Below are positions 1-62,446 of a stretch of 62,446 nt of DNA, one piece after another. Every line of letters begins with the position of its first letter. Positions within the stretch are counted from its first letter, which is position 1. Under the pieces are notes generated by a model, which had not been told where the DNA came from, searched no databases, and saw nothing but the letters and a program-made list of their open reading frames with translations. A program made the position numbers and the translations under genes. The stretch comes from an uncultured Chlorobiaceae bacterium. GTDB lineage: Bacteria; Bacteroidota; Chlorobiia; Chlorobiales; Chlorobiaceae. The stretch covers positions 1 to 62,446 of the forward strand of contig CAIWUU010000070.1 in the NCBI GenBank assembly GCA_903915955.1. Direction: 5' to 3'.

Positions 1-987
1 ATCTTTGAGTGCGTATTCGACCACCACATCATTTTTTGACTTGCAAATGATGATGCCTATGGTGGGGTTATCCTGTTCGGTTTTCAGGATACCATCAACC
101 GCAGAGACATAAAAATTAAGTTTTCCGGCAAACTCCGGCTTGAACTTTACCGCTTTGAGTTCAATCACCACAAAACAGTGCAGACGGGTATGGTAGAACA
201 GGAGGTCAATAAAATAGTCTTCGCCGCCGACTTCCAGTTTGTACTGCCGCCCGATGTATGAAAAGCCTGCGCCGAGTTCCAGTAAAAATCGGGTGACATG
301 CTCTATCAATGCCTCTTCAAGCTCTTTTTCGTCGTGCTTTTTGCGCAACAAGAGAAAATCGAAATTATAGGGGTCTTTGAGGATTTGCTGGGCCAAATCC
401 GATTGCGGGGCTGGCAGGGTTGCCTTAAAGTTGGTGATTGCTTTACCTTCGCGCTGGTAGAGGCGGGTTTCGATATGATGGGTCAAAACAGCCCGCGACC
501 AATTGTTCTGAATGGTTTGCTGCACATAAAAGAGCGCTTCACCCTGCTCCTTGATCTTGCTGATGATGACAAGGTTGTGACTCCACGGTATTTGGGCAAC
601 AAGCTGCTGCCCAAATAGTGAGTTTTCTAATTGGGCAACAGGCTGTTGCCCAATTGCAGATTTGTCCAATTGTGCAGCAGCCTGCTGCACAATTGGATTT
701 GTTTCGGACCAGAACTGATACCACTGGCGCATATATTTCAGGTTGCGCACGGAAAACCCTTTCATATCAGGAAATTCAGATTGCAGGTCATGGCTTATCT
801 GCCCGAGAATGCCATCACCCCAGGCCGATGCCTGTTGACGCGCAATAATGCGTTCAGCCAAATCCCAGTACAACTGAAGCATAGTCTGATTGACCGAAAC
901 CGCAGCTTTGAGTTGTGCTGATTGAATCCGACCCTTGATTTCCCGGATAAACTCCCTATACTCTGTTGTGTTGAGCTGCGTGTTCAT
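1..987 (-). CDS. DUF1016/YhcG-type PDDEXK nuclease, 3' end cut by window edge
   Basis: The reverse strand is open from an ATG at 987-985 to the window edge, 329 codons without a stop. The N-terminal part, beginning [13 protein letters not shown], is the helical DUF1016 domain. The C-terminal part ([19 protein letters not shown]) carries the PDDEXK-type core, with D in IDLLFYH and E-x-K in VIELK. Members of this family are common in restriction islands, where a role in DNA cleavage is inferred. The start codon overlaps the hsdM stop by 4 nt (ATGA), so the two genes are probably translationally coupled. Only the last few dozen residues should be missing. An unusual block of three 13-residue repeats (QQxxAQ core) sits in mid-protein and is encoded by DNA palindromes. 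Confidence 0.85.
591..696. repeat. three phased palindromes inside the DUF1016 gene
   Basis: Three near-perfect palindromes have centres at about 603, 642 and 681, exactly 39 bp (13 codons) apart. The middle one has arms AATTGGGCAACAG / CTGTTGCCCAATT around one base (629-655). The third has arms CCAATTGTGCAGCAG / CTGCTGCACAATTGG around one base (666-696). The first (591-615) is shorter, with arms TTTGGGCA / TGCCCAAA. On the coding (minus) strand they give three peptide repeats with cores QQAAAQL, QQPVAQL and QQLVAQI. Only the last one runs into the expected conserved PWSH segment of DUF1016, so the other two look like in-frame expansions. Confidence 0.9.
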
Positions 988-2528
988 ATTTTTATCCTCG
1001 CCAGATTCTCAGCAATTGCCTTGTTCAGCTCCGCCTCTTCCACCAACTGCGCTTCAAACTCACTCTTCAGTGTTGCAAAACGTTCAGCAAAATCAAAGTC
1101 ATCCTCTTCTTCAGCGAGGCCAACGTAGCGACCCGGTGTGAGCACGTAGTCGAGTTCCTGCACTCGCTCCAACGGGACAGAGGCACAGAATCCTTTGCTA
1201 TCCTCATACTCACCCTCTCCGGTTCGCCAGTCGTGATAGGTTTCGGCAATGAGATCAATGTCGTCACCCGAGAGTTCACGGGTACGTCGGTTGATGAGGT
1301 GGCCCAGATTACGCGCATCGATAAAGAGAATTTCGTTCTTGCGCGGGTGGCCATTGTTCCTTGCCCGGTTCAGAAACCAGAGAGCGGCAGGAATCTGCGT
1401 GTTCAGAAAGAGTTTGGCGGGCAGGTTGACAACGCAATCAATCAGGTTGCCATCAGCAATCATGGATTTACGGATATCGCCTTCGCCGCTGCTTTTGCTG
1501 GTGAGTGCTCCTTTGGCAAGTACCACTCCGGCAATGCCGTTCGGGGAAAGGTGGAAGATAAAGTGCTGCAACCATGCAAAGTTGGCATTGCCTGCCGGTG
1601 GAATGCCGTATTTCCAGCGGCCATCACCACGGAGTTGTTCACCGCTCCAGTCGCTGTCATTAAATGGTGGATTGGCTATAACGTAATCTGCTTTAAGGTC
1701 TTTATGGGCATCGTTGAGAAAGGAGCCTTCGTTGTTCCATTTGACCTGTGAACTGTCGATGCCGCGAATGGCAAGGTTGATCTTTGCCAGACGCCAGGTG
1801 GTCTGGTTGCTCTCCTGACCGTAGATAGAGATATCCTTTACACGGCCTTGATGCTCCGTAATGAATCGTTCCGACTGCACAAACATGCCGCCGGAACCAC
1901 AGCAGGGGTCCAAGACCCTGCCTTTATAGGGCTCAAGCATGGAGACAAGGAGTTCAACAATGCTGCGCGGGGTGTAGAACTGCCCGCCCTGCTTGCCTTC
2001 GGCGAGAGCGAATTCACCGAGGAAGTATTCGAAAACGTGACCGAGCACATCGCGGCTCCGCGACTTGGCATCACCGAGGGCGATATTACTCATAAGGTCA
2101 ATCAAACCTCCAAGGCTTGCGGGATCGAGGTTTTGGCGTGCATAGACCTTGGGCAAAACACCCTTGAGCATCGGGTTCTCTTTTTCAATAATATCCATTG
2201 CCTCATCGACAAGGATACCAATATCCGACTGGCGGGCACTTGTCAGCAAAAATGACCAGCGAGCTTGCTGGGGGACAAAGAAAATGTTTTCTCCTTTGTA
2301 CTCGTCTTTGTCTTCCGGATCGGCCCCGGCATATTCCCCTTCGCCTGCCTGAAGTTTGGCGTACATCTCCTCGAAAGAGTCGGAGATGTATTTGAGAAAC
2401 ATCAGGCCAAGTACGATGTGTTTGTATTCGGCGGCATCAATATTTTTGCGCAGCTTATCGGCGGCTTTCCAGAGCTGCTTTTCTATGGGTTCTTCTTTGA
2501 TCTCTTTTGGTGCTTTAGTTCTGGCCAT
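984..2528 (-). CDS. hsdM: type I restriction-modification DNA methyltransferase, M subunit
   Basis: This 514-residue protein is the adenine-N6 methyltransferase subunit of a type I R-M enzyme. It methylates the site specified by HsdS using S-adenosylmethionine. The helical N-terminal domain ([35 protein letters not shown]) is followed by the SAM motif [10 protein letters not shown] and the catalytic motif NPPF. The C-terminal coiled segment ([19 protein letters not shown]) is typical for docking to HsdS. The length is normal and no disruption is seen. It is transcribed leftward and overlaps the DUF1016 gene by 4 nt. hsdS and hsdR are not in the window and would be expected beyond the left edge. 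Confidence 0.95.
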
Positions 2529-2655
2529 GTCTCTACGTTATTCCTGATCTGATCAATGGTTGTTCTGGAAGGTGAGTCTGGTTGCCACTCACTGATTGAC
2601 TCCGGCTCGTTTTGATGAGAACATTCACCCACTGATGCGACAAATACTTGAGAAC

Positions 2656-2904
2656 TCAAACAGGTTTGTCAACAGGCTGCATTTCAGCAAGCAGTGTTTC
2701 GGGCGCAATATCCTGCTGGTGAGGCCAGGTAATGGAGCCATTTTTTATCCCTGCCTGATTGAAATAGTTGATGTCACGCAGCTCCCTGAACACTCCGAAA
2801 TCAAGATAGGGCTTGACATCAAAGATACCCTTTCGCCCCGCCATAGTTTCGACGTAAATTTTATAGTCGGGCAGTGGCTTTACTTTTTTGATATCCCAGT
2901 ACAT
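2656..2904 (-). CDS. DUF2442 domain protein
   Basis: An 82-residue protein beginning MYWDIKKVKPLPDYKI. It contains the DUF2442 pattern: a short beta-rich unit, then GVFRELRD, then a terminal GSITWP motif. DUF2442 proteins are small, often sit beside DUF4160 genes in toxin-antitoxin-like pairs, and have been proposed to bind DNA or act as antitoxins, but no function is established. No DUF4160 partner is visible next to it. It lies about 130 bp upstream of hsdM in the same orientation and could be cotranscribed with it. Confidence 0.7.
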   Translation of the reverse strand: MYWDIKKVKPLPDYKIYVETMAGRKGIFDVKPYLDFGVFRELRDINYFNQAGIKNGSITWPHQQDIAPETLLAEMQPVDKPV

Positions 2905-3009
2905 AGTGTGGTTATCATGGGTTGATTTTACTTTTTGCCTGGCCTAAACTACCGAAAATTCATCATAAAGTGAAAGGTGGGCGCGGAGCAATTATGGCAA
3001 GGCATTGAC

Positions 3010-4125
3010 TCAATCCTTCAGCACTCGATCCAGCACGGCTACAACTCTTCCGGCAGCGGCCCCATCCCATTTCTCGGGAATTTTTGAGCGGCTTGTGATG
3101 TGTTGATGTGAACCGGGATGCAGAATGTCGTGAATGCGGCTTGTGATATCATCCTCATCGAGGCCAACCAGCAGGTTGGTGCCAATTTCGATGGTTGCAG
3201 GGCGCGAAGAGCTCTCCATAATGGTGAGGCAGGGAACATTCATGACGGTGGCTTCCGACTGCATCTCTTCAAGGTTGGTGAGGAGCAGCATGGAGTCCCG
3301 GAGCAGCTTCAGGAGTGAGGTGTGTGTTTGAGGTTCGATTACCATTACTCCCTCAATTGCGCTGAACGAGTCGCCCATACCGTGCTGCTGCATGAGTGCA
3401 GCAAGCTCCGTAGCGAGCGGCATGACGACGGTGATTTTCAGGGAAATTTCCTGAATAAGCCGCTGCATCAAGGCAAGTGGCTCTTTACCGGAGAAACGGC
3501 CTGCCGGGCTCAGGAGTACAAGGAGATATTTTTTCGGTTTGATTTCTTTCGGCACTGATGCCGCAGAGTTGTTTGCCTCTTCCATCAGGGCGACAAGGCT
3601 GTCGATGAGAAGGTTTCCGGTAAAAAAGACTTTGTCGTCGGCAATGCCCTCGTTGATCAGATTGTATTCGCCGCTATGCTCACTCACAAAGTGGAGGTCG
3701 GCCATGGAGTCAATGACGACGCGGTTAATCTCTTCAGTGTCGGAACGATCGTAGCTTCGCAGCCCGGCATCGACGGCGGCAACGGGGAGGCCGAGTTTTG
3801 CTGCGGTAATGGCGGCGCCTAAAGCGGCATTGTCGCAGCCGCAGACCAGAACAAGGTCGGGTTGTTCGCTCAGCATGATTTTTTCCATACCGGTCATGGC
3901 CGCAGCCAGTTGTTCAACCGGTGTGCCTTTCGGAAGTGTGATGGTATGATCTGCTTCGTCAAGAGTGAAGCTTGCGGCAAGTTCAGCACTGATTGGTACG
4001 GCGCCTTCGGGGAGGGCAAGCAGCACAACCGGCTGGTAAGTGGTCTGGTTTGTCAATGCTTTATAGAGCGGAGCAAGCAGAAGAGCGCCAGATTTGCTGC
4101 CGGCGGCCAGAAGTAATTTTTTCAC
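3010..4125 (-). CDS. UDP-N-acetylglucosamine 2-epimerase family protein, divergent
   Basis: A 371-residue GT-B-fold protein of the WecB/NeuC family by overall pattern: N-terminal SKSGALLLAPLYKAL, central VDAGLRSYDR...EEINRVVID, and C-terminal SSRPATIEIGTNLLVG. Authentic enzymes interconvert UDP-GlcNAc and UDP-ManNAc for surface polysaccharides. Here the central HRREN-type motif that supplies the catalytic His reads LLSPAGRFSGKE. The nucleotide-binding DSGGIQEE motif reads TNLEEMQSE, and VEAG is VDAG. The fold therefore seems kept while key residues are lost, so catalysis is doubtful. It diverges from the OstA-like gene with 72 nt between start codons. Confidence 0.7.
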   Translation of the reverse strand: MKKLLLAAGSKSGALLLAPLYKALTNQTTYQPVVLLALPEGAVPISAELAASFTLDEADHTITLPKGTPVEQLAAAMTGMEKIMLSEQPDLVLVCGCDNAALGAAITAAKLGLPVAAVDAGLRSYDRSDTEEINRVVIDSMADLHFVSEHSGEYNLINEGIADDKVFFTGNLLIDSLVALMEEANNSAASVPKEIKPKKYLLVLLSPAGRFSGKEPLALMQRLIQEISLKITVVMPLATELAALMQQHGMGDSFSAIEGVMVIEPQTHTSLLKLLRDSMLLLTNLEEMQSEATVMNVPCLTIMESSSRPATIEIGTNLLVGLDEDDITSRIHDILHPGSHQHITSRSKIPEKWDGAAAGRVVAVLDRVLKD

Positions 4126-4197
4126 AGTGAAAACAAAGCTTTGTTACATTGGGGGAAAGCAATTTTAGGGATGCCATTAATCGTTATCTGCCTGGCC

Positions 4198-5130
4198 ATG
4201 CGAAAAGTTTTTTCAGTTCCGTTCCTGATCGCCATTTTGTTTCTGTTTCAGGCCATAATGCTTCCGATGTGGGACTATAATACACTCCATGCGGAGAAAA
4301 AGAAAATTATTCTCCAGCATGCCGATACCCTCGAAGGAGGGGAGGGTGCTGCCGGGAGCTATCGCTCGGTGATTGGTAATGTGGTGTTCAAGCATGACAC
4401 GTTGACTCTGAAGTGCGACAGTGCTACCGATTATGACCAGGAGAACAAGATTGTGCTGAAAGGCAACGTTTTTATTGCCGATAATGCGGTGGAGCTTTAT
4501 GGTGAAAGTGGCGTTTACTATCCCGACAAGGGTGTCGGAGAGTTAAGCGGCAATGTTCGGGGCCGGATGCTGGATAACTCTCTTTCCGGCAAGGCGAAGA
4601 GGGGGGTGGTTAACAGGGTTACCAATCAGATTACGTTCTACGATGATGTGCTTGTCTGGCATGAGCGTCAGCAGATCAGTGGCGATATGATTCTTCTGCA
4701 TCTCAAGGAGGTTGGCCGAAGCGGCAAGCGCAAGAGTATTGATGAAGTTGAGGTACAGGGCAGTGCCTTTTTTGCCGCTCAGGATACCCTTTCTGTTTCC
4801 CCTGTTGTGTACGACCAGTTCAGCGGAAAGAGTATGCTCATTCGGCTGAATGAGAGCTCGAAAATAACCGGAATAACGCTGACCAACCAGGCAGAAAGTC
4901 TCTATCATCTCTACGATGAGAAGCGAAAACCCTCCGGCATCAACTATTCGAGCGGAGATATGATCCGGATGTTTTTTAAGGCAGGTGTTCTCAGCCGGGT
5001 AAAGGTTGTGGGTGGTGTTGAGGGGAAGCAGTACCCGGAGAGTTTTCGGGGCAACAAGGGTATCAATCTTTCAAACTTTCTCTGGAGAGAGAGAGAGAAT
5101 CCGTTTAAACCGCAGAAACGCCTTCCGTGA
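4198..5130 (+). CDS. OstA/LptA-like exported protein
   Basis: A protein of about 310 residues. The start at 4198 (MRKVFSVPFLIAILFLF) gives a clean signal-anchor or signal-peptide segment; an earlier in-frame start at 4141 is less likely. The mature part shows the OstA/LptA beta-jelly-roll pattern of repeated strands: GNVVFKHDTLTLKCDSA, LKGNVFIADNAVELYGESGVYY, LSGNVRGRMLDNSLSGKA. LptA-type proteins form the periplasmic bridge that carries LPS to the outer membrane. Green sulfur bacteria have several OstA-domain proteins, so this need not be LptA itself. Its 3' end runs into a 14-bp inverted repeat. Confidence 0.75.
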   Translation: MRKVFSVPFLIAILFLFQAIMLPMWDYNTLHAEKKKIILQHADTLEGGEGAAGSYRSVIGNVVFKHDTLTLKCDSATDYDQENKIVLKGNVFIADNAVELYGESGVYYPDKGVGELSGNVRGRMLDNSLSGKAKRGVVNRVTNQITFYDDVLVWHERQQISGDMILLHLKEVGRSGKRKSIDEVEVQGSAFFAAQDTLSVSPVVYDQFSGKSMLIRLNESSKITGITLTNQAESLYHLYDEKRKPSGINYSSGDMIRMFFKAGVLSRVKVVGGVEGKQYPESFRGNKGINLSNFLWRERENPFKPQKRLP

Positions 5131-5148
5131 GGCGGGAAGGCGTTTCTG
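5113..5148. terminator. 14-bp perfect hairpin at the end of the OstA-like gene
   Basis: Arms CAGAAACGCCTTCC (5113-5126) and GGAAGGCGTTTCTG (5135-5148) flank an 8-nt loop that contains the stop codon. There is no long T-tract, so it may be an mRNA-stabilising or weak terminator hairpin between the convergent OstA-like and fmdB genes. Confidence 0.6.
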
Positions 5149-5226
5149 GAGGTGGATTCCTGTTTTGATGATGGCATCGGGTTGCGCAACACCGTAATAG
5201 ATCGTGCGGTAACAACAGAGCTGCTT

Positions 5227-5484
5227 CTATGAGGCCATAGGGCAGGATCCGCCCGCGCAGGCGCCGGAAGCACAGGGGCTTGGAGCGGCTGGAGGTTTAC
5301 TGCTGTTGTAGTCTGTTTTATAAAACCCGGAACCCTTCAGCACAAACCCGCCCTCGGCGGTTATGACCCGCTCAAAGCTCTCTTTTTCACATTTCGGGCA
5401 GATCGTGAGCGAGTTATCGCTTATTTTCTGGACTATTTCAAGTTCATTTCCACAATTTGTGCATCGATACTGGTAAGTTGGCAT
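5227..5484 (-). CDS. FmdB family zinc-ribbon protein
   Basis: An 85-residue protein. The N-terminal [16 protein letters not shown] with a second CPKC pair forms the CxxC...CxxC zinc ribbon of the FmdB family. The tail is rich in Gly, Ala, Ser and Cys ([15 protein letters not shown]), as often seen in this family. FmdB was named as a putative regulator of formamidase, but most members have no proven role. It is monocistronic and convergent with the OstA-like gene. Confidence 0.88.
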
Positions 5485-5620
5485 CTTTATTTTCCTCTTT
5501 GATTAATCGTATTCTGACTGCTGTGTTTCTTCATCAGTCCATTGTTTAAAAAGTCTATAGCCTTAGAGTGGCCATGTTTTTGTATATAAATATATTTCCC
5601 AACATATAAAAGTTCAGGCC

Positions 5621-6406
5621 GTGATCGTTAAAACCCGTGCAATAATCTTACGGGAAACCAGGTACCGCGACCAGTCCAAGATCTGTTTGCTCTACACCCG
5701 TGAGTTCGGCAAAATGTCGGTTATTGTTAAAGGTGCACGCAATCCGAAAAACAGGTTATCCTCTCTTTTCAGCCCCGGCAATGTTGTCGATATTGTGCTC
5801 TATAAACGAGCTGGCAGAGAGATTCAACTCGTCAGTGATGGAAACCTTGTTTTAAGTCCAATGGTTCCCGCGTCGGATATGGAGCGATTTGCCATTCTCT
5901 ACCGGATTATTGACCTCGTAAAGCAGACCTCTGATGGCGATGAAAAAAACGTGCCATTGTTTACTCTGCTGGCAGGCACACTTGAACAGCTCTACCGCTC
6001 CGATACCAATTTTCGGAAGCTTTATGCCTGGTTTCTTTTGCGCTTTATCTCTCTGCTTGGCTTTCAGCCCTCCCTCAAAAAGTGTGTTTTCAGTGGGGAG
6101 GAGCTTGTGCCGGCAGTAAGTGCAATGAAGCTCAGTGAGCTCTATTTTGTAATGAATCCCGGCGGACTTGCACTGCCTGCAGCAGCGGGAGCGGGCTTCG
6201 GCAAAAAAAGGCTTATCCCGGTGCCTCTTGCTCTGCAGCTCGCCGCCATGGCGGCAACGGCGGTATCGGCGACAGACTCCATCCAAGCTGATGCGGCTGA
6301 TATTGAGATACTCTGCGATCTTTTGCACGAGTACTGTGGAGTGCATCTCGATCATGTCCGGTCGCGCAAGAACATGGTCATCGTCTCTCAAATCCTTCAG
6401 CAATAG
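5621..6406 (+). CDS. recO: DNA repair protein RecO
   Basis: A 261-residue recombination mediator of the RecFOR pathway, which loads RecA on SSB-coated single-stranded DNA and anneals strands. The N-terminal OB fold begins with a GTG start, MIVKTRAIILRETRYRDQS, and includes MSVIVKGARNPKN. The helical C-terminal part follows. The usual four-Cys zinc finger is not present: the region contains only one Cys (KKCVFSGEEL). The length is normal. It sits 113 nt upstream of hemL on the same strand. Confidence 0.92.
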   Translation: MIVKTRAIILRETRYRDQSKICLLYTREFGKMSVIVKGARNPKNRLSSLFSPGNVVDIVLYKRAGREIQLVSDGNLVLSPMVPASDMERFAILYRIIDLVKQTSDGDEKNVPLFTLLAGTLEQLYRSDTNFRKLYAWFLLRFISLLGFQPSLKKCVFSGEELVPAVSAMKLSELYFVMNPGGLALPAAAGAGFGKKRLIPVPLALQLAAMAATAVSATDSIQADAADIEILCDLLHEYCGVHLDHVRSRKNMVIVSQILQQ

Positions 6407-6519
6407 CTTGGGTCCTGTTTTTTTTGGGGTTTTATATCTTCTGGAGTATTTCTATCTTGACCCGATCTTTTATTTAATTTTGTATACCTCTTGTTCAATT
6501 CTAAACTGCATTTTCCGAC

Positions 6520-7815
6520 ATGCCTCAACTCACCAAATCAATTGAACTCTTTGAAAAAGCAAAGAAGTTTATCCCCGGCGGCGTAAACTCTCCGGTGCGA
6601 GCATTCAAATCGGTTGGCGGAACTCCAATCTACATGGCGAAAGGGTCGGGAGCATACATGACCGATGTTGACGGTAACCGTTACCTTGACTATGTTGGTT
6701 CGTGGGGTCCCTTCATTCTTGGCAGCATGCACCCCAGAATCACCGCAGCGCTTGAGTACACGCTGAAAAATATCGGCACCAGTTTTGGTACCCCGATTGA
6801 GATGGAGATCGAAATTGCCGAGCTTCTCTGCAAAATTGTTCCTTCGCTTGAGATGGTGCGTATGGTCAACAGTGGTACCGAGGCCACCATGTCTGCTGTT
6901 CGTCTTGCACGTGGCTACACGGGCCGCGATAAAATTATCAAATTTGAAGGGTGCTACCATGGCCATGGCGACAGCTTCCTCATCAAGGCGGGCTCAGGCG
7001 CTCTGACGCTCGGCGCTCCCGACAGCCCTGGTGTTACCAAAGGCACCGCGCAGGATACGCTCAACGCAACCTACAACGACATTGAGTCGGTAAAACTGCT
7101 CGTTCAGGAGAACAAGGGCCAGGTTGCCGCTATCATTATTGAGCCAGTCGCAGGCAACACCGGCGTTATTCCGGCCCAGCCGGGCTTTCTTGCCGCACTT
7201 CGTGAACTGTGCACCAAAGAGGGCATTGTGCTGATTTTTGATGAGGTGATGTGCGGATTCCGCGTAGCGCTTGGTGGCGCGCAGAGTCTCTACGGTGTTA
7301 CACCTGACTTGACCACTATGGGCAAAATCATCGGCGGTGGTCTTCCGGTAGGAGCCTTCGGTGGCAAACGAGAAATCATGGAGCGTGTGGCTCCGCTTGG
7401 CGATGTCTATCAGGCAGGCACCCTTTCAGGTAATCCGCTTGCACTGACCGCAGGTCTTGAAACCCTGAAAATTCTTATCGATGAGGATCCATATCCTGAG
7501 CTCGAAAGAAAGGCAAAAATCATTGAGGCGGGCTTCAGCGATAACCTGAAAAAACTGGGTCTGAACTATGTGCAGAACCGTGTTGGCTCCATGTCTTGCC
7601 TCTTCTTTACCGGAACACCGGTGGTGAACTATTCGACCGCCATCACCGCCAATGTGAAAAAGCACGGCAAGTATTTCCACTCACTGCTCGATCAGGGAAT
7701 CTACACAGCACCATCCCAGTTCGAAGCGATGTTCATCAGCGCAGTGCACACCGATGAGGATCTGGAAAAAACTATCAAGGCAAACTATAACGCTCTTGTG
7801 GTTTCCGAGAAGTAG
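6520..7815 (+). CDS. hemL: glutamate-1-semialdehyde 2,1-aminomutase
   Basis: A 431-residue PLP enzyme that converts glutamate-1-semialdehyde to 5-aminolevulinate, the last step of the C5 route to haem, bacteriochlorophyll and corrinoids. Hallmarks include FIPGGVNSPVRAFKSVGG at the N terminus, NSGTEATMSAVRLARG (phosphate binding), FDEVMCGFRV, and the PLP lysine K269 in TTMGKIIGGGLPVGAFGG. The chosen start gives the usual family length. An intrinsic terminator follows at 7837-7867. Confidence 0.98.
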   Translation: MPQLTKSIELFEKAKKFIPGGVNSPVRAFKSVGGTPIYMAKGSGAYMTDVDGNRYLDYVGSWGPFILGSMHPRITAALEYTLKNIGTSFGTPIEMEIEIAELLCKIVPSLEMVRMVNSGTEATMSAVRLARGYTGRDKIIKFEGCYHGHGDSFLIKAGSGALTLGAPDSPGVTKGTAQDTLNATYNDIESVKLLVQENKGQVAAIIIEPVAGNTGVIPAQPGFLAALRELCTKEGIVLIFDEVMCGFRVALGGAQSLYGVTPDLTTMGKIIGGGLPVGAFGGKREIMERVAPLGDVYQAGTLSGNPLALTAGLETLKILIDEDPYPELERKAKIIEAGFSDNLKKLGLNYVQNRVGSMSCLFFTGTPVVNYSTAITANVKKHGKYFHSLLDQGIYTAPSQFEAMFISAVHTDEDLEKTIKANYNALVVSEK

Positions 7816-7836
7816 TTATCGGAAGATGCGATAAAT

Positions 7837-7867
7837 AAAAAAGGGAGGCTTGCAACCTCCCTTTTTT
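7837..7867. terminator. bidirectional intrinsic terminator
   Basis: A-rich and T-rich flanks surround a G/C stem: AAAAAAGGGAGG (7837-7848) and CCTCCCTTTTTT (7856-7867) with a 7-nt loop. It lies between convergent hemL (+) and the DUF190 gene (-) and can work in both directions. Confidence 0.9.
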
Positions 7868-7877
7868 TATTTCTATT

Positions 7878-8213
7878 CTATTCAATGATTCCGGCGCGCA
7901 CAAGTTCTCTGGTAATCAGCACCCGTGCTGACGCGTCCCTGACCATTTTTTGAAGGATTGGCAGAAATCCATCAATCTTTGCAGGAGAGTCGACAATTTC
8001 AATAATCATGGGAAGGTTTGTGCCCAACTCCATGATTTTAGAGCTCTTGATCCCCATGTCGTGGCCGTAGGAGAGCATCCCTTTCAGCGCAGTGGCTCCC
8101 GCCATCTCATGTGTTCGGGCTTCACGGACAATCTCTTCATAGAGTGGCCGGTGACCGAACCGGGCCTGTTCCCCAACAAAAATCCGCAGCATCTCCAAAT
8201 TCTGAAAGTCCAT
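7878..8213 (-). CDS. DUF190 (PII-like) protein
   Basis: A 111-residue DUF190 protein with a ferredoxin-like PII fold (FQNLEMLRIFVGEQARF, GHRPLYEEIVREARTHEMAGATALKGMLSYG, LPMIIEIVDS). DUF190 genes are very often paired with crcB and are thought to act as a sensor or regulator of fluoride export, although the ligand is not settled. It follows crcB after 11 nt and is probably cotranscribed. Confidence 0.88.
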   Translation of the reverse strand: MDFQNLEMLRIFVGEQARFGHRPLYEEIVREARTHEMAGATALKGMLSYGHDMGIKSSKIMELGTNLPMIIEIVDSPAKIDGFLPILQKMVRDASARVLITRELVRAGIIE

Positions 8214-8224
8214 AATTCACTCCG

Positions 8225-8608
8225 TTATGTCCAAAGTTTAGCAAGAAGTGTTCCTGTATAGAGCGCAATAAATCCCCCTGCGATACTGCCAGCAAGATAT
8301 ATGGATGCATAAAAAAGCTGGCCATCCTTGAGAAGAGCTGTATTTTCAAACATATAAGCGGAAAAGGTGGTAAACCCCCCGCAGAAGCCGGTGACCAGAA
8401 ACAGCCTTGCTTCGGGGGAGACGAGAGTGGTCGAAATGGCCAGCTCACCCAAAAAGCCGATCAGAAAACTGCCGAGAATGTTGACCGTCAACGTGGAAAA
8501 CGGAAACCCTGTTGCAACAGGAGCAAGAAGCAACGCCACAGCATAACGCGCCACTGAACCGAGAAAACCACCCGCTCCGACAAGTGCTATTGCTCCGGCA
8601 TGTTTCAT
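8225..8608 (-). CDS. crcB: fluoride ion channel CrcB/Fluc
   Basis: A 127-residue membrane protein with four predicted helices. It belongs to the CrcB/Fluc family, which forms dual-topology dimers that let F- leave the cell. The conserved GFCGGFTTFSAYMFE segment carries the polar Thr/Ser track and central Na+ site region, and the GSFLIGF and VGAGGFLGSVARY motifs are present. It is the first gene of a two-gene operon with DUF190. I saw no fluoride-riboswitch core in the 45 bp upstream. Confidence 0.93.
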   Translation of the reverse strand: MKHAGAIALVGAGGFLGSVARYAVALLLAPVATGFPFSTLTVNILGSFLIGFLGELAISTTLVSPEARLFLVTGFCGGFTTFSAYMFENTALLKDGQLFYASIYLAGSIAGGFIALYTGTLLAKLWT

Positions 8609-8652
8609 AATCTGTTACTTGCAAGATGTTTTGCCTCTAACCACATAAAATC

Positions 8653-8907
8653 TTAACGGTTGTGCCCGCAAGCCTGCCCATCCTCAATCCGCTTGTGTGC
8701 ACAACACATTTCGTCGAGAATGCCGAGCAGTGTATTGAAAATACCCACGCAGATAATGGTTGGAGCCCACAACCCGATAAAAATGGCAACCAGCTCATGA
8801 TGTACCCCTGTACCAAAAATAAAGATATAGATGGAGAGAAGTATTGAAAAGGTTGCTCCAATAAAATAGAAATAGGACTTCATGATGTGTCTGATTAAGT
8901 GATCCAT
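8653..8907 (-). CDS. small membrane protein of unknown function
   Basis: An 84-residue protein with two hydrophobic segments (YFYFIGATFSILLSIYIFIF and ELVAIFIGLWAPTIICVGIF) and a charged C-terminal tail containing CCAHKRIEDGQACGH. I do not recognise the family. It could be cotranscribed with crcB, which starts 45 nt downstream. The Cys/His-rich tail may bind a metal, but that is inference only. Confidence 0.6.
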   Translation of the reverse strand: MDHLIRHIMKSYFYFIGATFSILLSIYIFIFGTGVHHELVAIFIGLWAPTIICVGIFNTLLGILDEMCCAHKRIEDGQACGHNR

Positions 8908-9043
8908 ACCTTATCAAAAGGTAATAATAATAAGGCCAGGAAAAAATTCATACATCGTACCATAAAATGTAAATTAAATGCCAATGTTTATCGGATGTGA
9001 CAGGTATTGCTTGTACTGGCCAGATAGAGAAAACGCTGACGTT

Positions 9044-9475
9044 ATGAGAGTAAAAAAGAGAGTAGTTGCCATTGACTATGGCACAAAACGCATTGGTCTG
9101 GCCAAGAGCGATCCCCTCTGGCTTTTTGCCCAGCCTGTTGGCACCTTTGACCGTGCCGCTCTTTCCGTTGCTCTTGAAACAATGGTGAAGCAGGATGATA
9201 TTGCGTTGGTTATTGTTGGATATCCGCTCAGTGACGGTGATGAGACCAATGCCATGACCGGGGTGGTTGACCGATTTCTTAAGGAACTTCGTGCAGAGTT
9301 TCCGCTGTTACCGATAGAAGCGGTTGATGAGCACCACTCCTCAAGGGATGCTCGCAGCATCCTCGTCGCATCGGGAAAATCAAGAAAGGAGCGCCAGCAG
9401 AAAGGACGGCTCGACAGTGCTGCGGCATGTGTGCTGCTCAGCGAATATCTTGAACATTGCGACAGAAGCGGGTAG
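9044..9475 (+). CDS. ruvX: YqgF/RuvX putative Holliday junction resolvase / pre-16S rRNA nuclease
   Basis: About 143 residues from the start at 9044 (MRVKKRVVAIDYGTKRIGLA). The RNase H-like fold shows the first acidic motif AIDYGTKRIGLAKSD, the VIVGYPLSDGDE segment, the VDEHHSSRDA acidic motif, and a final Asp in KGRLDSAAACVLL. The family processes the 5' end of 16S rRNA and is usually annotated as a resolvase. An upstream in-frame start at 8978 would add a poorly conserved tail and is rejected. Confidence 0.9.
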   Translation: MRVKKRVVAIDYGTKRIGLAKSDPLWLFAQPVGTFDRAALSVALETMVKQDDIALVIVGYPLSDGDETNAMTGVVDRFLKELRAEFPLLPIEAVDEHHSSRDARSILVASGKSRKERQQKGRLDSAAACVLLSEYLEHCDRSG

Positions 9476-9561
9476 TGAAAAGTTTTCCTTTAGCTTTTGG
9501 GAGCTGCTTCTTTATCTTTACGATCATTGACCTATAACATTCATCAGCCACACGTTTTTTT

Positions 9562-10143
9562 ATGAGTACTTCAACAATGCTTGATGTTTTCAAGGCAACT
9601 GGAGCGCTGCTCGATGGTCACTTCAAACTGACATCGGGTCGTCACAGCAATGCCTACTTTCAGTGTGCAAAGGTTTTGCAGTATCCAGAGCACTTGTCTG
9701 CGGTTTGCAGCAGTATTGCAGGCCATTTTGCCGATAAAGGTATTGAAACGGTTATCTCCCCTGCCATTGGCGGTATTGTTGTCGGGACAGAGGTGGGCCG
9801 TCAGCTTGGTGTAAAAACTATTTTTGCCGAGCGTAAAGATGGAGCTATGACGATTCGTCGAGGCTTCAGCCTTGAGCCTGGTGAGCGGGTTCTGGTGATT
9901 GAGGATGTGATAACCACCGGCGGCTCGGTTGCCGAGGTGATTGCCCTCATTAACGCTGCTGGCGCATCGCTTGTTGGCGTGGGTTCGGTGGTGGACCGCA
10001 GTAATGGAGGGGTGAAACTTGCGGATGACCAGTTTTCGGTGCTTTCGATGGAGGTGATCAGCTATGCTCCTGAAGAGTGCCCACTCTGCAAGGAGGGTGT
10101 GCCGATTGATGCGCCAGGAAGTCGGGCAAACAAGCAAAATTGA
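9562..10143 (+). CDS. pyrE: orotate phosphoribosyltransferase
   Basis: A 193-residue enzyme that converts orotate and PRPP to OMP in pyrimidine synthesis. The type I PRTase PRPP loop is clear in [33 protein letters not shown] and the catalytic flexible loop around [15 protein letters not shown] are also conserved. It overlaps tyrA by 4 nt, so it begins a pyrE-tyrA-nadK cluster. Confidence 0.96.
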
Positions 10144-11018
10144 GGGGCATGATGGTGGAGTCACCGATCAGGAGCATCTCATTTATTGGCCTTGGGTTGA
10201 TTGGCATGTCACTCTTGCGGGCAATAAAAAGCTCACCGCTTGCCCGGGAGAACTCAATTCTCTTTCAGGGTTTTGATCCGAACTTTACCGAGCATGACCG
10301 TTGCGGCGTCAAAGAGCTGGGACTTGACTCTTTTATCGACGATAAAAAAATTCTTTACAGCGCAGATCTGCTGATTCTTTCGGCTCCGGTTGAGGTTAAT
10401 ATTGCTCTTCTGGAGGAGATAAAGCAGTTTGCGCCACCCTCAACGCTGGTGAGCGATGTGTCGAGCACCAAGTCACTTATTGCCTGGAAAGCTCGGGAGC
10501 TTGCTCTCCCTTTTATTGGAATGCACCCCATGGCAGGCAAGGAGCAGAGAGGCTACCGGGAGAGCCATGAAGAGCTTCTGCTGAACAAGCGCGTTATTTT
10601 TTGTGACGATAATGGTCTGCTTGCAGGTGAAAAAGGGTTGTTTCTTGTCAGGTTGCTTGAGTCTGCAGGATGTACAACACTCTCCATGACCCCGGACGAT
10701 CATGACCGTGTCATTGCCAGAATAAGCCATTTGCCTCAAATGATTTCGACCTTGCTGATGGGCTACTGTGGCGAGTCGATCAGTAAATCAGGTCCCGGTT
10801 TTGCCACACTGGCAAGGCTTGCGGGCAGTTCATGGGATATCTGGCGCGATATTGTTGCCACAAACAGCGACAATATTGCCGATGAGCTTGACAATTTTTC
10901 CAAAGAGCTCTCCCGGCTCTCCGAGGAGGTCAGGCAACTCCGTCTTGAGCAGCTTGAAACGCGCTTCAGCGAGGCAAATCGGCTCTATCAAACCCTTAAA
11001 GAGATGAACCGGTCATGA
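10140..11018 (+). CDS. tyrA: prephenate dehydrogenase
   Basis: About 292 residues. The NAD-binding Rossmann motif is [12 protein letters not shown]. The substrate region has [13 protein letters not shown] and the catalytic-His segment [10 protein letters not shown]. It oxidatively decarboxylates prephenate to 4-hydroxyphenylpyruvate in tyrosine synthesis. No chorismate mutase domain is fused. Methionines at residues 4 and 5 are alternative starts. It overlaps pyrE by 4 nt and nadK by 4 nt (ATGA), which suggests tight coupling. The phenylalanine branch enzyme pheA is 48 kb away in this window. Confidence 0.95.
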
Positions 11019-11872
11019 AATTCGGGATTGTTATCAATGTTTCAAGAGAGCATGCGCTGGTTCTGGCCCGGCAGCTTTGTGAATGGCTGGATGCAAGGCG
11101 CGTCGATTATGTGTTTGAGGCGCTCTCCGCAGAACATCTGCATATCGACAATTCGGCTCCCATTGAAGAACTCAGCAAGCAGTGTGACGCATTTATATCA
11201 CTTGGTGGTGATGGAACCCTGCTTTTTACTTCGCATTATGCGGTAACAAAGCCGGTTATCGGGGTTAATGTTGGCTACCTCGGCTTTCTGACGGAGTTTA
11301 CCCAGGCAGAAATGTTTACGGCTATTGAAAAGGTGCTTCAGGGAACGAACACCATTCATACCCGTTCGCAACTTGAGGCGACGGTGCATATCGACAACGA
11401 AGTCCACTCCTTTCGAGCGCTGAATGATGTGGTTATCGAAAAAGGCGCTTATCCACGCATACCGACATTTATCATAAAGCTGGATGGAGAGCTGCTCAGC
11501 TCATACCGGGCGGATGGGATTATTATTGCCACCTCGACCGGCTCAACCGCATACTCCATGTCTGCCGGTGGTCCGATTATAGCTCCGAAATCAAACGTTG
11601 TTGTGATTACTCCAATATGTCCGCACATGCTGACGGTACGGCCAATTGTTATCAGTGACGAGAAGAGTATTGAGGTTTCAGTTGACTCCCCTGACGGCTC
11701 TTTTCCACTTAACTGTGATGGCATTCTGAAAAAAATGCTTTTACCCGATGAGAGTATTACTGTCAGGAAATCATCGGTGGTCATTAATCTTGTCGCCAAC
11801 GAAAACCGGAATTACAGTGAAATCCTCCGCACAAAACTGCTCTGGGGCCGCGAGCATAACTTCGGCCAGTAA
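11015..11872 (+). CDS. nadK: NAD kinase
   Basis: A 285-residue ATP-NAD kinase that makes NADP. The signature [10 protein letters not shown] with catalytic Asp, [11 protein letters not shown], and the glycine-rich [14 protein letters not shown] loop are all intact. It overlaps tyrA by 4 nt. A conserved unknown gene follows 46 nt downstream. Confidence 0.97.
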
Positions 11873-11918
11873 CTGCCCGATTATCTTTTCTGAATGTGAA
11901 TCCGCCTGAAAGAGTTTC

Positions 11919-13367
11919 ATGAGTAACAGCATCAATTCTAGTTCGCTCCATGACCTGCTTGGTATTCCTCTGGATACTCCGCTAAGCATTGACGAGATGT
12001 GCGGTCGGCTCCATCCGGTACTCTATCCTGCACCGGCTCTCTCCGCACGGCTTGAGCAGTTTTGCAACACCCTTGTTGCTGCCATGCAGTCGCTTGGCAT
12101 ATCTGTTCTTTCATCCGAAGAGGCATCAGGCGAAGATGGAAGATTTTCACCGGGCACTGTTATTCTGGCTCCCGGATATTTTCCCGATGATCTGCTGGCT
12201 ATCAACAGAGTGACAACACTCTACAACAACATTATTGTAGGCATGTACGATGAGCCAGCCCCGCTTACCCGCGACTCCTCTCCCCAGCAGCGCTTGGATG
12301 CCATTGTGGGCAGGCTTGCCCGTGATATGGTTCATATCCTTATTTATGTAACCGACCAATCATGGACAATCTGTACCATGAATGGCGGTGTTGTCACCTT
12401 CCCGACACCTTTTCCCTTACAAGAGGATGTTCGATGCACACTGGTACCAAAACTGACCGCACAGGTTGTTCCTCCAAGGGCGGAAGAGCTTGATCTCATG
12501 CATGGAGCGCTGGATACCGGGACAGAGGAGTTTGAGTCGGTTGCCACAGATTTCATGCAGTGCAGCGCTCTATGGAGCAATAATGCCTCACTGTTGACGC
12601 ATACCTCAACCCAAGGACTTGACTATCGAAGTGCCTTTTATCAACGGATTGTTGCCCGCTATCTTGATCAGCGGAGCGGTATGAGCTATGGCTTTTTTGC
12701 CAGCCAACGGCCGGTTGCCGTAGAGCCCGCTCTTCTTTCTGCTGGCGCAGGGTTGCTTTCTGTTCGACTGCAAAGAGGAGAGTTTTTTGTGCCTGTTCCA
12801 GAGATACGTGTTATCACCACAAGGTCGGGGTGCAGAAAAAACCATCTTGATCCCAAAAGAGATCTGGTGGAGATTGGACTGATACAACGTGACGGAAAGG
12901 GGCGGGCCTACCTGAAGACTCCGGAAGGGAGCTCTCCCGAGATGGTTGCAAAGCCCTCTTTTGATACCCTGACGATTCTTGCTCATGCACTTGGAAATGC
13001 CTTGGCGGCAAGCATTCTGATGACGCTGAACCCAAAATCAATGTTTCCTTCTCATCTGGCCCGTTTTGGCGCTTCAATGACACACTGGCATGACTATCCT
13101 GACCTCTGCCAGCTTCCTGATGGGTATTATCTGCATGGGGAGAGCAATCCCCCTGTCGCTTGTTCAACGCCGCAATCTGCGGCATACAGTCTGCTTGGCA
13201 AAATAGCCGCGCTTGAGGTTGCACTCGAACAGGGTAGAGAGTATCGCGGAGATGTGCATGTTGAGCCGAACCATGGCACAAATATTGTTGGTATTCTCTC
13301 ACTTGCCGAAACAGCATTGCTCCTCAATCCTCCACTCTTTGTGGAGGTCATGACAGAAGAGCGATAA
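11919..13367 (+). CDS. conserved protein of unknown function, 482 aa
   Basis: A long, intact open frame with ordinary codon use for this region. No signal peptide or membrane segment is apparent, and I recognise no catalytic motif. Two halves can be discerned. The first (about 1-215) includes a polar segment GTVILAPGYFPDDLLAINRVTTLYNN and a DMVHILIYVTDQSWTICTMNG beta block. The second ends with a conserved-looking acidic/histidine area (MTHWHDYPDLCQLPDGYYLHGESN, VHVEPNHGTNIVGI). It follows nadK by 46 nt and converges with the kdsC-like gene with 5 nt between stops. A cytoplasmic role is likely, but I assign no function. Confidence 0.8.
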   Translation: MSNSINSSSLHDLLGIPLDTPLSIDEMCGRLHPVLYPAPALSARLEQFCNTLVAAMQSLGISVLSSEEASGEDGRFSPGTVILAPGYFPDDLLAINRVTTLYNNIIVGMYDEPAPLTRDSSPQQRLDAIVGRLARDMVHILIYVTDQSWTICTMNGGVVTFPTPFPLQEDVRCTLVPKLTAQVVPPRAEELDLMHGALDTGTEEFESVATDFMQCSALWSNNASLLTHTSTQGLDYRSAFYQRIVARYLDQRSGMSYGFFASQRPVAVEPALLSAGAGLLSVRLQRGEFFVPVPEIRVITTRSGCRKNHLDPKRDLVEIGLIQRDGKGRAYLKTPEGSSPEMVAKPSFDTLTILAHALGNALAASILMTLNPKSMFPSHLARFGASMTHWHDYPDLCQLPDGYYLHGESNPPVACSTPQSAAYSLLGKIAALEVALEQGREYRGDVHVEPNHGTNIVGILSLAETALLLNPPLFVEVMTEER

Positions 13368-13372
13368 CCGGT

Positions 13373-13996
13373 TTATCTCTCCTCCTCCTCTTCCACCTGC
13401 TCGATGTAGGGCCATTTGCCTTGCCGGATGAGAATCATCTCGACCAACTCTCTTATGCACCCTTTTCCCCCTTCATATCCCGAGATGTAACCGACCCGGT
13501 TCCGAAGATAATTTACCCCGTCAATGGCGGTCGCGGGCAAACCGACTTTTGAGAGCACCGCTATGTCGCCAATATCATCGCCGATGTAGGCGCACTCCTC
13601 ATCTTCAAGATTGTGGCGCAGACGGAAAGCGTCATAAGAGTAGAGCGGGTTTTCACCATTGAGGTAAAGATCGTGTACGCCGATCGCCTCAAGCAAAGGG
13701 CGGTACCCTTCAGCATCTCTTTCCGACACAACCGCGATACGTATCCCCTGCTTCAGCGCCTCTTTTATAGCAACGGCATCCCTCACTGAAATTGAGCAGA
13801 GTTCCCCGCCATTGCTGTCGAAGGTAATTCTGCTGCCGTTCAGTACACCGTCAACCGGAAAAACAAGGGCGCGGACGGCTTTGAGCGCCTGATCGATTTT
13901 TGATGATGGATCAGCCTGTGACGGCTGCATCCCGAAATATTGAAAACCTTCCAAAAGGGTATGATGTTTTAAAGTGAATGAAGCGAGTGCACACAC
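13373..13996 (-). CDS. KdsC-like HAD phosphatase family protein lacking the catalytic nucleophile
   Basis: A 207-residue protein placed directly after kdsA. It aligns with 3-deoxy-manno-octulosonate 8-phosphate phosphatase by [30 protein letters not shown] and [14 protein letters not shown]. In KdsC the first motif is DVDGVLTDG, whose first Asp is the phospho-accepting nucleophile. Here the codon is CCG and the motif reads PVDGVLNGS. The motif III region also reads GENPLYSYD where GQSNKL is expected, so the conserved Lys seems lost. The acidic motif IV (GDDIGD) is kept. Starts at 13996 (28-nt overlap with kdsA) or 13930 are both possible. Confidence 0.75.
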
Positions 13997-14808
13997 CGGT
14001 AGAGGTGGAGCAGTTGTTTAACAATTGTCCTAAAATCAGCCAATGCCACCTGTGTGGCGGCATCGGAAAGTGCTTTGGATGGGTTGGGATGAATCTCAAA
14101 AAAGAGGCCATCGACACCCGCAGCAACCGCTGCGCGGGCAAGGGGCATCACATACTGACGTTCTCCACCTGATACTCCCTGACCAGCCCCGGGAAGCTGA
14201 AGGCTGTGTGTTGCATCGTACAGTACCGGGTATCCGGATTCAGCCATCTTGGCCAATCCTCTGAAATCGACAACGAGGTTGTGATAGCCGAAACTTGAGC
14301 CTCTCTCGGTCAGCATGACCCTGTTATTTCCAGTCTGTACCACTTTTGCTGCGGCAAGCGCCATGTCATCCGGTGCCATAAACTGTCCTTTCTTGATATT
14401 GACCGCAAGACCGCTCTCGCCTGCGGCAACAAGAAGCTCTGTCTGCCGGCAGAGAAATGCCGGTATTTGAAGTACATCAACATAACGGGCAGCATGTGTC
14501 ACATCCTTTGTTTCATGAACATCGGTAATAACCGGCATGTAATAGCTCTCGCGAATCTCGGCAAGCACTTCGAGCGCCTCTGTATCTCCAATACCGGTGA
14601 AAGAGCTGCCAGAGGTGCGATTTGCTTTGCGGTAGGAGCCCTTGAAAATAAAATGGACACCCAGCTCCTGGCTGATACGCTGCAGCTCTTCTGCCGTCTC
14701 GATGGCCATTGCGCGATTTTCGATCAAACAGGGACCCGCAATAAAAAGCGGATTGTTGTCGTCAGGAATTGAAATTGATCCAATTGAGAACTTTTGCATA
14801 CTGCTCAT
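13969..14808 (-). CDS. kdsA: 2-dehydro-3-deoxyphosphooctonate aldolase (Kdo-8-phosphate synthase)
   Basis: A 279-residue TIM-barrel enzyme that condenses PEP and arabinose-5-phosphate to Kdo-8-P, the committed step of LPS inner-core Kdo synthesis. Signatures include [61 protein letters not shown], and a C-terminal [15 protein letters not shown]. An aligned Cys in AGPCLIE suggests the metal-dependent class, but this is not certain. It heads a two-gene operon with the kdsC-like gene. Confidence 0.96.
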
Positions 14809-14919
14809 CGTTACGTTTTAGAGCTTCCCGTTAAAATTCCAGTGGTGGATTTAATGTTTTAAGGGTTAAATTTACAACAATATTTCTTATTCACACTTTG
14901 TAATCAAATACCGAAAATA

Positions 14920-16242
14920 ATGAGTACTGCCGATACAAAACAAAGGTTGGAGGAGATAGAAAAACAGCTCGCAAATCTCATTGAGGAGCAGACGGTTATC
15001 AAGGGGAAATGGGAGAGTGAGAAGGAGCTGATACAGTCTTCACGAAACCTGAAATCGCAGCTTGAAGAGCTCCGTGTGCAGGCGGAGGAGTTTGAGCGCC
15101 AGGGTGACTATGGTAAAGTTGCCGAGATTCGCTATGGAAAAGTAGTGGCGATTGAGCGAGAGCTGGAGGAGAATCGGCTGAAAATTGAGGAGAAGAAATC
15201 TTCGGGCACTCTGATCATGAAAGAGGAGATTGATGCTGAGGATATTGCTGATATTGTCTCGAAATGGACAGGGATACCCCTGAGCAAGATGCTGCAGTCG
15301 GAGCGGCAGAAGCTGTTGTTGATTGAGGATGAGCTGCATAAGCGGGTGATCGGGCAGGAGGAGGCGGTCACTGCTGTTAGTGACGCGGTCAAGCGCTCAC
15401 GGGCGGGCATGGGTGACGACAAGCGTCCCATAGGTTCCTTTATCTTTCTTGGGCCGACCGGGGTGGGTAAAACCGAACTGGCCCGAACGCTTGCAGACTA
15501 CCTTTTTGATGATGAGGATGCTATGATTCGCATTGATATGAGCGAATATATGGAGTCGCATAATGTCAGCCGCCTGGTTGGCGCCCCTCCCGGCTATGTG
15601 GGTTATGAGGAGGGCGGCCAGCTTACCGAAGCGGTGAGGCGCAAGCCATTCTCTGTTGTGTTGCTCGACGAAATTGAGAAAGCGCATCCTGATGTTTTTA
15701 ATATTCTTTTGCAGATTCTTGATGATGGTCGTCTGACCGACAGTAAAGGGCGTACGGTGAATTTCAAAAACACCATCATCATCATGACAAGCAACATCGG
15801 AGCCCAGCTTATTCAGGCTGAAATGGCAAAGATAGATGGTGCGAACCGCGAGTCGATACTCTCCAGTCTGCAAGAAAAACTCCTTCAGGCGCTGAAACAG
15901 AAGGTGAGGCCTGAGTTTCTCAACCGCATAGATGAGGTCATCCTCTTCACGCCGCTGACCAGAGATGATCTGAAAAAGATTGTTCTGATTCAGTTCGACC
16001 ATATCAAGGCGGCGGCGCTGCGCCAGCGTATCACTCTCACGATTTCTGATGCGGCGATTGTGTGGCTCTCTGATGCCGGTTTTGATCCGGCTTTTGGCGC
16101 TCGACCTCTCAAGAGGGTGATGCAGCGCAAGATTACCAACAAAATTTCAGAACTTATTCTTTCCGGAAAAGTGCAGGAGGGTGAGGGAGTTGTTGTTGAA
16201 ATGTCGGGGAGTGAATTGAGTGTTGTGAAGGGTTCCGAATAA
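14920..16242 (+). CDS. stand-alone ClpB-type ATPase: coiled coil plus second AAA+ module only
   Basis: A 440-residue protein that corresponds to the C-terminal half of ClpB. Residues 1-95 form a charged coiled coil like the end of the ClpB middle domain. They are followed by [18 protein letters not shown] and one complete NBD2: Walker A GPTGVGKT (about residue 178), [17 protein letters not shown] pore loop, Walker [14 protein letters not shown], arginine-finger region [11 protein letters not shown], and sensor 2 [11 protein letters not shown]. The N domain and NBD1 are absent. The frame starts cleanly with its own ATG and is not a broken gene. I recall short ClpB forms annotated in Chlorobiaceae. 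A ClpP-binding IGF-type loop is not evident, so a chaperone role is inferred. Confidence 0.88.
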
Positions 16243-16254
16243 TTGTTTGTGCCC

Positions 16255-17382
16255 ATGAAGAAACAGTCGTTGTTGTCTGCGGCGTTGCTGCTCTTTATCT
16301 GCTTCTTTGCAATGCCTTGTTATGGCGCGGTGCAGCCTGACAGCCTGGCGATTAAAATTGGCCAGATGCTGATGGTTGGTTTCAGAGGGCTCACTGTTGC
16401 CGATGCTCCGGAGATTGCTGCAGATATCACAGAGCGTCGGATAGGCGGTGTGGTGCTGTTTGAGTATGATGTTCTTTCGCGTACTCCGCTGAGGAATATC
16501 AGCACACTTGGGCAGCTCTCCCGTTTGACACAGGAGTTGCAGAAGTTGTCGGCGATACCGCTTTTTATTGCCATCGACCAGGAGGGGGGGAAGGTTAATC
16601 GCCTCAAACCTGCCAGAGGATTTCCCGCCAGTGTATCGGCTCAACATCTTGGTCTGCTCAACAATCCTGACAGTACCAGATCAGCCGCATTGCAGAGTGC
16701 AAGAACGCTGAGAGCACTGCATATCGGTATGAATCTTGCACCGGTGGCAGATCTCAACAGTAATCCCGCTAATCCGGTGATCGGTAAACTTGAGAGAAGT
16801 TTTTCGGCTGACCCCTCTGTCGTCACGACCAATATTCGTCTGACCTGCGATGCATATCGGACAGAGGGAATTATTCCCGTTCTCAAACATTTTCCCGGCC
16901 ATGGTAGTTCAACGACCGATACGCATCGCGATTTTACCGATATTACCTCAAGCTGGTCTGAAAAAGAGCTTGAACCTTATCGCACCATGATCGACTCGGG
17001 TTATTGGGATCCCATTATGACCGCCCATGTGTTCAATGGGAAGCTTGACCCGCTCTACCCTGCTACGCTTTCAAAAGCGACAATCGACGGGCTGCTCAGG
17101 GGGAAGCTTGGGTTCAAAGGGGTGATTATCAGTGATGATATGCAAATGCGTGCGATTGCCGACCATTACGGGCTTGAGACTGCCATCCGTTTGGCGATTG
17201 ATGCTGGCGTTGATATTCTGCTCTTTGGGAATAACACGGCTTATGATTCCGCCATAACCGAAAAAGCAACGGTATTCATCAAGTCACTGCTTGCTCGAAA
17301 CATTATTACCCCGGAGCGTCTTGACCGCTCCTTTCGCCGGATTATGGAACTCAAACAACGTTATCGTCTCGACTCACTATGA
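16255..17382 (+). CDS. glycoside hydrolase family 3 protein (NagZ-like beta-N-acetylhexosaminidase)
   Basis: About 375 residues from the start at 16255, which begins a signal peptide (MKKQSLLSAALLLFICFFA...CYG). The GH3 TIM barrel shows IGQMLMVGFRG, FIAIDQEGGKVNRL, the KHFPGHG motif with catalytic His loop (TDTHRDF), and the nucleophile Asp in GVIISDDMQMRAI. NagZ cleaves GlcNAc from muropeptides. An exported form suggests action on murein or other periplasmic glycans. It overlaps sixA by 4 nt. Confidence 0.92.
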   Translation: MKKQSLLSAALLLFICFFAMPCYGAVQPDSLAIKIGQMLMVGFRGLTVADAPEIAADITERRIGGVVLFEYDVLSRTPLRNISTLGQLSRLTQELQKLSAIPLFIAIDQEGGKVNRLKPARGFPASVSAQHLGLLNNPDSTRSAALQSARTLRALHIGMNLAPVADLNSNPANPVIGKLERSFSADPSVVTTNIRLTCDAYRTEGIIPVLKHFPGHGSSTTDTHRDFTDITSSWSEKELEPYRTMIDSGYWDPIMTAHVFNGKLDPLYPATLSKATIDGLLRGKLGFKGVIISDDMQMRAIADHYGLETAIRLAIDAGVDILLFGNNTAYDSAITEKATVFIKSLLARNIITPERLDRSFRRIMELKQRYRLDSL

Positions 17383-17876
17383 AAACGATTTACATTGTTC
17401 GCCACGCTAAAGCCGGAAGCTCACATTCTGGTGATTTTGACCGAATGCTCAACGAAACCGGGCGGAAAGCTGCCCATGTTATGGGTGAGCTGCTGGATGA
17501 GAAGGGCGTTGTGCCGGATTACGTTCTTGCCAGCCCGGCCAACCGTGCGTTGACGACGGCAGAGATTTTTTGTGAGATTCTCGGATATCCAGTGGAGCGT
17601 ATTGAGCAGCGGATGGAGATATACGAGGGTGGTGCTCAGCGACTGTTGAGTATTCTGCAGCAGGTTGGCGATAGCTATAATACTGTGCTGATGTTTGGGC
17701 ATAATCCCACCATGACCTTATTGGTTGACCTGCTTGCAGGCTGCGCTCACGAAGGCATGGCAACCTGTGGTGTGGTGCGGCTTGAGTGTGAGAGTGATTC
17801 GTGGGGCAATTTGCGTGCGGGAAGTTGCAAGCTGGTGTGGTACGACTATCCAAAGCGGCATCAGGAGCGAGGTTAA
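17379..17876 (+). CDS. histidine phosphatase family protein (SixA-like)
   Basis: A 165-residue protein of the RHG branch. The N-terminal [10 protein letters not shown] carries the catalytic His. Further conserved parts are the [16 protein letters not shown] segment, [16 protein letters not shown], and the second His in [10 protein letters not shown]. SixA removes phosphate from phospho-His of HPt domains and the PTS-Ntr system; the substrate here is unknown. The last codons overlap convergent gpsA by 4 nt. Confidence 0.9.
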
Positions 17877-18874
17877 TCGCACTCTTGCTTCGGATCGCGG
17901 GTCATTAACTCTAAAATAGCTTGCTGAGAGGGTTTGGCTTCAAACAGCATCTGATAGACCGCGTTGGTAATTGGCATGTCAACGCCAACTGAACGGCTCA
18001 GCTCATAAACGGCTTTGGTGCTGTGTACGCCCTCAGCAATCATGTTCATTGAGCTGATAACGTTGTCGAGGGAGCGGCCGCGGCCAATTTCCTCTCCCAC
18101 AAAACGGTTGCGGCTGTGGCGGCTTAAACAGGTCACCACTAGATCGCCAATTCCCGCAAGGCCGGAGATGGTGACGCTATCTCCACCAAGTTTGCACCCA
18201 AGTCGTGATATTTCGGCCATTCCTCGGGTAATGATGGCAGCTTTAGCATTGTCGCCGAACCCAACACCATCCGAAATTCCGGCGGCAATGGCGATGATGT
18301 TTTTTACCGAGCCGGCTATTTCAACACCAATGATGTCTGTGTTGACGTAAACGCGGAAGCGCTTGGTATGGAAAACATCCTGAACTTTTTGGGCGGTCAC
18401 GAGTGAAGGTGAGGATGCGACAACGGTTGTGGGTTGATTTTGTGAGACCTCCTCTGCATGACTTGGTCCGTACAGGGCTGCAACCTGGGATGGCAGAAGA
18501 TCAGGAAGCACTTCAAGCAGCACTTCCGACATCCGTTTTCCGGTACCAATTTCAATGCCTTTGGCAACATTGACGACTATTTTGCCATGCATAGAGATAC
18601 TGCTGAAACCCTGAACGGTCTCCCGCAGCGCCTGTGAGGGAACGGCAGTAACAATCATCTCCGCCCATGTAATCAACAGCGGCAGATGATGGGTGACCTG
18701 TAACGTGTCGGGAAATGGTATGCCCTTGAGGTAACGAAGATTTTGCCGCTCAGCATCCAGCATAAAGGCAAATTCGGGCCGGTGTGCCCATAAACGCACC
18801 TGATAACCCTTTTTAGCAAGAAGTACAGCGAGGGTTGTTCCCCAGCTTCCGGCTCCCAGTACTGCAATATTCAT
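17873..18874 (-). CDS. gpsA: glycerol-3-phosphate dehydrogenase [NAD(P)+]
   Basis: About 333 residues from ATG at 18874 ([20 protein letters not shown]), which places the Rossmann GxGxxG at the very start as usual. A longer frame from 18907 would overlap plsY. Other marks are [19 protein letters not shown], and the catalytic Lys in [18 protein letters not shown], plus NSRNRF-type [11 protein letters not shown]. It makes sn-glycerol-3-phosphate for phospholipids. plsY, the next enzyme, ends 16 nt upstream, so the two form a lipid operon. Confidence 0.96.
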
Positions 18875-18890
18875 AAGGACTCTGTGTGCC

Positions 18891-19598
18891 TCATGACTTT
18901 TTGCCAAATGTCACCCGGCTCTCTGTTCCAGAAATCAACCTTCTGATATTCGCCCGGTGGGTGTAGATAATTGCGGCAGCCACAATAAGCCCAAAAATCA
19001 TAAGGTGATAGTCGAGGCTGTCATGAAAGAAGAGTTTTGAGCCGAAGAGTTTAATGTAATAGTCGAGTCCGCCACCAAGTTCAAAGATATATTTGCGTAT
19101 GGCAATAATCAGAGGAAAAGCAACTGCAGCAAGCATTGATGCAACCGATACATGGCGAGACATATAGATCGTCAGAAGGAAAATGGCTATAACCATCAGC
19201 ATGCTTACCGGTGCAATGCCGATCAGCATACCAGCCGCTGTACTGACACCTTTGCCACCCTTGAAACCTGCAAACAGCGTAAAGACGTGACCGATGACGG
19301 CGCTTATCCCAGCCAGAAGCCGAAGGGCAACATCATTGAGATCAGGAAAGACGTCAATCGGATGATGACGGAAAAAAGCAACAACAGAGACTGCCGCGAC
19401 AACTCCCTTGACAATATCAATCAGGGTGACGGTAAGACCAGCCTTCCATCCAAGCACCCTGAAGGCATTGGTACCTCCGGCATTTCCGCTGCCGAAGTCT
19501 CGGATATCAATCCCTTTGAGCATTTTCCCCGCCATAAGGCTGGTAGGAATGGAGCCGATAATATAGCTTACCACTAAAATGGCCAGTAACGTCAGCAT
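18891..19598 (-). CDS. plsY: glycerol-3-phosphate acyltransferase PlsY
   Basis: A 235-residue integral membrane enzyme that transfers acyl from acyl-phosphate to glycerol-3-phosphate, giving lysophosphatidate. It has [13 protein letters not shown], the conserved [16 protein letters not shown] loop, and [20 protein letters not shown]. Several hydrophobic helices are visible. It is slightly longer than typical PlsY owing to a C-terminal extension. It is followed by gpsA, its substrate supplier. Confidence 0.95.
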
Positions 19599-19613
19599 AA
19601 CCCTTCCTGATTA

Positions 19614-20603
19614 TCAGATTCCGGATACCTTTCCAATAATGTACGCATTTTCCCCTTGAGATTTCAAGCCAGCGAGTATACCATCTACCGCATTTTTATC
19701 AACAATCATCACTAAACCAACCCCAAGATTAAATGTTCTGCGCATATCCTCTTCAGGAACATTCCCCTCTTTGCGGATAATGTCGAAAATCACCGGTTCC
19801 GGCCAGGAATTCCACTCAACATCGAGCTTCAGGCCATCCGGCACAATGCGCATGGTGTTTCCCGTTAGTCCGCCGCCTGTAATGTGTGACAAACCATGAA
19901 TATCTGCCGATCCGAAAAGGGGCTCAATGACAGAGAGATAGGAACGGTGAATTTTCAGGAGAGCCTCGCCAATGGTGCCTTCAAGTCCTGAAAAAGTCTG
20001 CTGCATCCTGCCGTCCAGCACTTTTCTGGCGAGCGAGTAGCCATTGGTATGAAGGCCGGTCGATGGTAGTCCAAGCAGAACGTCATCGGCTTTAACCTCC
20101 GAGCCATTGATGATTTTTTCATGGTCAACCACGCCGACAATCGAACCGGCGAGATCAAAATCCCTCTCCTGATAGAGGCCGGGCATTTCAGCAGTTTCAC
20201 CACCAATAAGTGCGCAACCGTTTTCACGGCAGGCATTGACCATGCCGGTCACCACAGCGGCGGCAATGTCGGGCGTCAACTTGCCACAGGCATAGTAGTC
20301 AAGAAAGAAGAGCGGTTTGGCCCCGCAGACAAGAATATCGTTGACGCAATGGTTGACCAGACATGAACCGACGGTGTCGTACTGGCCCAGTTCAATGGCA
20401 ATTTTGAGCTTGGTGCCGACACCGTCAATGCTGCTGACAAGCACCGGCTTTTTATACTGAGAGAAATTGGGCAGAAAAAAACCTCCGAACGCTCCTATAT
20501 CAGTGATTACTCCGGGAGTAAAGGTCTGGCGAACCTGCGGCTTGATCATGCGGACAAACTCTTCACCTGCACTAATATCAACGCCGGCTTTTTTATAGTC
20601 CAT
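19614..20603 (-). CDS. purM: phosphoribosylformylglycinamidine cyclo-ligase
   Basis: A 329-residue AIR synthetase that closes the imidazole ring in purine synthesis. The N-terminal [17 protein letters not shown], the [13 protein letters not shown] glycine motif, [21 protein letters not shown], and [11 protein letters not shown] are diagnostic. It ends 15 nt before plsY in the same direction and may share the transcript. Confidence 0.97.
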
Positions 20604-20651
20604 ATCTGCTACCTCTTTTATTATCTTACGGTTTAAGCCTTTGTTGTTCTC

Positions 20652-22064
20652 TTATTTCCCTGCCGGTTTTTCAAAAATAGCATGATCCTGAGGAGCGGAG
20701 AAAAACTCCCTGTGGAGATTGTTGACGGCTGTGGCAACCTCATGCTCTTCAACGACAAAGCCGACATTAATCTCTGATGCTCCCTGGGAGATCATTCTGA
20801 GATTGACATCCTTCAATGCACTGAAAATTCTGCCAGCAACACCACGAGACATGCGGAGATTGTCGCCGACAACACTGATTGTTGCGACGTTATGCTCAAT
20901 CTCAACTTCGCCAAGAGTTTTCAGATCCTGAATCAATTCATTGTTGAAGCTTTTGTCGTCAACAGTGAGCGATACTGAAACTTCACTGGTTGAGATCATC
21001 TCCACTGAGATGCCATAACGGGCGAAGAGGCCGAAGAGTTCGTTCATAAATCCGTGTCGTCCCATCATCCGGTTTGAGCGCACATTAATGATGCACTGAC
21101 TCTTTTTCACCGCAATGGATTTGACAAGCCCTTCATAACTCATACCAGAAAGCCGTTCAGGATCATTGGTAATAATGGTGCCCTTGGCATCGGGATGCAA
21201 TGAGTTCAAGACATAGACCGGAATATTCTTCTGCACAGCAGGTGCGATGGTGTCGGGGTGGAGCACCTTGGCGCCGAGATAGGCAAGTTCTGCCGCCTCA
21301 GAGAAGGTCATCACCCTAATGCTTCTTGCTTCAGGTACAAGGCGAGGATCGCAGGTCATGACACCGTCGACATCTGTCCATATCTGTATTGAGTTGTCAT
21401 CAAGCCATGCGCCGAGCAGCGCTGCCGAAAAGTCGGAACCGCCACGGCCAAGTGTTGTTGTCCGGCCATCTTTTGTCGCGCCGATGTACCCCTGGGTAAC
21501 AACAGTTGTCCCCGCTGCAAGCAGTGGTGTGATCATCTTGCGGACATTGACCTCGCATATCTCGTCAAGCGGGCGGGCAAAACCAAAATTGTCGTCAGTA
21601 ATCATGACGGTGCGGACATCTACCCAGGCAACGTTATGTCCCAACTCTTTCATCGCTGCCGCGAAGACGGTGGTCGAAAGCAGTTCTCCGAATGAGCAGA
21701 ACATATCTTTCGATCTTTCGGTCAGTTCTCCTACGATATCAACGCCCTTGATCAGCATCTCAAGACGATTGGCAAGTCCCCCTATTGTTGTGGCAAGCTC
21801 TGCCTTCAGCTCGGTTCCCTTGATCAGCTCGTCAAGCAGATTGAGATGAAAGCTGCGCACTTCGCCAGCAAGCATCATTGCTTCATCCAGAGCGCTGTGC
21901 CCTGCGGCATCAGCAATCTGAACAAGTTTATTGGTAATTCCGCTGCATGCGCTCAGTACAACAAGCGGAGTGCCTCTCTCCTCTTCTCTGGCAACAATGG
22001 AAATAGCCTGCTGCATAGCCCGGGATGTCCCTACGGAGGTCCCGCCGAATTTCATTACCGCCAT
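20652..22064 (-). CDS. lysC: aspartate kinase
   Basis: A 470-residue monofunctional aspartokinase (L-aspartate + ATP to aspartyl-phosphate), the first step to Lys, Thr, Met and diaminopimelate. The kinase domain starts with [10 protein letters not shown] and includes [18 protein letters not shown] and [14 protein letters not shown]. Two ACT domains follow (about residues 320-455: [20 protein letters not shown] and [19 protein letters not shown]), expected to bind Lys or Thr for feedback control. No homoserine dehydrogenase is fused. It diverges from the NlpC/P60 gene over only 40 bp. Confidence 0.96.
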
Positions 22065-22104
22065 ATATCTTTTAAACCTGTGAGTTAACTATTATCTTTT
22101 TCTC

Positions 22105-22725
22105 ATGAAGCAAAAAGCTCCTTTTATCTCTTTATGGCATATCAGGATCATATTGACCAGAACAGCCATCCTTCTTTGTGCCGTCATCGGGCCAGCGCTC
22201 GCTATGAGCAGTTGCCAGATGGTACGTACAGGTTCAGGACACGAACAAGAGTGGAAATATAGTTTAAAAAAGAGAAAATCGCATATCTCCTGTAGGGCGG
22301 AAGAGGCTCAGCCAGCGGTTATCAGGCCTCTTCCGATGAGTGTCTCTGGAGATTCGTTTGATCGTCTCTTTTCATCTCTTGACGAACTTCTCGGCACTCC
22401 ATATCGTCCCGGCGGAAGTGCTCCTGATGGCTTTGATTGCTCCGGTTTGGTACAGTATCTCTATAAACAACAGTTCCTGATGATTCTCCCGCGAACAGCA
22501 GAAGAGCTTGCAGCGCTCGGTAGTTTGGTGCCGGAGAGGACGCAGATGAGAGGCGATCTTGTTTTTTTCAGTATTGACGGTCAGAGAATCGACCATGTCG
22601 GCATCTTTCTCGGAAGCAACCGTTTTGCCCATGCCGCAAATAATGGTGTCAGGATTGATAATCTGCTTGATGCCTATTATCGGCATCGCTATGCGTTTAG
22701 TTCACGTATCATAACGGTTGATTGA
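22105..22725 (+). CDS. NlpC/P60 family cell-wall endopeptidase, probable lipoprotein
   Basis: A 206-residue protein. The N-terminal hydrophobic segment ends in ALAMSSC, a plausible lipobox with Cys, though the leader is long. The NlpC/P60 domain occupies about residues 90-200, with catalytic Cys in DGFDCSGLVQYLY, catalytic His in RIDHVGIFLG, and the third polar residue in RFAHAANNGV. Such enzymes cut D-Glu-DAP peptide bonds in murein. Confidence 0.9.
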   Translation: MKQKAPFISLWHIRIILTRTAILLCAVIGPALAMSSCQMVRTGSGHEQEWKYSLKKRKSHISCRAEEAQPAVIRPLPMSVSGDSFDRLFSSLDELLGTPYRPGGSAPDGFDCSGLVQYLYKQQFLMILPRTAEELAALGSLVPERTQMRGDLVFFSIDGQRIDHVGIFLGSNRFAHAANNGVRIDNLLDAYYRHRYAFSSRIITVD

Positions 22726-22791
22726 TCTTCTTTGCCACCGGAAATAGTTATATTCCACCGCCTATTTTTCAATACTCTTCATTCTCCTTCT

Positions 22792-23658
22792 ATGCCGCAA
22801 CCCGGATTGAGCAATTACTTTGAACTGGCTTTTGACCTTGATGTCGACCTTCACGAACTTTGCATTGCCCTTCTTGCAGGAGAGGGAATAGAATCTTTTC
22901 TTGAAGAGGATCACCAATTGCTCGCCTATCTGCCTGAAGCGGAATGGACGGCAGAAAAAGAGCAGGCCATCCGTACCATGCTGCAAGAGAGGCTGGGGAG
23001 TGTTCCCGACTATCAGGCAACCCTGATTGCCGACAGGAACTGGAATGAGGAGTGGGAGGCTACCCTTGAACCAATCGAAATATCCGACCGGCTGCTGATT
23101 GTGCAGAAAAACAAGGGCACCCAGGGGAAACCCGGCCAGATCGTCATCGAGATCAACCCGAAAATGTCTTTTGGCACCGGTTATCATGCCACGACGCGCC
23201 TGATGCTGCGGCAGATGGAGCAGCTTGACCTGAAAGACAAAAAGATCATGGATATTGGCACCGGCACCGGTGTTCTTGCCATTGCCGCCCGCAAGCTTGG
23301 CAACAATCTGCCCATTCTCGCTTTCGACAACAACTCGTGGGCGGCAGAAAACGCGGCAGAGAATATCGAAGAGAACAACGCGCCGGATATTCACATCAAA
23401 CTCCTTGATGCTGAAGAGGATCTTGTTGCAAATCTGAAAGAGGGGTACGACCTGATTCTGGCCAACATCAACAAAAATGTCATCGACCGAATTCTTCCGG
23501 CAATTCGCAAATACGCTCCTGTCGCTCCCGTGCTTCTCTCCGGCGTGCTCGTCTATGACGAACCATGGCTGAAAAAGCTGAGCAAACAGCTTGGTTACGA
23601 GATGGTGAAGACTATTTACGAAGATGAATGGCTTTCAGCTTATATTCGACCGCTATGA
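22792..23658 (+). CDS. prmA: ribosomal protein L11 methyltransferase
   Basis: About 288 residues from the start at 22792 (MPQPGLSNYFELAFDLD). An upstream in-frame TTG at 22732 is unlikely. The N-terminal substrate-recognition domain is followed by the SAM domain: NPKMSFGTGYHATTRLML, DIGTGTGVLAIAARKLG, and the ILANINKNVIDRILP motif. It trimethylates L11. Its TGA overlaps the ppx ATG by 4 nt. Confidence 0.95.
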   Translation: MPQPGLSNYFELAFDLDVDLHELCIALLAGEGIESFLEEDHQLLAYLPEAEWTAEKEQAIRTMLQERLGSVPDYQATLIADRNWNEEWEATLEPIEISDRLLIVQKNKGTQGKPGQIVIEINPKMSFGTGYHATTRLMLRQMEQLDLKDKKIMDIGTGTGVLAIAARKLGNNLPILAFDNNSWAAENAAENIEENNAPDIHIKLLDAEEDLVANLKEGYDLILANINKNVIDRILPAIRKYAPVAPVLLSGVLVYDEPWLKKLSKQLGYEMVKTIYEDEWLSAYIRPL

Positions 23659-24593
23659 AAAAGAGAGTATCCTGTATTGATATCGGTACCAACACGGCAT
23701 TGCTGCTGATAGCCGATCTTGAACCGGAGAGTGGTGCTATTTTGCCGGTGTTCCACAAACAGACCATTCTGCGGCTGGGGAAAAATGTTGATGCAGAGAA
23801 AATTATTGACCAGGCGGCCCTCCAGCGGCTCATCGACTGTATGGTTGATTATCGCGGGATAAGCGATGCGCATAACTCCGAAACCATCATTACCGCAGGC
23901 ACCAGCGCCCTGAGAGATGCCAAAAACCGCACCGAAATTATAGATGCCGTTGAGCGTGCGGCAGGAGTAACCATACAATGTATCTCAGGCAAGGAGGAGG
24001 CAGAACTCACCTTTTGCGGTGCAGTAGCAGGAATGAGCGATCTGCCGGAGCTTTTCACCGTTGTAGATATAGGTGGAGGCAGTACCGAAATCTCCATGGG
24101 CTCGCTTGACGCTATTGAGGAGAGCGTCAGTATCGACATTGGTTCGGTTCGGTTGACCGAACGATTCTTTTCAACACTGCCGCCATCGCAAGAGGAGTTT
24201 GCTGCGGCAAAAGCGCACATCAATCAGCTTTTCACCTCGAATATTATCCCCTTTTTTGCTGGACGTGAAAGGGTTTACGGCGTGGCTGGCACGCTGACCA
24301 CCATTGCGCAGGTAAGCCAGGGGCTGAAACACTTCGATGCCTTGAAGGTGCACAACTATCCACTTCACTATCAGGATGTGCACGACTTTCTCGAAAAGCT
24401 TAAAGTAAGCAGACTTGAGGAGATAATCGAACTCGGCATTCCCGAAGGGCGCGCCGATGTTATCACCATGGGCACCCTGATTCTGCACCAGTTCATGCGC
24501 CTGCTTGGTGTCGGCGAGATCCGCGTCAGCATTCAGGGACTGCGCTTCGGCATGGCACAAAAAGAGCTGCTTCGTCTCCAGGAAAACATCTGA
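23655..24593 (+). CDS. ppx: exopolyphosphatase / GppA family phosphatase
   Basis: About 312 residues from ATG at 23655 (MKKRVSCIDIGTNTALLLIAD). The acetate/sugar kinase-Hsp70-actin fold shows CIDIGTNTALLLIADL, AGTSALRDAKN, ISGKEEAELTF and VVDIGGGSTEIS. It lacks the C-terminal HD domain of long Ppx, so it is a short Ppx/GppA form and substrate preference (polyP or pppGpp) is open. It starts within the prmA stop. Its last 68 nt overlap the antisense 3' end of the methyltransferase gene. Confidence 0.93.
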   Translation: MKKRVSCIDIGTNTALLLIADLEPESGAILPVFHKQTILRLGKNVDAEKIIDQAALQRLIDCMVDYRGISDAHNSETIITAGTSALRDAKNRTEIIDAVERAAGVTIQCISGKEEAELTFCGAVAGMSDLPELFTVVDIGGGSTEISMGSLDAIEESVSIDIGSVRLTERFFSTLPPSQEEFAAAKAHINQLFTSNIIPFFAGRERVYGVAGTLTTIAQVSQGLKHFDALKVHNYPLHYQDVHDFLEKLKVSRLEEIIELGIPEGRADVITMGTLILHQFMRLLGVGEIRVSIQGLRFGMAQKELLRLQENI

Positions 24594-25785
24594 GCGCATA
24601 GATGCAGAGCGGATGGCCCGCAGCATTTTTGGTAAAAAAGAGAAAAGCCCTCTCGCTCTCAAGAAGCCGATATTTTTTCCGAAGCTCTTCCGCCGAAAGG
24701 GGGAAATCGCGCCGTTGGATGCTTGCCCCTGCAATGGCATGGCGCTCAAGAAATGCCTTGAAGCTTTTCGGCTTGTAAGGAACACACTCAACCACCCGGA
24801 AACTCCTGCCGGGGAAAGCCTCAATTTTGCGGTCAGCGGTGAGATAATCAACGCTCTTGTTCACAAACTGGAGGCCAGAATCCCTCGCAAGCACCGCCGA
24901 AAGCCTCGCCTTGATAATGGCCGGATCAGGCTCATAGAGATACTCCTTCACCGCCTTCCCAACTACTCTCGGCACATCACTACCCCCTGCAACTTCAGTT
25001 ATCTCCTCCGAATCAGCGTTCAGGCAGACCGCTTTTATCTGCACAGGCCCATCCGATGCGTACGTGCGCTCAAGCAGCAGCAGAATCTCCTTGCATTCAC
25101 GGTCAACCGACGCCACAACAATCGTGTGCAGGGAAGGCAACAGCTTTTTCACTCCGCTGATTTCGAGAGCCGGAGAGGCCTTGATGCAGACCCTCTGCGC
25201 ATGACGGAGCAGCAGATCATGGCACTCCACAACATCCGGACTTGCCGCCTCCAGCGCTATTGAGCGTTGTCCCTGTTCACGGCGTGCAGGGTCAACATAA
25301 ATCCAGTCAAAAAAGTTGTCGGGGTACTCTGCAAGCATACTGATGCTTTCGCCGTTCTTTACCACAACATTGGTAATTCCGCTCACCTTCAGGTTATGCT
25401 CAACCACTGCGCAAAGCAGCGGATCACGCTCGCAGTAAACAACCTCCTGAAACACCCGTGCCAGAAACATTGCATCAACACCAAGACCGCCACTCAAATC
25501 TATTACCCTTTTGCCCGAAATAAACGAAGCCTTGTATGCCGCAGTAAGCTCTCCAGAGGATTGCTCAAGTGCCAACGGGGTATAGAGCAGGTTGTGCTGC
25601 GAAAGCGTTGGGAGTTTTTTTTCAGCCTTCTGGCGGCAGGCAAGCTGCTCCGCGATTGCCCGAATCGGCAACTCCGTGCGACCATGAAACTGCATGGCAA
25701 AAGCAGCCGGGTCATCGGAGTAATGCGACGCAAGCAGATCTTGTATATAAAGTTGCAGGAGGTTTTGGAGCTCTGCGATAGTCAT
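24526..25785 (-). CDS. class I SAM-dependent methyltransferase with THUMP-like C-terminal domain
   Basis: A 419-residue protein. The SAM-binding motif is VIDLSGGLGVDAMFLA (about residue 95), followed by VVYCERDPLLCAVVEHNL and a DWIYVDPARR motif that resembles the acidic/NPPY position of RNA methyltransferases. The C-terminal part (RSFRVVECVPYKPKSFKAFL...) matches the THUMP-like domain seen in this family. An RNA or rRNA substrate is likely but unknown. The 3' end overlaps ppx by 68 nt tail to tail. Confidence 0.85.
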   Translation of the reverse strand: MTIAELQNLLQLYIQDLLASHYSDDPAAFAMQFHGRTELPIRAIAEQLACRQKAEKKLPTLSQHNLLYTPLALEQSSGELTAAYKASFISGKRVIDLSGGLGVDAMFLARVFQEVVYCERDPLLCAVVEHNLKVSGITNVVVKNGESISMLAEYPDNFFDWIYVDPARREQGQRSIALEAASPDVVECHDLLLRHAQRVCIKASPALEISGVKKLLPSLHTIVVASVDRECKEILLLLERTYASDGPVQIKAVCLNADSEEITEVAGGSDVPRVVGKAVKEYLYEPDPAIIKARLSAVLARDSGLQFVNKSVDYLTADRKIEAFPGRSFRVVECVPYKPKSFKAFLERHAIAGASIQRRDFPLSAEELRKKYRLLESERAFLFFTKNAAGHPLCIYALRCFPGDEAALFVPCRSAVPEC

Positions 25786-25795
25786 TCAGCTCTCT

Positions 25796-25999
25796 TTAAA
25801 ATGGCAGAAATATAGCCATTTCATTTCGAATTCTCCTCTCTTCCGCTTGATTATTGGGAGCTCCGTAAAGGTAATGATACACATTCATAGACAAATCTTC
25901 CGCCTGCTCTGCCAAAATATCCAGAACCGATTGCAAATTTATATGGTTTCTTCGGGATTCTGTCAACATGGAGGCATAGGCAACCCTGAACAGTAACAT
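25796..25999 (-). CDS. small hypothetical protein
   Basis: A 67-residue frame beginning MLLFRVAYASMLTES and ending RNEMAIFLPF. It lies 10 nt upstream of the methyltransferase gene on the same strand. The composition looks protein-like (amphipathic VLDILAEQAEDLS) and similar short frames may exist in related strains, but I recognise no family. It could be noise. Confidence 0.3.
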   Translation of the reverse strand: MLLFRVAYASMLTESRRNHINLQSVLDILAEQAEDLSMNVYHYLYGAPNNQAEERRIRNEMAIFLPF

Positions 26000-26025
26000 A
26001 TTCCTCCCCGATGAGGTAACAGCCT

Positions 26026-26181
26026 ATGAAAACAGAAGAATTTGACAAAGCGTTTGATGAAGCTCCAGATATCATCCCTTACCTCGATCTGAACAAGGCG
26101 CGTCGGATAAGGCAACAGTATAAAAAGGTGAATGTTGACTTTCCGGTCTGGATGATCGACTTGCTTGATAAAGAGGCGTAA
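26026..26181 (+). pseudogene. truncated CopG/BrnA-like antitoxin
   Basis: A 51-codon frame, MKTEEFDKAFDEAPDIIPYL followed by DLNKARRIRQ...VNVDFPVWMIDLLDKEA. This is the N-terminal half of a CopG (ribbon-helix-helix) antitoxin family whose members usually continue with an ARRLGVTRQSIIK-like helix pair. Here a TAA follows KEA, so the RHH fold is incomplete. No toxin frame is evident next to it. It is probably a decayed toxin-antitoxin remnant; it is too short to repress or neutralise as the full protein would. Confidence 0.6.
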
Positions 26182-26207
26182 GAGGAATACGGAGAGGTAA
26201 AAATACG

Positions 26208-26333
26208 ATGGTTAGATCATATATTTCGGGAACTGATGTATCCGAAAATTTGTTGTAACGGTATGTCAAGGAGCTGGGCGTACCGTCGAAGGTAAGTGCT
26301 TTAGATCCTGTCAATCTTGCCGGTGACATATAA
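26208..26333 (+). pseudogene. short frame interrupted by an in-frame stop
   Basis: From ATG 26208 the frame reads MVRSYISGTDVSENLL, stop (26256-26258), then RYVKELGVPSKVSALDPVNL and a final stop at 26331-26333. The continuity across the internal TAA suggests a small gene lost to one nonsense change, next to the broken antitoxin. The family is unknown. A GGAGG ribosome site for the next gene begins right after it. Confidence 0.3.
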
Positions 26334-26345
26334 ACGGAGGAAGAT

Positions 26346-26807
26346 ATGAAGTGTGATGTTGGTAAGTACTTAAGGTATGTGGGCGTTTTTATCGCTCTGG
26401 TGTTGGTTCCTTTTTTCACTTGTCAAGCTACGCCAATCATTGGCGTGTATGGGGAGTCGCAGGAATATGATGCTGGCTGGCTTAATCCTGAAGTGCCGCA
26501 GAACTTTCAGCGTGGTGATTTGCTCTATCTCACCATTGGAGGTACTGCGAAATATATTGTTGTACAGTTGCTTCCTGAAGGGGAGACTTTTGGAACCCCG
26601 GCCGGAGTTCTTCCCGGAACAACTCCAAAAGTAAATAATGCATTCAAGACTTATGTTCCAGCCAATCGTATTGTGAGGGTACGGATTGATTCTCAGTACA
26701 ACAAGATTGTCCAGATTGTTGTGCATGGTGGTCAACATCCATTTGCATTCCCGTTAGGGAAGCATAATGGCCCGGCGACTCTTCTTAATGCAGAGCGCAT
26801 TCCATAG
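26346..26807 (+). CDS. exported protein of unknown function
   Basis: A 153-residue protein with an N-terminal signal peptide (YVGVFIALVLVPFFTCQA) and a beta-rich mature part (IIGVYGESQEYDAGWL, GDLLYLTIGGTAKYIVVQLL). A GGAGGAAG ribosome-binding site precedes ATG at 26346. No Cys lipobox, repeat or catalytic motif is clear. It sits between the antitoxin remnant and clpS. Confidence 0.65.
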   Translation: MKCDVGKYLRYVGVFIALVLVPFFTCQATPIIGVYGESQEYDAGWLNPEVPQNFQRGDLLYLTIGGTAKYIVVQLLPEGETFGTPAGVLPGTTPKVNNAFKTYVPANRIVRVRIDSQYNKIVQIVVHGGQHPFAFPLGKHNGPATLLNAERIP

Positions 26808-26910
26808 AGCGGCACCACTTTTAGGAGTATGGAGTGAGTGTGAGAGAAGCTGTTTTGAGTTGCAGAGCTGGTTGTGGAGGTTTGTAGAGCACCAAATGCT
26901 TGTCACTTTA

Positions 26911-27228
26911 TCAAGTGGTTTGAATCTCTGTTTTGAGGGCGATCTCTTCAAGGATTGAACTTACTTGCAGGCAGAGGAACATGGGGCCAGCATAGACGAT
27001 GCTTCGCCCAAGGGTATGGACTTCCCATGTATGTTTTTCTGCTTTATGTCGGCTGCAGCGGATGGCTTTCATAATCTGGTTAATCACTTCGTCGAAGGTA
27101 TGCACTTCATCATTATAGAGGACAACGCGGTAGGCATCAAGCAGCTCTGTTCCAGAGTTTTGTTCGCTCTTTTTTGTCTCAATTCCAGGCCAGACAGTTG
27201 CCCTTTGTTGCTCGAGAGTGGAGTTCAT
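26911..27228 (-). CDS. clpS: ATP-dependent Clp protease adaptor ClpS
   Basis: A 105-residue N-end-rule adaptor that delivers substrates with bulky N-terminal residues to ClpA/ClpC. The core [23 protein letters not shown] with NDE at the binding pocket and the [16 protein letters not shown] region are conserved. The N-terminal tail (about 30 residues), needed for delivery, is present and variable as usual. It is monocistronic. Confidence 0.93.
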
Positions 27229-27312
27229 TGCGTATCAAGACAAAGAAGTTAAAGGATAAAAGATAAGCCTTGTTCCTGCAAGATGCAACGATGCATCCTG
27301 TTACTCTCTGCA

Positions 27313-28266
27313 TTACCTTTCGATCACAGGGTCAACGGCTCTGAATGAAAATTTCCCGTTTGGAGATATCTCCATTCTGAATCTGGCTCCTATTGGAATG
27401 GTCATAAGATTCTTTATATGGCCGCAAGAGAGCCCTCTCATAACAGGGCCATCCATACGGGCGTGCAGACTGTAATGGGTAAAGATATTCTCTAACCGCA
27501 GAGTTTCCTCTTTTGTTATCTCTGTCACATTGCTGAATTGCCCTAAGAGTATTCCATTGCACGGTGCGAGCAGACCGGCATTGTCGAGGTGCGAGAGCAT
27601 TCTGTCGATGCGGTATGCTGGTTCGTTGATCTCTTCAATGAAAAGAAGTGAATCTTTAAACCCGGGCATGTAGGGTGTTCCTATGATTGATGAGAGTACA
27701 GAGAGGTTGCCGCCGATCAGTTTTCCTTCTGCCGATCCCGCTCTGATGCAGGTTACAGGGTGGTCAGGATGGTTGTGCAGTGAACGTGCATAAGAGGGTG
27801 ATGTCAGTATTCCCCAGAAATGCTCTTCGGTGTATGGAGTTGGTTCGTACAGTTCAGTGGCAAGCATTGGTCCGGAAAAGGTGATAAGTCCGGTTTGTGC
27901 AAAAAATGCGAGAGAGAGAGCTGTGATGTCGGAATAGCCAACCACTATTTTTGGATTGGCTGCTATGAGGGCGTAGTCTATTTTTTTTAGCAGCCTTGTT
28001 GCTCCTGCTCCGCCTCTCAGGCAGATAATCGCTTTGATGGTGGGGTCGCCGAACATCTCATGCAGATCATGAAGTTTCTGGTTGTCTGCAATAAGAGGAT
28101 TGGGGTCGATGCAGTTGAGGTGACGAGATGGTTTTACACGGTAGCCATTTTTTTCAAGATAGAGTACTGCCTGCTCTATTTTGTCAGGGTACGCGCAATG
28201 CGATGAGGGAGAGATAAGCCCGATGGTATCTCCGTTGCGCAGGGCTTTTGGTGTCAGGGTTGTCAT
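27313..28266 (-). CDS. LD-carboxypeptidase / MccF-like S66 peptidase
   Basis: About 317 residues from ATG at 28266 (MTTLTPKALRNGDTIGLISP); a longer frame from 28287 would start inside the terminator of atpC. The family cuts the L,D bond of murein tetrapeptides in the cytoplasm, or microcin-type conjugates. Conserved blocks are AIICLRGGAGATRLL (nucleophile region), VVGYSDITALSLAF, LIGGNLSVLSSIIGTPYMP and FIEEINEPAYRIDRML. The usual Ser nucleophile site is not obvious in GGAGATR and should be checked by alignment. Confidence 0.88.
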   Translation of the reverse strand: MTTLTPKALRNGDTIGLISPSSHCAYPDKIEQAVLYLEKNGYRVKPSRHLNCIDPNPLIADNQKLHDLHEMFGDPTIKAIICLRGGAGATRLLKKIDYALIAANPKIVVGYSDITALSLAFFAQTGLITFSGPMLATELYEPTPYTEEHFWGILTSPSYARSLHNHPDHPVTCIRAGSAEGKLIGGNLSVLSSIIGTPYMPGFKDSLLFIEEINEPAYRIDRMLSHLDNAGLLAPCNGILLGQFSNVTEITKEETLRLENIFTHYSLHARMDGPVMRGLSCGHIKNLMTIPIGARFRMEISPNGKFSFRAVDPVIER

Positions 28267-28272
28267 AAAACC

Positions 28273-28310
28273 AAAAAACATCAGCACCGGTAAGGATGCT
28301 GATGTTTTTT
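28273..28310 (-). terminator. intrinsic terminator after atpC
   Basis: Arms AAAAAACATCAGCA (28273-28286) and TGCTGATGTTTTTT (28297-28310) with a 10-nt loop give a stem bordered by A and T runs. It lies just 3' of atpC and just upstream of the S66 peptidase start, so it separates the two transcripts. Confidence 0.85.
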
Positions 28311-28323
28311 ATGTCGTTTGAAA

Positions 28324-28590
28324 TCAGGAGATGCTTTCGGTCAGCAGAATAGCTTTATTGCTGCTGACTTCTAAAAAACCGTCGGTGATAGAAAAAGATT
28401 GCTCAGTGCGATCGGGCAAGGAAAGCTTCACCTTTCCGGATAAGAGCGAAGAGAGCAGCGGGGCATGGTTTTTCAGTATCTGAAATTGCCCTGACTCGCC
28501 TGGAGCTGTTACACTGAGAACTTCCCCGGAAAAATATTGCTTCAGGGGAGTGACGATCTCTATCTGGAAACCTTTTTCGGAATTCGCCAT
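28324..28590 (-). CDS. atpC: F1-ATPase epsilon subunit, short form
   Basis: An 88-residue protein that covers only the N-terminal beta-sandwich of epsilon ([39 protein letters not shown]). The two-helix C-terminal domain, which in E. coli and Bacillus can inhibit rotation, is missing; typical epsilon is about 130-140 residues. The frame is intact and I believe the short form is normal in green sulfur bacteria. It follows atpD by 15 nt and ends at an intrinsic terminator. Confidence 0.93.
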
Positions 28591-28605
28591 GGTTATTGCT
28601 TCTGT

Positions 28606-30015
<1,410 letters not shown>

Positions 30016-30118
30016 TTATTATGTAATCAAACATTCTCTATCAAGGCTTATCTGCCTTGTAAAATGTACCAGAAATGACACGTCTCAGTATTTCGCTTTT
30101 CGATCTGTTCCGGATACG

Positions 30119-30191
30119 AGCCACCTGAGGGACTTGAACCCACGACCTACTATTTACGAAACAGTTGCTCTACCAACTGAGCTAAGGTGGC
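30119..30191 (-). tRNA. tRNA-Thr (anticodon CGT)
   Basis: On the minus strand the acceptor arms GCCACCT / AGGTGGC pair. The D arm has AGCTCAGTTGGTAGAGC, the anticodon stem ACTGT / ATAGT holds loop TTCGTAA with anticodon CGT (reads ACG, Thr), and the T arm contains GGTTCAAGTCC. The length is 73 nt with a T discriminator base. CCA is not encoded. It lies 125 bp upstream of atpD on the same strand. Confidence 0.95.
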
Positions 30192-30342
30192 TTAAGCATA
30201 AGCGAAAAAAACAAGATCAAATATAATTTTTTTGATAGAGAATCACAAAGACTAAATAGCTCGTCATTTATTGGGTTGCAAAAAAAGAAGAATTGATATA
30301 TTGCAAGAGATGACAGAGAAGTTCCTATTGATTTTAATAAAC

Positions 30343-30879
30343 ATGCATCGCATGAAGACGCTTATCACTCATTTTTTGAGGGCAGTGGCTCTCTCCTTCT
30401 TTCTCTTTATTGCTTCCGCAGGCGTGGCTGGTGCAATTCCATCTGCTCCCGATTTTTCCTCAGTTTCTTTGGATGGTAAACTGGTCGCATCGACTCAACT
30501 GGCCAGGAGGCCCTATATTGTGAATTTTTTTGCATCATGGTGCCCTCCTTGCAGAGCTGAGATTCCTGATATGGTTGCTCTTCAGCGAAAATATGAGTCA
30601 AAGGGCTTTACCTTTATTGGAGTCGCAGTTAATGAAACTGTGCCAGCCATGCGTCGATTTATTGAGCAAAACAAGATCAATTATCCTGTGGTCATGGTGG
30701 ACGACAAGCTTATAGGTGCCTTCAATACGTTGGTTGAAGGGGGTGTCAGGGCTATTCCAACCTCTTTTGTTGTTAGCTCTTCGGGTAAGGTGACTCAGGT
30801 GATTACCGGGTCGCGCAGCAAGGAGGTCTTTGAAAAAATAATTCTTGATGCCCTCAGAAAAACGGAAACCCCTAAATAA
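30343..30879 (+). CDS. TlpA/ResA-like thiol-disulfide oxidoreductase
   Basis: About 179 residues from 30343 (MHRMKTLITHFLRAVALSFF); 30352 is an equally good start. A signal peptide or anchor is followed by a thioredoxin fold with the active site WCPPC in NFFASWCPPCRAEIPD, and the cis-Pro in GVRAIPTSFVV. Proteins of this type reduce disulfides in apocytochromes or other periplasmic proteins. A terminator-like hairpin lies 75 nt downstream. Confidence 0.9.
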   Translation: MHRMKTLITHFLRAVALSFFLFIASAGVAGAIPSAPDFSSVSLDGKLVASTQLARRPYIVNFFASWCPPCRAEIPDMVALQRKYESKGFTFIGVAVNETVPAMRRFIEQNKINYPVVMVDDKLIGAFNTLVEGGVRAIPTSFVVSSSGKVTQVITGSRSKEVFEKIILDALRKTETPK

Positions 30880-30953
30880 TAAAGCATTCATCCCATGATT
30901 GATGGTTTCTGGTCCGGTTGCAGCTTAAATCCGGATATTATCTTTTTCCCCCG

Positions 30954-30991
30954 AACGTCCGCAGTCAGTGATGATCGCGGGCGTTTTTTTT
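30954..30991 (+). terminator. terminator or attenuator in the pckG leader
   Basis: Arms AACGTCCGC (30954-30962) and GCGGGCGTT (30977-30985) pair with one G-U, then a run of eight T follows. It has the form of an intrinsic terminator. It ends only about 31 nt before the pckG ATG, so any promoter upstream of it would be subject to termination, which makes attenuation a possibility. It may instead just end the tlpA-like transcript. Confidence 0.75.
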
Positions 30992-31021
30992 ATCAACAAC
31001 AACAACAACAACACGACGATC

Positions 31022-32887
31022 ATGACGTTACTTCAGATTAATCCTCCGGATTATGTGAACAATAAAAAGCTGATCCAGTGGGTGCAGGAGACGGCTGAGC
31101 TTTGCAATCCAGGCGCTGTGCATTGGTGCGATGGTTCTGTCACGGAGTATGACCTTCTTTGTCAGCAGATGGTTGAGAGTGGCACCTTTATCAAACTCTC
31201 CGAAGAGAAACGCCCCAACAGTTATCTTTGCCGTTCGGATCCAAGTGATGTGGCAAGGGTTGAGGACAGAACTTATATCTGCAGTATCAGGCGTCAGGAT
31301 GCAGGTCCAACGAACAACTGGGTTGCTCCCAAGGAGATGAAAGAGACTCTTAAAGGGTTGTTCCGTGGTTGTATGACGGGGCGTACCATGTATGTTATTC
31401 CATTCAGCATGGGGCCACTGGGTTCACCGATTGCGCACATTGGTGTTGAAATTTCTGATTCGCCCTATGTTGTGACCAACATGCGTATCATGACGAGGAT
31501 GGGGCGCAAGGTTATGGATCTTCTTGGTGAGACGGGTGAATTTGTTCCTTGTCTGCACTCGGTTGGTGCTCCGCTTCAGGCGGGAGAGCAGGATGTTGCC
31601 TGGCCTTGCAATGACACGAAGTATATTGTCCATTTTCCTGAAGAGCGCTCAATTATCTCTTTTGGAAGCGGTTATGGTGGTAACGCCCTGCTCGGCAAGA
31701 AGTGCTTTGCCTTGCGTATCGCCTCTTCAATGGCGCGTGATGAGGGGTGGCTGGCCGAGCATATGCTTATTCTTGGCGTGGAGTCTCCAGATGGAGTGAA
31801 GACCTATATCGGTGGAGCATTCCCGAGCGCCTGTGGCAAGACCAATTTTGCCATGATTATTCCTCCGCAGTCGTTTGATGGATGGAAGGTGACAACCATT
31901 GGTGATGATATTGCCTGGATCAAGCAGGGTGAGGATGGCCGTCTTTATGCCATTAACCCGGAGTACGGATTTTTTGGTGTTGCACCTGGAACATCGGATA
32001 AATCCAATCCGAATGCCATGGCCACCCTTGGAAAAAACTGTATTTTTACCAATGTGGCGATGACGCCAGATGGTGATGTCTGGTGGGAAGGTATGACGGA
32101 TGAGGCACCTGATCATCTTATTGACTGGCAGGGTCACGCCTGGACTCCTGATTGTGGCAGACTCTCTTCACATCCTAATGCCCGTTTCACCTCTCCGGCA
32201 AGTCAGTGCCCTTCGCTTGATCCTGCATGGGAAGATCCTAAGGGTGTGCAGATAAGCGCCTTTATTTTTGGTGGTCGTCGTGGTGATACCGTTCCTCTGG
32301 TGTACCAGTCGGCAAACTGGAATTCCGGAGTCTATCTGGCCGCGACAATGGGCTCTGAAAAGACCGCTGCTGCAGCAGGAAAGGTTGGTGATGTTCGTCG
32401 CGATCCTTTTGCCATGATTCCTTTCTGTGGTTATCACATGGGCGATTATTTCACGCACTGGCTTAATGTTGGTCGCACACTGCCTGAACTGCCAAGAATT
32501 TTTGGTGTCAACTGGTTCCGCAAAGATGAGAACGGCAAGTTCCTCTGGCCAGGGTTCGGTGAAAATATGAGGGTGTTGAAGTGGATTGTTGATCGTGTTC
32601 ATGGCAATGCCGGGGCTGTAGAGAGTCCGCTTGGCTGGATGCCGAAATACGAGATGCTTGACTGGACAGGTCTTGAGGAGATGACAGCCGAGAAGTTCAC
32701 CAAGCTGATGATGGTCGATCGTGAAGCCTGGAAGAATGAACTTCTTTCACATGAAGAGCTTTTTGAGATGATTTACGACAGGTTGCCCAAAGAGTTTCCT
32801 CATATTCGTGAATTGATGCTTTCGACGCTCTGGAAGTCTCCAGCGCAATGGTCGTTGGCGCCTGAAAACTACTCTTCCGAACATTGA
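31022..32887 (+). CDS. pckG: phosphoenolpyruvate carboxykinase (GTP)
   Basis: About 621 residues from ATG 31022 ([20 protein letters not shown]). An in-frame upstream start at 30968 would lie in the leader hairpin and encode a run of Asn from a CAA-type repeat, and is rejected. The enzyme interconverts oxaloacetate and PEP with GTP. Marks are [21 protein letters not shown], the P-loop-like [15 protein letters not shown], and [11 protein letters not shown] metal site. No clear Shine-Dalgarno precedes it; the 5' leader is a run of AAC triplets (30994-31011). Confidence 0.96.
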
Positions 32888-32910
32888 GTGTTTGCTTGAC
32901 AGGAAAAGAA

Positions 32911-32940
32911 GAAAAGGGCGCTTGTAAAGGCACCCTTTTC
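32911..32940. terminator. terminator hairpin after pckG
   Basis: Arms GAAAAGGG and CCCTTTTC with inner GC/GC pairs and one mismatch form a hairpin 24 nt past the pckG stop. Flanking T residues follow on the plus strand. It sits between convergent pckG and dodecin genes and may serve both. Confidence 0.75.
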
Positions 32941-32962
32941 TCTTGCCTGTAACTCCTTCTGT

Positions 32963-33175
32963 TCAGTTTTCATCGAGGGTAAAGCCGATTTTGACGGTAA
33001 CCTGCCAGTAGACAACTTTCTGTTCCTCAACATGACAACGGGTCTCCATAATCTCAACCCAGCGAATGTTTCTCACCGACTCGGCAGCTTTGGCTACAGC
33101 ATTTTTGACCGCCTCTTCAATGCTTGTTGGCGAGGATCCTACCAGTTCAATTTTCTTATAGATATGAGCGCTCAT
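32963..33175 (-). CDS. dodecin family flavin-binding protein
   Basis: A 70-residue protein with the dodecin pattern: YKKIELVGSSPTSIEEAVKNAV, helix AESVRNIRWVEI and the C-terminal strands YWQVTVKIGFTLDE. Dodecins form hollow dodecamers that store or sequester riboflavin, FMN or lumichrome. The Trp in NIRWVEI matches the flavin-stacking position of bacterial/archaeal dodecins. It is monocistronic. Confidence 0.93.
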   Translation of the reverse strand: MSAHIYKKIELVGSSPTSIEEAVKNAVAKAAESVRNIRWVEIMETRCHVEEQKVVYWQVTVKIGFTLDEN

Positions 33176-33286
33176 GGCGTGTTTTGGTTTTAGTGCGTTA
33201 AAAAATGGGAGTGTTAATTCCGGCGAGTGCTATTTCAAGCCAGCCCCCATATTAGCAAATCAGGCGAAATCTGCAAAAAGCTCTGT

Positions 33287-34171
33287 TTAGTCGATGCTTT
33301 TTGACGCATTTTTTTCTTGTTCGGCTGTTTGGATGTCGATTATTTTTTCGGCTAAAAGAGAGACTCGCGAGTACGTTGTCTCCATGGTATTTATAAAGTT
33401 TTTTGTGGAGCGCCAGTAAGAGATTGAGCCAAGTCGTTTTACCATTGTGGCATGTGCCGTTGGCGATGTATGGAGGCATGATGGTTCGGGTAAAGGAGCA
33501 TAGTGCCAGAATATGCTATGCTCTGCAGGCAGGGGTTCTTGAGTATCTGAGTTTTCGTCATCTTCATCTGTCTGGCGCTTATAGCCGATTTTTTTGAGAA
33601 ACTCCTCCTTGTCTACTCCCCGTAATGTGAAGAGGAGAAAGGGGTCTTGGTCAAAGGCCTCTGCCATCAGATAAAAAACTGCGGCAATGTGTTTACAGGG
33701 GTTTGAGTAGTCGGGGCATGAACAGGTGGTGGTCAAATCGTTGTATTTACCTGGAAAGAGAGAGAGGCCTGCTGTTTTGAAGAGCCGCACAAGATTTTCC
33801 GGCATCTCTCCACTGAGAAGCTGCGCGATGTATATTGGCTTCGAGGTAAGCTTCTGCGCCAAAAGCCCTTTCTGCTCTTTTGAATAGGGCGTCAGCGTGA
33901 TGGAGACCTTGTATGGACGGACTCTTGAGCCCTGTACTTTTGCCAGGACGCCCTTTTTGGCGTTGATAACAAGATCGGTGACCTGACCTTTCCGCGCATA
34001 AGATTTTCCTCGTGTAATCCTCTCGCCAATATCAAAGCTCTCAAGTGTTGTAATCCACTGTATTCCCCACCATTTCTGGCCAAATGCTCCCCGTTTGGTT
34101 TGGGCCTTTATGCCGCCAGTCACCGATTTTGGGGTGGAAGAGGTGGTTTTTCTATACCAGTAGTATGCCAT
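33287..34171 (-). CDS. SWIM zinc-finger protein
   Basis: A 294-residue protein. The SWIM motif CxCxnCxH is clear in TCSCPDYSNPCKHIAAVFYLM (about residues 150-170). The N-terminal part (GAFGQKWWGIQWITTLES) and the R/K-rich GRITRGKSYARKG-like strand are typical of the family found next to bacterial SNF2 ATPases. SWIM domains bind DNA or protein. It starts 5 nt after the SNF2 gene stop and is surely cotranscribed. The last ~60 residues are polar and variable. Confidence 0.9.
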   Translation of the reverse strand: MAYYWYRKTTSSTPKSVTGGIKAQTKRGAFGQKWWGIQWITTLESFDIGERITRGKSYARKGQVTDLVINAKKGVLAKVQGSRVRPYKVSITLTPYSKEQKGLLAQKLTSKPIYIAQLLSGEMPENLVRLFKTAGLSLFPGKYNDLTTTCSCPDYSNPCKHIAAVFYLMAEAFDQDPFLLFTLRGVDKEEFLKKIGYKRQTDEDDENSDTQEPLPAEHSIFWHYAPLPEPSCLHTSPTAHATMVKRLGSISYWRSTKNFINTMETTYSRVSLLAEKIIDIQTAEQEKNASKSID

Positions 34172-34176
34172 AGTGG

Positions 34177-37100
34177 TTATTCTCCCATTGCGTCCTGACT
34201 GAGCATAATCAGGTTGCGCAGATCATTATTTGACAGTTCTGTCAGCCACTGTTCCCCTGTTCCGAGAACCTGACCAGCGACCGTCGTTTTTTTCTCAATC
34301 ATCTCATCAATGCGCTCTTCGAGCGTTCCTGTGGTAATAAATTTATGCACTTCAACATTTTTGTGCTGTCCAATACGGAAGGCTCTGTCGGTCGCCTGAT
34401 TCTCCACCGCAGGGTTCCACCAGCGGTCAAAGTGCACGACGTGGTTAGCTGTGGTAAGGTTCAGGCCTGTTCCTCCTGCTTTCAGTGAAAGGATAAAGAT
34501 TGCTGCTGAACTGCATCCCTCTTGCTGAAAGCTCTCGACCATCTCATCCCGTCTCTTTTTGGTTACTCCTCCATGCAGAAAGAGCACCTCCTCACCGTAG
34601 AGATCCTGAAGATAGTGCTGGAGCATTGTCCCCATCTGGGTAAACTGGGTAAAGAGCAGAGTTTTTTCACCAGCTTCTCGAATGTCGCCGAGCAACTCTG
34701 TCAATCTCTTTATTTTGCCAGATCGATGTTCAATGGCAGAGTTGTCGCCGAGAAAGTGTGCTGGATGGTTGCAGACCTGCTTGAGTTTTACCAGCAGCGC
34801 CAGCACCAGGCCGCGACGGTTAATGCCTTCGGCACTATCGATTTTTTCCTGCAGCTCATCCACAACAGCCTTGTAAAGCGATGCTTGCTCTCTGGTTAGT
34901 GAGCAATACTCCTTCATCTCAATCTTTTCGGGTAGATCGGAGATAATCGACTTGTCGGTCTTCATGCGGCGCAGAATAAAAGGGCCAGTGAGAGATTTCA
35001 GCCGTGTCGATGCCTCGGCGTCGCCATACCACTGTATCGGAGTATAGAAGTTCTGCCTGAAAAAGTGTTGGGTTCCAAGGAAACCAGGATTCAGAAAATC
35101 CATGATTGCCCAGAGGTCGCCGACATGATTTTCAACAGGAGTACCGGTCAGGGCAATGCGGTAATCGGCATGGAGTGCTCTGGCAGCTTTTGACTGTTTT
35201 GTTTCAGGGTTTTTGATGTTCTGCGCTTCATCCAGAATAATGCCTGCCCATGGAACCTTCGAGAGAAATTCAAGGTCGCGCAGCAACAGCCCGTAGCTTG
35301 AAATAACAAGGGCTGAAGCGCTTGCTGCTTTGCGAAAATCTGCGGTTTTCATTCTGTCGCCACCGTGATGTACCAGCACTGCCAAATCAGGAGTGAACCG
35401 TTCCGCCTCTTTACGCCAGTTGTTGACGACGGAGGTGGGACAGATCAGAAGCACCGCCCTTTTTTCTCCCAGCTCACGCTCCCTTTGCAGCATAGCAAGT
35501 GTCTGGATGGTTTTGCCGAGGCCCATGTCGTCGGCAAGGCAGGCGCCAAGTCCCCACTTGCGGAGAAATGAGAGCCATGAAAAACCCCGTTCCTGATAGG
35601 TACGCAGTGTTCCCTGAAAATGCTCGGGAGCAGGAAGCAGTTCAAATTGTCCCTGGTCTGAAAGCTTTTCAAGTAGCTCCTGAAGCCACCCCTCGATTTC
35701 AACCGAGCGAATAAAGAGGGACTCCTCCTTTTTCTGTGCTCCGAGCGCTGTTGAGAGGAGCTCTCTGGCCGAAAGTTCACCAGTTGGATTTTTTTCAAGA
35801 AAATGCACCGCATTGACAAGTTCCTTATGGTCAATCTGTGTCCATTGCCCGCGCACTCTCACCAGAGGAGCTTTCAACTCGGCCAGCGTTTTCAGCTCCT
35901 GCAGATCAAGCTCTTCATTGCCGAGTGCAGCAGCATAATCGCAGGAAACCATGCGATCCAGAGTGAGGCCAGCTCCACTTCCCGTCATGGCTGGAAGCTT
36001 TACTTTTGTTTTGATCCCGATACGGTTGAATCCTCTGCGACTAATCCACCACGAGGGAAGCATCACAACAAAGCCGGAGCTTCGCAAGAGTTCTGCATAC
36101 TCCAGTAAAAATTGGTAAGCGCCCTCTGTATCAAGATCGAAGCCTCCCGGATTTTTTCTTTTCAGGCTCTGGGTGACTGCGGGGTAGAGGCCGGAGGCTT
36201 GCCCCAGCGCAGTGAGCATGAATTCGGCATAATCGGAGGTATAGGACGATGCGTGCTGTGATGCGGCACTCTCTGGTTTCCAGAGATCTCCTGCGTTGAG
36301 AATCAGGCTCGGATCAGCTTTCAACTGCAGTTGATAGGCAACATGCCAGCGGTCCTGTTTTCTCCCTTTCAGCGGAGGCTCTGTCAGTTGAAAGCAGAAC
36401 TTGAAGGGTGACCTTGCATGCACGTCAATGGGACGGTGCCAGGCATTGAGCTGACAGGCAAACTGCTCAATCTCCTGCTCGTTTTTCCAAACCAGCCGGG
36501 GGTCACTGCTCGACAGAGCATGAATCCACGCATCATGGACGCTCTCGAACTCGGTAATTTTTGTCACTTTCGCTCTCTCAAGAGGACGTACCAGTGCATT
36601 GACGACGAACGAGAGGAACCGTTTGAGCGTCAACTGTTTTGATACGTCCGGTGGTTGCGTGCTGGTACGACTGAGAGAACGGCATACCGCTGGCATGGTT
36701 GCGGCAAGTTTTTCAAGCGCATGGGTTGTCGAAGTGTCGGGGACGGGCTGCCACAGGCCCTCCCAGAATTTATCATTTCTGACAACCGAAGGCAGCAGCG
36801 ACTGGCTTCTGATGATATTCAGTGCAATTTTCCGTACCTGTCGCGCCCAGAGGAGAGAGCTTCCAAAAATGACGCCACTACCGGGAATGTTGCCCTTTTC
36901 CGAGAGCAGGGAGAGTTCGAACAGAGAGGTGGAATTCAACCGAAGCGCGGTAATCGGGAACGCTTTGAGGCTCTCCTCGCCGTCGATTTCGGGCATTGGG
37001 CCGATCAGCGGAGATGAGGGAACCGGTTTTTCCCCTCGGCTTGGCAGCCAGACAGAAAACTCTTTTGTGGTGTTGCTGCGCAGGGAAATCATGCGGATGC

Positions 37101-37200
37101 CATCCATGGCCAATCGCAACTCTTTCAGCATACCGATCTTTTTTCCCTCACTCCAGAGTACCGGGGCCCCGTCAAGTATGGAGATGTGCAGTGCAATCAT
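34177..37200 (-). CDS. SNF2/Rad54-like DNA-dependent ATPase
   Basis: A 1007-residue protein. The N-terminal half is the bacterial SNF2-associated region that includes an alpha-helical DUF3670-like part. The SF2 helicase core begins near residue 540 with ACLADDMGLGKTIQTLAML (motif I), ILDEAQNIKN (DEAQ box), ALTGTPVENHVGDLWAIM (III), and ends with FILSLKAGGTGLNLT (V) and QATDRAFRIGQ (VI). Members move along double-stranded DNA and remodel nucleoprotein; some act in defence or RNA polymerase recycling. It pairs with the SWIM gene 5 nt downstream. Confidence 0.94.
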   Translation of the reverse strand: MIALHISILDGAPVLWSEGKKIGMLKELRLAMDGIRMISLRSNTTKEFSVWLPSRGEKPVPSSPLIGPMPEIDGEESLKAFPITALRLNSTSLFELSLLSEKGNIPGSGVIFGSSLLWARQVRKIALNIIRSQSLLPSVVRNDKFWEGLWQPVPDTSTTHALEKLAATMPAVCRSLSRTSTQPPDVSKQLTLKRFLSFVVNALVRPLERAKVTKITEFESVHDAWIHALSSSDPRLVWKNEQEIEQFACQLNAWHRPIDVHARSPFKFCFQLTEPPLKGRKQDRWHVAYQLQLKADPSLILNAGDLWKPESAASQHASSYTSDYAEFMLTALGQASGLYPAVTQSLKRKNPGGFDLDTEGAYQFLLEYAELLRSSGFVVMLPSWWISRRGFNRIGIKTKVKLPAMTGSGAGLTLDRMVSCDYAAALGNEELDLQELKTLAELKAPLVRVRGQWTQIDHKELVNAVHFLEKNPTGELSARELLSTALGAQKKEESLFIRSVEIEGWLQELLEKLSDQGQFELLPAPEHFQGTLRTYQERGFSWLSFLRKWGLGACLADDMGLGKTIQTLAMLQRERELGEKRAVLLICPTSVVNNWRKEAERFTPDLAVLVHHGGDRMKTADFRKAASASALVISSYGLLLRDLEFLSKVPWAGIILDEAQNIKNPETKQSKAARALHADYRIALTGTPVENHVGDLWAIMDFLNPGFLGTQHFFRQNFYTPIQWYGDAEASTRLKSLTGPFILRRMKTDKSIISDLPEKIEMKEYCSLTREQASLYKAVVDELQEKIDSAEGINRRGLVLALLVKLKQVCNHPAHFLGDNSAIEHRSGKIKRLTELLGDIREAGEKTLLFTQFTQMGTMLQHYLQDLYGEEVLFLHGGVTKKRRDEMVESFQQEGCSSAAIFILSLKAGGTGLNLTTANHVVHFDRWWNPAVENQATDRAFRIGQHKNVEVHKFITTGTLEERIDEMIEKKTTVAGQVLGTGEQWLTELSNNDLRNLIMLSQDAMGE

Positions 37201-37737
37201 TGGCTATTCTGTTCGGGCAATGTTTCTGATCTCAGTTGCAATGTTTTGTGTCCGTTTTGGCTTATTATTCAACAGCGATGCTGTGAAAATATCTCAAGTA
37301 CTCAATACTTCCGTTGCGATAATTTCAGGTTTGCCCCCCGATTTAAAAGAGCTGCAAGATATAACATCAAGCGGTTTGAGCACCATTTCAAATTATGCTC
37401 AATATCCAAAAAAATATTGTTTGTCGAAAGTGCAGCAAGCTTGAATCACAATGGGATATATTCCTCGAAGCGGTGCTTCGTGAAAGAATTGCTAAACATG
37501 AAGGGATACTCTGTAGTTCTGCTGCGAAGTAGTTTATTCGTTATGGATAATGGTTATGATCGAAAATAATTCGTTACTTTTCGCGACAGAAGTGAGCTGT
37601 GTAACAATGGCTGTGTGTAAAAGTCGGGATGCCTCTTCAATTCTGCGTGGTGATGATTTGCTGTAGTGGCGCTGAGCGGTCCGTGCGGCCCGAAACAGTC
37701 GTAACACTGATGACTGTTTCGGGCAAGAGTCGGCAGA
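37201..37737. other. gene-poor stretch between the SNF2 gene and the transporter
   Basis: No convincing gene. A 45-codon plus-strand frame at 37395-37532 (MLNIQKNIVCRKCSKLES...) has a CRKC pair but no recognisable family. Longer overlapping frames have poor composition. The right end holds a 13-bp hairpin at 37688-37724. Confidence 0.5.
37688..37724 (-). terminator. 13-bp hairpin after the acetate-type transporter gene
   Basis: Arms GCCCGAAACAGTC (37688-37700) and GACTGTTTCGGGC (37712-37724) are perfect with an 11-nt loop, 14 nt downstream of the transporter stop. There is no T-tract on the minus strand, so termination is probable but not certain. Confidence 0.65.
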
Positions 37738-38283
37738 TTAAACTCCGAGGGCTTTAAAGAGAATCGGCAGGGCACACAGGCCGATGGCAACATTTGTTGC
37801 GCCGCAGATTTTTGTGATCAACGGACTCTGCTTGTACCATGCAAATGGAAGCAGGATGGTCAGGACGTTGATGAGCAGCAGTACTGTAGCTAAAGGCCAT
37901 ATTTTTCCGAGCATAATGGCTTTGTAACTGAAGACTGCTGTAATGAAAAAGATACCGAGAAAGAGGTGTGCGTACACTTTTTTGTCGCCGGGATTGTAGA
38001 AATGCATGGCAACAACAACCCAGAACATACCGTAAGTAGCAAAGATGGTTCCAAGGTAAATTCTGGTTTCCGGTGGTATCCCCATGTCGAACAGGTACAT
38101 GCAGACTGCAGTGAAAAGCTGGGTGAGTCCCCCGAAATAAAGGGCAACATGGCCGAGATTCCTTCCCAATTTTGCATGATCAGTCTCCTTGTCAAGTCCG
38201 AATCCCAACTGCTCAACCCCGAATACCCAGACGGTCACGATAAGCCCGAATACTCCGATAGCCTCCGGATTTACAACATTCAT
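37738..38283 (-). CDS. GPR1/FUN34/YaaH (SatP) family acetate/succinate transporter
   Basis: A 181-residue membrane protein with six predicted helices. The N-terminal VNPEAIGVFGLIVTVWVFG resembles the family signature NPAPLG(L)xxF. The central YFGGLTQLFTAV and HFYNPGDKKVYAHLFLGIFF are consistent with AceTr proteins, which carry acetate or succinate. Green sulfur bacteria take up acetate as a supplementary carbon source, so this fits. It is slightly divergent, hence moderate certainty. Confidence 0.75.
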   Translation of the reverse strand: MNVVNPEAIGVFGLIVTVWVFGVEQLGFGLDKETDHAKLGRNLGHVALYFGGLTQLFTAVCMYLFDMGIPPETRIYLGTIFATYGMFWVVVAMHFYNPGDKKVYAHLFLGIFFITAVFSYKAIMLGKIWPLATVLLLINVLTILLPFAWYKQSPLITKICGATNVAIGLCALPILFKALGV

Positions 38284-38550
38284 CGAAAGTTTCTCCTTTT
38301 TTTATTATTGATAAAATTTAACGCAAATGCCATCATTATTTTCATAAGAACAGCCTTGGAATATACGCCTATTTAAACCGAAAAGGGAAGAGTATTCGAT
38401 GCAGGGTATAACTCTTTGGCCGCTGCGAGCTGCATAACGTGTCGCAGTTTGGTTTCGTTGGTATTAGTTGCGCATCAGCAGGATTTTCCGCATTCTTTTG
38501 CTACTTTTGCCCAGTGATGATGATATAATCGAAGATGTTATTGCAGTACG

Positions 38551-39861
38551 ATGACGTTACCTGTTGAAGAGGCTGCCACAAGAGAGACTGATATACATGA
38601 ATCTCCGTTGCGAGGTGGTTTATCCGGGGCACTGTTGTCAGCTTTCCCCGCATTCGAGAGCCGGAATTTTCGCCGCTATTTTCCGGGACAGGTGATCTCT
38701 ATGATTGGCACCTGGATTCAGATGGTGGCGCAGGGGTGGCTGGTGCTTGAAATAACCGGCTCGGCCTTTGACGTGGGGCTTGCTGCTGCTGCATCCACAT
38801 TGCCTACACTTTTTCTCTCCCTGTTTGGCGGTGTTCTTGTTGACCGTTATCCACGGCGGACAATTTTGCTCTGGACGCAGTCTGCCGCAATGGTGCTCGC
38901 TTTTGTGCTTGGTTTGTTTGCGATGACTGGTACGGTGACGATTGGCATTATTCTTCTCCTCTCTTTTCTTCTTGGCTGTGTGAACGCCCTCAATGTTCCG
39001 GCGCTTCAGGCCTTTCTCAGCGAGATCGTGGAGCGTGAGCATCTTGCGTCGGCGATTGCAATGAATTCGGCAATCTATAATGGCTCACGGGTTATCGGGC
39101 CAGCAATCGCAGGGATTCTCATCTCTGCAACAGGGACAGGTACGGCATTTCTGGTCAATGGGTTCAGCTTTTTTGCAGTTATTCTCTCCCTGGTTTTCAT
39201 GAAAGAAAAAGCTGCAATTTCCGTCTCGACCATCAGTCAGTCCCCTTTGGCGGCAATCAGAGATGGGCTGCATTATTCCTGGGGGCATCCGGTGATCAAA
39301 ACCTGTATCATCTACATCGCGGTTATCTCCATTTTTGCATGGTCTTATGTTACCATGTTGCCGGTTATTGCGAAAAAGAGTTTTGGTATGGGAGCCTCGG
39401 GAATGGGGTACCTCTATGGAGTCTCTGGTTTCGGTTCGGTTGTCGGCACGGTGCTGGTCTCCATCTACTCCAGAAAAGTTGATCGTCTTGTCTTTATTGC
39501 AGGGGGGAGCATTCTTTTCGCCTTTGCCCTTATTGGCTTCACGTTTACCACCAGATTGCCGATGGCGCTTCTCTTTCTCTTTTTCGGAGGTTTCGGATTG
39601 GTCTCGGCAGTGTCAACCCTCAGCGCCACCATTCAGGGCGCAGTCGATGATCGTTTCAGGGGTCGGGTTATGAGCCTTTATATGATGATATTTATGGGGT
39701 TCATGCCAATCGGGAATCTTGAAATCGGCTATCTTTCAGAACATTTCGGTACTGGTCTTGCCATTCGTTTTGGATGTGTAGTGACAATTCTTGCCGCAGT
39801 GGCGCTCATTGTTGCAAGCCGAGGGGTGCGTCAGGCGTACAGCAGTTACAAATCAATGTAA
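38551..39861 (+). CDS. MFS transporter (EntS/DHA3-like exporter)
   Basis: A 436-residue major facilitator with 12 predicted helices. An N-terminal tail of about 30 polar residues precedes FPAFESRNFRRYFPGQVISMIGTWIQMVAQGWLV, the helix 1 pattern of the EntS/DHA3 group. The loop 2-3 motif is GGVLVDRYPRRTILL, and LNVPALQAFLSEIV follows. Such proteins export siderophores, drugs or other small molecules; the substrate here is unknown. A TATAAT-like box lies at 38524-38529. Confidence 0.9.
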   Translation: MTLPVEEAATRETDIHESPLRGGLSGALLSAFPAFESRNFRRYFPGQVISMIGTWIQMVAQGWLVLEITGSAFDVGLAAAASTLPTLFLSLFGGVLVDRYPRRTILLWTQSAAMVLAFVLGLFAMTGTVTIGIILLLSFLLGCVNALNVPALQAFLSEIVEREHLASAIAMNSAIYNGSRVIGPAIAGILISATGTGTAFLVNGFSFFAVILSLVFMKEKAAISVSTISQSPLAAIRDGLHYSWGHPVIKTCIIYIAVISIFAWSYVTMLPVIAKKSFGMGASGMGYLYGVSGFGSVVGTVLVSIYSRKVDRLVFIAGGSILFAFALIGFTFTTRLPMALLFLFFGGFGLVSAVSTLSATIQGAVDDRFRGRVMSLYMMIFMGFMPIGNLEIGYLSEHFGTGLAIRFGCVVTILAAVALIVASRGVRQAYSSYKSM

Positions 39862-39892
39862 CCCGCAGGAAAAATGACATGAACTTGCTTTG

Positions 39893-40993
39893 CTATGGGC
39901 GATTGCGCTGCTCAAGCCCGGAGGCTTTCCGGCCCGCTCTTTCGAACTCCGGCGCTCCACCGCTCTGCAGGCGCTGCGCCAGATCCAGAGAGCGGCCGAG
40001 CAGGGCACGCGCACCATCATGCAGCTTTTTGTTGTGCTTGACCATCTCAACGTTGCGCTCCATGTCTTCCGCCGTCCAGCCGCGACTGTGAGCAATGAAC
40101 GGAAATTGTGGAAAGTGCATACCCAGTTCGCCAAAGAACAGCATCATCTGCCCTGCGACGGCCTGAATATTGTCCTGACCTCCAGTTACTATGAACCCCG
40201 CAACTTTGTTCTTCAGCATGACGCGGTTCTTCAGCGTGATTTGGTTCTGCACCGTGTTCAGGCGCTCCGCCATCTTGAAGTATAATGAACTCGCCGCACC
40301 CCAGCGGATGGGTGTCGCAATCAGAACGACGTCCGCCCAGAATACCAGGTTCTCATAGACCGCGTGCATGCCGTCAGCCGGGTCCATCTGTGAGATGCTG
40401 CACGGCCAGGTACAAGCCTGCGCGCTTTTGGAGTAGTAACCTTCGCAGGCACGAAAGGAAAGCTCACGCAGCTTGACCATGCGTGTCTCCAAGGAGTGGT
40501 CCATTCGCGCGTGTTCGAGAGCACTTTCTAACAGCGCCTCGGAAGTCGAATAGCGTGGGTTGTTGTTGTCCATGACCGTGGTCGAGATACCCAGTACGCG
40601 AAGCGCCCCGGGCTCGCGTCGCGTATCGCGATCAAGCGGATGCGGCGCATGCGCCAGCTTCTGCCGATCGGTAGCTGGCATCTCGCGTATCAGAAGCCGA
40701 CCCTCCTCCACCTTGAATTCGAAACGGGGCACACGGTCCTCCTCAAAGCCGGGTTCTCCTTCGCCTGAAATGCGATGGAACTTCCAGTAGTGCCATGGGC
40801 AGACGATGTAGTCACCGTCAATGGTGCCCTGCCCAAGCGGTCCGCCCGCGTGATTGCAGGCACCATGGATCGCCCCAAAGCTTCCATCAACGCATGACAG
40901 CGCAATCTTCGTGCGACCTACCACTATCTGCTGGAGTGGCTTCTTCGACAGCTCGGCCGCTTCCCCCACGTCGTGCCACCTCTCTTCATTCAT
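39893..40993 (-). CDS. Rieske ferredoxin-flavodoxin fusion (FMN reductase-like)
   Basis: A 366-residue two-domain protein. Residues 1-110 are a Rieske [2Fe-2S] domain with ligands C46-x-H48 (ACNHAGGPLG) and C65-x2-H68 (CPWHYW). Residues about 130-340 match NADPH-dependent FMN reductase/flavodoxin-like proteins (VLGISTTVMDNNN...STSEALLESALEHA, IATPIRWGAASSLYFKMAERL). The linker is charged. It could shuttle electrons to or from an oxygenase or reductase, but the partner is not here. The gene is visibly GC-richer than its neighbours, with codon use unlike the flanking genes, which suggests transfer. Confidence 0.85.
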   Translation of the reverse strand: MNEERWHDVGEAAELSKKPLQQIVVGRTKIALSCVDGSFGAIHGACNHAGGPLGQGTIDGDYIVCPWHYWKFHRISGEGEPGFEEDRVPRFEFKVEEGRLLIREMPATDRQKLAHAPHPLDRDTRREPGALRVLGISTTVMDNNNPRYSTSEALLESALEHARMDHSLETRMVKLRELSFRACEGYYSKSAQACTWPCSISQMDPADGMHAVYENLVFWADVVLIATPIRWGAASSLYFKMAERLNTVQNQITLKNRVMLKNKVAGFIVTGGQDNIQAVAGQMMLFFGELGMHFPQFPFIAHSRGWTAEDMERNVEMVKHNKKLHDGARALLGRSLDLAQRLQSGGAPEFERAGRKASGLEQRNRP

Positions 40994-41436
40994 CGGTACT
41001 TCCTCAACCGTTCCGGCATCCGGCTAACCATAATTAAATGGATCTGCCGAAACTGCGAATTTTTGAAATTTCTGCATTGCTTGCCTTGTCACTAACAATA
41101 CCTTACTGAAAGTATAGCGAAATAATGTCTGGCCTTCAAAATAGCACAGCAGTAAATATCTGATAACTACTCCGCAACGTGCCTGCTTCCAGCAGTCTCC
41201 TGCTACAATAAAGCGAGCTGTAATCAGATGGTGGACACAACAGTGGTTATACAGAATTGGAGAAACGGCTGTCAGGGAGTGAATCAAAACATGCTCATCG
41301 ATCGCTCTGCAATTTTGCTCAACAGCATACTCGTCGCTTCCTTTTGGCGGATTATAAAATATATATCTCGCCAAAACGGTGATTATTTGTTATCTTTGGC
41401 CATATATAGGCTTTATTATATATAATATAGGCGGTT
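40994..41436. other. intergenic region carrying the ATPase control repeat
   Basis: No gene is supported; the overlapping short frames look random. The right part is AT-rich, with the inverted repeat at 41342-41376 and a TATAAT at 41421-41426 close to the ATPase start. The left part is the upstream region of the Rieske fusion gene. Confidence 0.5.
41342..41376. promoter_or_regulatory. TTTTGGCG...CGCCAAAA inverted repeat upstream of the ATPase gene
   Basis: Perfect 8-bp arms TTTTGGCG (41342-41349) and CGCCAAAA (41369-41376) flank a 19-bp AT-only-rich spacer containing TATAAA. It ends 60 bp before the ATPase start codon. The placement over a promoter-like sequence suggests an operator, possibly for autoregulation. 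The same words recur after the gene in the opposite order. Confidence 0.65.
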
Positions 41437-42894
41437 ATGAGCATAATAAATATTTCTGGAAGAAAAGCAGAAATTAACCTGTTACAGCAAGCATTATCAT
41501 CGGCAAATCCCGAATTCATTGCTGTTTATGGGCGTCGTCGAGTAGGAAAGACCTGGCTCGTAAGGGAGTTTTTTGATGACGCACTATGCTTTGAGCTTAC
41601 CGGCATACATCGTGCTTCGCTGAACGATCAGTTAGCTAACTTTGCCCACGCGCTTGGCAAGGCTGCAGGAGTGTCGCTCTTGCCACAGCGCCCATCGACA
41701 TGGTTTGAGGCATTTGCTCAGCTTGAACAGTTTCTCGATGATCTGCTTTCTCAAGAGGCAGAAATGAAGAGAGTTGTTTTTTTTGATGAATTGCCCTGGC
41801 TGAACACTCCTCGCTCAAAATTTTTATCAGCCCTGGAGCATTTCTGGAACAGTTACGGATCGCGCAAAAATAATCTTGTTCTTGTTGTCTGCGGTTCTGC
41901 TGCATCGTGGATATTGCAACATATTGTGCGCGCAAAGGGTGGTCTTCATAACCGCCTTACCCGGCAAATCCGTCTTTCTCCATTTACTCTTGCCGAAACA
42001 GAGGAGTTTCTTCTGCATCGAGGCATCAACCTCACCCGCTATCAAATTATTGAACTCTTTATGGTTATGGGTGGAGTTCCCTTCTACCTGATGCAAGCAG
42101 AGCCCGGTTATTCAGCAGCACAAATTATTGACAAGGTCTGTTTTTCAGCAACCGGGTTGTTACGATCAGAGTATGACCAGTTATTTGCATCGCTCTTTGC
42201 CGAAAGTGAACATCATAATAAAATCGTCTCGTTGCTGGCCAAAAAGCATAGTGGCATGAGCAGAAACGAGATTGTTGCTGCCTCACATATTACAACAGGT
42301 GGAAGGCTTACTGATATTCTTGAGGAACTGGAAGCATCAGGATTTATCGAGTCGCGCATTCCATTCGGGAAAAAAGAGCATGATATCATTTATCGCCTTA
42401 CCGATGAGTTTACAATCTTTTACTTTGCATGGCTTAAACCTCTCGGCAAAAAAATAACGGAGCAGGGATACTGGATGTCGCGTCAAAGTGATCCGGCGAG
42501 AACGGCTTGGTCTGGTTTTGCTTTTGACACCCTTTGCATCAAGCATGTTCGAGCGTTGAAAGCGGCACTGGGAATTGCCGAAGTGCAAACAAGTGATGCT
42601 CCATGGCGTTATATGCCTGTTAAAGAGTCACCTCCTGGGGGTGCACAGATTGATTTGCTGATCGATCGGCGTGATGCAACGATCAACATCTGTGAGATCA
42701 AATTTTATCAAGGCGAATTTACTCTTGATGCTGCTTACGCTCATGAACTGGGTCGAAAAATAAATGTTTTCCGCCAGGTAACCGGTACACGGAAAAATAT
42801 CTTTCTCACCATGATTACCACGTATGGCGTAACCAATAACGCCTATCGAAAAGAGCTGGTATCGAATGTTCTTACACTGGATGCACTGTTCTGA
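41437..42894 (+). CDS. AAA-type ATPase with C-terminal DUF234 (archaeal-ATPase family)
   Basis: A 485-residue protein. The P-loop GRRRVGKT lies at about residues 31-38, the Walker B VVFFDELPWLN near 110, and the sensor region VVCGSAASWIL follows. The second half has a winged-helix part (IVSLLAKKHSGMSRNEIVAAS...) and the DUF234 nuclease-like domain (FAFDTLCIKHVRALK, IDLLIDRRDATINICEIKFYQGEF), whose D...E-x-K pattern resembles PDDEXK. Such genes are common, mobile-looking and of unknown role. A broken second copy lies at 48236-48403. Confidence 0.85.
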   Translation: MSIINISGRKAEINLLQQALSSANPEFIAVYGRRRVGKTWLVREFFDDALCFELTGIHRASLNDQLANFAHALGKAAGVSLLPQRPSTWFEAFAQLEQFLDDLLSQEAEMKRVVFFDELPWLNTPRSKFLSALEHFWNSYGSRKNNLVLVVCGSAASWILQHIVRAKGGLHNRLTRQIRLSPFTLAETEEFLLHRGINLTRYQIIELFMVMGGVPFYLMQAEPGYSAAQIIDKVCFSATGLLRSEYDQLFASLFAESEHHNKIVSLLAKKHSGMSRNEIVAASHITTGGRLTDILEELEASGFIESRIPFGKKEHDIIYRLTDEFTIFYFAWLKPLGKKITEQGYWMSRQSDPARTAWSGFAFDTLCIKHVRALKAALGIAEVQTSDAPWRYMPVKESPPGGAQIDLLIDRRDATINICEIKFYQGEFTLDAAYAHELGRKINVFRQVTGTRKNIFLTMITTYGVTNNAYRKELVSNVLTLDALF

Positions 42895-42937
42895 ATAACG
42901 GTAACCCCTCTATTTTTCGCGGATAAAAGCTTTATTG

Positions 42938-42971
42938 CGCCAAAACACCTGTTTCAGGTTCGCTTTTGGCG
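42938..42971. repeat. CGCCAAAA...TTTTGGCG inverted repeat after the ATPase gene
   Basis: Arms CGCCAAAA (42938-42945) and TTTTGGCG (42964-42971) flank an 18-bp spacer, 43 bp past the ATPase stop. The same 8-bp words occur before the gene in reversed order, so the gene is bracketed. The following DNA to about 43034 is repeated with changes at 48404-48494. Confidence 0.7.
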
Positions 42972-43068
42972 ACTTATACGTTCAATAATAGCTAATACGC
43001 GGCTGAAAAATCAGTTTTATCCTCTTATTTTATCGTACAGCCCGTTCCGTATCCAAAACATACACATC

Positions 43069-43791
43069 ATGACACAACACGATTTTCCAGATGAGTTGCT
43101 TGCCTTCATCTCCGACAGTGAGATGGCCGAGCTTCAGGATTTTCTTGATTCCGATACCGTGCCTGACGGTGCAATGATTCTTGAGTCTCTCGACGGTTTT
43201 CTTGCTGCGCTGGTTATTGGGCCAGCATCTGTTCCGACAGAAACATGGATGCCTTTGGTGTGGGATATGCCCGATGGTCGTGAAACTCCTGCATTTGAAT
43301 CCGTTGATCAGGCGAACAGAATGACAAAGCTCGTCCTGAAAATGAAGGAGAGCCTCACAATATTCTTTGCCAGTTCTACTGAATTATACTGTCCATTGTG
43401 CATGGAGATTGAACTTGAGAACGAAGAGATCTACAACGATTTTATAAAGTTGTGGGCGACCGGATTTATGGCGGGAATATACTGTAATGAAAATAACTGG
43501 AAACCGATGCTTGACAATGAGGACTTTTTTGAGGAATTCTTAATGCCAATTTATCTGCTTAGTCCCTTTGCAAACAACACCCCGCCACTGCCAACAAAAA
43601 CATTCAATGTGATCAGAGATCTCATTCCTGAATATGTGAACGAGATCCGCAAATTCTGGCTGCCTCGGCACCGGCAAGAAATGGCAAGGGAAAAAGGGGT
43701 AGTGATTGCCAACGAAGCAGACCGGATTGGCCGCAATGAGCCATGCCCTTGTGGCAGCGGGAAGAAGTTTAAGAAGTGTTGCGGGAAGTGA
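43069..43791 (+). CDS. UPF0149/YecA-like protein with C-terminal SEC-C motif (copy 1)
   Basis: A 240-residue protein. The N-terminal helical UPF0149 domain begins with [22 protein letters not shown] and includes MPLVWDM and WATGFMAGI. The last 22 residues form the SEC-C zinc motif, [20 protein letters not shown], which in SecA binds zinc and SecB or the ribosome. The role is unknown. A paralogue of equal length lies at 47505-48227; the two share their layout and almost the same C terminus. Confidence 0.92.
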
Positions 43792-44043
43792 TGGTTCCTG
43801 CCATTCGGTGCGCCCCCGACAAATTATTGACAGTATTTCTCTATTTTGCCTTATTGAGTCTATCGGTATATGTTGTACCCTTATTGTACTCTATATGCGT
43901 CGAATAATTGCTCGGTTCATTTTTCAGTAAGTCAGAATAGGAATTTTGTGATGACGGACTGTAAAAGGTTATAAAAATTATAGTTGTCCTATAAGTAAAT
44001 CGTACGCACGAAATTCTTTTTATGAAAAAGAACGATTTAAATC

Positions 44044-44295
44044 ATGCCCCCGGTTAAATTTCAACAGCTCTCAAATTTTATCTGGTTGGTTGCCGAACTG
44101 CTGCGCGGGCCTTACCGTCTGCTTCTGTACGAAGGGGTGATGTTGCCGCTTACGGTACTGCTCTGCTTCGACTGTGTGCTGGAGCCAACCAAAGAGAGAA
44201 CTCTGAACAGACACGCAGAGCTTACTGCCAAGGAGTTGCCCGGTATTGAAGCGATCCTGAATAACCTGGATTTGCTGAAGGAGGTGACGGAATGA
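44044..44295 (+). pseudogene. N-terminal fragment of a type I hsdM fused to unrelated tail
   Basis: An 83-codon frame. The first ~55 residues (FIWLVAELLRGPYR...VMLPLTVLLCFDCVLEPTKE) match the N-terminal helical region of type I methyltransferase M subunits, which normally read NFIWSIADLLRG...LPFTVLRRLDCVLEPTK. The SAM and NPPF motifs are missing. The tail (ELTAKELPGIEAILNNLDLLKEVTE) does not resemble HsdM and overlaps the next gene by 4 nt. It therefore appears to be a chimera created by a deletion that joined hsdM to the upstream part of the AlbA_2 gene region. Confidence 0.75.
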
Positions 44296-46154
44296 ATGCG
44301 CTGGAGCTGCTCGAGCGCCTAAACCTTCTTGATGAAAATGAAAGCATCGAAGCGAAGCAGGCGCGTGAGATCGGAAAATCGGTTCTTGAAACTGTTTGTG
44401 CTTTCTCGAACGAACCTGGTTTGGGCGGCGGCTGGATACTTCTTGGCGTGATTCGCGAAGAGTTAGCATTGTTTCCTGCCTATGAGACCCAAGGTCTCGA
44501 AAATCCTGATAAGATCAGCGCTGATCTGGCAAGTCAGGCAGCCTGTGTCTTCAACCAACCCTTGCGGCTGGAAATCAACACCGAAATTCTTGGCGGAAAT
44601 ATAGTTGTCGTCGTTTTCGTTCCAGAAGCGCCATCGCAGGATAAACCCATTTATTTTAAAGCTCAGGGCCTTCCCAGAGGTGCGTTTCGGCGTATCGGAA
44701 GCACAGACCAACGTTGTACCGAAGATGACTTGATCATACTATATCAAGGCCGCCAGCAGGAAAGCTTTGATTCCGGTTTATTGCCAGATGCCAGTTTTGA
44801 TGATTTCTCCCCCGAAGCCATTGCTGACTTTCGTCTGGCTCGTCGGGAGGTCAATCCTGATGCAGAAGAACTGCGTTGGAGTGACAATGAACTGATGCAA
44901 GCTCTTGGTTGTTTGCGTCGCAATGAGCAAGCGCAGTGGGTGCCAACTGTAGCCGGGCTGCTTCTCTTTGGTAATTCGGTCGCCTTGCGTCGTAGTTTTC
45001 CGATGACTCGGGTTGATTATATCAGAGTTCCAGGTCGTGAATGGGTACCTGACCCCGAACGTCGTTTCGATACTATCGAGATGCGTGATTCTCTGTTTCG
45101 GCTTATCCGTCGGGCCCAAGCGGCTATTCTTGATGATTTGCCCAAGGCCTTTGGGCTGGAAGAAGGTGCTTTGCAGCGTCAGGATATGCCGGTTGTTCCA
45201 CAGCGGGTCATTCGAGAGGCCGTGGTTAATGCTCTGATGCACCGCAGCTACCGGAGTTATGCACCGGTGCAGATCATCCGTTACTCAAACCGCATTGAAA
45301 TCCGTAACCCCGGTTTTTCGCTCAAGTCGCCGGAACACCTTGGAGAGCCGGGTTCGTTGCCTCGCAATCCAAGAATTGCTGCCGCCTTACACGATACTCG
45401 CTTTGCTGAGACGAAGGGCAGCGGCGTGCGTGTCATGCGCGAAATGTGCGAACAAGCGGGGCTGGCCCCACCCTTGTTCGAATCTGACCGAGCCAATGAT
45501 CAATTCATCGTTCGTCTCTTTTTTCATCACTTTCTTGGACCGGAGGATTTGCAATGGCTTGCCCGATTCAAAGATTTGAGCCTTTCTGATGCTGAGGCGC
45601 GGGCACTGGTTGTTACCCGAGAAGTCGGAGCTATAGATAATGCGACTTACCGCGAAATTAACAAGGTTGACTCTCTAACTGCTAGTCATGCGTTAAAAAA
45701 GCTGCGTGATGCTTCGTTGCTCGTTCAAAAAGGGCGCGGTTCAGCTACCTGGTATCAGCCTACCGAATGGTTTCTTGGGACAACGACAGATTTATCTGCT
45801 AACCCGAGTGGCTTATCCAGTAACCCTGGCACCTTATCCAGTAACCCAGGTGTCTTATCCAGTAACCCTAAGCGTTGTGCAATTCTGAATGAATTGCCTG
45901 GTGAACTTGCTGCCCGTGTTGGTGCCTTGGGCAAACGACGGCCGCCTGAAGAGGTATGCGAACTTGTCGTTGCATTGTGTCGTCAACGAATTTTTCGTGT
46001 TGAGGAACTGGCGAGCCTGCTTGCACGTACTCCGGAAACTGTTCGTCAGAGCTATCTTCGTCCGCTTTTGCTTGCTGGGCGTATTTCAATGATCCGCCCT
46101 GAGGTGCCCAATGATCCGGAACAGGCGTATCGAACGGTGGCGGGAAAAGCATGA
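44292..46154 (+). CDS. AlbA_2 (Schlafen AAA_4) domain ATP-binding protein
   Basis: A 620-residue protein. The N-terminal AlbA_2/AAA_4 domain (ESIEAKQA...GGGWILLGV...GLENPDKI) is followed by an HATPase_c_4-like segment with REAVVNALMHRSYRSYAPVQIIRY, NPGF and GSGVRVMREMC. C-terminal winged-helix parts follow. Proteins of this kind are often annotated as transcriptional regulators and are frequent in defence islands and type I R-M loci. A heptad repeat separates the helices near residue 505. The gene is intact between two hsd fragments. Confidence 0.85.
   Translation: MNALELLERLNLLDENESIEAKQAREIGKSVLETVCAFSNEPGLGGGWILLGVIREELALFPAYETQGLENPDKISADLASQAACVFNQPLRLEINTEILGGNIVVVVFVPEAPSQDKPIYFKAQGLPRGAFRRIGSTDQRCTEDDLIILYQGRQQESFDSGLLPDASFDDFSPEAIADFRLARREVNPDAEELRWSDNELMQALGCLRRNEQAQWVPTVAGLLLFGNSVALRRSFPMTRVDYIRVPGREWVPDPERRFDTIEMRDSLFRLIRRAQAAILDDLPKAFGLEEGALQRQDMPVVPQRVIREAVVNALMHRSYRSYAPVQIIRYSNRIEIRNPGFSLKSPEHLGEPGSLPRNPRIAAALHDTRFAETKGSGVRVMREMCEQAGLAPPLFESDRANDQFIVRLFFHHFLGPEDLQWLARFKDLSLSDAEARALVVTREVGAIDNATYREINKVDSLTASHALKKLRDASLLVQKGRGSATWYQPTEWFLGTTTDLSANPSGLSSNPGTLSSNPGVLSSNPKRCAILNELPGELAARVGALGKRRPPEEVCELVVALCRQRIFRVEELASLLARTPETVRQSYLRPLLLAGRISMIRPEVPNDPEQAYRTVAGKA
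45792..45875 (+). repeat. four 21-bp coding repeats (LSSNPGx)
   Basis: Four in-frame 21-bp units encode LSANPSG, LSSNPGT, LSSNPGV and LSSNPKR. The DNA core ttatccagtaaccc is nearly identical in the last three. It forms a linker between the two C-terminal helical parts of the AlbA_2-type protein and is prone to copy-number change. Confidence 0.9.
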
Positions 46155-46288
46155 TGTGTCGATATGGTACAGAAAACGGATTATTGCATTGTTGCTGAAG
46201 GTCAGAGAATGAGCACTAACACATTTATGTCACAATAGAAAAAGTGCTTTACTGCTACGCAGCAGCAAAAAACGGAATTCATGGTTGA

Positions 46289-47466
46289 GCATTTTTATCA
46301 GCGTACCCGGTAAAAGATAGGCGGTCAAAACTTGCCGAGGAGCGCGGAGAAGGGAGTAACAGTTATCTGCCGACGCGAAAATACGCAGTGATTATTGATG
46401 AGGCACATAGTTCGCAATCGGGCGAAACCGTCACTGAGCTTAAAGGTGTGCTGGGAGGCAGTGAGTTGCGCCAAAAAGCCAGGGAGATGGCCAAGGAAGA
46501 GGGCGAAGTGGAGCTGGAGCGTCTGTTTCGCTCCATGGCCAAGCGTGGATGTCAGCAACATATCAGCTTTTTTGCCTTTACCGCCACGCTGAAGCACAAG
46601 ACTTTAGCCATCTTTGGTCGAAATGGTGAGCCGTTTCACCGCTACACCATGCGGCAGGCAATTGAGGAAGGCTTCATCATGAATGTGTTGGCCAATTACG
46701 TGACCTACAAAACCTACTACCGGCTTATCAAAAAGGCGGAGGAGGACCCGAATGTGGAGCGCAAAAAGGCTGCCAAAGCACTGCCGATCACAAACAAATG
46801 AATGCAATTCTTGATGGTGCAGTTGCGCGGTTTCAGCACCTGCAAAACACGGAAGAGGAGGAGGCTGAGCTGTGGCGCGGCAAGGCCTAGGCTTTCCGCA
46901 ATCTGTACAGTTTTTTAAGCCAGGTGATTCCCTATCAGGACAGCGATTTAGAGAAGCTATTCACCTACTTGCGCCATCTGGCATTGAAGCTGCCAAAACG
47001 GAAGAGTGGCGCTGGATACCAGTTTGATGAAGAGGTTGAACTCGACTATTACCGTTTGCAGAAGATCAGTGAGGGTTCGAACAGTTTAAGTGAAGGCTTT
47101 GCCAAGCCACTTGATGGACCTCGCGAAGTGGGAAGCGGTATGGTGCATGAGGAGGAGGTGTCACTCTCCCGGCTCATTGATCTCATCAACGAGCGCTTTG
47201 GTGGTGACCTGAACGAAGCAGATCAACTCTTTTTCGATCAGATTGCAGAGGCGGCAAGTCAGAATGAAGCTCTCAAGAAGGCTGCCGGAGTCAATTCACT
47301 CGATAAATTTCAGCTTGTGTTCAGGCAAGTTCTGGAGTCATTGTTTATTGAGCGCATGGAACTCAACGAAGAACTTTTTGCCGACTTTATGGGTAAACCA
47401 GAATTGCAGGAGCTGGTGTCGAAGTGGCTGGGAAGTCAGGTTTATGAGCGAATGAGCGGAGGATAA
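46289..47466 (+). pseudogene. remnant of a type I restriction endonuclease R subunit (hsdR)
   Basis: Frame 46289-46801 encodes DRRSKLAEERGEGSNSYLPT, VIIDEAHSSQSGE (helicase motif II, DEAH), FTATLK and RQAIEEGFIMNVLANY, all typical of HsdR. A new frame from 46798 starts at ILDGAVARFQHLQ. It is broken by a TAG at 46888-46890 and continues as AFRNLYSFLSQVIPYQDSDLEKLF to 47466, the HsdR C-terminal helical region. The nuclease domain and motif I are absent, and the segment between the two frames, normally several hundred residues, is deleted. It cannot encode an active restriction subunit. Confidence 0.9.
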
Positions 47467-47504
47467 GGGAACCCTAAAGATTGCCAGCATAATAAACCAT
47501 CGCG

Positions 47505-48227
47505 ATGATGATACAGAATGAATTTTCAGACTACAGTCCGCTTTATATTACTGACAGTGAACGTGAGGAGCTTCAGGAGTTTCTTCTTTCGGATGATCTT
47601 CCTGAAGGAACCATGACCATTGATACTCTTGAGGGATTTTTTACTGCACTGATCATTAGCCCGGTAACCACTCATCCCAAGGCATGGTTTCCGTTGGTGT
47701 GGGATATGAGTGGTGGTGGAGAAGCAGCGAAATTTGAGAGTCTGGAACAGGCGAAGCGTATTACGGAACTGCTGACAAAGATGATGACCAGCATTGTTGT
47801 TATGTTGACGAATTCTCCTGATGATTACGTGCCACTTTCCGATACGATCAGGTATGAGAGTGATGAAATCAGGGATTCTTATAACAAACTATGGGCAACG
47901 GGATTTATGATCGGCGTTAGCCACAATCAAGCTGAGTGGGAACCGATCTTTTCAGATGAAACGGCCTCAGCCCTGTTGTCTGCGATTAGTGCGCTCAGCG
48001 TCAGGCCGGATGATTCTGTTCAGTTACCAACAAAGAAGTTCAGAGCGTTCTGGGAGATAGTGCCTGATTGTGTGCGGGCGCTCAATGAGTACTGGTGCCC
48101 TGTCCGGTGTAGTGAAACTGAAAGGGTAAAAGGGATGCTCCTGGGAACCCAAAGCGAGAAAGTTGGACGCAACGAGCCTTGTGCCTGCGGCAGTGGGAAG
48201 AAGTTCAAGAAATGCTGTGGGAAGTGA
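47505..48227 (+). CDS. UPF0149/YecA-like protein with SEC-C motif (copy 2)
   Basis: A 240-residue paralogue of the 43069 protein, with the same order of motifs: ITDSEREELQEFLLSDDLPEGTM, PLVWDMSGGGE, LWATGFMIGV, QLPTKKF and [20 protein letters not shown]. It differs at many positions, so the duplication is not recent or the copies came separately. It starts after an hsdR remnant and is followed at once by the broken ATPase copy. Confidence 0.92.
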   Translation: MMIQNEFSDYSPLYITDSEREELQEFLLSDDLPEGTMTIDTLEGFFTALIISPVTTHPKAWFPLVWDMSGGGEAAKFESLEQAKRITELLTKMMTSIVVMLTNSPDDYVPLSDTIRYESDEIRDSYNKLWATGFMIGVSHNQAEWEPIFSDETASALLSAISALSVRPDDSVQLPTKKFRAFWEIVPDCVRALNEYWCPVRCSETERVKGMLLGTQSEKVGRNEPCACGSGKKFKKCCGK

Positions 48228-48235
48228 GGTTTTTG

Positions 48236-48403
48236 CATCAGCATTTTTGCTCTTTCTGCCTGAAGCCCTTCGCTTTGTCCAGTTTCTCGATGCGATGCCA
48301 GACACGAAGAACGTTATATTTTTTGATGAATTGCCTTGGTTCAACATTCATCGATCAAAGTTTTTATCAGCCTTGGGATCGCGCAACAATAATCTTGTTC
48401 TTG
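48236..48403 (+). pseudogene. deleted second copy of the AAA/DUF234 ATPase
   Basis: The DNA encodes FLLFLPEALRFVQFLDAMPD, VIFFDELPWFNIHRSKFLSAL, GSRNNNLVL. It matches residues ~95-150 of the 41437 ATPase, including Walker B FFDELPW. The P-loop half is absent. A 21-bp gap removes the segment that in copy 1 reads EHFWNSY. After CTTGTTCTTG the sequence jumps directly to the 3' flank (CGCCAGAA...), so the rest of the gene has been lost. Confidence 0.8.
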
Positions 48404-48494
48404 CGCCAGAACACCTCTTGGGAGCGCTTTTGGCGACTTCTGCCATAATGGTTAATGCGCCGCCGACAGATCAGTCTTCTCCTCTTTTTTTATC
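48404..48494. repeat. second copy of the ATPase 3' flank
   Basis: It aligns with 42938-43034: CGCCAGAA (48404-48411) and TTTTGGCG (48428-48435) match the inverted repeat with one change. The following tract (ACTTCTGCC...CAGATCAGTCTTCTCC) parallels that of copy 1. The final codons of emrB (48452 onward, minus strand) lie inside this repeat. Confidence 0.75.
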
Positions 48495-50071
48495 TTGATA
48501 AAGAAGAGCAGCGGCAGGGCGATTGCAAAGAGCAACGCGACGAGCATGAAGGCATCCATATAGGCAAGGTGGTGGCTTTGCATGGTCACCGTTCCTTCAA
48601 GCGAATTTAGTGCAGCCATCTCTGCGCCAGTGGGTGAGAGTCCGCTTTTCATGGTAGCAGCCTGCTTTATAGCATCAATTCTTGCAACGGCTGCCGGATC
48701 GTAAGGTGAGAGATGACTGAGCAGCTCCACGCGGTGTTCCGCAACCCTTTTGACAATGTAGGTGTTGGTGATTGCGATGCCGAATGAGCCACCAAGCTGG
48801 CGTACCATGTTGTTGAGCCCTGTCGCCTGTCCAATATCTTTGCCATGCAGGCCCGATACGGCAAGCATGGTGACGGGAATGAAGATAAATCCCAAAGCAA
48901 AGCCGCGCACAAGCAGTATCCAGAAGAAGTTTTCTGCTCCCGATTGCATGGTTTGCTGGCCAAGCACCCAGCAGAAAGCAATGAATGCAATCATGCCAAC
49001 GGTCATCAGCTTTTTCGGTGAGACACCTTTTTGCAGGGCGATGCCGAGCGGCATGGAGATGATGCCGGTTACCATGGCGCTCGGGAAGAGTACCAGTCCA
49101 GTCAGTACTGCTGTGAAGCCGAGCAGACGCTGCACAAAGACGGGAAAGGCAAAGAGCGATCCGTAAAGACCGAAACCCACGACAAAGGTCAAGATCGCCG
49201 CTATCGGCAGATTGTGGCTGCGGGCAAGCACGCGCAGGTCAACGGCTGGCTCTTCGGTGTGCAGTTCCCACCAGACAAAGATGAGGAGAGAAACGACTGC
49301 AATAATGGTGAACCAGGTGATGTAAGGTGTTTCGAACCAGTCTTTTGACTCACCCTTTTCAAGGATGAATTGCAGTGAACCGATACCGATGCTCAGCAGT
49401 CCGATGCCTGTCCAGTCAATTTTTGAGACAGAGTGCTGAACTTTCGGCTCCTTGAGAAAGGTGAAGGAGGACCAGGCAGCAAGCAGCCCGACTGGAATGT
49501 TGACGAAAAAGCACCACTCCCATGAAAAGTAGTCCACAAGATAACCGCCAAGCAGCGGGCCAAAGGTTGGGCCGAGCACCAAGCCCATCGAGAAGATACC
49601 AGTGGCGGTGCCTCGTTCTTCCGGCTTGAAGGTTTCGTAGAGAATGGCCTGTGATGTCGGCAGCAGTGCTCCGCCGCCGATGCCTTGCAGGAACCGGAAG
49701 AAGACCAGTGTCCAGATGTCGGTTGAGATGCCGCACAACAGCGATGCCACAGTAAAGAGCAGAATCGAGCCGATGTAGTAGTTGCGCCGTCCGAGCAGGT
49801 TGCCAAGAAATCCTGAGAGAGGAATGACAATGACATTCGCAATAGCGTAGCTGGTGACCACCCATGCCACATCCTCAATGCTTGCTCCAAGGTTGCCGCT
49901 GATCTGCGTCAGGGCAACGTTCACAATGGTTGTGTCGATCAGCTCCAGCATTGCGGCGACAATCACGGTCAGTGTAATGATGACTTTCCGTGCACCGGTT
50001 TCATAATGATGGGTACTATTCGGCAGCATTGCTGCTATTGCGGTGCCATTCTGTTGTTGTGACTGGGCCAT
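48452..50071 (-). CDS. EmrB/QacA-type 14-helix MFS drug exporter
   Basis: A 539-residue DHA2 transporter. The N-terminal IDTTIVNVALTQISGNLG, motif A equivalent GFLGNLLGRRNYY, and the motif C region ILVLGPTFGPLLGGYL (GLVLGPTFGPLLGG) are typical. Fourteen helices are expected. With the HlyD-type adaptor and TolC encoded upstream it should form an outward pump across both membranes. It is the last gene of the tolC-uspA-emrA-emrB operon. The 3' end lies in duplicated DNA, and the tail IKIKKEEKTDLSAAH may be a recent addition. Confidence 0.94.
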   Translation of the reverse strand: MAQSQQQNGTAIAAMLPNSTHHYETGARKVIITLTVIVAAMLELIDTTIVNVALTQISGNLGASIEDVAWVVTSYAIANVIVIPLSGFLGNLLGRRNYYIGSILLFTVASLLCGISTDIWTLVFFRFLQGIGGGALLPTSQAILYETFKPEERGTATGIFSMGLVLGPTFGPLLGGYLVDYFSWEWCFFVNIPVGLLAAWSSFTFLKEPKVQHSVSKIDWTGIGLLSIGIGSLQFILEKGESKDWFETPYITWFTIIAVVSLLIFVWWELHTEEPAVDLRVLARSHNLPIAAILTFVVGFGLYGSLFAFPVFVQRLLGFTAVLTGLVLFPSAMVTGIISMPLGIALQKGVSPKKLMTVGMIAFIAFCWVLGQQTMQSGAENFFWILLVRGFALGFIFIPVTMLAVSGLHGKDIGQATGLNNMVRQLGGSFGIAITNTYIVKRVAEHRVELLSHLSPYDPAAVARIDAIKQAATMKSGLSPTGAEMAALNSLEGTVTMQSHHLAYMDAFMLVALLFAIALPLLFFIKIKKEEKTDLSAAH

Positions 50072-50171
50072 TTCTTCTATGGTTTTCTGTTCAATGGTTA
50101 TTCTTGCCAGGAGGAAGAAAAAGCAGTTTTTTTGTTACCAGCATGTTGCTCCTCCGGGTTGGAAAAAGCCC

Positions 50172-51188
50172 TCATTTTACCTTTACTTCGACCACGACGT
50201 TCATCCCTGCGGCAAGCGGGTGATTTTTATCCGGCTTTTCGGTAAAGAGAATTTTTACCGGAATGCGCTGTGTCACCTTGATGAAGTTCCCGCTGGCGTT
50301 GTCAGGAGGAAGCATGGCAAATTTTGCGCCGGTACCAGAGGAGAGCGACTCAACCTTTCCCTTGAACTCCTTGCCGGGATAGGCATCCACCTTGATAATG
50401 ACCGGCAGTCCAGGAGCGATTTTATCAAGCTGCGTCTCCTTGAAGTTGGCGACAATCCAGAGCTCTTTGCTGCCGACAAGCGCGATCAACTGTTGGCCTG
50501 GTGCGACGTACTGTCCCGGCTGCACATTTTTTTTCGACACTTGCCCGGCCGCCGGAGCGGTAATAGTGGTATATGACAACTGCAGTTCAGCCTCGCGGAG
50601 CCTGGCTTCGCGCTTCTTTACCTCTGCCATTTTCAGGGGTATCACGGCAAGCGCTGCCTGATAGTTATTGCCCGCACCGGCATAGCGGGCTGATGTAGCT
50701 TCTGCACCGGCCTTGACGGCATCGAACTCCGCTTGTGAAATCACCTCCTGCCGGTGGAGATTTTCGTTGCGGCGAAGATCGGCCTGCTCTTTCCGGCTTG
50801 TTGCTTCTGCTGCGCTCACTCCCGATTTTGCAGCGTTTGCCTGGTTTGTTGCGGCTTTTACCTCAGCTTGTGCGCTGAGCAGCTCGGCAGCGGCAATGTC
50901 GCGCCGAACTTCGTAATCCGTTCTTTCCAGGCGGATCAGCGTGTCGCCTTTGTTGACCCGCTGGTTATCGCCAGCCTGTACCTCCTCCACCTTGCCCGGA
51001 ATCCGGGAGATAACCGGGTAGATATCACCCTCTATCTGTGCATTATCAGTCTCAACGTAGAGGAACGAGTGATAGATTTTGCTGCCGCCCCAAACCAGGG
51101 CTCCGGCAAGAAGAATGCCGATAATGATAATGCGCAACGGGCTTTTTGCCGGAGTCAACTCTTTTCCAGAGGTGTTTTTGTCAGCCAT
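50172..51188 (-). CDS. HlyD/EmrA-type membrane fusion protein
   Basis: About 338 residues from ATG 51188 (MADKNTSGKEL); a start at 51212 would overlap uspA. A single N-terminal anchor (IIIIGILLAGALVWGGSKIY) is followed by the biotinyl-lipoyl-like ETDNAQIEGDIYPVISRIPGKV motif, a coiled-coil hairpin, and the LSYTTITAPAAGQVSKKNVQPGQYV half-motif. It links the EmrB-like pump to TolC. It comes after uspA by 10 nt and before emrB by 100 nt. Confidence 0.94.
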   Translation of the reverse strand: MADKNTSGKELTPAKSPLRIIIIGILLAGALVWGGSKIYHSFLYVETDNAQIEGDIYPVISRIPGKVEEVQAGDNQRVNKGDTLIRLERTDYEVRRDIAAAELLSAQAEVKAATNQANAAKSGVSAAEATSRKEQADLRRNENLHRQEVISQAEFDAVKAGAEATSARYAGAGNNYQAALAVIPLKMAEVKKREARLREAELQLSYTTITAPAAGQVSKKNVQPGQYVAPGQQLIALVGSKELWIVANFKETQLDKIAPGLPVIIKVDAYPGKEFKGKVESLSSGTGAKFAMLPPDNASGNFIKVTQRIPVKILFTEKPDKNHPLAAGMNVVVEVKVK

Positions 51189-51198
51189 TTTATTTGAT

Positions 51199-51627
51199 TC
51201 AGGTTGTTCCATGGTAGTTGGTGTTGTCAGGTGTTTTCAGGATTACGACGGGGCATGTTGCGTGGCGCATGACCGATTCAGCCGTGCTGCCCATCAAGAG
51301 TCGGCTTATGGCGGAGTTGCCGTGGGAGGCGAGCATAATCATCTCCGCATGGCACTCTGTTGCATAATTGAGAATGGTGGCCGCAGGCTCGCCGTGCTGT
51401 ACTGTAAAACGAGCGCGCACGTTGTGCAGCGAGAGCATGTCGCTGTAGCGCGAGAATTCGTGAAGGTGCGTTTTCAACATGCCATCGTCACTCGTTTCGT
51501 CGTTCGCCACGTAGAGCACCATCACTTCCACATCGTTACCATGCAGCGAGGCGGCATAGTGCACAACGGCATCTGAAGCGGCAGAGAAATCAACAGCGCA
51601 GATAATTTTTTTCAGTGGTTGTTCCAT
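51199..51627 (-). CDS. universal stress protein (UspA family)
   Basis: About 142 residues from ATG 51627 (MEQPLKKIICAVDFSAASDA), one base after the tolC stop. The ATP-binding signature GNSAISRLLMGSTAESVMRHATCPVVIL is complete (G-2x-G-9x-G(S/T) type). It lies inside an efflux operon between tolC and the adaptor gene, so it is expressed with the pump. It may sense ATP or stress in that context. Confidence 0.93.
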   Translation of the reverse strand: MEQPLKKIICAVDFSAASDAVVHYAASLHGNDVEVMVLYVANDETSDDGMLKTHLHEFSRYSDMLSLHNVRARFTVQHGEPAATILNYATECHAEMIMLASHGNSAISRLLMGSTAESVMRHATCPVVILKTPDNTNYHGTT

Positions 51628-51628
51628 C

Positions 51629-52963
51629 TTACCAGAAAACCTCCCCTGTTGTCCGTTTGAGTGCATAGGCGTTCAGCATATAAGCGTAAGCGGCTTGCAG
51701 GTGGGCAAGTTCAGCCTGGGAGAGAGCGGCTTCAGTGTCGAGCAGGTCGAGCGCTGTTGCCATGCCGTTTTCGTAGCGCGCTCTGGCGTGCCTGGCAGCA
51801 AGCTCCGCCTGTTGTACCTGCACTTCAGTGGTGCTTATTTTCTCCGAAGAGGTGTAAAGGGCATGGAGTGTCTCAGTGATGTCGCTTTTTACCTGCTGCT
51901 CGGTATCGATCCGCCGCTGGGTTGCCGCACGTGCCAGAGCAGTACGTTCCTGCCGCTCTGCACTGGTGCGGAGACCGGTAAAGAGTGGAATCTCAAGGTG
52001 CATGCTGGCGGCAACATTATTGCGTATTTCATTGATATCAGGTTGATAGCCATTGGTGACACCATAAGAGAGGTTGCCGGTGATGACGGGGTTCCCCTCT
52101 TTTGTGGCGAGAGAGTGTTGCAGTTTTGCTGCACTCTCTTGTTCTCTTGAGAGTTGCAGTTCGATGCGCTGCGCCAGTGCCTGGGCGACAAGGCCCGCTT
52201 CTGCAAGAGCTTTTTGCGGTGTAACCGCAAATGAGCCATGGAGCTTCAGCGGAGTATCGTCGCTGATCCCCGTCAGGCGACGCAGGGTTAATTCGCTGCG
52301 ACGAAGTTCGTGCTCAAGATCGAGCGTGCGGTTGCGGGCCGCCGCAAGACGCACCTTGGTGGAGAAGAGATCAAATGGCGTTGCTGTTCCTGCCTGGTAC
52401 CGTTTTGTCGAGTACTCCAGCGCCTGATTGAGTGCGGCAATCTGTTTTTTCTCCACCCGAAGATTTTCGCGGAGAAAGAGAATGCCATAAAAGAGCTGTA
52501 CAGTTTGCCACGACACTTCCCTGCGCGACAGTTGAAGTCTCTGCTCCGCCGTTTTTTTGCCGTTCAGAGCGATAGCAACATTGTTTCCTCTTTTTCCGAA
52601 ATCGAGCAATGTTGCTCGTGCGGTAACTTTGGCCTCATAATTGTCATGCGGCATAAATTGCATCGGCGCTTTGCCTTCGAAACTCATCTCTGAGACCGGA
52701 TCAAGCCAGGTGTATCCGGCGCTTGCCGTAATTTGCGGAAAATATGCGCTGCGGCTCTGCGTGATTCGCGCATCAGCCGCCGTTACCTCGTCAGCCGAAG
52801 CCTTAAGCGCGGGATTGTTGTCGCGGACAAGCTGGATGGTCTTTTCGAGAGTTAGCGGAGTTTCTCCGGCCGCTTCGGCTGCGCTGCTGCGCAATGGCCA
52901 CGCAAACATCAGCGCCATTGCTGTGATCGCTACTGTTCTGGTCAGAGCACTCTTTTGTATCAT
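51629..52963 (-). CDS. TolC family outer membrane efflux protein
   Basis: A 444-residue outer-membrane channel. The signal peptide is TVAITAMALMFAWPLRSSAAEA. Repeated OEP-type helices are clear: LTLEKTIQLVRDNNPALKA, ITQSRSAYFPQITASAGYTW, LYGILFLRENLRVEKKQIAALNQAL, ARARYENGMATALDLLDTEAAL. It is the first gene of the efflux operon and is read from a sigma-54 promoter 46-60 nt upstream of its ATG. Confidence 0.93.
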   Translation of the reverse strand: MIQKSALTRTVAITAMALMFAWPLRSSAAEAAGETPLTLEKTIQLVRDNNPALKASADEVTAADARITQSRSAYFPQITASAGYTWLDPVSEMSFEGKAPMQFMPHDNYEAKVTARATLLDFGKRGNNVAIALNGKKTAEQRLQLSRREVSWQTVQLFYGILFLRENLRVEKKQIAALNQALEYSTKRYQAGTATPFDLFSTKVRLAAARNRTLDLEHELRRSELTLRRLTGISDDTPLKLHGSFAVTPQKALAEAGLVAQALAQRIELQLSREQESAAKLQHSLATKEGNPVITGNLSYGVTNGYQPDINEIRNNVAASMHLEIPLFTGLRTSAERQERTALARAATQRRIDTEQQVKSDITETLHALYTSSEKISTTEVQVQQAELAARHARARYENGMATALDLLDTEAALSQAELAHLQAAYAYMLNAYALKRTTGEVFW

Positions 52964-53008
52964 GGAGCTATGGTTTGTTTTTCGTTATACCCATTGTCCA
53001 TTGTTAAA

Positions 53009-53023
53009 GCAATTCTTGTGCCA
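53009..53023 (-). promoter_or_regulatory. sigma-54 (RpoN) promoter for tolC-uspA-emrA-emrB
   Basis: On the minus strand the sequence reads TGGCAC-AAGAA-TTGC, an exact match to the sigma-54 -24/-12 consensus TGGCAC-N5-TTGC. The -12 GC lies at 53010-53009, placing transcription start near 52997, about 34 nt before the tolC ATG. A divergent gene for a sigma-54 activator starts 126 bp away. Confidence 0.85.
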
Positions 53024-53067
53024 GGATGTGAAGATGTATCGTTCATCAGCAAAATCTCTTCTTTTAC

Positions 53068-53082
53068 GGAGAATAGTTCTCC
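53068..53082. promoter_or_regulatory. possible upstream activator site for the sigma-54 regulator
   Basis: Inverted repeat GGAGAA-TAG-TTCTCC lies about 71-85 bp upstream of the predicted start, where enhancer-binding proteins usually bind. A related TTCGAATTATTCTGAA follows at about 53088-53103. The assignment is by position and symmetry only. Confidence 0.45.
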
Positions 53083-53148
53083 CGTCGATTCGAATTATTC
53101 TGAAAAATCAAGAATTTTCTGTAGTATCTCTTCTTAAATTTAAAGAAT

Positions 53149-55245
53149 ATGATGACGACATCTCTTCAAGAGAGCCACAAGTTGATGCAGTACATCAGTG
53201 ATGCGGTTGGTTCCATTCGTGATCCCCAGGAGCTTTTCCGGACGCTCACCGACAAGCTTCGCCTTGTCTTTGAATTTGATTCCGCAGCCATTATCACCTT
53301 CGACAAAGAGAAGAGGTACAGCAACGTTTTTTTTGAAATGCTCCGGTTTCAGCTTCCGGAGAGCTTTGATCGCAAAAAGAGGCTGATTGCCGGTTCGTGG
53401 ATTGAACCTCATATTGCTGATCAGTCAGTTTCAGTGATCAGTATCGAGGAGTCGCTTGAGCGTTATCCCGCAGATGTTCTTCTGCCACAGATACTGTACG
53501 ATCTTGGTATGCGGCAGGTAGCTCTTTCTCCGCTGCGAACCCGAGGCAAAGTGATAGGGTTTCTCTGTTTTGTGTCGAAGGATGAAAAAGAGTGGGCGGA
53601 GAGCGAAAAAGAGCTTCTGGCAACACTCTCCTCGCCGGTCGCTGTCGCAGTCAGTAATGCTCTTGCTTATGAGGAGCTTCGGCAGCGTGAAGCGCAGACG
53701 GCCATGCAGCTTGCAGTCAACAATGCCCTTCTGACTATAAAAGATCGAAACAGGATGCTGCTTGCGGTTTGCGAGCAGATTGAAAAACTGGTGCCATGTA
53801 CCTTTCTTGGTATCCGTGTGATGGGCGCGGATGGAGCCTATCGTCTTTACGACAATTTCATGCGTGAACATGGTGGAGGTTTTGTTCCAGTCTCCTCGCA
53901 GCAGGCGCTGGATATTGAGGATTTTGAGGAGATTGCCCGGGAGAGTTTTTCACTCGTTACCACTCCAGGCTGTTTTGGTGGTGAAACGTTTCTCCAGCTT
54001 TGCCGTGAGTACCGAATGCTGGCACATGTCAGGGAAAAATTTGGAATCTGCTCTTTGCTGACAGTTCCGCTCTGGGATACGCCGGGCAGCCGTGCCGGGT
54101 TGATTATCTCCGATACCTCCCGCTCCTTTGAAGAGCATGACCAGATGACGGTAGCTCTTATTGTGCCCCAGCTCTCTCTGGCCCTGCAGAACTTTCTTGC
54201 TTTTGAAGAGATTGACGAGTTACGCCGAAAACTTGAGGGTGAGCGTACCTCTCTTATTGAAGAGATCAATGCGGCGCATAATTTTGAAGAGATCATCGGT
54301 AAAAGTTCTTCCCTTTTGGCTGCCTTGCGCAGGGTCAGCCAGGTTGCCCCGACTGATGCGACGGTGCTGATTCAGGGTGAAACCGGTACAGGCAAGGAGC
54401 TGTTTGCCCGGGCTCTGCACAATCTTTCAGCCCGCAGCAAGCGTGCGATCATCAAGATCAACTGTGCAACCCTGCCAGCGCCACTTATCGAATCAGAACT
54501 CTTCGGCCACGAAAAAGGGAGTTTTACGGGCGCCACAGAACGGAGGATCGGCAAGTTTGAACTGGCTGAAGGGGGGACTATTTTTCTGGATGAAATCGGT
54601 GAGCTTCCTCTTGAACTACAGGCAAAGCTGCTTCGTGTGTTGCAGGAGCGCGAGCTTGAACGGCTTGGCGGAAAACAGGTGATCAAGGTTGATGTCCGTG
54701 TCATTGCCGCGACGAACCGCGATCTTGCCCGTGAGGTTGCTGAAGGGCGGTTCCGTGAGGATCTCTTTTTCCGGCTCAATGTCTTTCCGCTTGCCATACC
54801 ACCGCTTTGTGACCGTCGTGAAGATATCGCCATGCTCGCCGCCCATTTTGCGGCAAAGTTTTCAAAGGAGTTCGGCAAGCCTCTTCGTTCTTTCCGGGAG
54901 AGCGACATGAATCGCCTGGTTGGGCGTGAGTGGAAGGGTAATATCCGTGAACTTGCTCACCTGATAGAGCAGGCGGTTATTGTTTCTGATGGCACGACGC
55001 TTGATTTCTCGACGATTTTATCCTCTTCTTTGGCACCAGAACTTCCTGCCGCCAGCCATACCAGAACTATGTGTGATTTTGAACACGAGGTGGCCGTTAT
55101 GGAGCGAGAGCTGATTCTTGATACTCTCAGCCTTTCAAAAGGAAGGGTGAGCGGGGCGGGCGGAGCGGCCGAGCTGCTTGCCATGCATCCGAAAACCCTC
55201 TATTCTCGTATGGAGAAGCTTGGGCTCAGCAAGCGATATCAATAG
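53149..55245 (+). CDS. sigma-54-dependent transcriptional activator with GAF domains
   Basis: A 698-residue enhancer-binding protein. One N-terminal GAF-like part (about 15-180) and a second GAF-like part (about 200-350) precede the AAA+ domain. The Walker A is GETGTGKE (about residue 408), the sigma-54 contact loop reads GSFTGA (usually GAFTGA), Walker B is GGTIFLDEIGE, and the sensor region VRVIAATNRDL is intact. The Fis-type HTH at the end has LSKGRVSGAGGAAELLAMHP. It resembles FhlA/NorR-type proteins and is not a response regulator. It most likely drives the divergent efflux operon in response to a small molecule sensed by a GAF domain. Confidence 0.94.
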   Translation: MMTTSLQESHKLMQYISDAVGSIRDPQELFRTLTDKLRLVFEFDSAAIITFDKEKRYSNVFFEMLRFQLPESFDRKKRLIAGSWIEPHIADQSVSVISIEESLERYPADVLLPQILYDLGMRQVALSPLRTRGKVIGFLCFVSKDEKEWAESEKELLATLSSPVAVAVSNALAYEELRQREAQTAMQLAVNNALLTIKDRNRMLLAVCEQIEKLVPCTFLGIRVMGADGAYRLYDNFMREHGGGFVPVSSQQALDIEDFEEIARESFSLVTTPGCFGGETFLQLCREYRMLAHVREKFGICSLLTVPLWDTPGSRAGLIISDTSRSFEEHDQMTVALIVPQLSLALQNFLAFEEIDELRRKLEGERTSLIEEINAAHNFEEIIGKSSSLLAALRRVSQVAPTDATVLIQGETGTGKELFARALHNLSARSKRAIIKINCATLPAPLIESELFGHEKGSFTGATERRIGKFELAEGGTIFLDEIGELPLELQAKLLRVLQERELERLGGKQVIKVDVRVIAATNRDLAREVAEGRFREDLFFRLNVFPLAIPPLCDRREDIAMLAAHFAAKFSKEFGKPLRSFRESDMNRLVGREWKGNIRELAHLIEQAVIVSDGTTLDFSTILSSSLAPELPAASHTRTMCDFEHEVAVMERELILDTLSLSKGRVSGAGGAAELLAMHPKTLYSRMEKLGLSKRYQ

Positions 55246-55317
55246 TCGTTAACTGCGGTTTCAATATCCGGGGCCTGTGGCGCACCTGCCCCGTTCGATT
55301 GAACGGCGAAGTAATGG

Positions 55318-58152
55318 TTAGTGAGCCTCAAGCCAGTTTTTTCCAATGCCGATATCGACCTCAACAGGTACGGTTTTAAGTCCACAAGTTACCGCAGCAT
55401 CAATCATTGCTTGTTCCACCAGGCGTGAAAGCGGCTCTTTTTCCGCATCGGTTGTCTCAAAGAGCAGCTCATCATGCACTTGCAGCAGCATGACCGAGTG
55501 CATCTGCTTCTCAAGCATCCGCACACTGCAGAGGTTCATGGCGCATTTGATGATGTCTGCCGCTGTTCCCTGAATCGGGGTATTCATGGCGGCCCGTTCA
55601 GCCGCTTTCTGCACGTTGGTGTTCCGGCTGTTGAGGTCGGCGATATAACGGCGCCGTCCGAGAAGCGTTGAGACGTAGCCGCACTGTTTTCCCGTTTCAA
55701 TGATGCTGAGCAGTGCATTGAAGAGGCCGGGATATTTGGCTTTATAGGTGTCGATAATGATTTTGGCCTCTTTCTGTGGAATATTGAGCCGTTTGGCGAG
55801 CCCGAAAGGCATGATGCCATAGAGTACCCCGAAATTCACCTCCTTTGCCTTGCGTCGCATATCGCCGGTAATCTCATCAAGCCCAAAAATCACCCTCGCT
55901 GTGGCGGTGTGAATATCTTCATGGTTGCGGAATGCTTCAATAAGCTGAGGGTCACCCGATATTTCCGCAGCTATCCGAAGCTCAATCTGTGAGTAATCAG
56001 CCGAGAGCAGCCACTTTTCAGGGGTTGAGGGGATAAAGGCGCGGCGAATCTCTTTGCCAAGCGGAGTGCGAACAGGGATGTTCTGCAGGTTCGGATTGGA
56101 GGATGAGAGCCGGCCCGTTGCGGTAATAAACTGGTTGAAGGACGTATGTACCCTGCCGGTTACCGGGTTGACCATCCTGGGCAGGGCATCGATATAGGTG
56201 CCCTTGAGTTTCTGGAGACTCCGGTATTCGAGGAGGTCGCTGGCTATGGGATGCTGGGCGGCAAGCTCCTCAAGCACCTCCACGTTGGTTGAAAAGCCTG
56301 TTTTGGTGGCTTTTCTTGTCGGCAGTCCAAGGACGTTGAAGAGGATATGCGAAAGCTGTTTGGGAGAATCGATGTTGAACGTGGAGCCCGCTGTTCCGAA
56401 AATTTTTGCCGTCAGCAGCTCAAGCTCTTTTTGAGCGGTTACAGAGGCCTTTGCAAGATGAGCCGAGTCGATAGTGACACCTGCATACTCCATGGCCGCC
56501 AAAACGGAGACGAGAGGGAACTCTATTTTTTCGCAGATCCAGCGTAGCTCGCTCTCTCCTTCAAGCTTGTTGCGGAACACGTTTTCGAGCTGAAGGGCAA
56601 GGTCGGCATCCTGACAGGCATAGTCAGAAAGTTTTTGAGGCTCAACATCAAAAATATGCAGCTTCGCTTTTCCTGTGCCGACCAGTTGATCAAAGGTTGT
56701 GGTCTGGTAACCAAGATACCGGGCCGCCAGATCATCAAGATTGTGTTTCTCCTCAGGATTGAGCACATAGCTGGCCAGCATGGTGTCAAATCCAACCGGC
56801 GAGAGCTCTATACCATACTTTTTCAGTACGAGGATGTCGTATTTGAGGTTCTGGCCGCTTTTCGGAAGAGATTGATCTTCAAGCAGGGGTCTGAGAAGTT
56901 CCAGCGTCTCTTTCCGGTCGAGGGAACTCTGCGAAAAAGAGATAAAGTGTGCTTTTCCTGCTTCAATGGAGATTGAGATACCTGCCAGTTCAGCCTCAAA
57001 GGTATCAAGACTGGTTGTTTCGGTGTCAACAGCAATGCGGGAAGCGCTGCGCAGTGACGAGATCAGCTTGCTCAGCTTCTCTCTTGTATCAACGAGCCTA
57101 TAGTCACCCTCCTGTTGCGGCGAACGAAGTGCGGTTTTTGTCTCTTCGGGGGTATCGGCAGGGTATTCCTGAACGGGCTCTTCTCCGCAAGGGTTCTGTA
57201 ACAGAGCCTCGAAAATGGTTGGTATTCTCAAGGCAATGGATTTGAACCCAAGTTTTTGCAGCAGCGGCACAAGTTTGGTTCGATCCGGTAATCCACAGGC
57301 GAGATCGTTCAGCGTAAAATCAATCTGCAGATCGGTGCGTATGGTGACCAGTTCTGTTACCAGATCAAGGCGCGACTGAAACTCTTCAAGGCTTTGGCGG
57401 GTTTTCGGGGCTATGTGTTCGAGATTGCTGTAGATATTCTGTAGCGAATGGTATTTGTTAAGCAGTGTCGATGCGGTTTTTGGCCCGATACCTTTGGCTC
57501 CGGGAATATTGTCCGACGTGTCGCCGGTCAGCGCCAGAAACTGGGTGAAAAGCTCAGGCAAAACTCCAAAGTGTTCCGCAATTTCGTTCTTGCCGAGCAA
57601 CTCCAGCTCATTCTGGTTTTTACCGGGTCGGAGCATTTTTACTCCGTCATGGACAAGCTGTGCAAGATCCTTGTCAGGAGTAACGATGTAGACACGGCAT
57701 GCATCTTCAAACTTTTTTGCAGCGGTGCCGATAAGATCATCCGCCTCGTAGCCGGGAGTTTTGATGAGTGGAATGTTGAAGGCATCCAGCAGTTCAAAGA
57801 CTGCGTCAAGCTGCATGATCAGCTCTTCCGGTGGTGCGGAGCGGTTCGCTTTATAGGCAGGAAAAAGATCGTGCCGAAACGTCTTCTCCTTGCAGTCAAA
57901 GACCGCCGCGAGATAGTGTGGTTTATATGTTTCAAAAATTTTCAGCAGAGCGGTCACAAAACCATAGATAGCGCCGGTCGGCATTCCCTCACTACTCGTC
58001 ATGCCTGCGCGTTGAAGGGCAAAAAAGGATCGGTAAACTATCGCCATACCATCAATCAGAAAGAGCGCGGGCTTCTCCTGGATAATGACCGGTACATCAG
58101 CCCTCTTTACCGGCTCGTCAAGAGAAAAGAAGTCAAGTTGCTGGTTGCTCAT
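55318..58152 (-). CDS. polA: DNA polymerase I
   Basis: A 944-residue three-domain polymerase. The 5'-3' exonuclease begins LFLIDGMAIVYRSFFALQRAG; the H3TH includes LTGDTSDNIPGAKGIGPKTA. The 3'-5' exonuclease has VDTETTSLDTFEAELAGISIS and the D...Y motif; the polymerase domain has DYSQIELRIAAEIS (motif A), RRKAKEVNFGVLYGI (O helix) and QVHDELLFE (motif C). All three activities seem kept. Its ATG overlaps the pheA stop by 4 nt, so polA is downstream of pheA on one transcript. Confidence 0.97.
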   Translation of the reverse strand: MSNQQLDFFSLDEPVKRADVPVIIQEKPALFLIDGMAIVYRSFFALQRAGMTSSEGMPTGAIYGFVTALLKIFETYKPHYLAAVFDCKEKTFRHDLFPAYKANRSAPPEELIMQLDAVFELLDAFNIPLIKTPGYEADDLIGTAAKKFEDACRVYIVTPDKDLAQLVHDGVKMLRPGKNQNELELLGKNEIAEHFGVLPELFTQFLALTGDTSDNIPGAKGIGPKTASTLLNKYHSLQNIYSNLEHIAPKTRQSLEEFQSRLDLVTELVTIRTDLQIDFTLNDLACGLPDRTKLVPLLQKLGFKSIALRIPTIFEALLQNPCGEEPVQEYPADTPEETKTALRSPQQEGDYRLVDTREKLSKLISSLRSASRIAVDTETTSLDTFEAELAGISISIEAGKAHFISFSQSSLDRKETLELLRPLLEDQSLPKSGQNLKYDILVLKKYGIELSPVGFDTMLASYVLNPEEKHNLDDLAARYLGYQTTTFDQLVGTGKAKLHIFDVEPQKLSDYACQDADLALQLENVFRNKLEGESELRWICEKIEFPLVSVLAAMEYAGVTIDSAHLAKASVTAQKELELLTAKIFGTAGSTFNIDSPKQLSHILFNVLGLPTRKATKTGFSTNVEVLEELAAQHPIASDLLEYRSLQKLKGTYIDALPRMVNPVTGRVHTSFNQFITATGRLSSSNPNLQNIPVRTPLGKEIRRAFIPSTPEKWLLSADYSQIELRIAAEISGDPQLIEAFRNHEDIHTATARVIFGLDEITGDMRRKAKEVNFGVLYGIMPFGLAKRLNIPQKEAKIIIDTYKAKYPGLFNALLSIIETGKQCGYVSTLLGRRRYIADLNSRNTNVQKAAERAAMNTPIQGTAADIIKCAMNLCSVRMLEKQMHSVMLLQVHDELLFETTDAEKEPLSRLVEQAMIDAAVTCGLKTVPVEVDIGIGKNWLEAH

Positions 58153-59000
58153 TCTGCAACGACCCCGTAACTTCCAAGAACATTCACCATGGTGGCGAAT
58201 TCACGGAGATGGTTGAGGGCATTGTGGATATTCTGATCCTCCTGATGGCCGATAAAATCGACATAAAAGAGGTACTCAAAGGCTTTTTTTCTGAACGGTC
58301 TCGATTCGATTTTAGTCAGGTCGATATTACGCATGGCAAAGGTGGCCAGCGCCTTGAAGAGCGAACCCTGTTCGTTGGGAAGAGTAAAGGCAATGGATGT
58401 TTTGTGTTGCGACGTATCAAGTTTTGATGAAATTTCAGCCAATCGGAGTGGGTCAAGGTTTTCGGCATGAGCAATACAGAAAAAACGGGTGATGTTCCAC
58501 TCTTCATCGGCAAGGTTTTCCTTCAGGATTTCGAGTCCGTAGAGTTCACCCGCTCTTTTTGATGCAATGGCAAGCTTCGTAGGATCTTTTTCAGCAGCAA
58601 TCATCTTCGCACTGCCTGCCGTATCGTAAGCGGCCTCTGCTTTGAGCCCCTTGTGTGCAGCAAAAAAATTTCGACACTGGGCCAACGCCTGGGGGTGAGA
58701 GAGTACCTTGAGTGCCTGCTCTACCGAAGTTCCCCGGATACCAAGCAGACAGTGCTCAACCTTCACAAAAGTTTCGGCTACAATTGTAACGGGATGCTGG
58801 AGCAGAAGGTCATAGTTCTGATGAATACTCCCGCCAAGTGAATTTTCGATAGGGATGACCGCATAGTCAACTTGGCGCTGTTCAACAGCGGCAAAGACCT
58901 CCTCAAATGATTCGCATGGTTTTGGCACTCCAATCCTGAGCGCAGCGATTTCGCTATATGCCCCAGGTTCTCCCTGATAGGCGATCATCAAGTTTGTCAT
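58149..59000 (-). CDS. pheA: prephenate dehydratase
   Basis: A 283-residue enzyme that makes phenylpyruvate for phenylalanine synthesis, without a fused chorismate mutase. The N-terminal IAYQGEPGAYSEIAALRIG, the catalytic TRF in NITRFFCIA, and a C-terminal ACT domain with ESRPFRKKAFEYLFYVDF and the GSLFKALATFAMRNIDLTKI site for phenylalanine feedback are clear. It begins a pheA-polA transcript and diverges from yebC over 113 bp. Confidence 0.96.
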   Translation of the reverse strand: MTNLMIAYQGEPGAYSEIAALRIGVPKPCESFEEVFAAVEQRQVDYAVIPIENSLGGSIHQNYDLLLQHPVTIVAETFVKVEHCLLGIRGTSVEQALKVLSHPQALAQCRNFFAAHKGLKAEAAYDTAGSAKMIAAEKDPTKLAIASKRAGELYGLEILKENLADEEWNITRFFCIAHAENLDPLRLAEISSKLDTSQHKTSIAFTLPNEQGSLFKALATFAMRNIDLTKIESRPFRKKAFEYLFYVDFIGHQEDQNIHNALNHLREFATMVNVLGSYGVVAE

Positions 59001-59113
59001 TGTTTTTTCTTGTTGTTAACTTGTGGCAATGCCAGTGGTTTTATTTAAAGAAAATAAATCTATTATCATAGGCAGGGGGTATCGGAGGATTAACAAATCA
59101 GCAGTTTTTTATC

Positions 59114-59866
59114 ATGTCAGGACACAGTAAGTGGGCAACAATCAAAAGAAAAAAGGCCGCAACTGACCAGAAACGGGGAAGTTTGTTCACCAAACTGGTC
59201 AAGGAGATTACTATTTCGGCCAAAATGGGTGGCGGTGATCCCGCTGGCAACCCCCGGCTCAGGCTTGCCATTGATACCGCAAGAGACAACTCCATGCCGA
59301 TGGATAACATTCAGCGTGCCATCAAAAAGGGAACGGGGGAGCTTGAGGGTGTTATCTGGGATGAAATTACCTATGAGGGCTATGGCCCGGCAGGCATTGC
59401 CCTGATTATTGAAACAGCGACGGACAATCGTAACAGAACGGTTGCTGATATTCGTCATATTATGAGCCGCAATAACGGTTCACTTGGTGAAAGTGGCAGT
59501 GTTGGCTGGATGTTCCAGCGCAAGGGTACTCTTGATGTTTCGAAGCTGGTCGCCAGCGAGGATCAGCTTATGGAGCTGCTGCTGGATGCGGGCCTTGAAG
59601 ATCTCAATGGTGATGATGAGAGCTATTTCACTCTCATAACCGATATCAAGGATCTTGAAATCGCCAAAAAGGCGCTTGAAAAGGCGGGTATAGCTTATGA
59701 GAATGCAAAGATTGATCTTGTGCCGGAGAATTACATTGAACTTGAAGCTGATGACGCACGGAAAGTGATCAAGCTGATAGAGGCACTTGAAAATATTGAT
59801 GATGTGCAGGCTGTTTACAGCAACATGGAGATCAGTGAGAGTGCCATGAACAGTTTAAACGAGTAG
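59114..59866 (+). CDS. yebC: YebC/PmpR family protein
   Basis: A 250-residue protein of the YebC/TACO1 family. It starts [20 protein letters not shown] and carries the usual [24 protein letters not shown] and GGLGEPGSV-type [13 protein letters not shown]. Family members act as translational helpers at proline runs or as DNA-binding regulators. It is commonly next to ruvC, as here (3-nt gap). Confidence 0.96.
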
Positions 59867-59869
59867 AGG

Positions 59870-60433
59870 ATGGTTGTTCTCGGCATTGATCCGGGAAGTC
59901 TTAATACCGGCTATGGTGTGATTCGTCGCGACAATAAAGGCTTCTCTGTGCTGGTATGCGGTTTGATCCGGCTTCATTCCGGTAAAAGTCATCCGGAACG
60001 AATTGGGCAGATATGCCGTGAGCTTGAGGAGGTGATTGCTGAGTTTCAGCCTGAACAGGTGGCCCTTGAGACTGCCTTTCTGAGCAGAAATGTGCAGTCA
60101 GCCCTGAAGCTCGGCCAGGTGCGGGGCGCAGTTATTGCACTTGTGATGCGCCACCATCTTGTATTGCATGAGTATGCGCCCCGTGAGATGAAATTGGCGA
60201 TAACGGGAAGAGGGGCTGCAAGCAAGGAGCAGGTTGCGTTTATGGTTGCAAGAATGGTTGGTATAGCGGAGCCGCCAAAGCCCTATGATGTCACCGATGC
60301 TCTTGGCATTGCTTTGTGTGATTTGCTCAGGGGCGAGAATCGCGAGTCACCTTTGCTTGAGGGAAAGAGAGTGAGGGGCGGAGGAAGCTGGTCACAGTTT
60401 GTCAGTGCATCGCCCGATATGGTTATACGGTAG
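59870..60433 (+). CDS. ruvC: crossover junction endodeoxyribonuclease RuvC
   Basis: A 187-residue Holliday-junction resolvase. The catalytic acids are in [35 protein letters not shown] and [12 protein letters not shown]. It dimerises and nicks four-way junctions symmetrically together with RuvAB. It starts 3 nt after yebC. The final ~25 residues are basic and polar and may be variable. A REP-like repeat follows. Confidence 0.96.
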
Positions 60434-60880
60434 TTTCGGGCGGCATTCCTTCGCAGTGTTGAGCCTTCAGAATGGTGTTGTCCATTTACACCTGAAGTAA
60501 ATTGATGGGCCATGCCACCCTTTCAGCTATACAGATTTAACCTTGTCATTTCGACGACCGAAGTGAGGAGAAATCTTATAGCACTAATCATCAAGATTTC
60601 TCGCTGACGCTCGAAATGACAGGATTATATATTCCAATACAAGTTTGCTCAAGGCACTCATGATTCAAGCAAAGCTCTATGCTGAATTACGGAATGACTT
60701 TTTGCTAAACGCTTATCTCCGTTAAGAACTGGGTTACATCAGGGTTTCTATCTCCGGCTGAGGCTATGGAGAGGGTTGGTCAATGGTAATACCTGTCGAA
60801 ATGTTTTCGGTATCCAATTCTGTATTCAGAAACGCTGTCACTGAATTGTTGAAAGGCATCTATGCAATCAATAACAGATA
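60434..60880. other. gene-less stretch between ruvC and the brxA-like remnant
   Basis: No gene of family type is visible. The left part carries the inverted repeat at 60545-60620. The right part (60620-60880) has only very short frames, for example one reading MVIPVEMFSVSNSVFRNAVT at about 60786, which may be debris. Confidence 0.5.
60545..60620. repeat. REP/MITE-like inverted repeat
   Basis: GTCATTTCGACGACCGAAG at the left and its imperfect inverse ending CGCTCGAAATGAC at the right bracket a core with AGAAATCTT / AAGATTTCT arms. Such TCATTTCGA...AGAAATCTT elements recur between genes in many genomes of this and related phyla (from memory); only this copy was noticed in the window. Confidence 0.7.
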
Positions 60881-61679
60881 ATGCAACAACAATTTAACGC
60901 AGACATCAATGTCATCGGCAGCATTCCGGATTTCCGGCTCATTGAGACTGCGCTGGCGGAGTTAGCCAAAGGACAAGGACGGGTTGATCTCAAGGAGTTA
61001 CTGGTGACCAACAACGCCTTCGACTTTCGGACGGAGAGCACCCGAAAGCGCTTTCTTGCCGCAGTGGAGCGCACCATTCTGGTTTTTGCCAGTGAACGGC
61101 ACCGACAGTTGGTGGTGGCGCTCTTTAATGCTCCCGGAACTGGAAGCTCTGAAACGGTGGGCAATTTTTTTGCAGTTGCTTGCCGGGAACAATCTCTTTC
61201 GGCTTCTTACCAAAGAGGTTTATCTCAAGGTCTACTTCTCCGGACGGACAACAATTGCCGGGGATGAGGTTTTTGCCTGGCTGAAGGATCGCCAGGGTCA
61301 CTCCCCGCAATTGAATAATTTTTCGGATTCTACACTGCGAATGATTGGGTCCAAGTACCTCACTATTCTCAAGAAACTCGGAATGGTTGATGGTACAGTA
61401 AAGAAACGGTTGCTCACTATCAGGCTTTCTGACAATGAACTTCTTTTCTTTTTGTATGTTATTTTCAGCGTGGATGATTCCACCACCGATATTCTGAAGT
61501 CGCCATATCGGGAGTTCCTGTTTCTTGAACGAGAGGAGTTAATTCGTGCGCTGAAAAACATCAGCTTCATGCCTTTTCTTGCTATCGCCTCTACCGGGGA
61601 GGCGCTGACTGTGCAATTAAAATTGTCACCACAGGAGCTTGTTGATGCCATTTCTCACCGAACAACAGCAGAAATTTGA
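60881..61679 (+). pseudogene. BrxA-like (DUF1819) gene with a frameshift
   Basis: The first frame from ATG 60881 gives MQQQFNADINVIGSIPDFRL...RKRFLAAVERTILVFASERH and would end at 61267. Conservation moves to another frame near 61115-61130 (LMLPELEALKRWAIFLQLLA...) and runs to 61679. The second part, FSDSTLRMIGSKYLTILKKL and LSDNELLFFLYVIFSV, fits the DUF1819/BrxA family, a small DNA-binding component of BREX phage-defence systems. Together it would be about 265 residues. A single-base indel near 61110-61125 is the simplest cause. Confidence 0.65.
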
Positions 61680-62066
61680 CGACCTTCGTGTGGCGTTGCA
61701 CGAAGACAACCGGACGCAACTGAAGCGAACGGCAAACGGAGGAAACACCGTCGGAGTCGCGACAAGCTCTTTACCCTCAAATCGGTCTCTATTGAAAAGC
61801 GTGAGACGGCGCTGCGCAACCGCCAGTCGGACCTGCTCAATGAAAAAAGCGCACAGGCTGAAGAGGAGAAGGATACCATTTTCCATCAGCTCAAGGAGAT
61901 CGAGAGTCTCAGGAAAAAAATTGACGAACTGCTCTCCGAAGGCTACGACCCCAAGCTTGACGACGGTGTCGGCAAAAACATCGCCCCCTTGCAGAAGCGG
62001 GGTATCATCGCTTATGAGGTGCTGAATCCGGGACAGCTCAAAAAGTATCTGAATGCAGAGTGGTAA
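61680..62066 (+). pseudogene. remnant resembling the C-terminal tail of a BREX/Eco57I-type adenine methyltransferase
   Basis: The open frame contains DKLFTLKSVSIEKRETALRN, a charged coiled coil (KDTIFHQLKEIESLRKKIDELL) and a terminal YDPKLDDGVGKNIAPLQKRG segment ending LKKYLNAEW. The DDGVxxNIAP pattern is known at the end of PglX-type methyltransferases. Another frame from 61645 (MPFLTEQQQKFDDLRVALHE) leads into it and may be the head of a gene joined by a frameshift. No start, SAM motif or NPPY is present. The family call is tentative. Confidence 0.4.
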
Positions 62067-62258
62067 ATCTGAAAGCAGGCAAAATGAGTTCCAAAAGATT
62101 GGTCAGGCAGTGCCTGTTACCTCTTTTGATGCCACTCTCAATGCTCCCAAAATGGTTCAGGAACTGGCCTTCCAACGATGCTTCATGGGCGATTTCTCAT
62201 TTGAGTATCTCCTGATTTTGTTTAATTTGAAACAAAAATACATGATAGCCGTGTTAAC

Positions 62259-62446
62259 ATGATACAGTCCTTCAAGAGTCAGGCAACTGAGGATATTTTT
62301 AACGGAAATCCGACAAAAAAGGCATCGAAAATCTGCCCTTCAGTATTATGGAAACAGGCGTCCAGAAAACTTGATCAGCTTGATTCTGTTCTTACCCTTG
62401 ACGAGTTACGCATTCCTCCGGGAAACCGTCTTGAATCCTTGTCCGG
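62259..62446 (+). CDS. HigB/RelE-type toxin, cut by window edge
   Basis: From ATG 62259 the frame reads MIQSFKSQATEDIFNGNPTK, then ASRKLDQLDSVLTLDEL and IPPGNRLESLS. This follows the HigB pattern (IKSFKHKGLEKFF...L..L..A....dl..PG.rLh.L), a ribosome-dependent mRNA endonuclease. About 62 residues are visible out of a usual ~92. A higA antitoxin gene is expected just beyond the edge. Confidence 0.75.
   Translation, partial: MIQSFKSQATEDIFNGNPTKKASKICPSVLWKQASRKLDQLDSVLTLDELRIPPGNRLESLS

Follow-up and report, generated by a model that had tools for sequence, protein, structure and literature searches.

What reads a short DNA word that stands in two inverted pairs around a single gene is the question raised by a 62,446-nucleotide stretch of an uncultured Chlorobiaceae genome, here called the window. 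The gene encodes an AAA+ ATPase, and the words are ordered TTTTGGCG-19 bp-CGCCAAAA on its 5′ side and CGCCAAAA-18 bp-TTTTGGCG on its 3′ side. A first-pass annotation, made from the sequence alone, had proposed either the operator and terminator of an autoregulated gene or recognition sites of the encoded nuclease-like ATPase at the ends of a mobile unit, and it had placed all four 8-bp words and both spacers exactly. From the comparisons below, the words are probably DNA landing sites through which the ATPase controls its own promoter.

Inverted half-sites around the ATPase gene

The window contains 13 copies of the word compared with 4.2 (sd 1.9) in shuffled sequences, and the suspicion that the paired words are no accident is borne out by the rarity of the pairs, each of which occurs once in the 2.52-Mb genome, at the ATPase gene: TTTTGGCG-N10..40-CGCCAAAA has a single occurrence upstream of it, CGCCAAAA-N5..35-TTTTGGCG has a single occurrence downstream, and reversed control patterns have no matches in the same genome. 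Each word is the core of a half-site of about 15 bp, TTTTGGCG-nn-TTATA, with its TATA-like end pointing outward, and the extended half-site TTTTGGCGNNTTATA has two copies genome-wide, both at the ATPase gene. Two inverted half-sites, TATAnnnGCCAAAA-N17/18-TTTTGGCnnTATA, make up the basic unit, which spans the promoter, and the downstream pair repeats its geometry (Table 1). A fifth half-site, C, which overlaps a -7-like box, was overlooked by the first-pass annotation because it differs from the word by one base; sister loci (L019, L020, L021) carry GGCG at this position.

Table 1. Features of the ATPase locus and of its decayed second copy, in window coordinates.
Feature	Position	Strand	Description
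Word copy	41342-41349	+	
Word copy	41369-41376	-	
Word copy	42938-42945	-	
Word copy	42964-42971	+	
Half-site A, TTTTGGCGGATTATA	41342..41356	+	Extra upstream half-site
Half-site B, TATATCTCGCCAAAA (read on + strand)	41362..41376	-	Left member of the promoter-spanning pair B/C
-7 box, TATCTTTG	41391..41398	+	Match to Bacteroidetes-type TAnnTTTG; promoter by consensus only
Half-site C, CTTTGGCCATATATA	41394..41408	+	Right member of B/C, 17 bp from B
ATPase gene, 485 aa	41437..42894	+	PADLOC PDC-S27; AAA+ ATPase (PF01637), winged helix, PD-(D/E)XK-like C-terminus
Predicted winged-helix domain, residues 257-321	42205..42399	+	AlphaFold2 model; weak HTH_34 match
Predicted recognition helix, residues 289-300	42301-42336	+	AlphaFold2 model
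PD-(D/E)XK-like motif, D406...E420-x-K422	42652..42702	+	Near-invariant columns; modelled strands 403-411, 415-421
Half-site D, TTTATTGCGCCAAAA (read on + strand)	42931..42945	-	Left member of the downstream pair
Half-site E, TTTTGGCGACTTATA	42964..42978	+	Right member of the downstream pair, 18 bp from D
Decayed ATPase fragment	48280-48403	+	Remnant of the same gene, beside emrB
Mutated downstream pair, CGCCAGAA...TTTTGGCG	48404-48435	+	Decayed third pair, beside the ATPase fragment

Judged by the decayed fragment and its mutated pair, the stretch from 41 to 48 kb of the window looks like a partial duplication. The gene that follows the ATPase, of the UPF0149/SEC-C type (43069-43791), matches the PADLOC candidate PDC-S12, as does a second UPF0149/SEC-C paralog at 47505-48227. 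Between the two lie a Schlafen/AlbA_2 gene (44292-46154) and a broken SWI2/SNF2 gene; the region from 43069 to 48227 has the look of a small defense island derived from partial duplication. In several Chlorobium genomes (L022, positions 4455-4560, and L129-L135), the next downstream gene belongs to a family with a MTGQARELCTAFEGSRALASGEL start and has its own inverted TATCCGGATA words upstream, and is perhaps another self-regulated gene.

The encoded ATPase

The protein matches the PADLOC profile PDC-S27 nearly end to end (E=1.1e-189; residues 5-485 on profile positions 3-473 of 474). PDC-S27 is a putative defense candidate in which an ATPase is fused to a PD-(D/E)XK domain (PMC12988326), and it ranks among the commonest putative defense genes of archaea and is abundant in rumen genomes (PMC12988326, PMC13356809); experimental validation is still pending for most PDCs (PMC12988326). 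Roughly 8,000 PDC-S27 genes have been reported. A literature search returned no description of an operator, regulation, or mechanism for PDC-S27.

The domain make-up of the window ATPase is that of the family. In Pfam, PF01637 (ATPase_2) and related AAA families pass, and D406, E420, and K422 of the fused PD-(D/E)XK domain are conserved and lie on modelled strands; Walker A, Walker B, and the D406...E420-x-K422 motif are almost invariant among 34 homologs. NCBIfam gave no match. The DUF234 label of the first-pass annotation found no counterpart in Pfam, where PF03008 is absent even at E<=5; the record of a Wolbachia phage homolog reads 'archaeal ATPase, fused to C-terminal DUF234 domain'. In an AlphaFold2 model with a mean pLDDT of 91.6, helices at residues 257-269, 276-283, and 289-300 followed by two strands form a winged helix, for which the Pfam match (HTH_34) is weak.

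One architecture, many words

A scan of contigs yielded 42 relatives of the ATPase, and the operator was examined in 34 homologs, from Chlorobium to Lachnospiraceae. The upstream layout is the same across them and the word is lineage-specific: other Chlorobium use GGCC, many Bacteroidetes GGCT, Flavobacterium GGCG, Saprospiraceae TCGCG, L046 and the Spirosoma locus L053 GCCATAAG, and a Lachnospiraceae CTGGATGAAT. Words agree within a locus, downstream copies included, and change between lineages, and the word follows the gene, not the host. The first-pass annotation had held that homologs without such words in their flanks would count against it, and this is what the homologs show for the exact word but not for the architecture, in which another word takes the same arrangement.

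Several measures describe this conservation. Perfect arms of at least 8 bp occur upstream of 30 of the 34 homologs (5.0 expected) and downstream of 14 (2.5 expected), and a blind scan for the best inverted repeat reached a score of at least 12 of 14 in 32 of 34 homologs, compared with 11 of 108 neighboring genes and 3 of 102 shuffled sequences. When the promoter-proximal half-site of each homolog, chosen by hand, was used as a probe, an upstream partner was found in 34 of 34 at a spacing of 16-19 bp, in most cases 17 or 18. The pairs scored 24-30 of 30, a total to which the probe contributes its own 15 points at most loci; shuffled downstream regions scored at most 21. The downstream pair exceeded the 99% shuffle limit in 10 homologs, most at the same spacing and one (L053) by an alternative register, and its core word is visibly kept in L020 and L021; overall it is found in about a third of homologs and is absent from about two thirds.

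A later search with the family profile added seven members, all of which have the upstream pair, six scoring at least 12 of 14 and one 11. Among plasmid and phage relatives, the upstream pair is clear in those of Butyrivibrio, Emticicia, Vibrio, and Rhodothermus and in L159-L161, weaker in the relative from Wolbachia phage WO, and not evident in four (L155, L164, L166/L171, and L169). In Wolbachia phage WO (L170) and in L156, the PDC-S27-like gene has head and other structural genes of the phage on either side and is preceded by alternating CCGCGG-type words. Distant homologs on two haloarchaeal plasmids (L172, L173) have GTCATTATCG words near the start codon, inverted in L172, which are possibly an archaeal form of the PDC-S27 operator.

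Promoter overlap and a residue linked to the word

The sequence TAnnTTTG is the -7 promoter element of Bacteroidetes. It lies inside the B-C stretch, transcribed by hand, in 25 of 31 homologs, a count that applies the Bacteroidetes consensus and assumes its use in Chlorobium, and TTTG belongs to the right half-site in nearly all of those 25. Inverted repeats conserved in homologs thus lie over the gene's own promoter, placed by consensus only, as in an autoregulated operator. A protein sitting on B/C would cover the -7 box, so repression rather than activation is the favored reading.

Of all protein columns, residue 290 shows the strongest association with the base at word position 8, exceeding the 95% limit of permuted maxima among homolog pairs below 60% identity, with an incomplete correction for descent. 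This residue, which falls in the predicted recognition helix of the AlphaFold2 model, is R or G in most loci with GGCG or GGCC words and is T in 11 of 12 GGCT words. The winged helix holds 6 of the top 20 associated columns, an excess that is not significant (p=0.06). A cruder measure, co-variation of the whole operator, assessed by partial Mantel tests of half-site against protein columns with a similarly incomplete correction for descent, was driven by outliers and gave no winged-helix signal.

Alternative readings of the words

The paired words might instead be the ends of a mobile unit that the ATPase-nuclease recognizes in order to move its own gene, the other proposal of the first-pass annotation. 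In its favor, the gene sits at unrelated places in close relatives, and the protein is distantly TnsC-like by sequence (E=0.003). At the 3′ end of asd, an insertion common to three genomes (L024, positions 2800-4515, L010, and L012) has ~30-bp direct copies of the asd end on both sides, and the locus is uninterrupted in several relatives. At the L022 site, where relatives L130 and L131 lack the ATPase gene, a duplication is not evident. Beside emrB, where the gene is missing from G009 and G013, both were considered as pristine empty sites, but deletions became the preferred explanation because only the right half of the downstream hairpin survives in each; the left breakpoints also differ, and although G009 is arguable as an empty site, an inverted repeat spanning its junction, a ragged deletion fits these loci best. 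Alignments with three relatives in other contexts begin exactly at 41342, a position that was entertained as a unit boundary and abandoned, both because weak similarity further left can be seen by eye in L021 and because conservation of the operator would produce an identical alignment edge. The proposal that nuclease sites mark mobile-unit ends is not supported by these comparisons: independent copies do not share the same ends on both sides, about two thirds of homologs being without the downstream pair, the loci compared have no conserved ends other than the operator, and no transposase or integrase gene accompanies the ATPase gene. Self-mobilization through the words is accordingly considered unlikely, and ordinary horizontal transfer would fit the distribution of the gene.

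That the words simply form hairpins in RNA or DNA, as terminators or leader structures, and are read by no protein, would suit the folding of both pairs (z about -3 to -4) and the inner stem formed by the D/E spacer, which is kept in five Chlorobium relatives tested despite base changes. Such hairpins, however, would not require half-site C to be oriented as A and to change with the same word, nor would a terminator need the outward TATA or a spacing conserved at 17-18 bp. Because B and C lie on either side of the -7 box, a B-C stem would fall outside the transcript; the downstream element is followed by no long or classical T-run, and an Rfam scan of the window found one tRNA and no RNA family at the words. 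Hairpins as the whole explanation therefore appear rather improbable. The downstream terminator of the first-pass annotation is a different matter, being plausible in the window's lineage, with its inner hairpin and convergent genes, but the element also copies the operator. A separate host regulator, with the ATPase merely its target, could also read the words, given that binding by the ATPase is putative and its winged-helix Pfam match weak. The sites, however, are private to the ATPase gene in the genomes examined; in the L042 genome, for instance, the exact half-site TTTTGGCTACTTATA occurs three times, always around that gene. One genome (G189) has two ATPase paralogs (L139, L154) with two different words, and across many hosts the gene has its own word in each and no conserved neighbor, which together make an outside regulator very improbable.

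Proposed self-repression

The reading preferred here, to which a probability of roughly 70% is assigned, is that the ATPase uses its winged helix to bind the words, thereby repressing its own promoter, with D/E possibly serving as a hairpin terminator as well. Of the functions first suggested for the words, the operator of an autoregulated gene is the one that is well supported, as both the pairing of half-sites across the promoter and the distance between them are conserved in homologs. The words would then be half-sites of a dedicated operator serving the enclosed gene. The ATPase, as a dimer or larger assembly, most likely binds pairs of 15-bp half-sites whose inner edges are 17-18 bp apart, or about three helical turns from center to center. 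Occupation of the main pair, B/C, which straddles the promoter and covers the -7 box, would repress transcription of the ATPase gene, and site A and the D/E pair may strengthen or loop the complex. In the window's lineage, D/E probably has a second job as a hairpin terminator between ancestrally convergent genes, and such a role between the ATPase and emrB genes, convergent in L020, is likely.

A further and doubtful extension is that the operator doubles as a sensor, in which the ATPase-nuclease would be drawn off its own sites by a titrant, for instance invading DNA or a changed nucleotide pool, lifting repression of the gene and turning on the nuclease, as might occur during phage infection. 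If true, the lineage word would be a fast-changing self tag that tells resident from incoming copies. More generally, a conserved PDC-S27 operator whose spacing is fixed and whose word varies by lineage offers an experimental handle on binding, stoichiometry, repression, and release, and it suggests that a defense effector may be its own regulator while its DNA specificity shifts among close relatives.

Comparison with known systems

The window ATPase resembles PDC-S27 in its full-length profile match and identical domain make-up; the papers retrieved on PDC-S27, however, describe neither an operator nor any regulation, and its antiviral activity has candidate status only. Toxin-antitoxin and other autoregulated modules encode a protein that binds inverted repeats at the module's promoter. 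The layout at the ATPase gene is similar, with the module's own ATPase as the putative binder, but no antitoxin gene was seen, a single effector-like ATPase-nuclease is the presumed regulator, and even close relatives differ in their repeat word. BrxR/CapW (WYL) regulators bind inverted repeats over the promoter of a defense-type gene, an arrangement also present at the window ATPase, yet they are encoded by a separate gene, and none was found here.

Structural comparisons point to DNA-binding proteins of similar build. Foldseek neighbors of the ATPase model include AAA+/winged-helix DNA binders such as the Orc1/Cdc6 initiators (2QBY and others), which also combine AAA+ and winged-helix domains and use repeated inverted DNA sites; identity is about 15%, however, and the window ATPase adds a PD-(D/E)XK domain and has its sites at a promoter rather than an origin. 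The best solved structure by fold is the Pyrococcus abyssi Walker-type ATPase PABY2304 (2QEN; E=2.7e-12), which differs in having 17% identity and 350 residues compared with 485 in the window ATPase. Overall, the words form a probable self-binding operator of a putative defense ATPase-nuclease, conserved in geometry and diversified in sequence.
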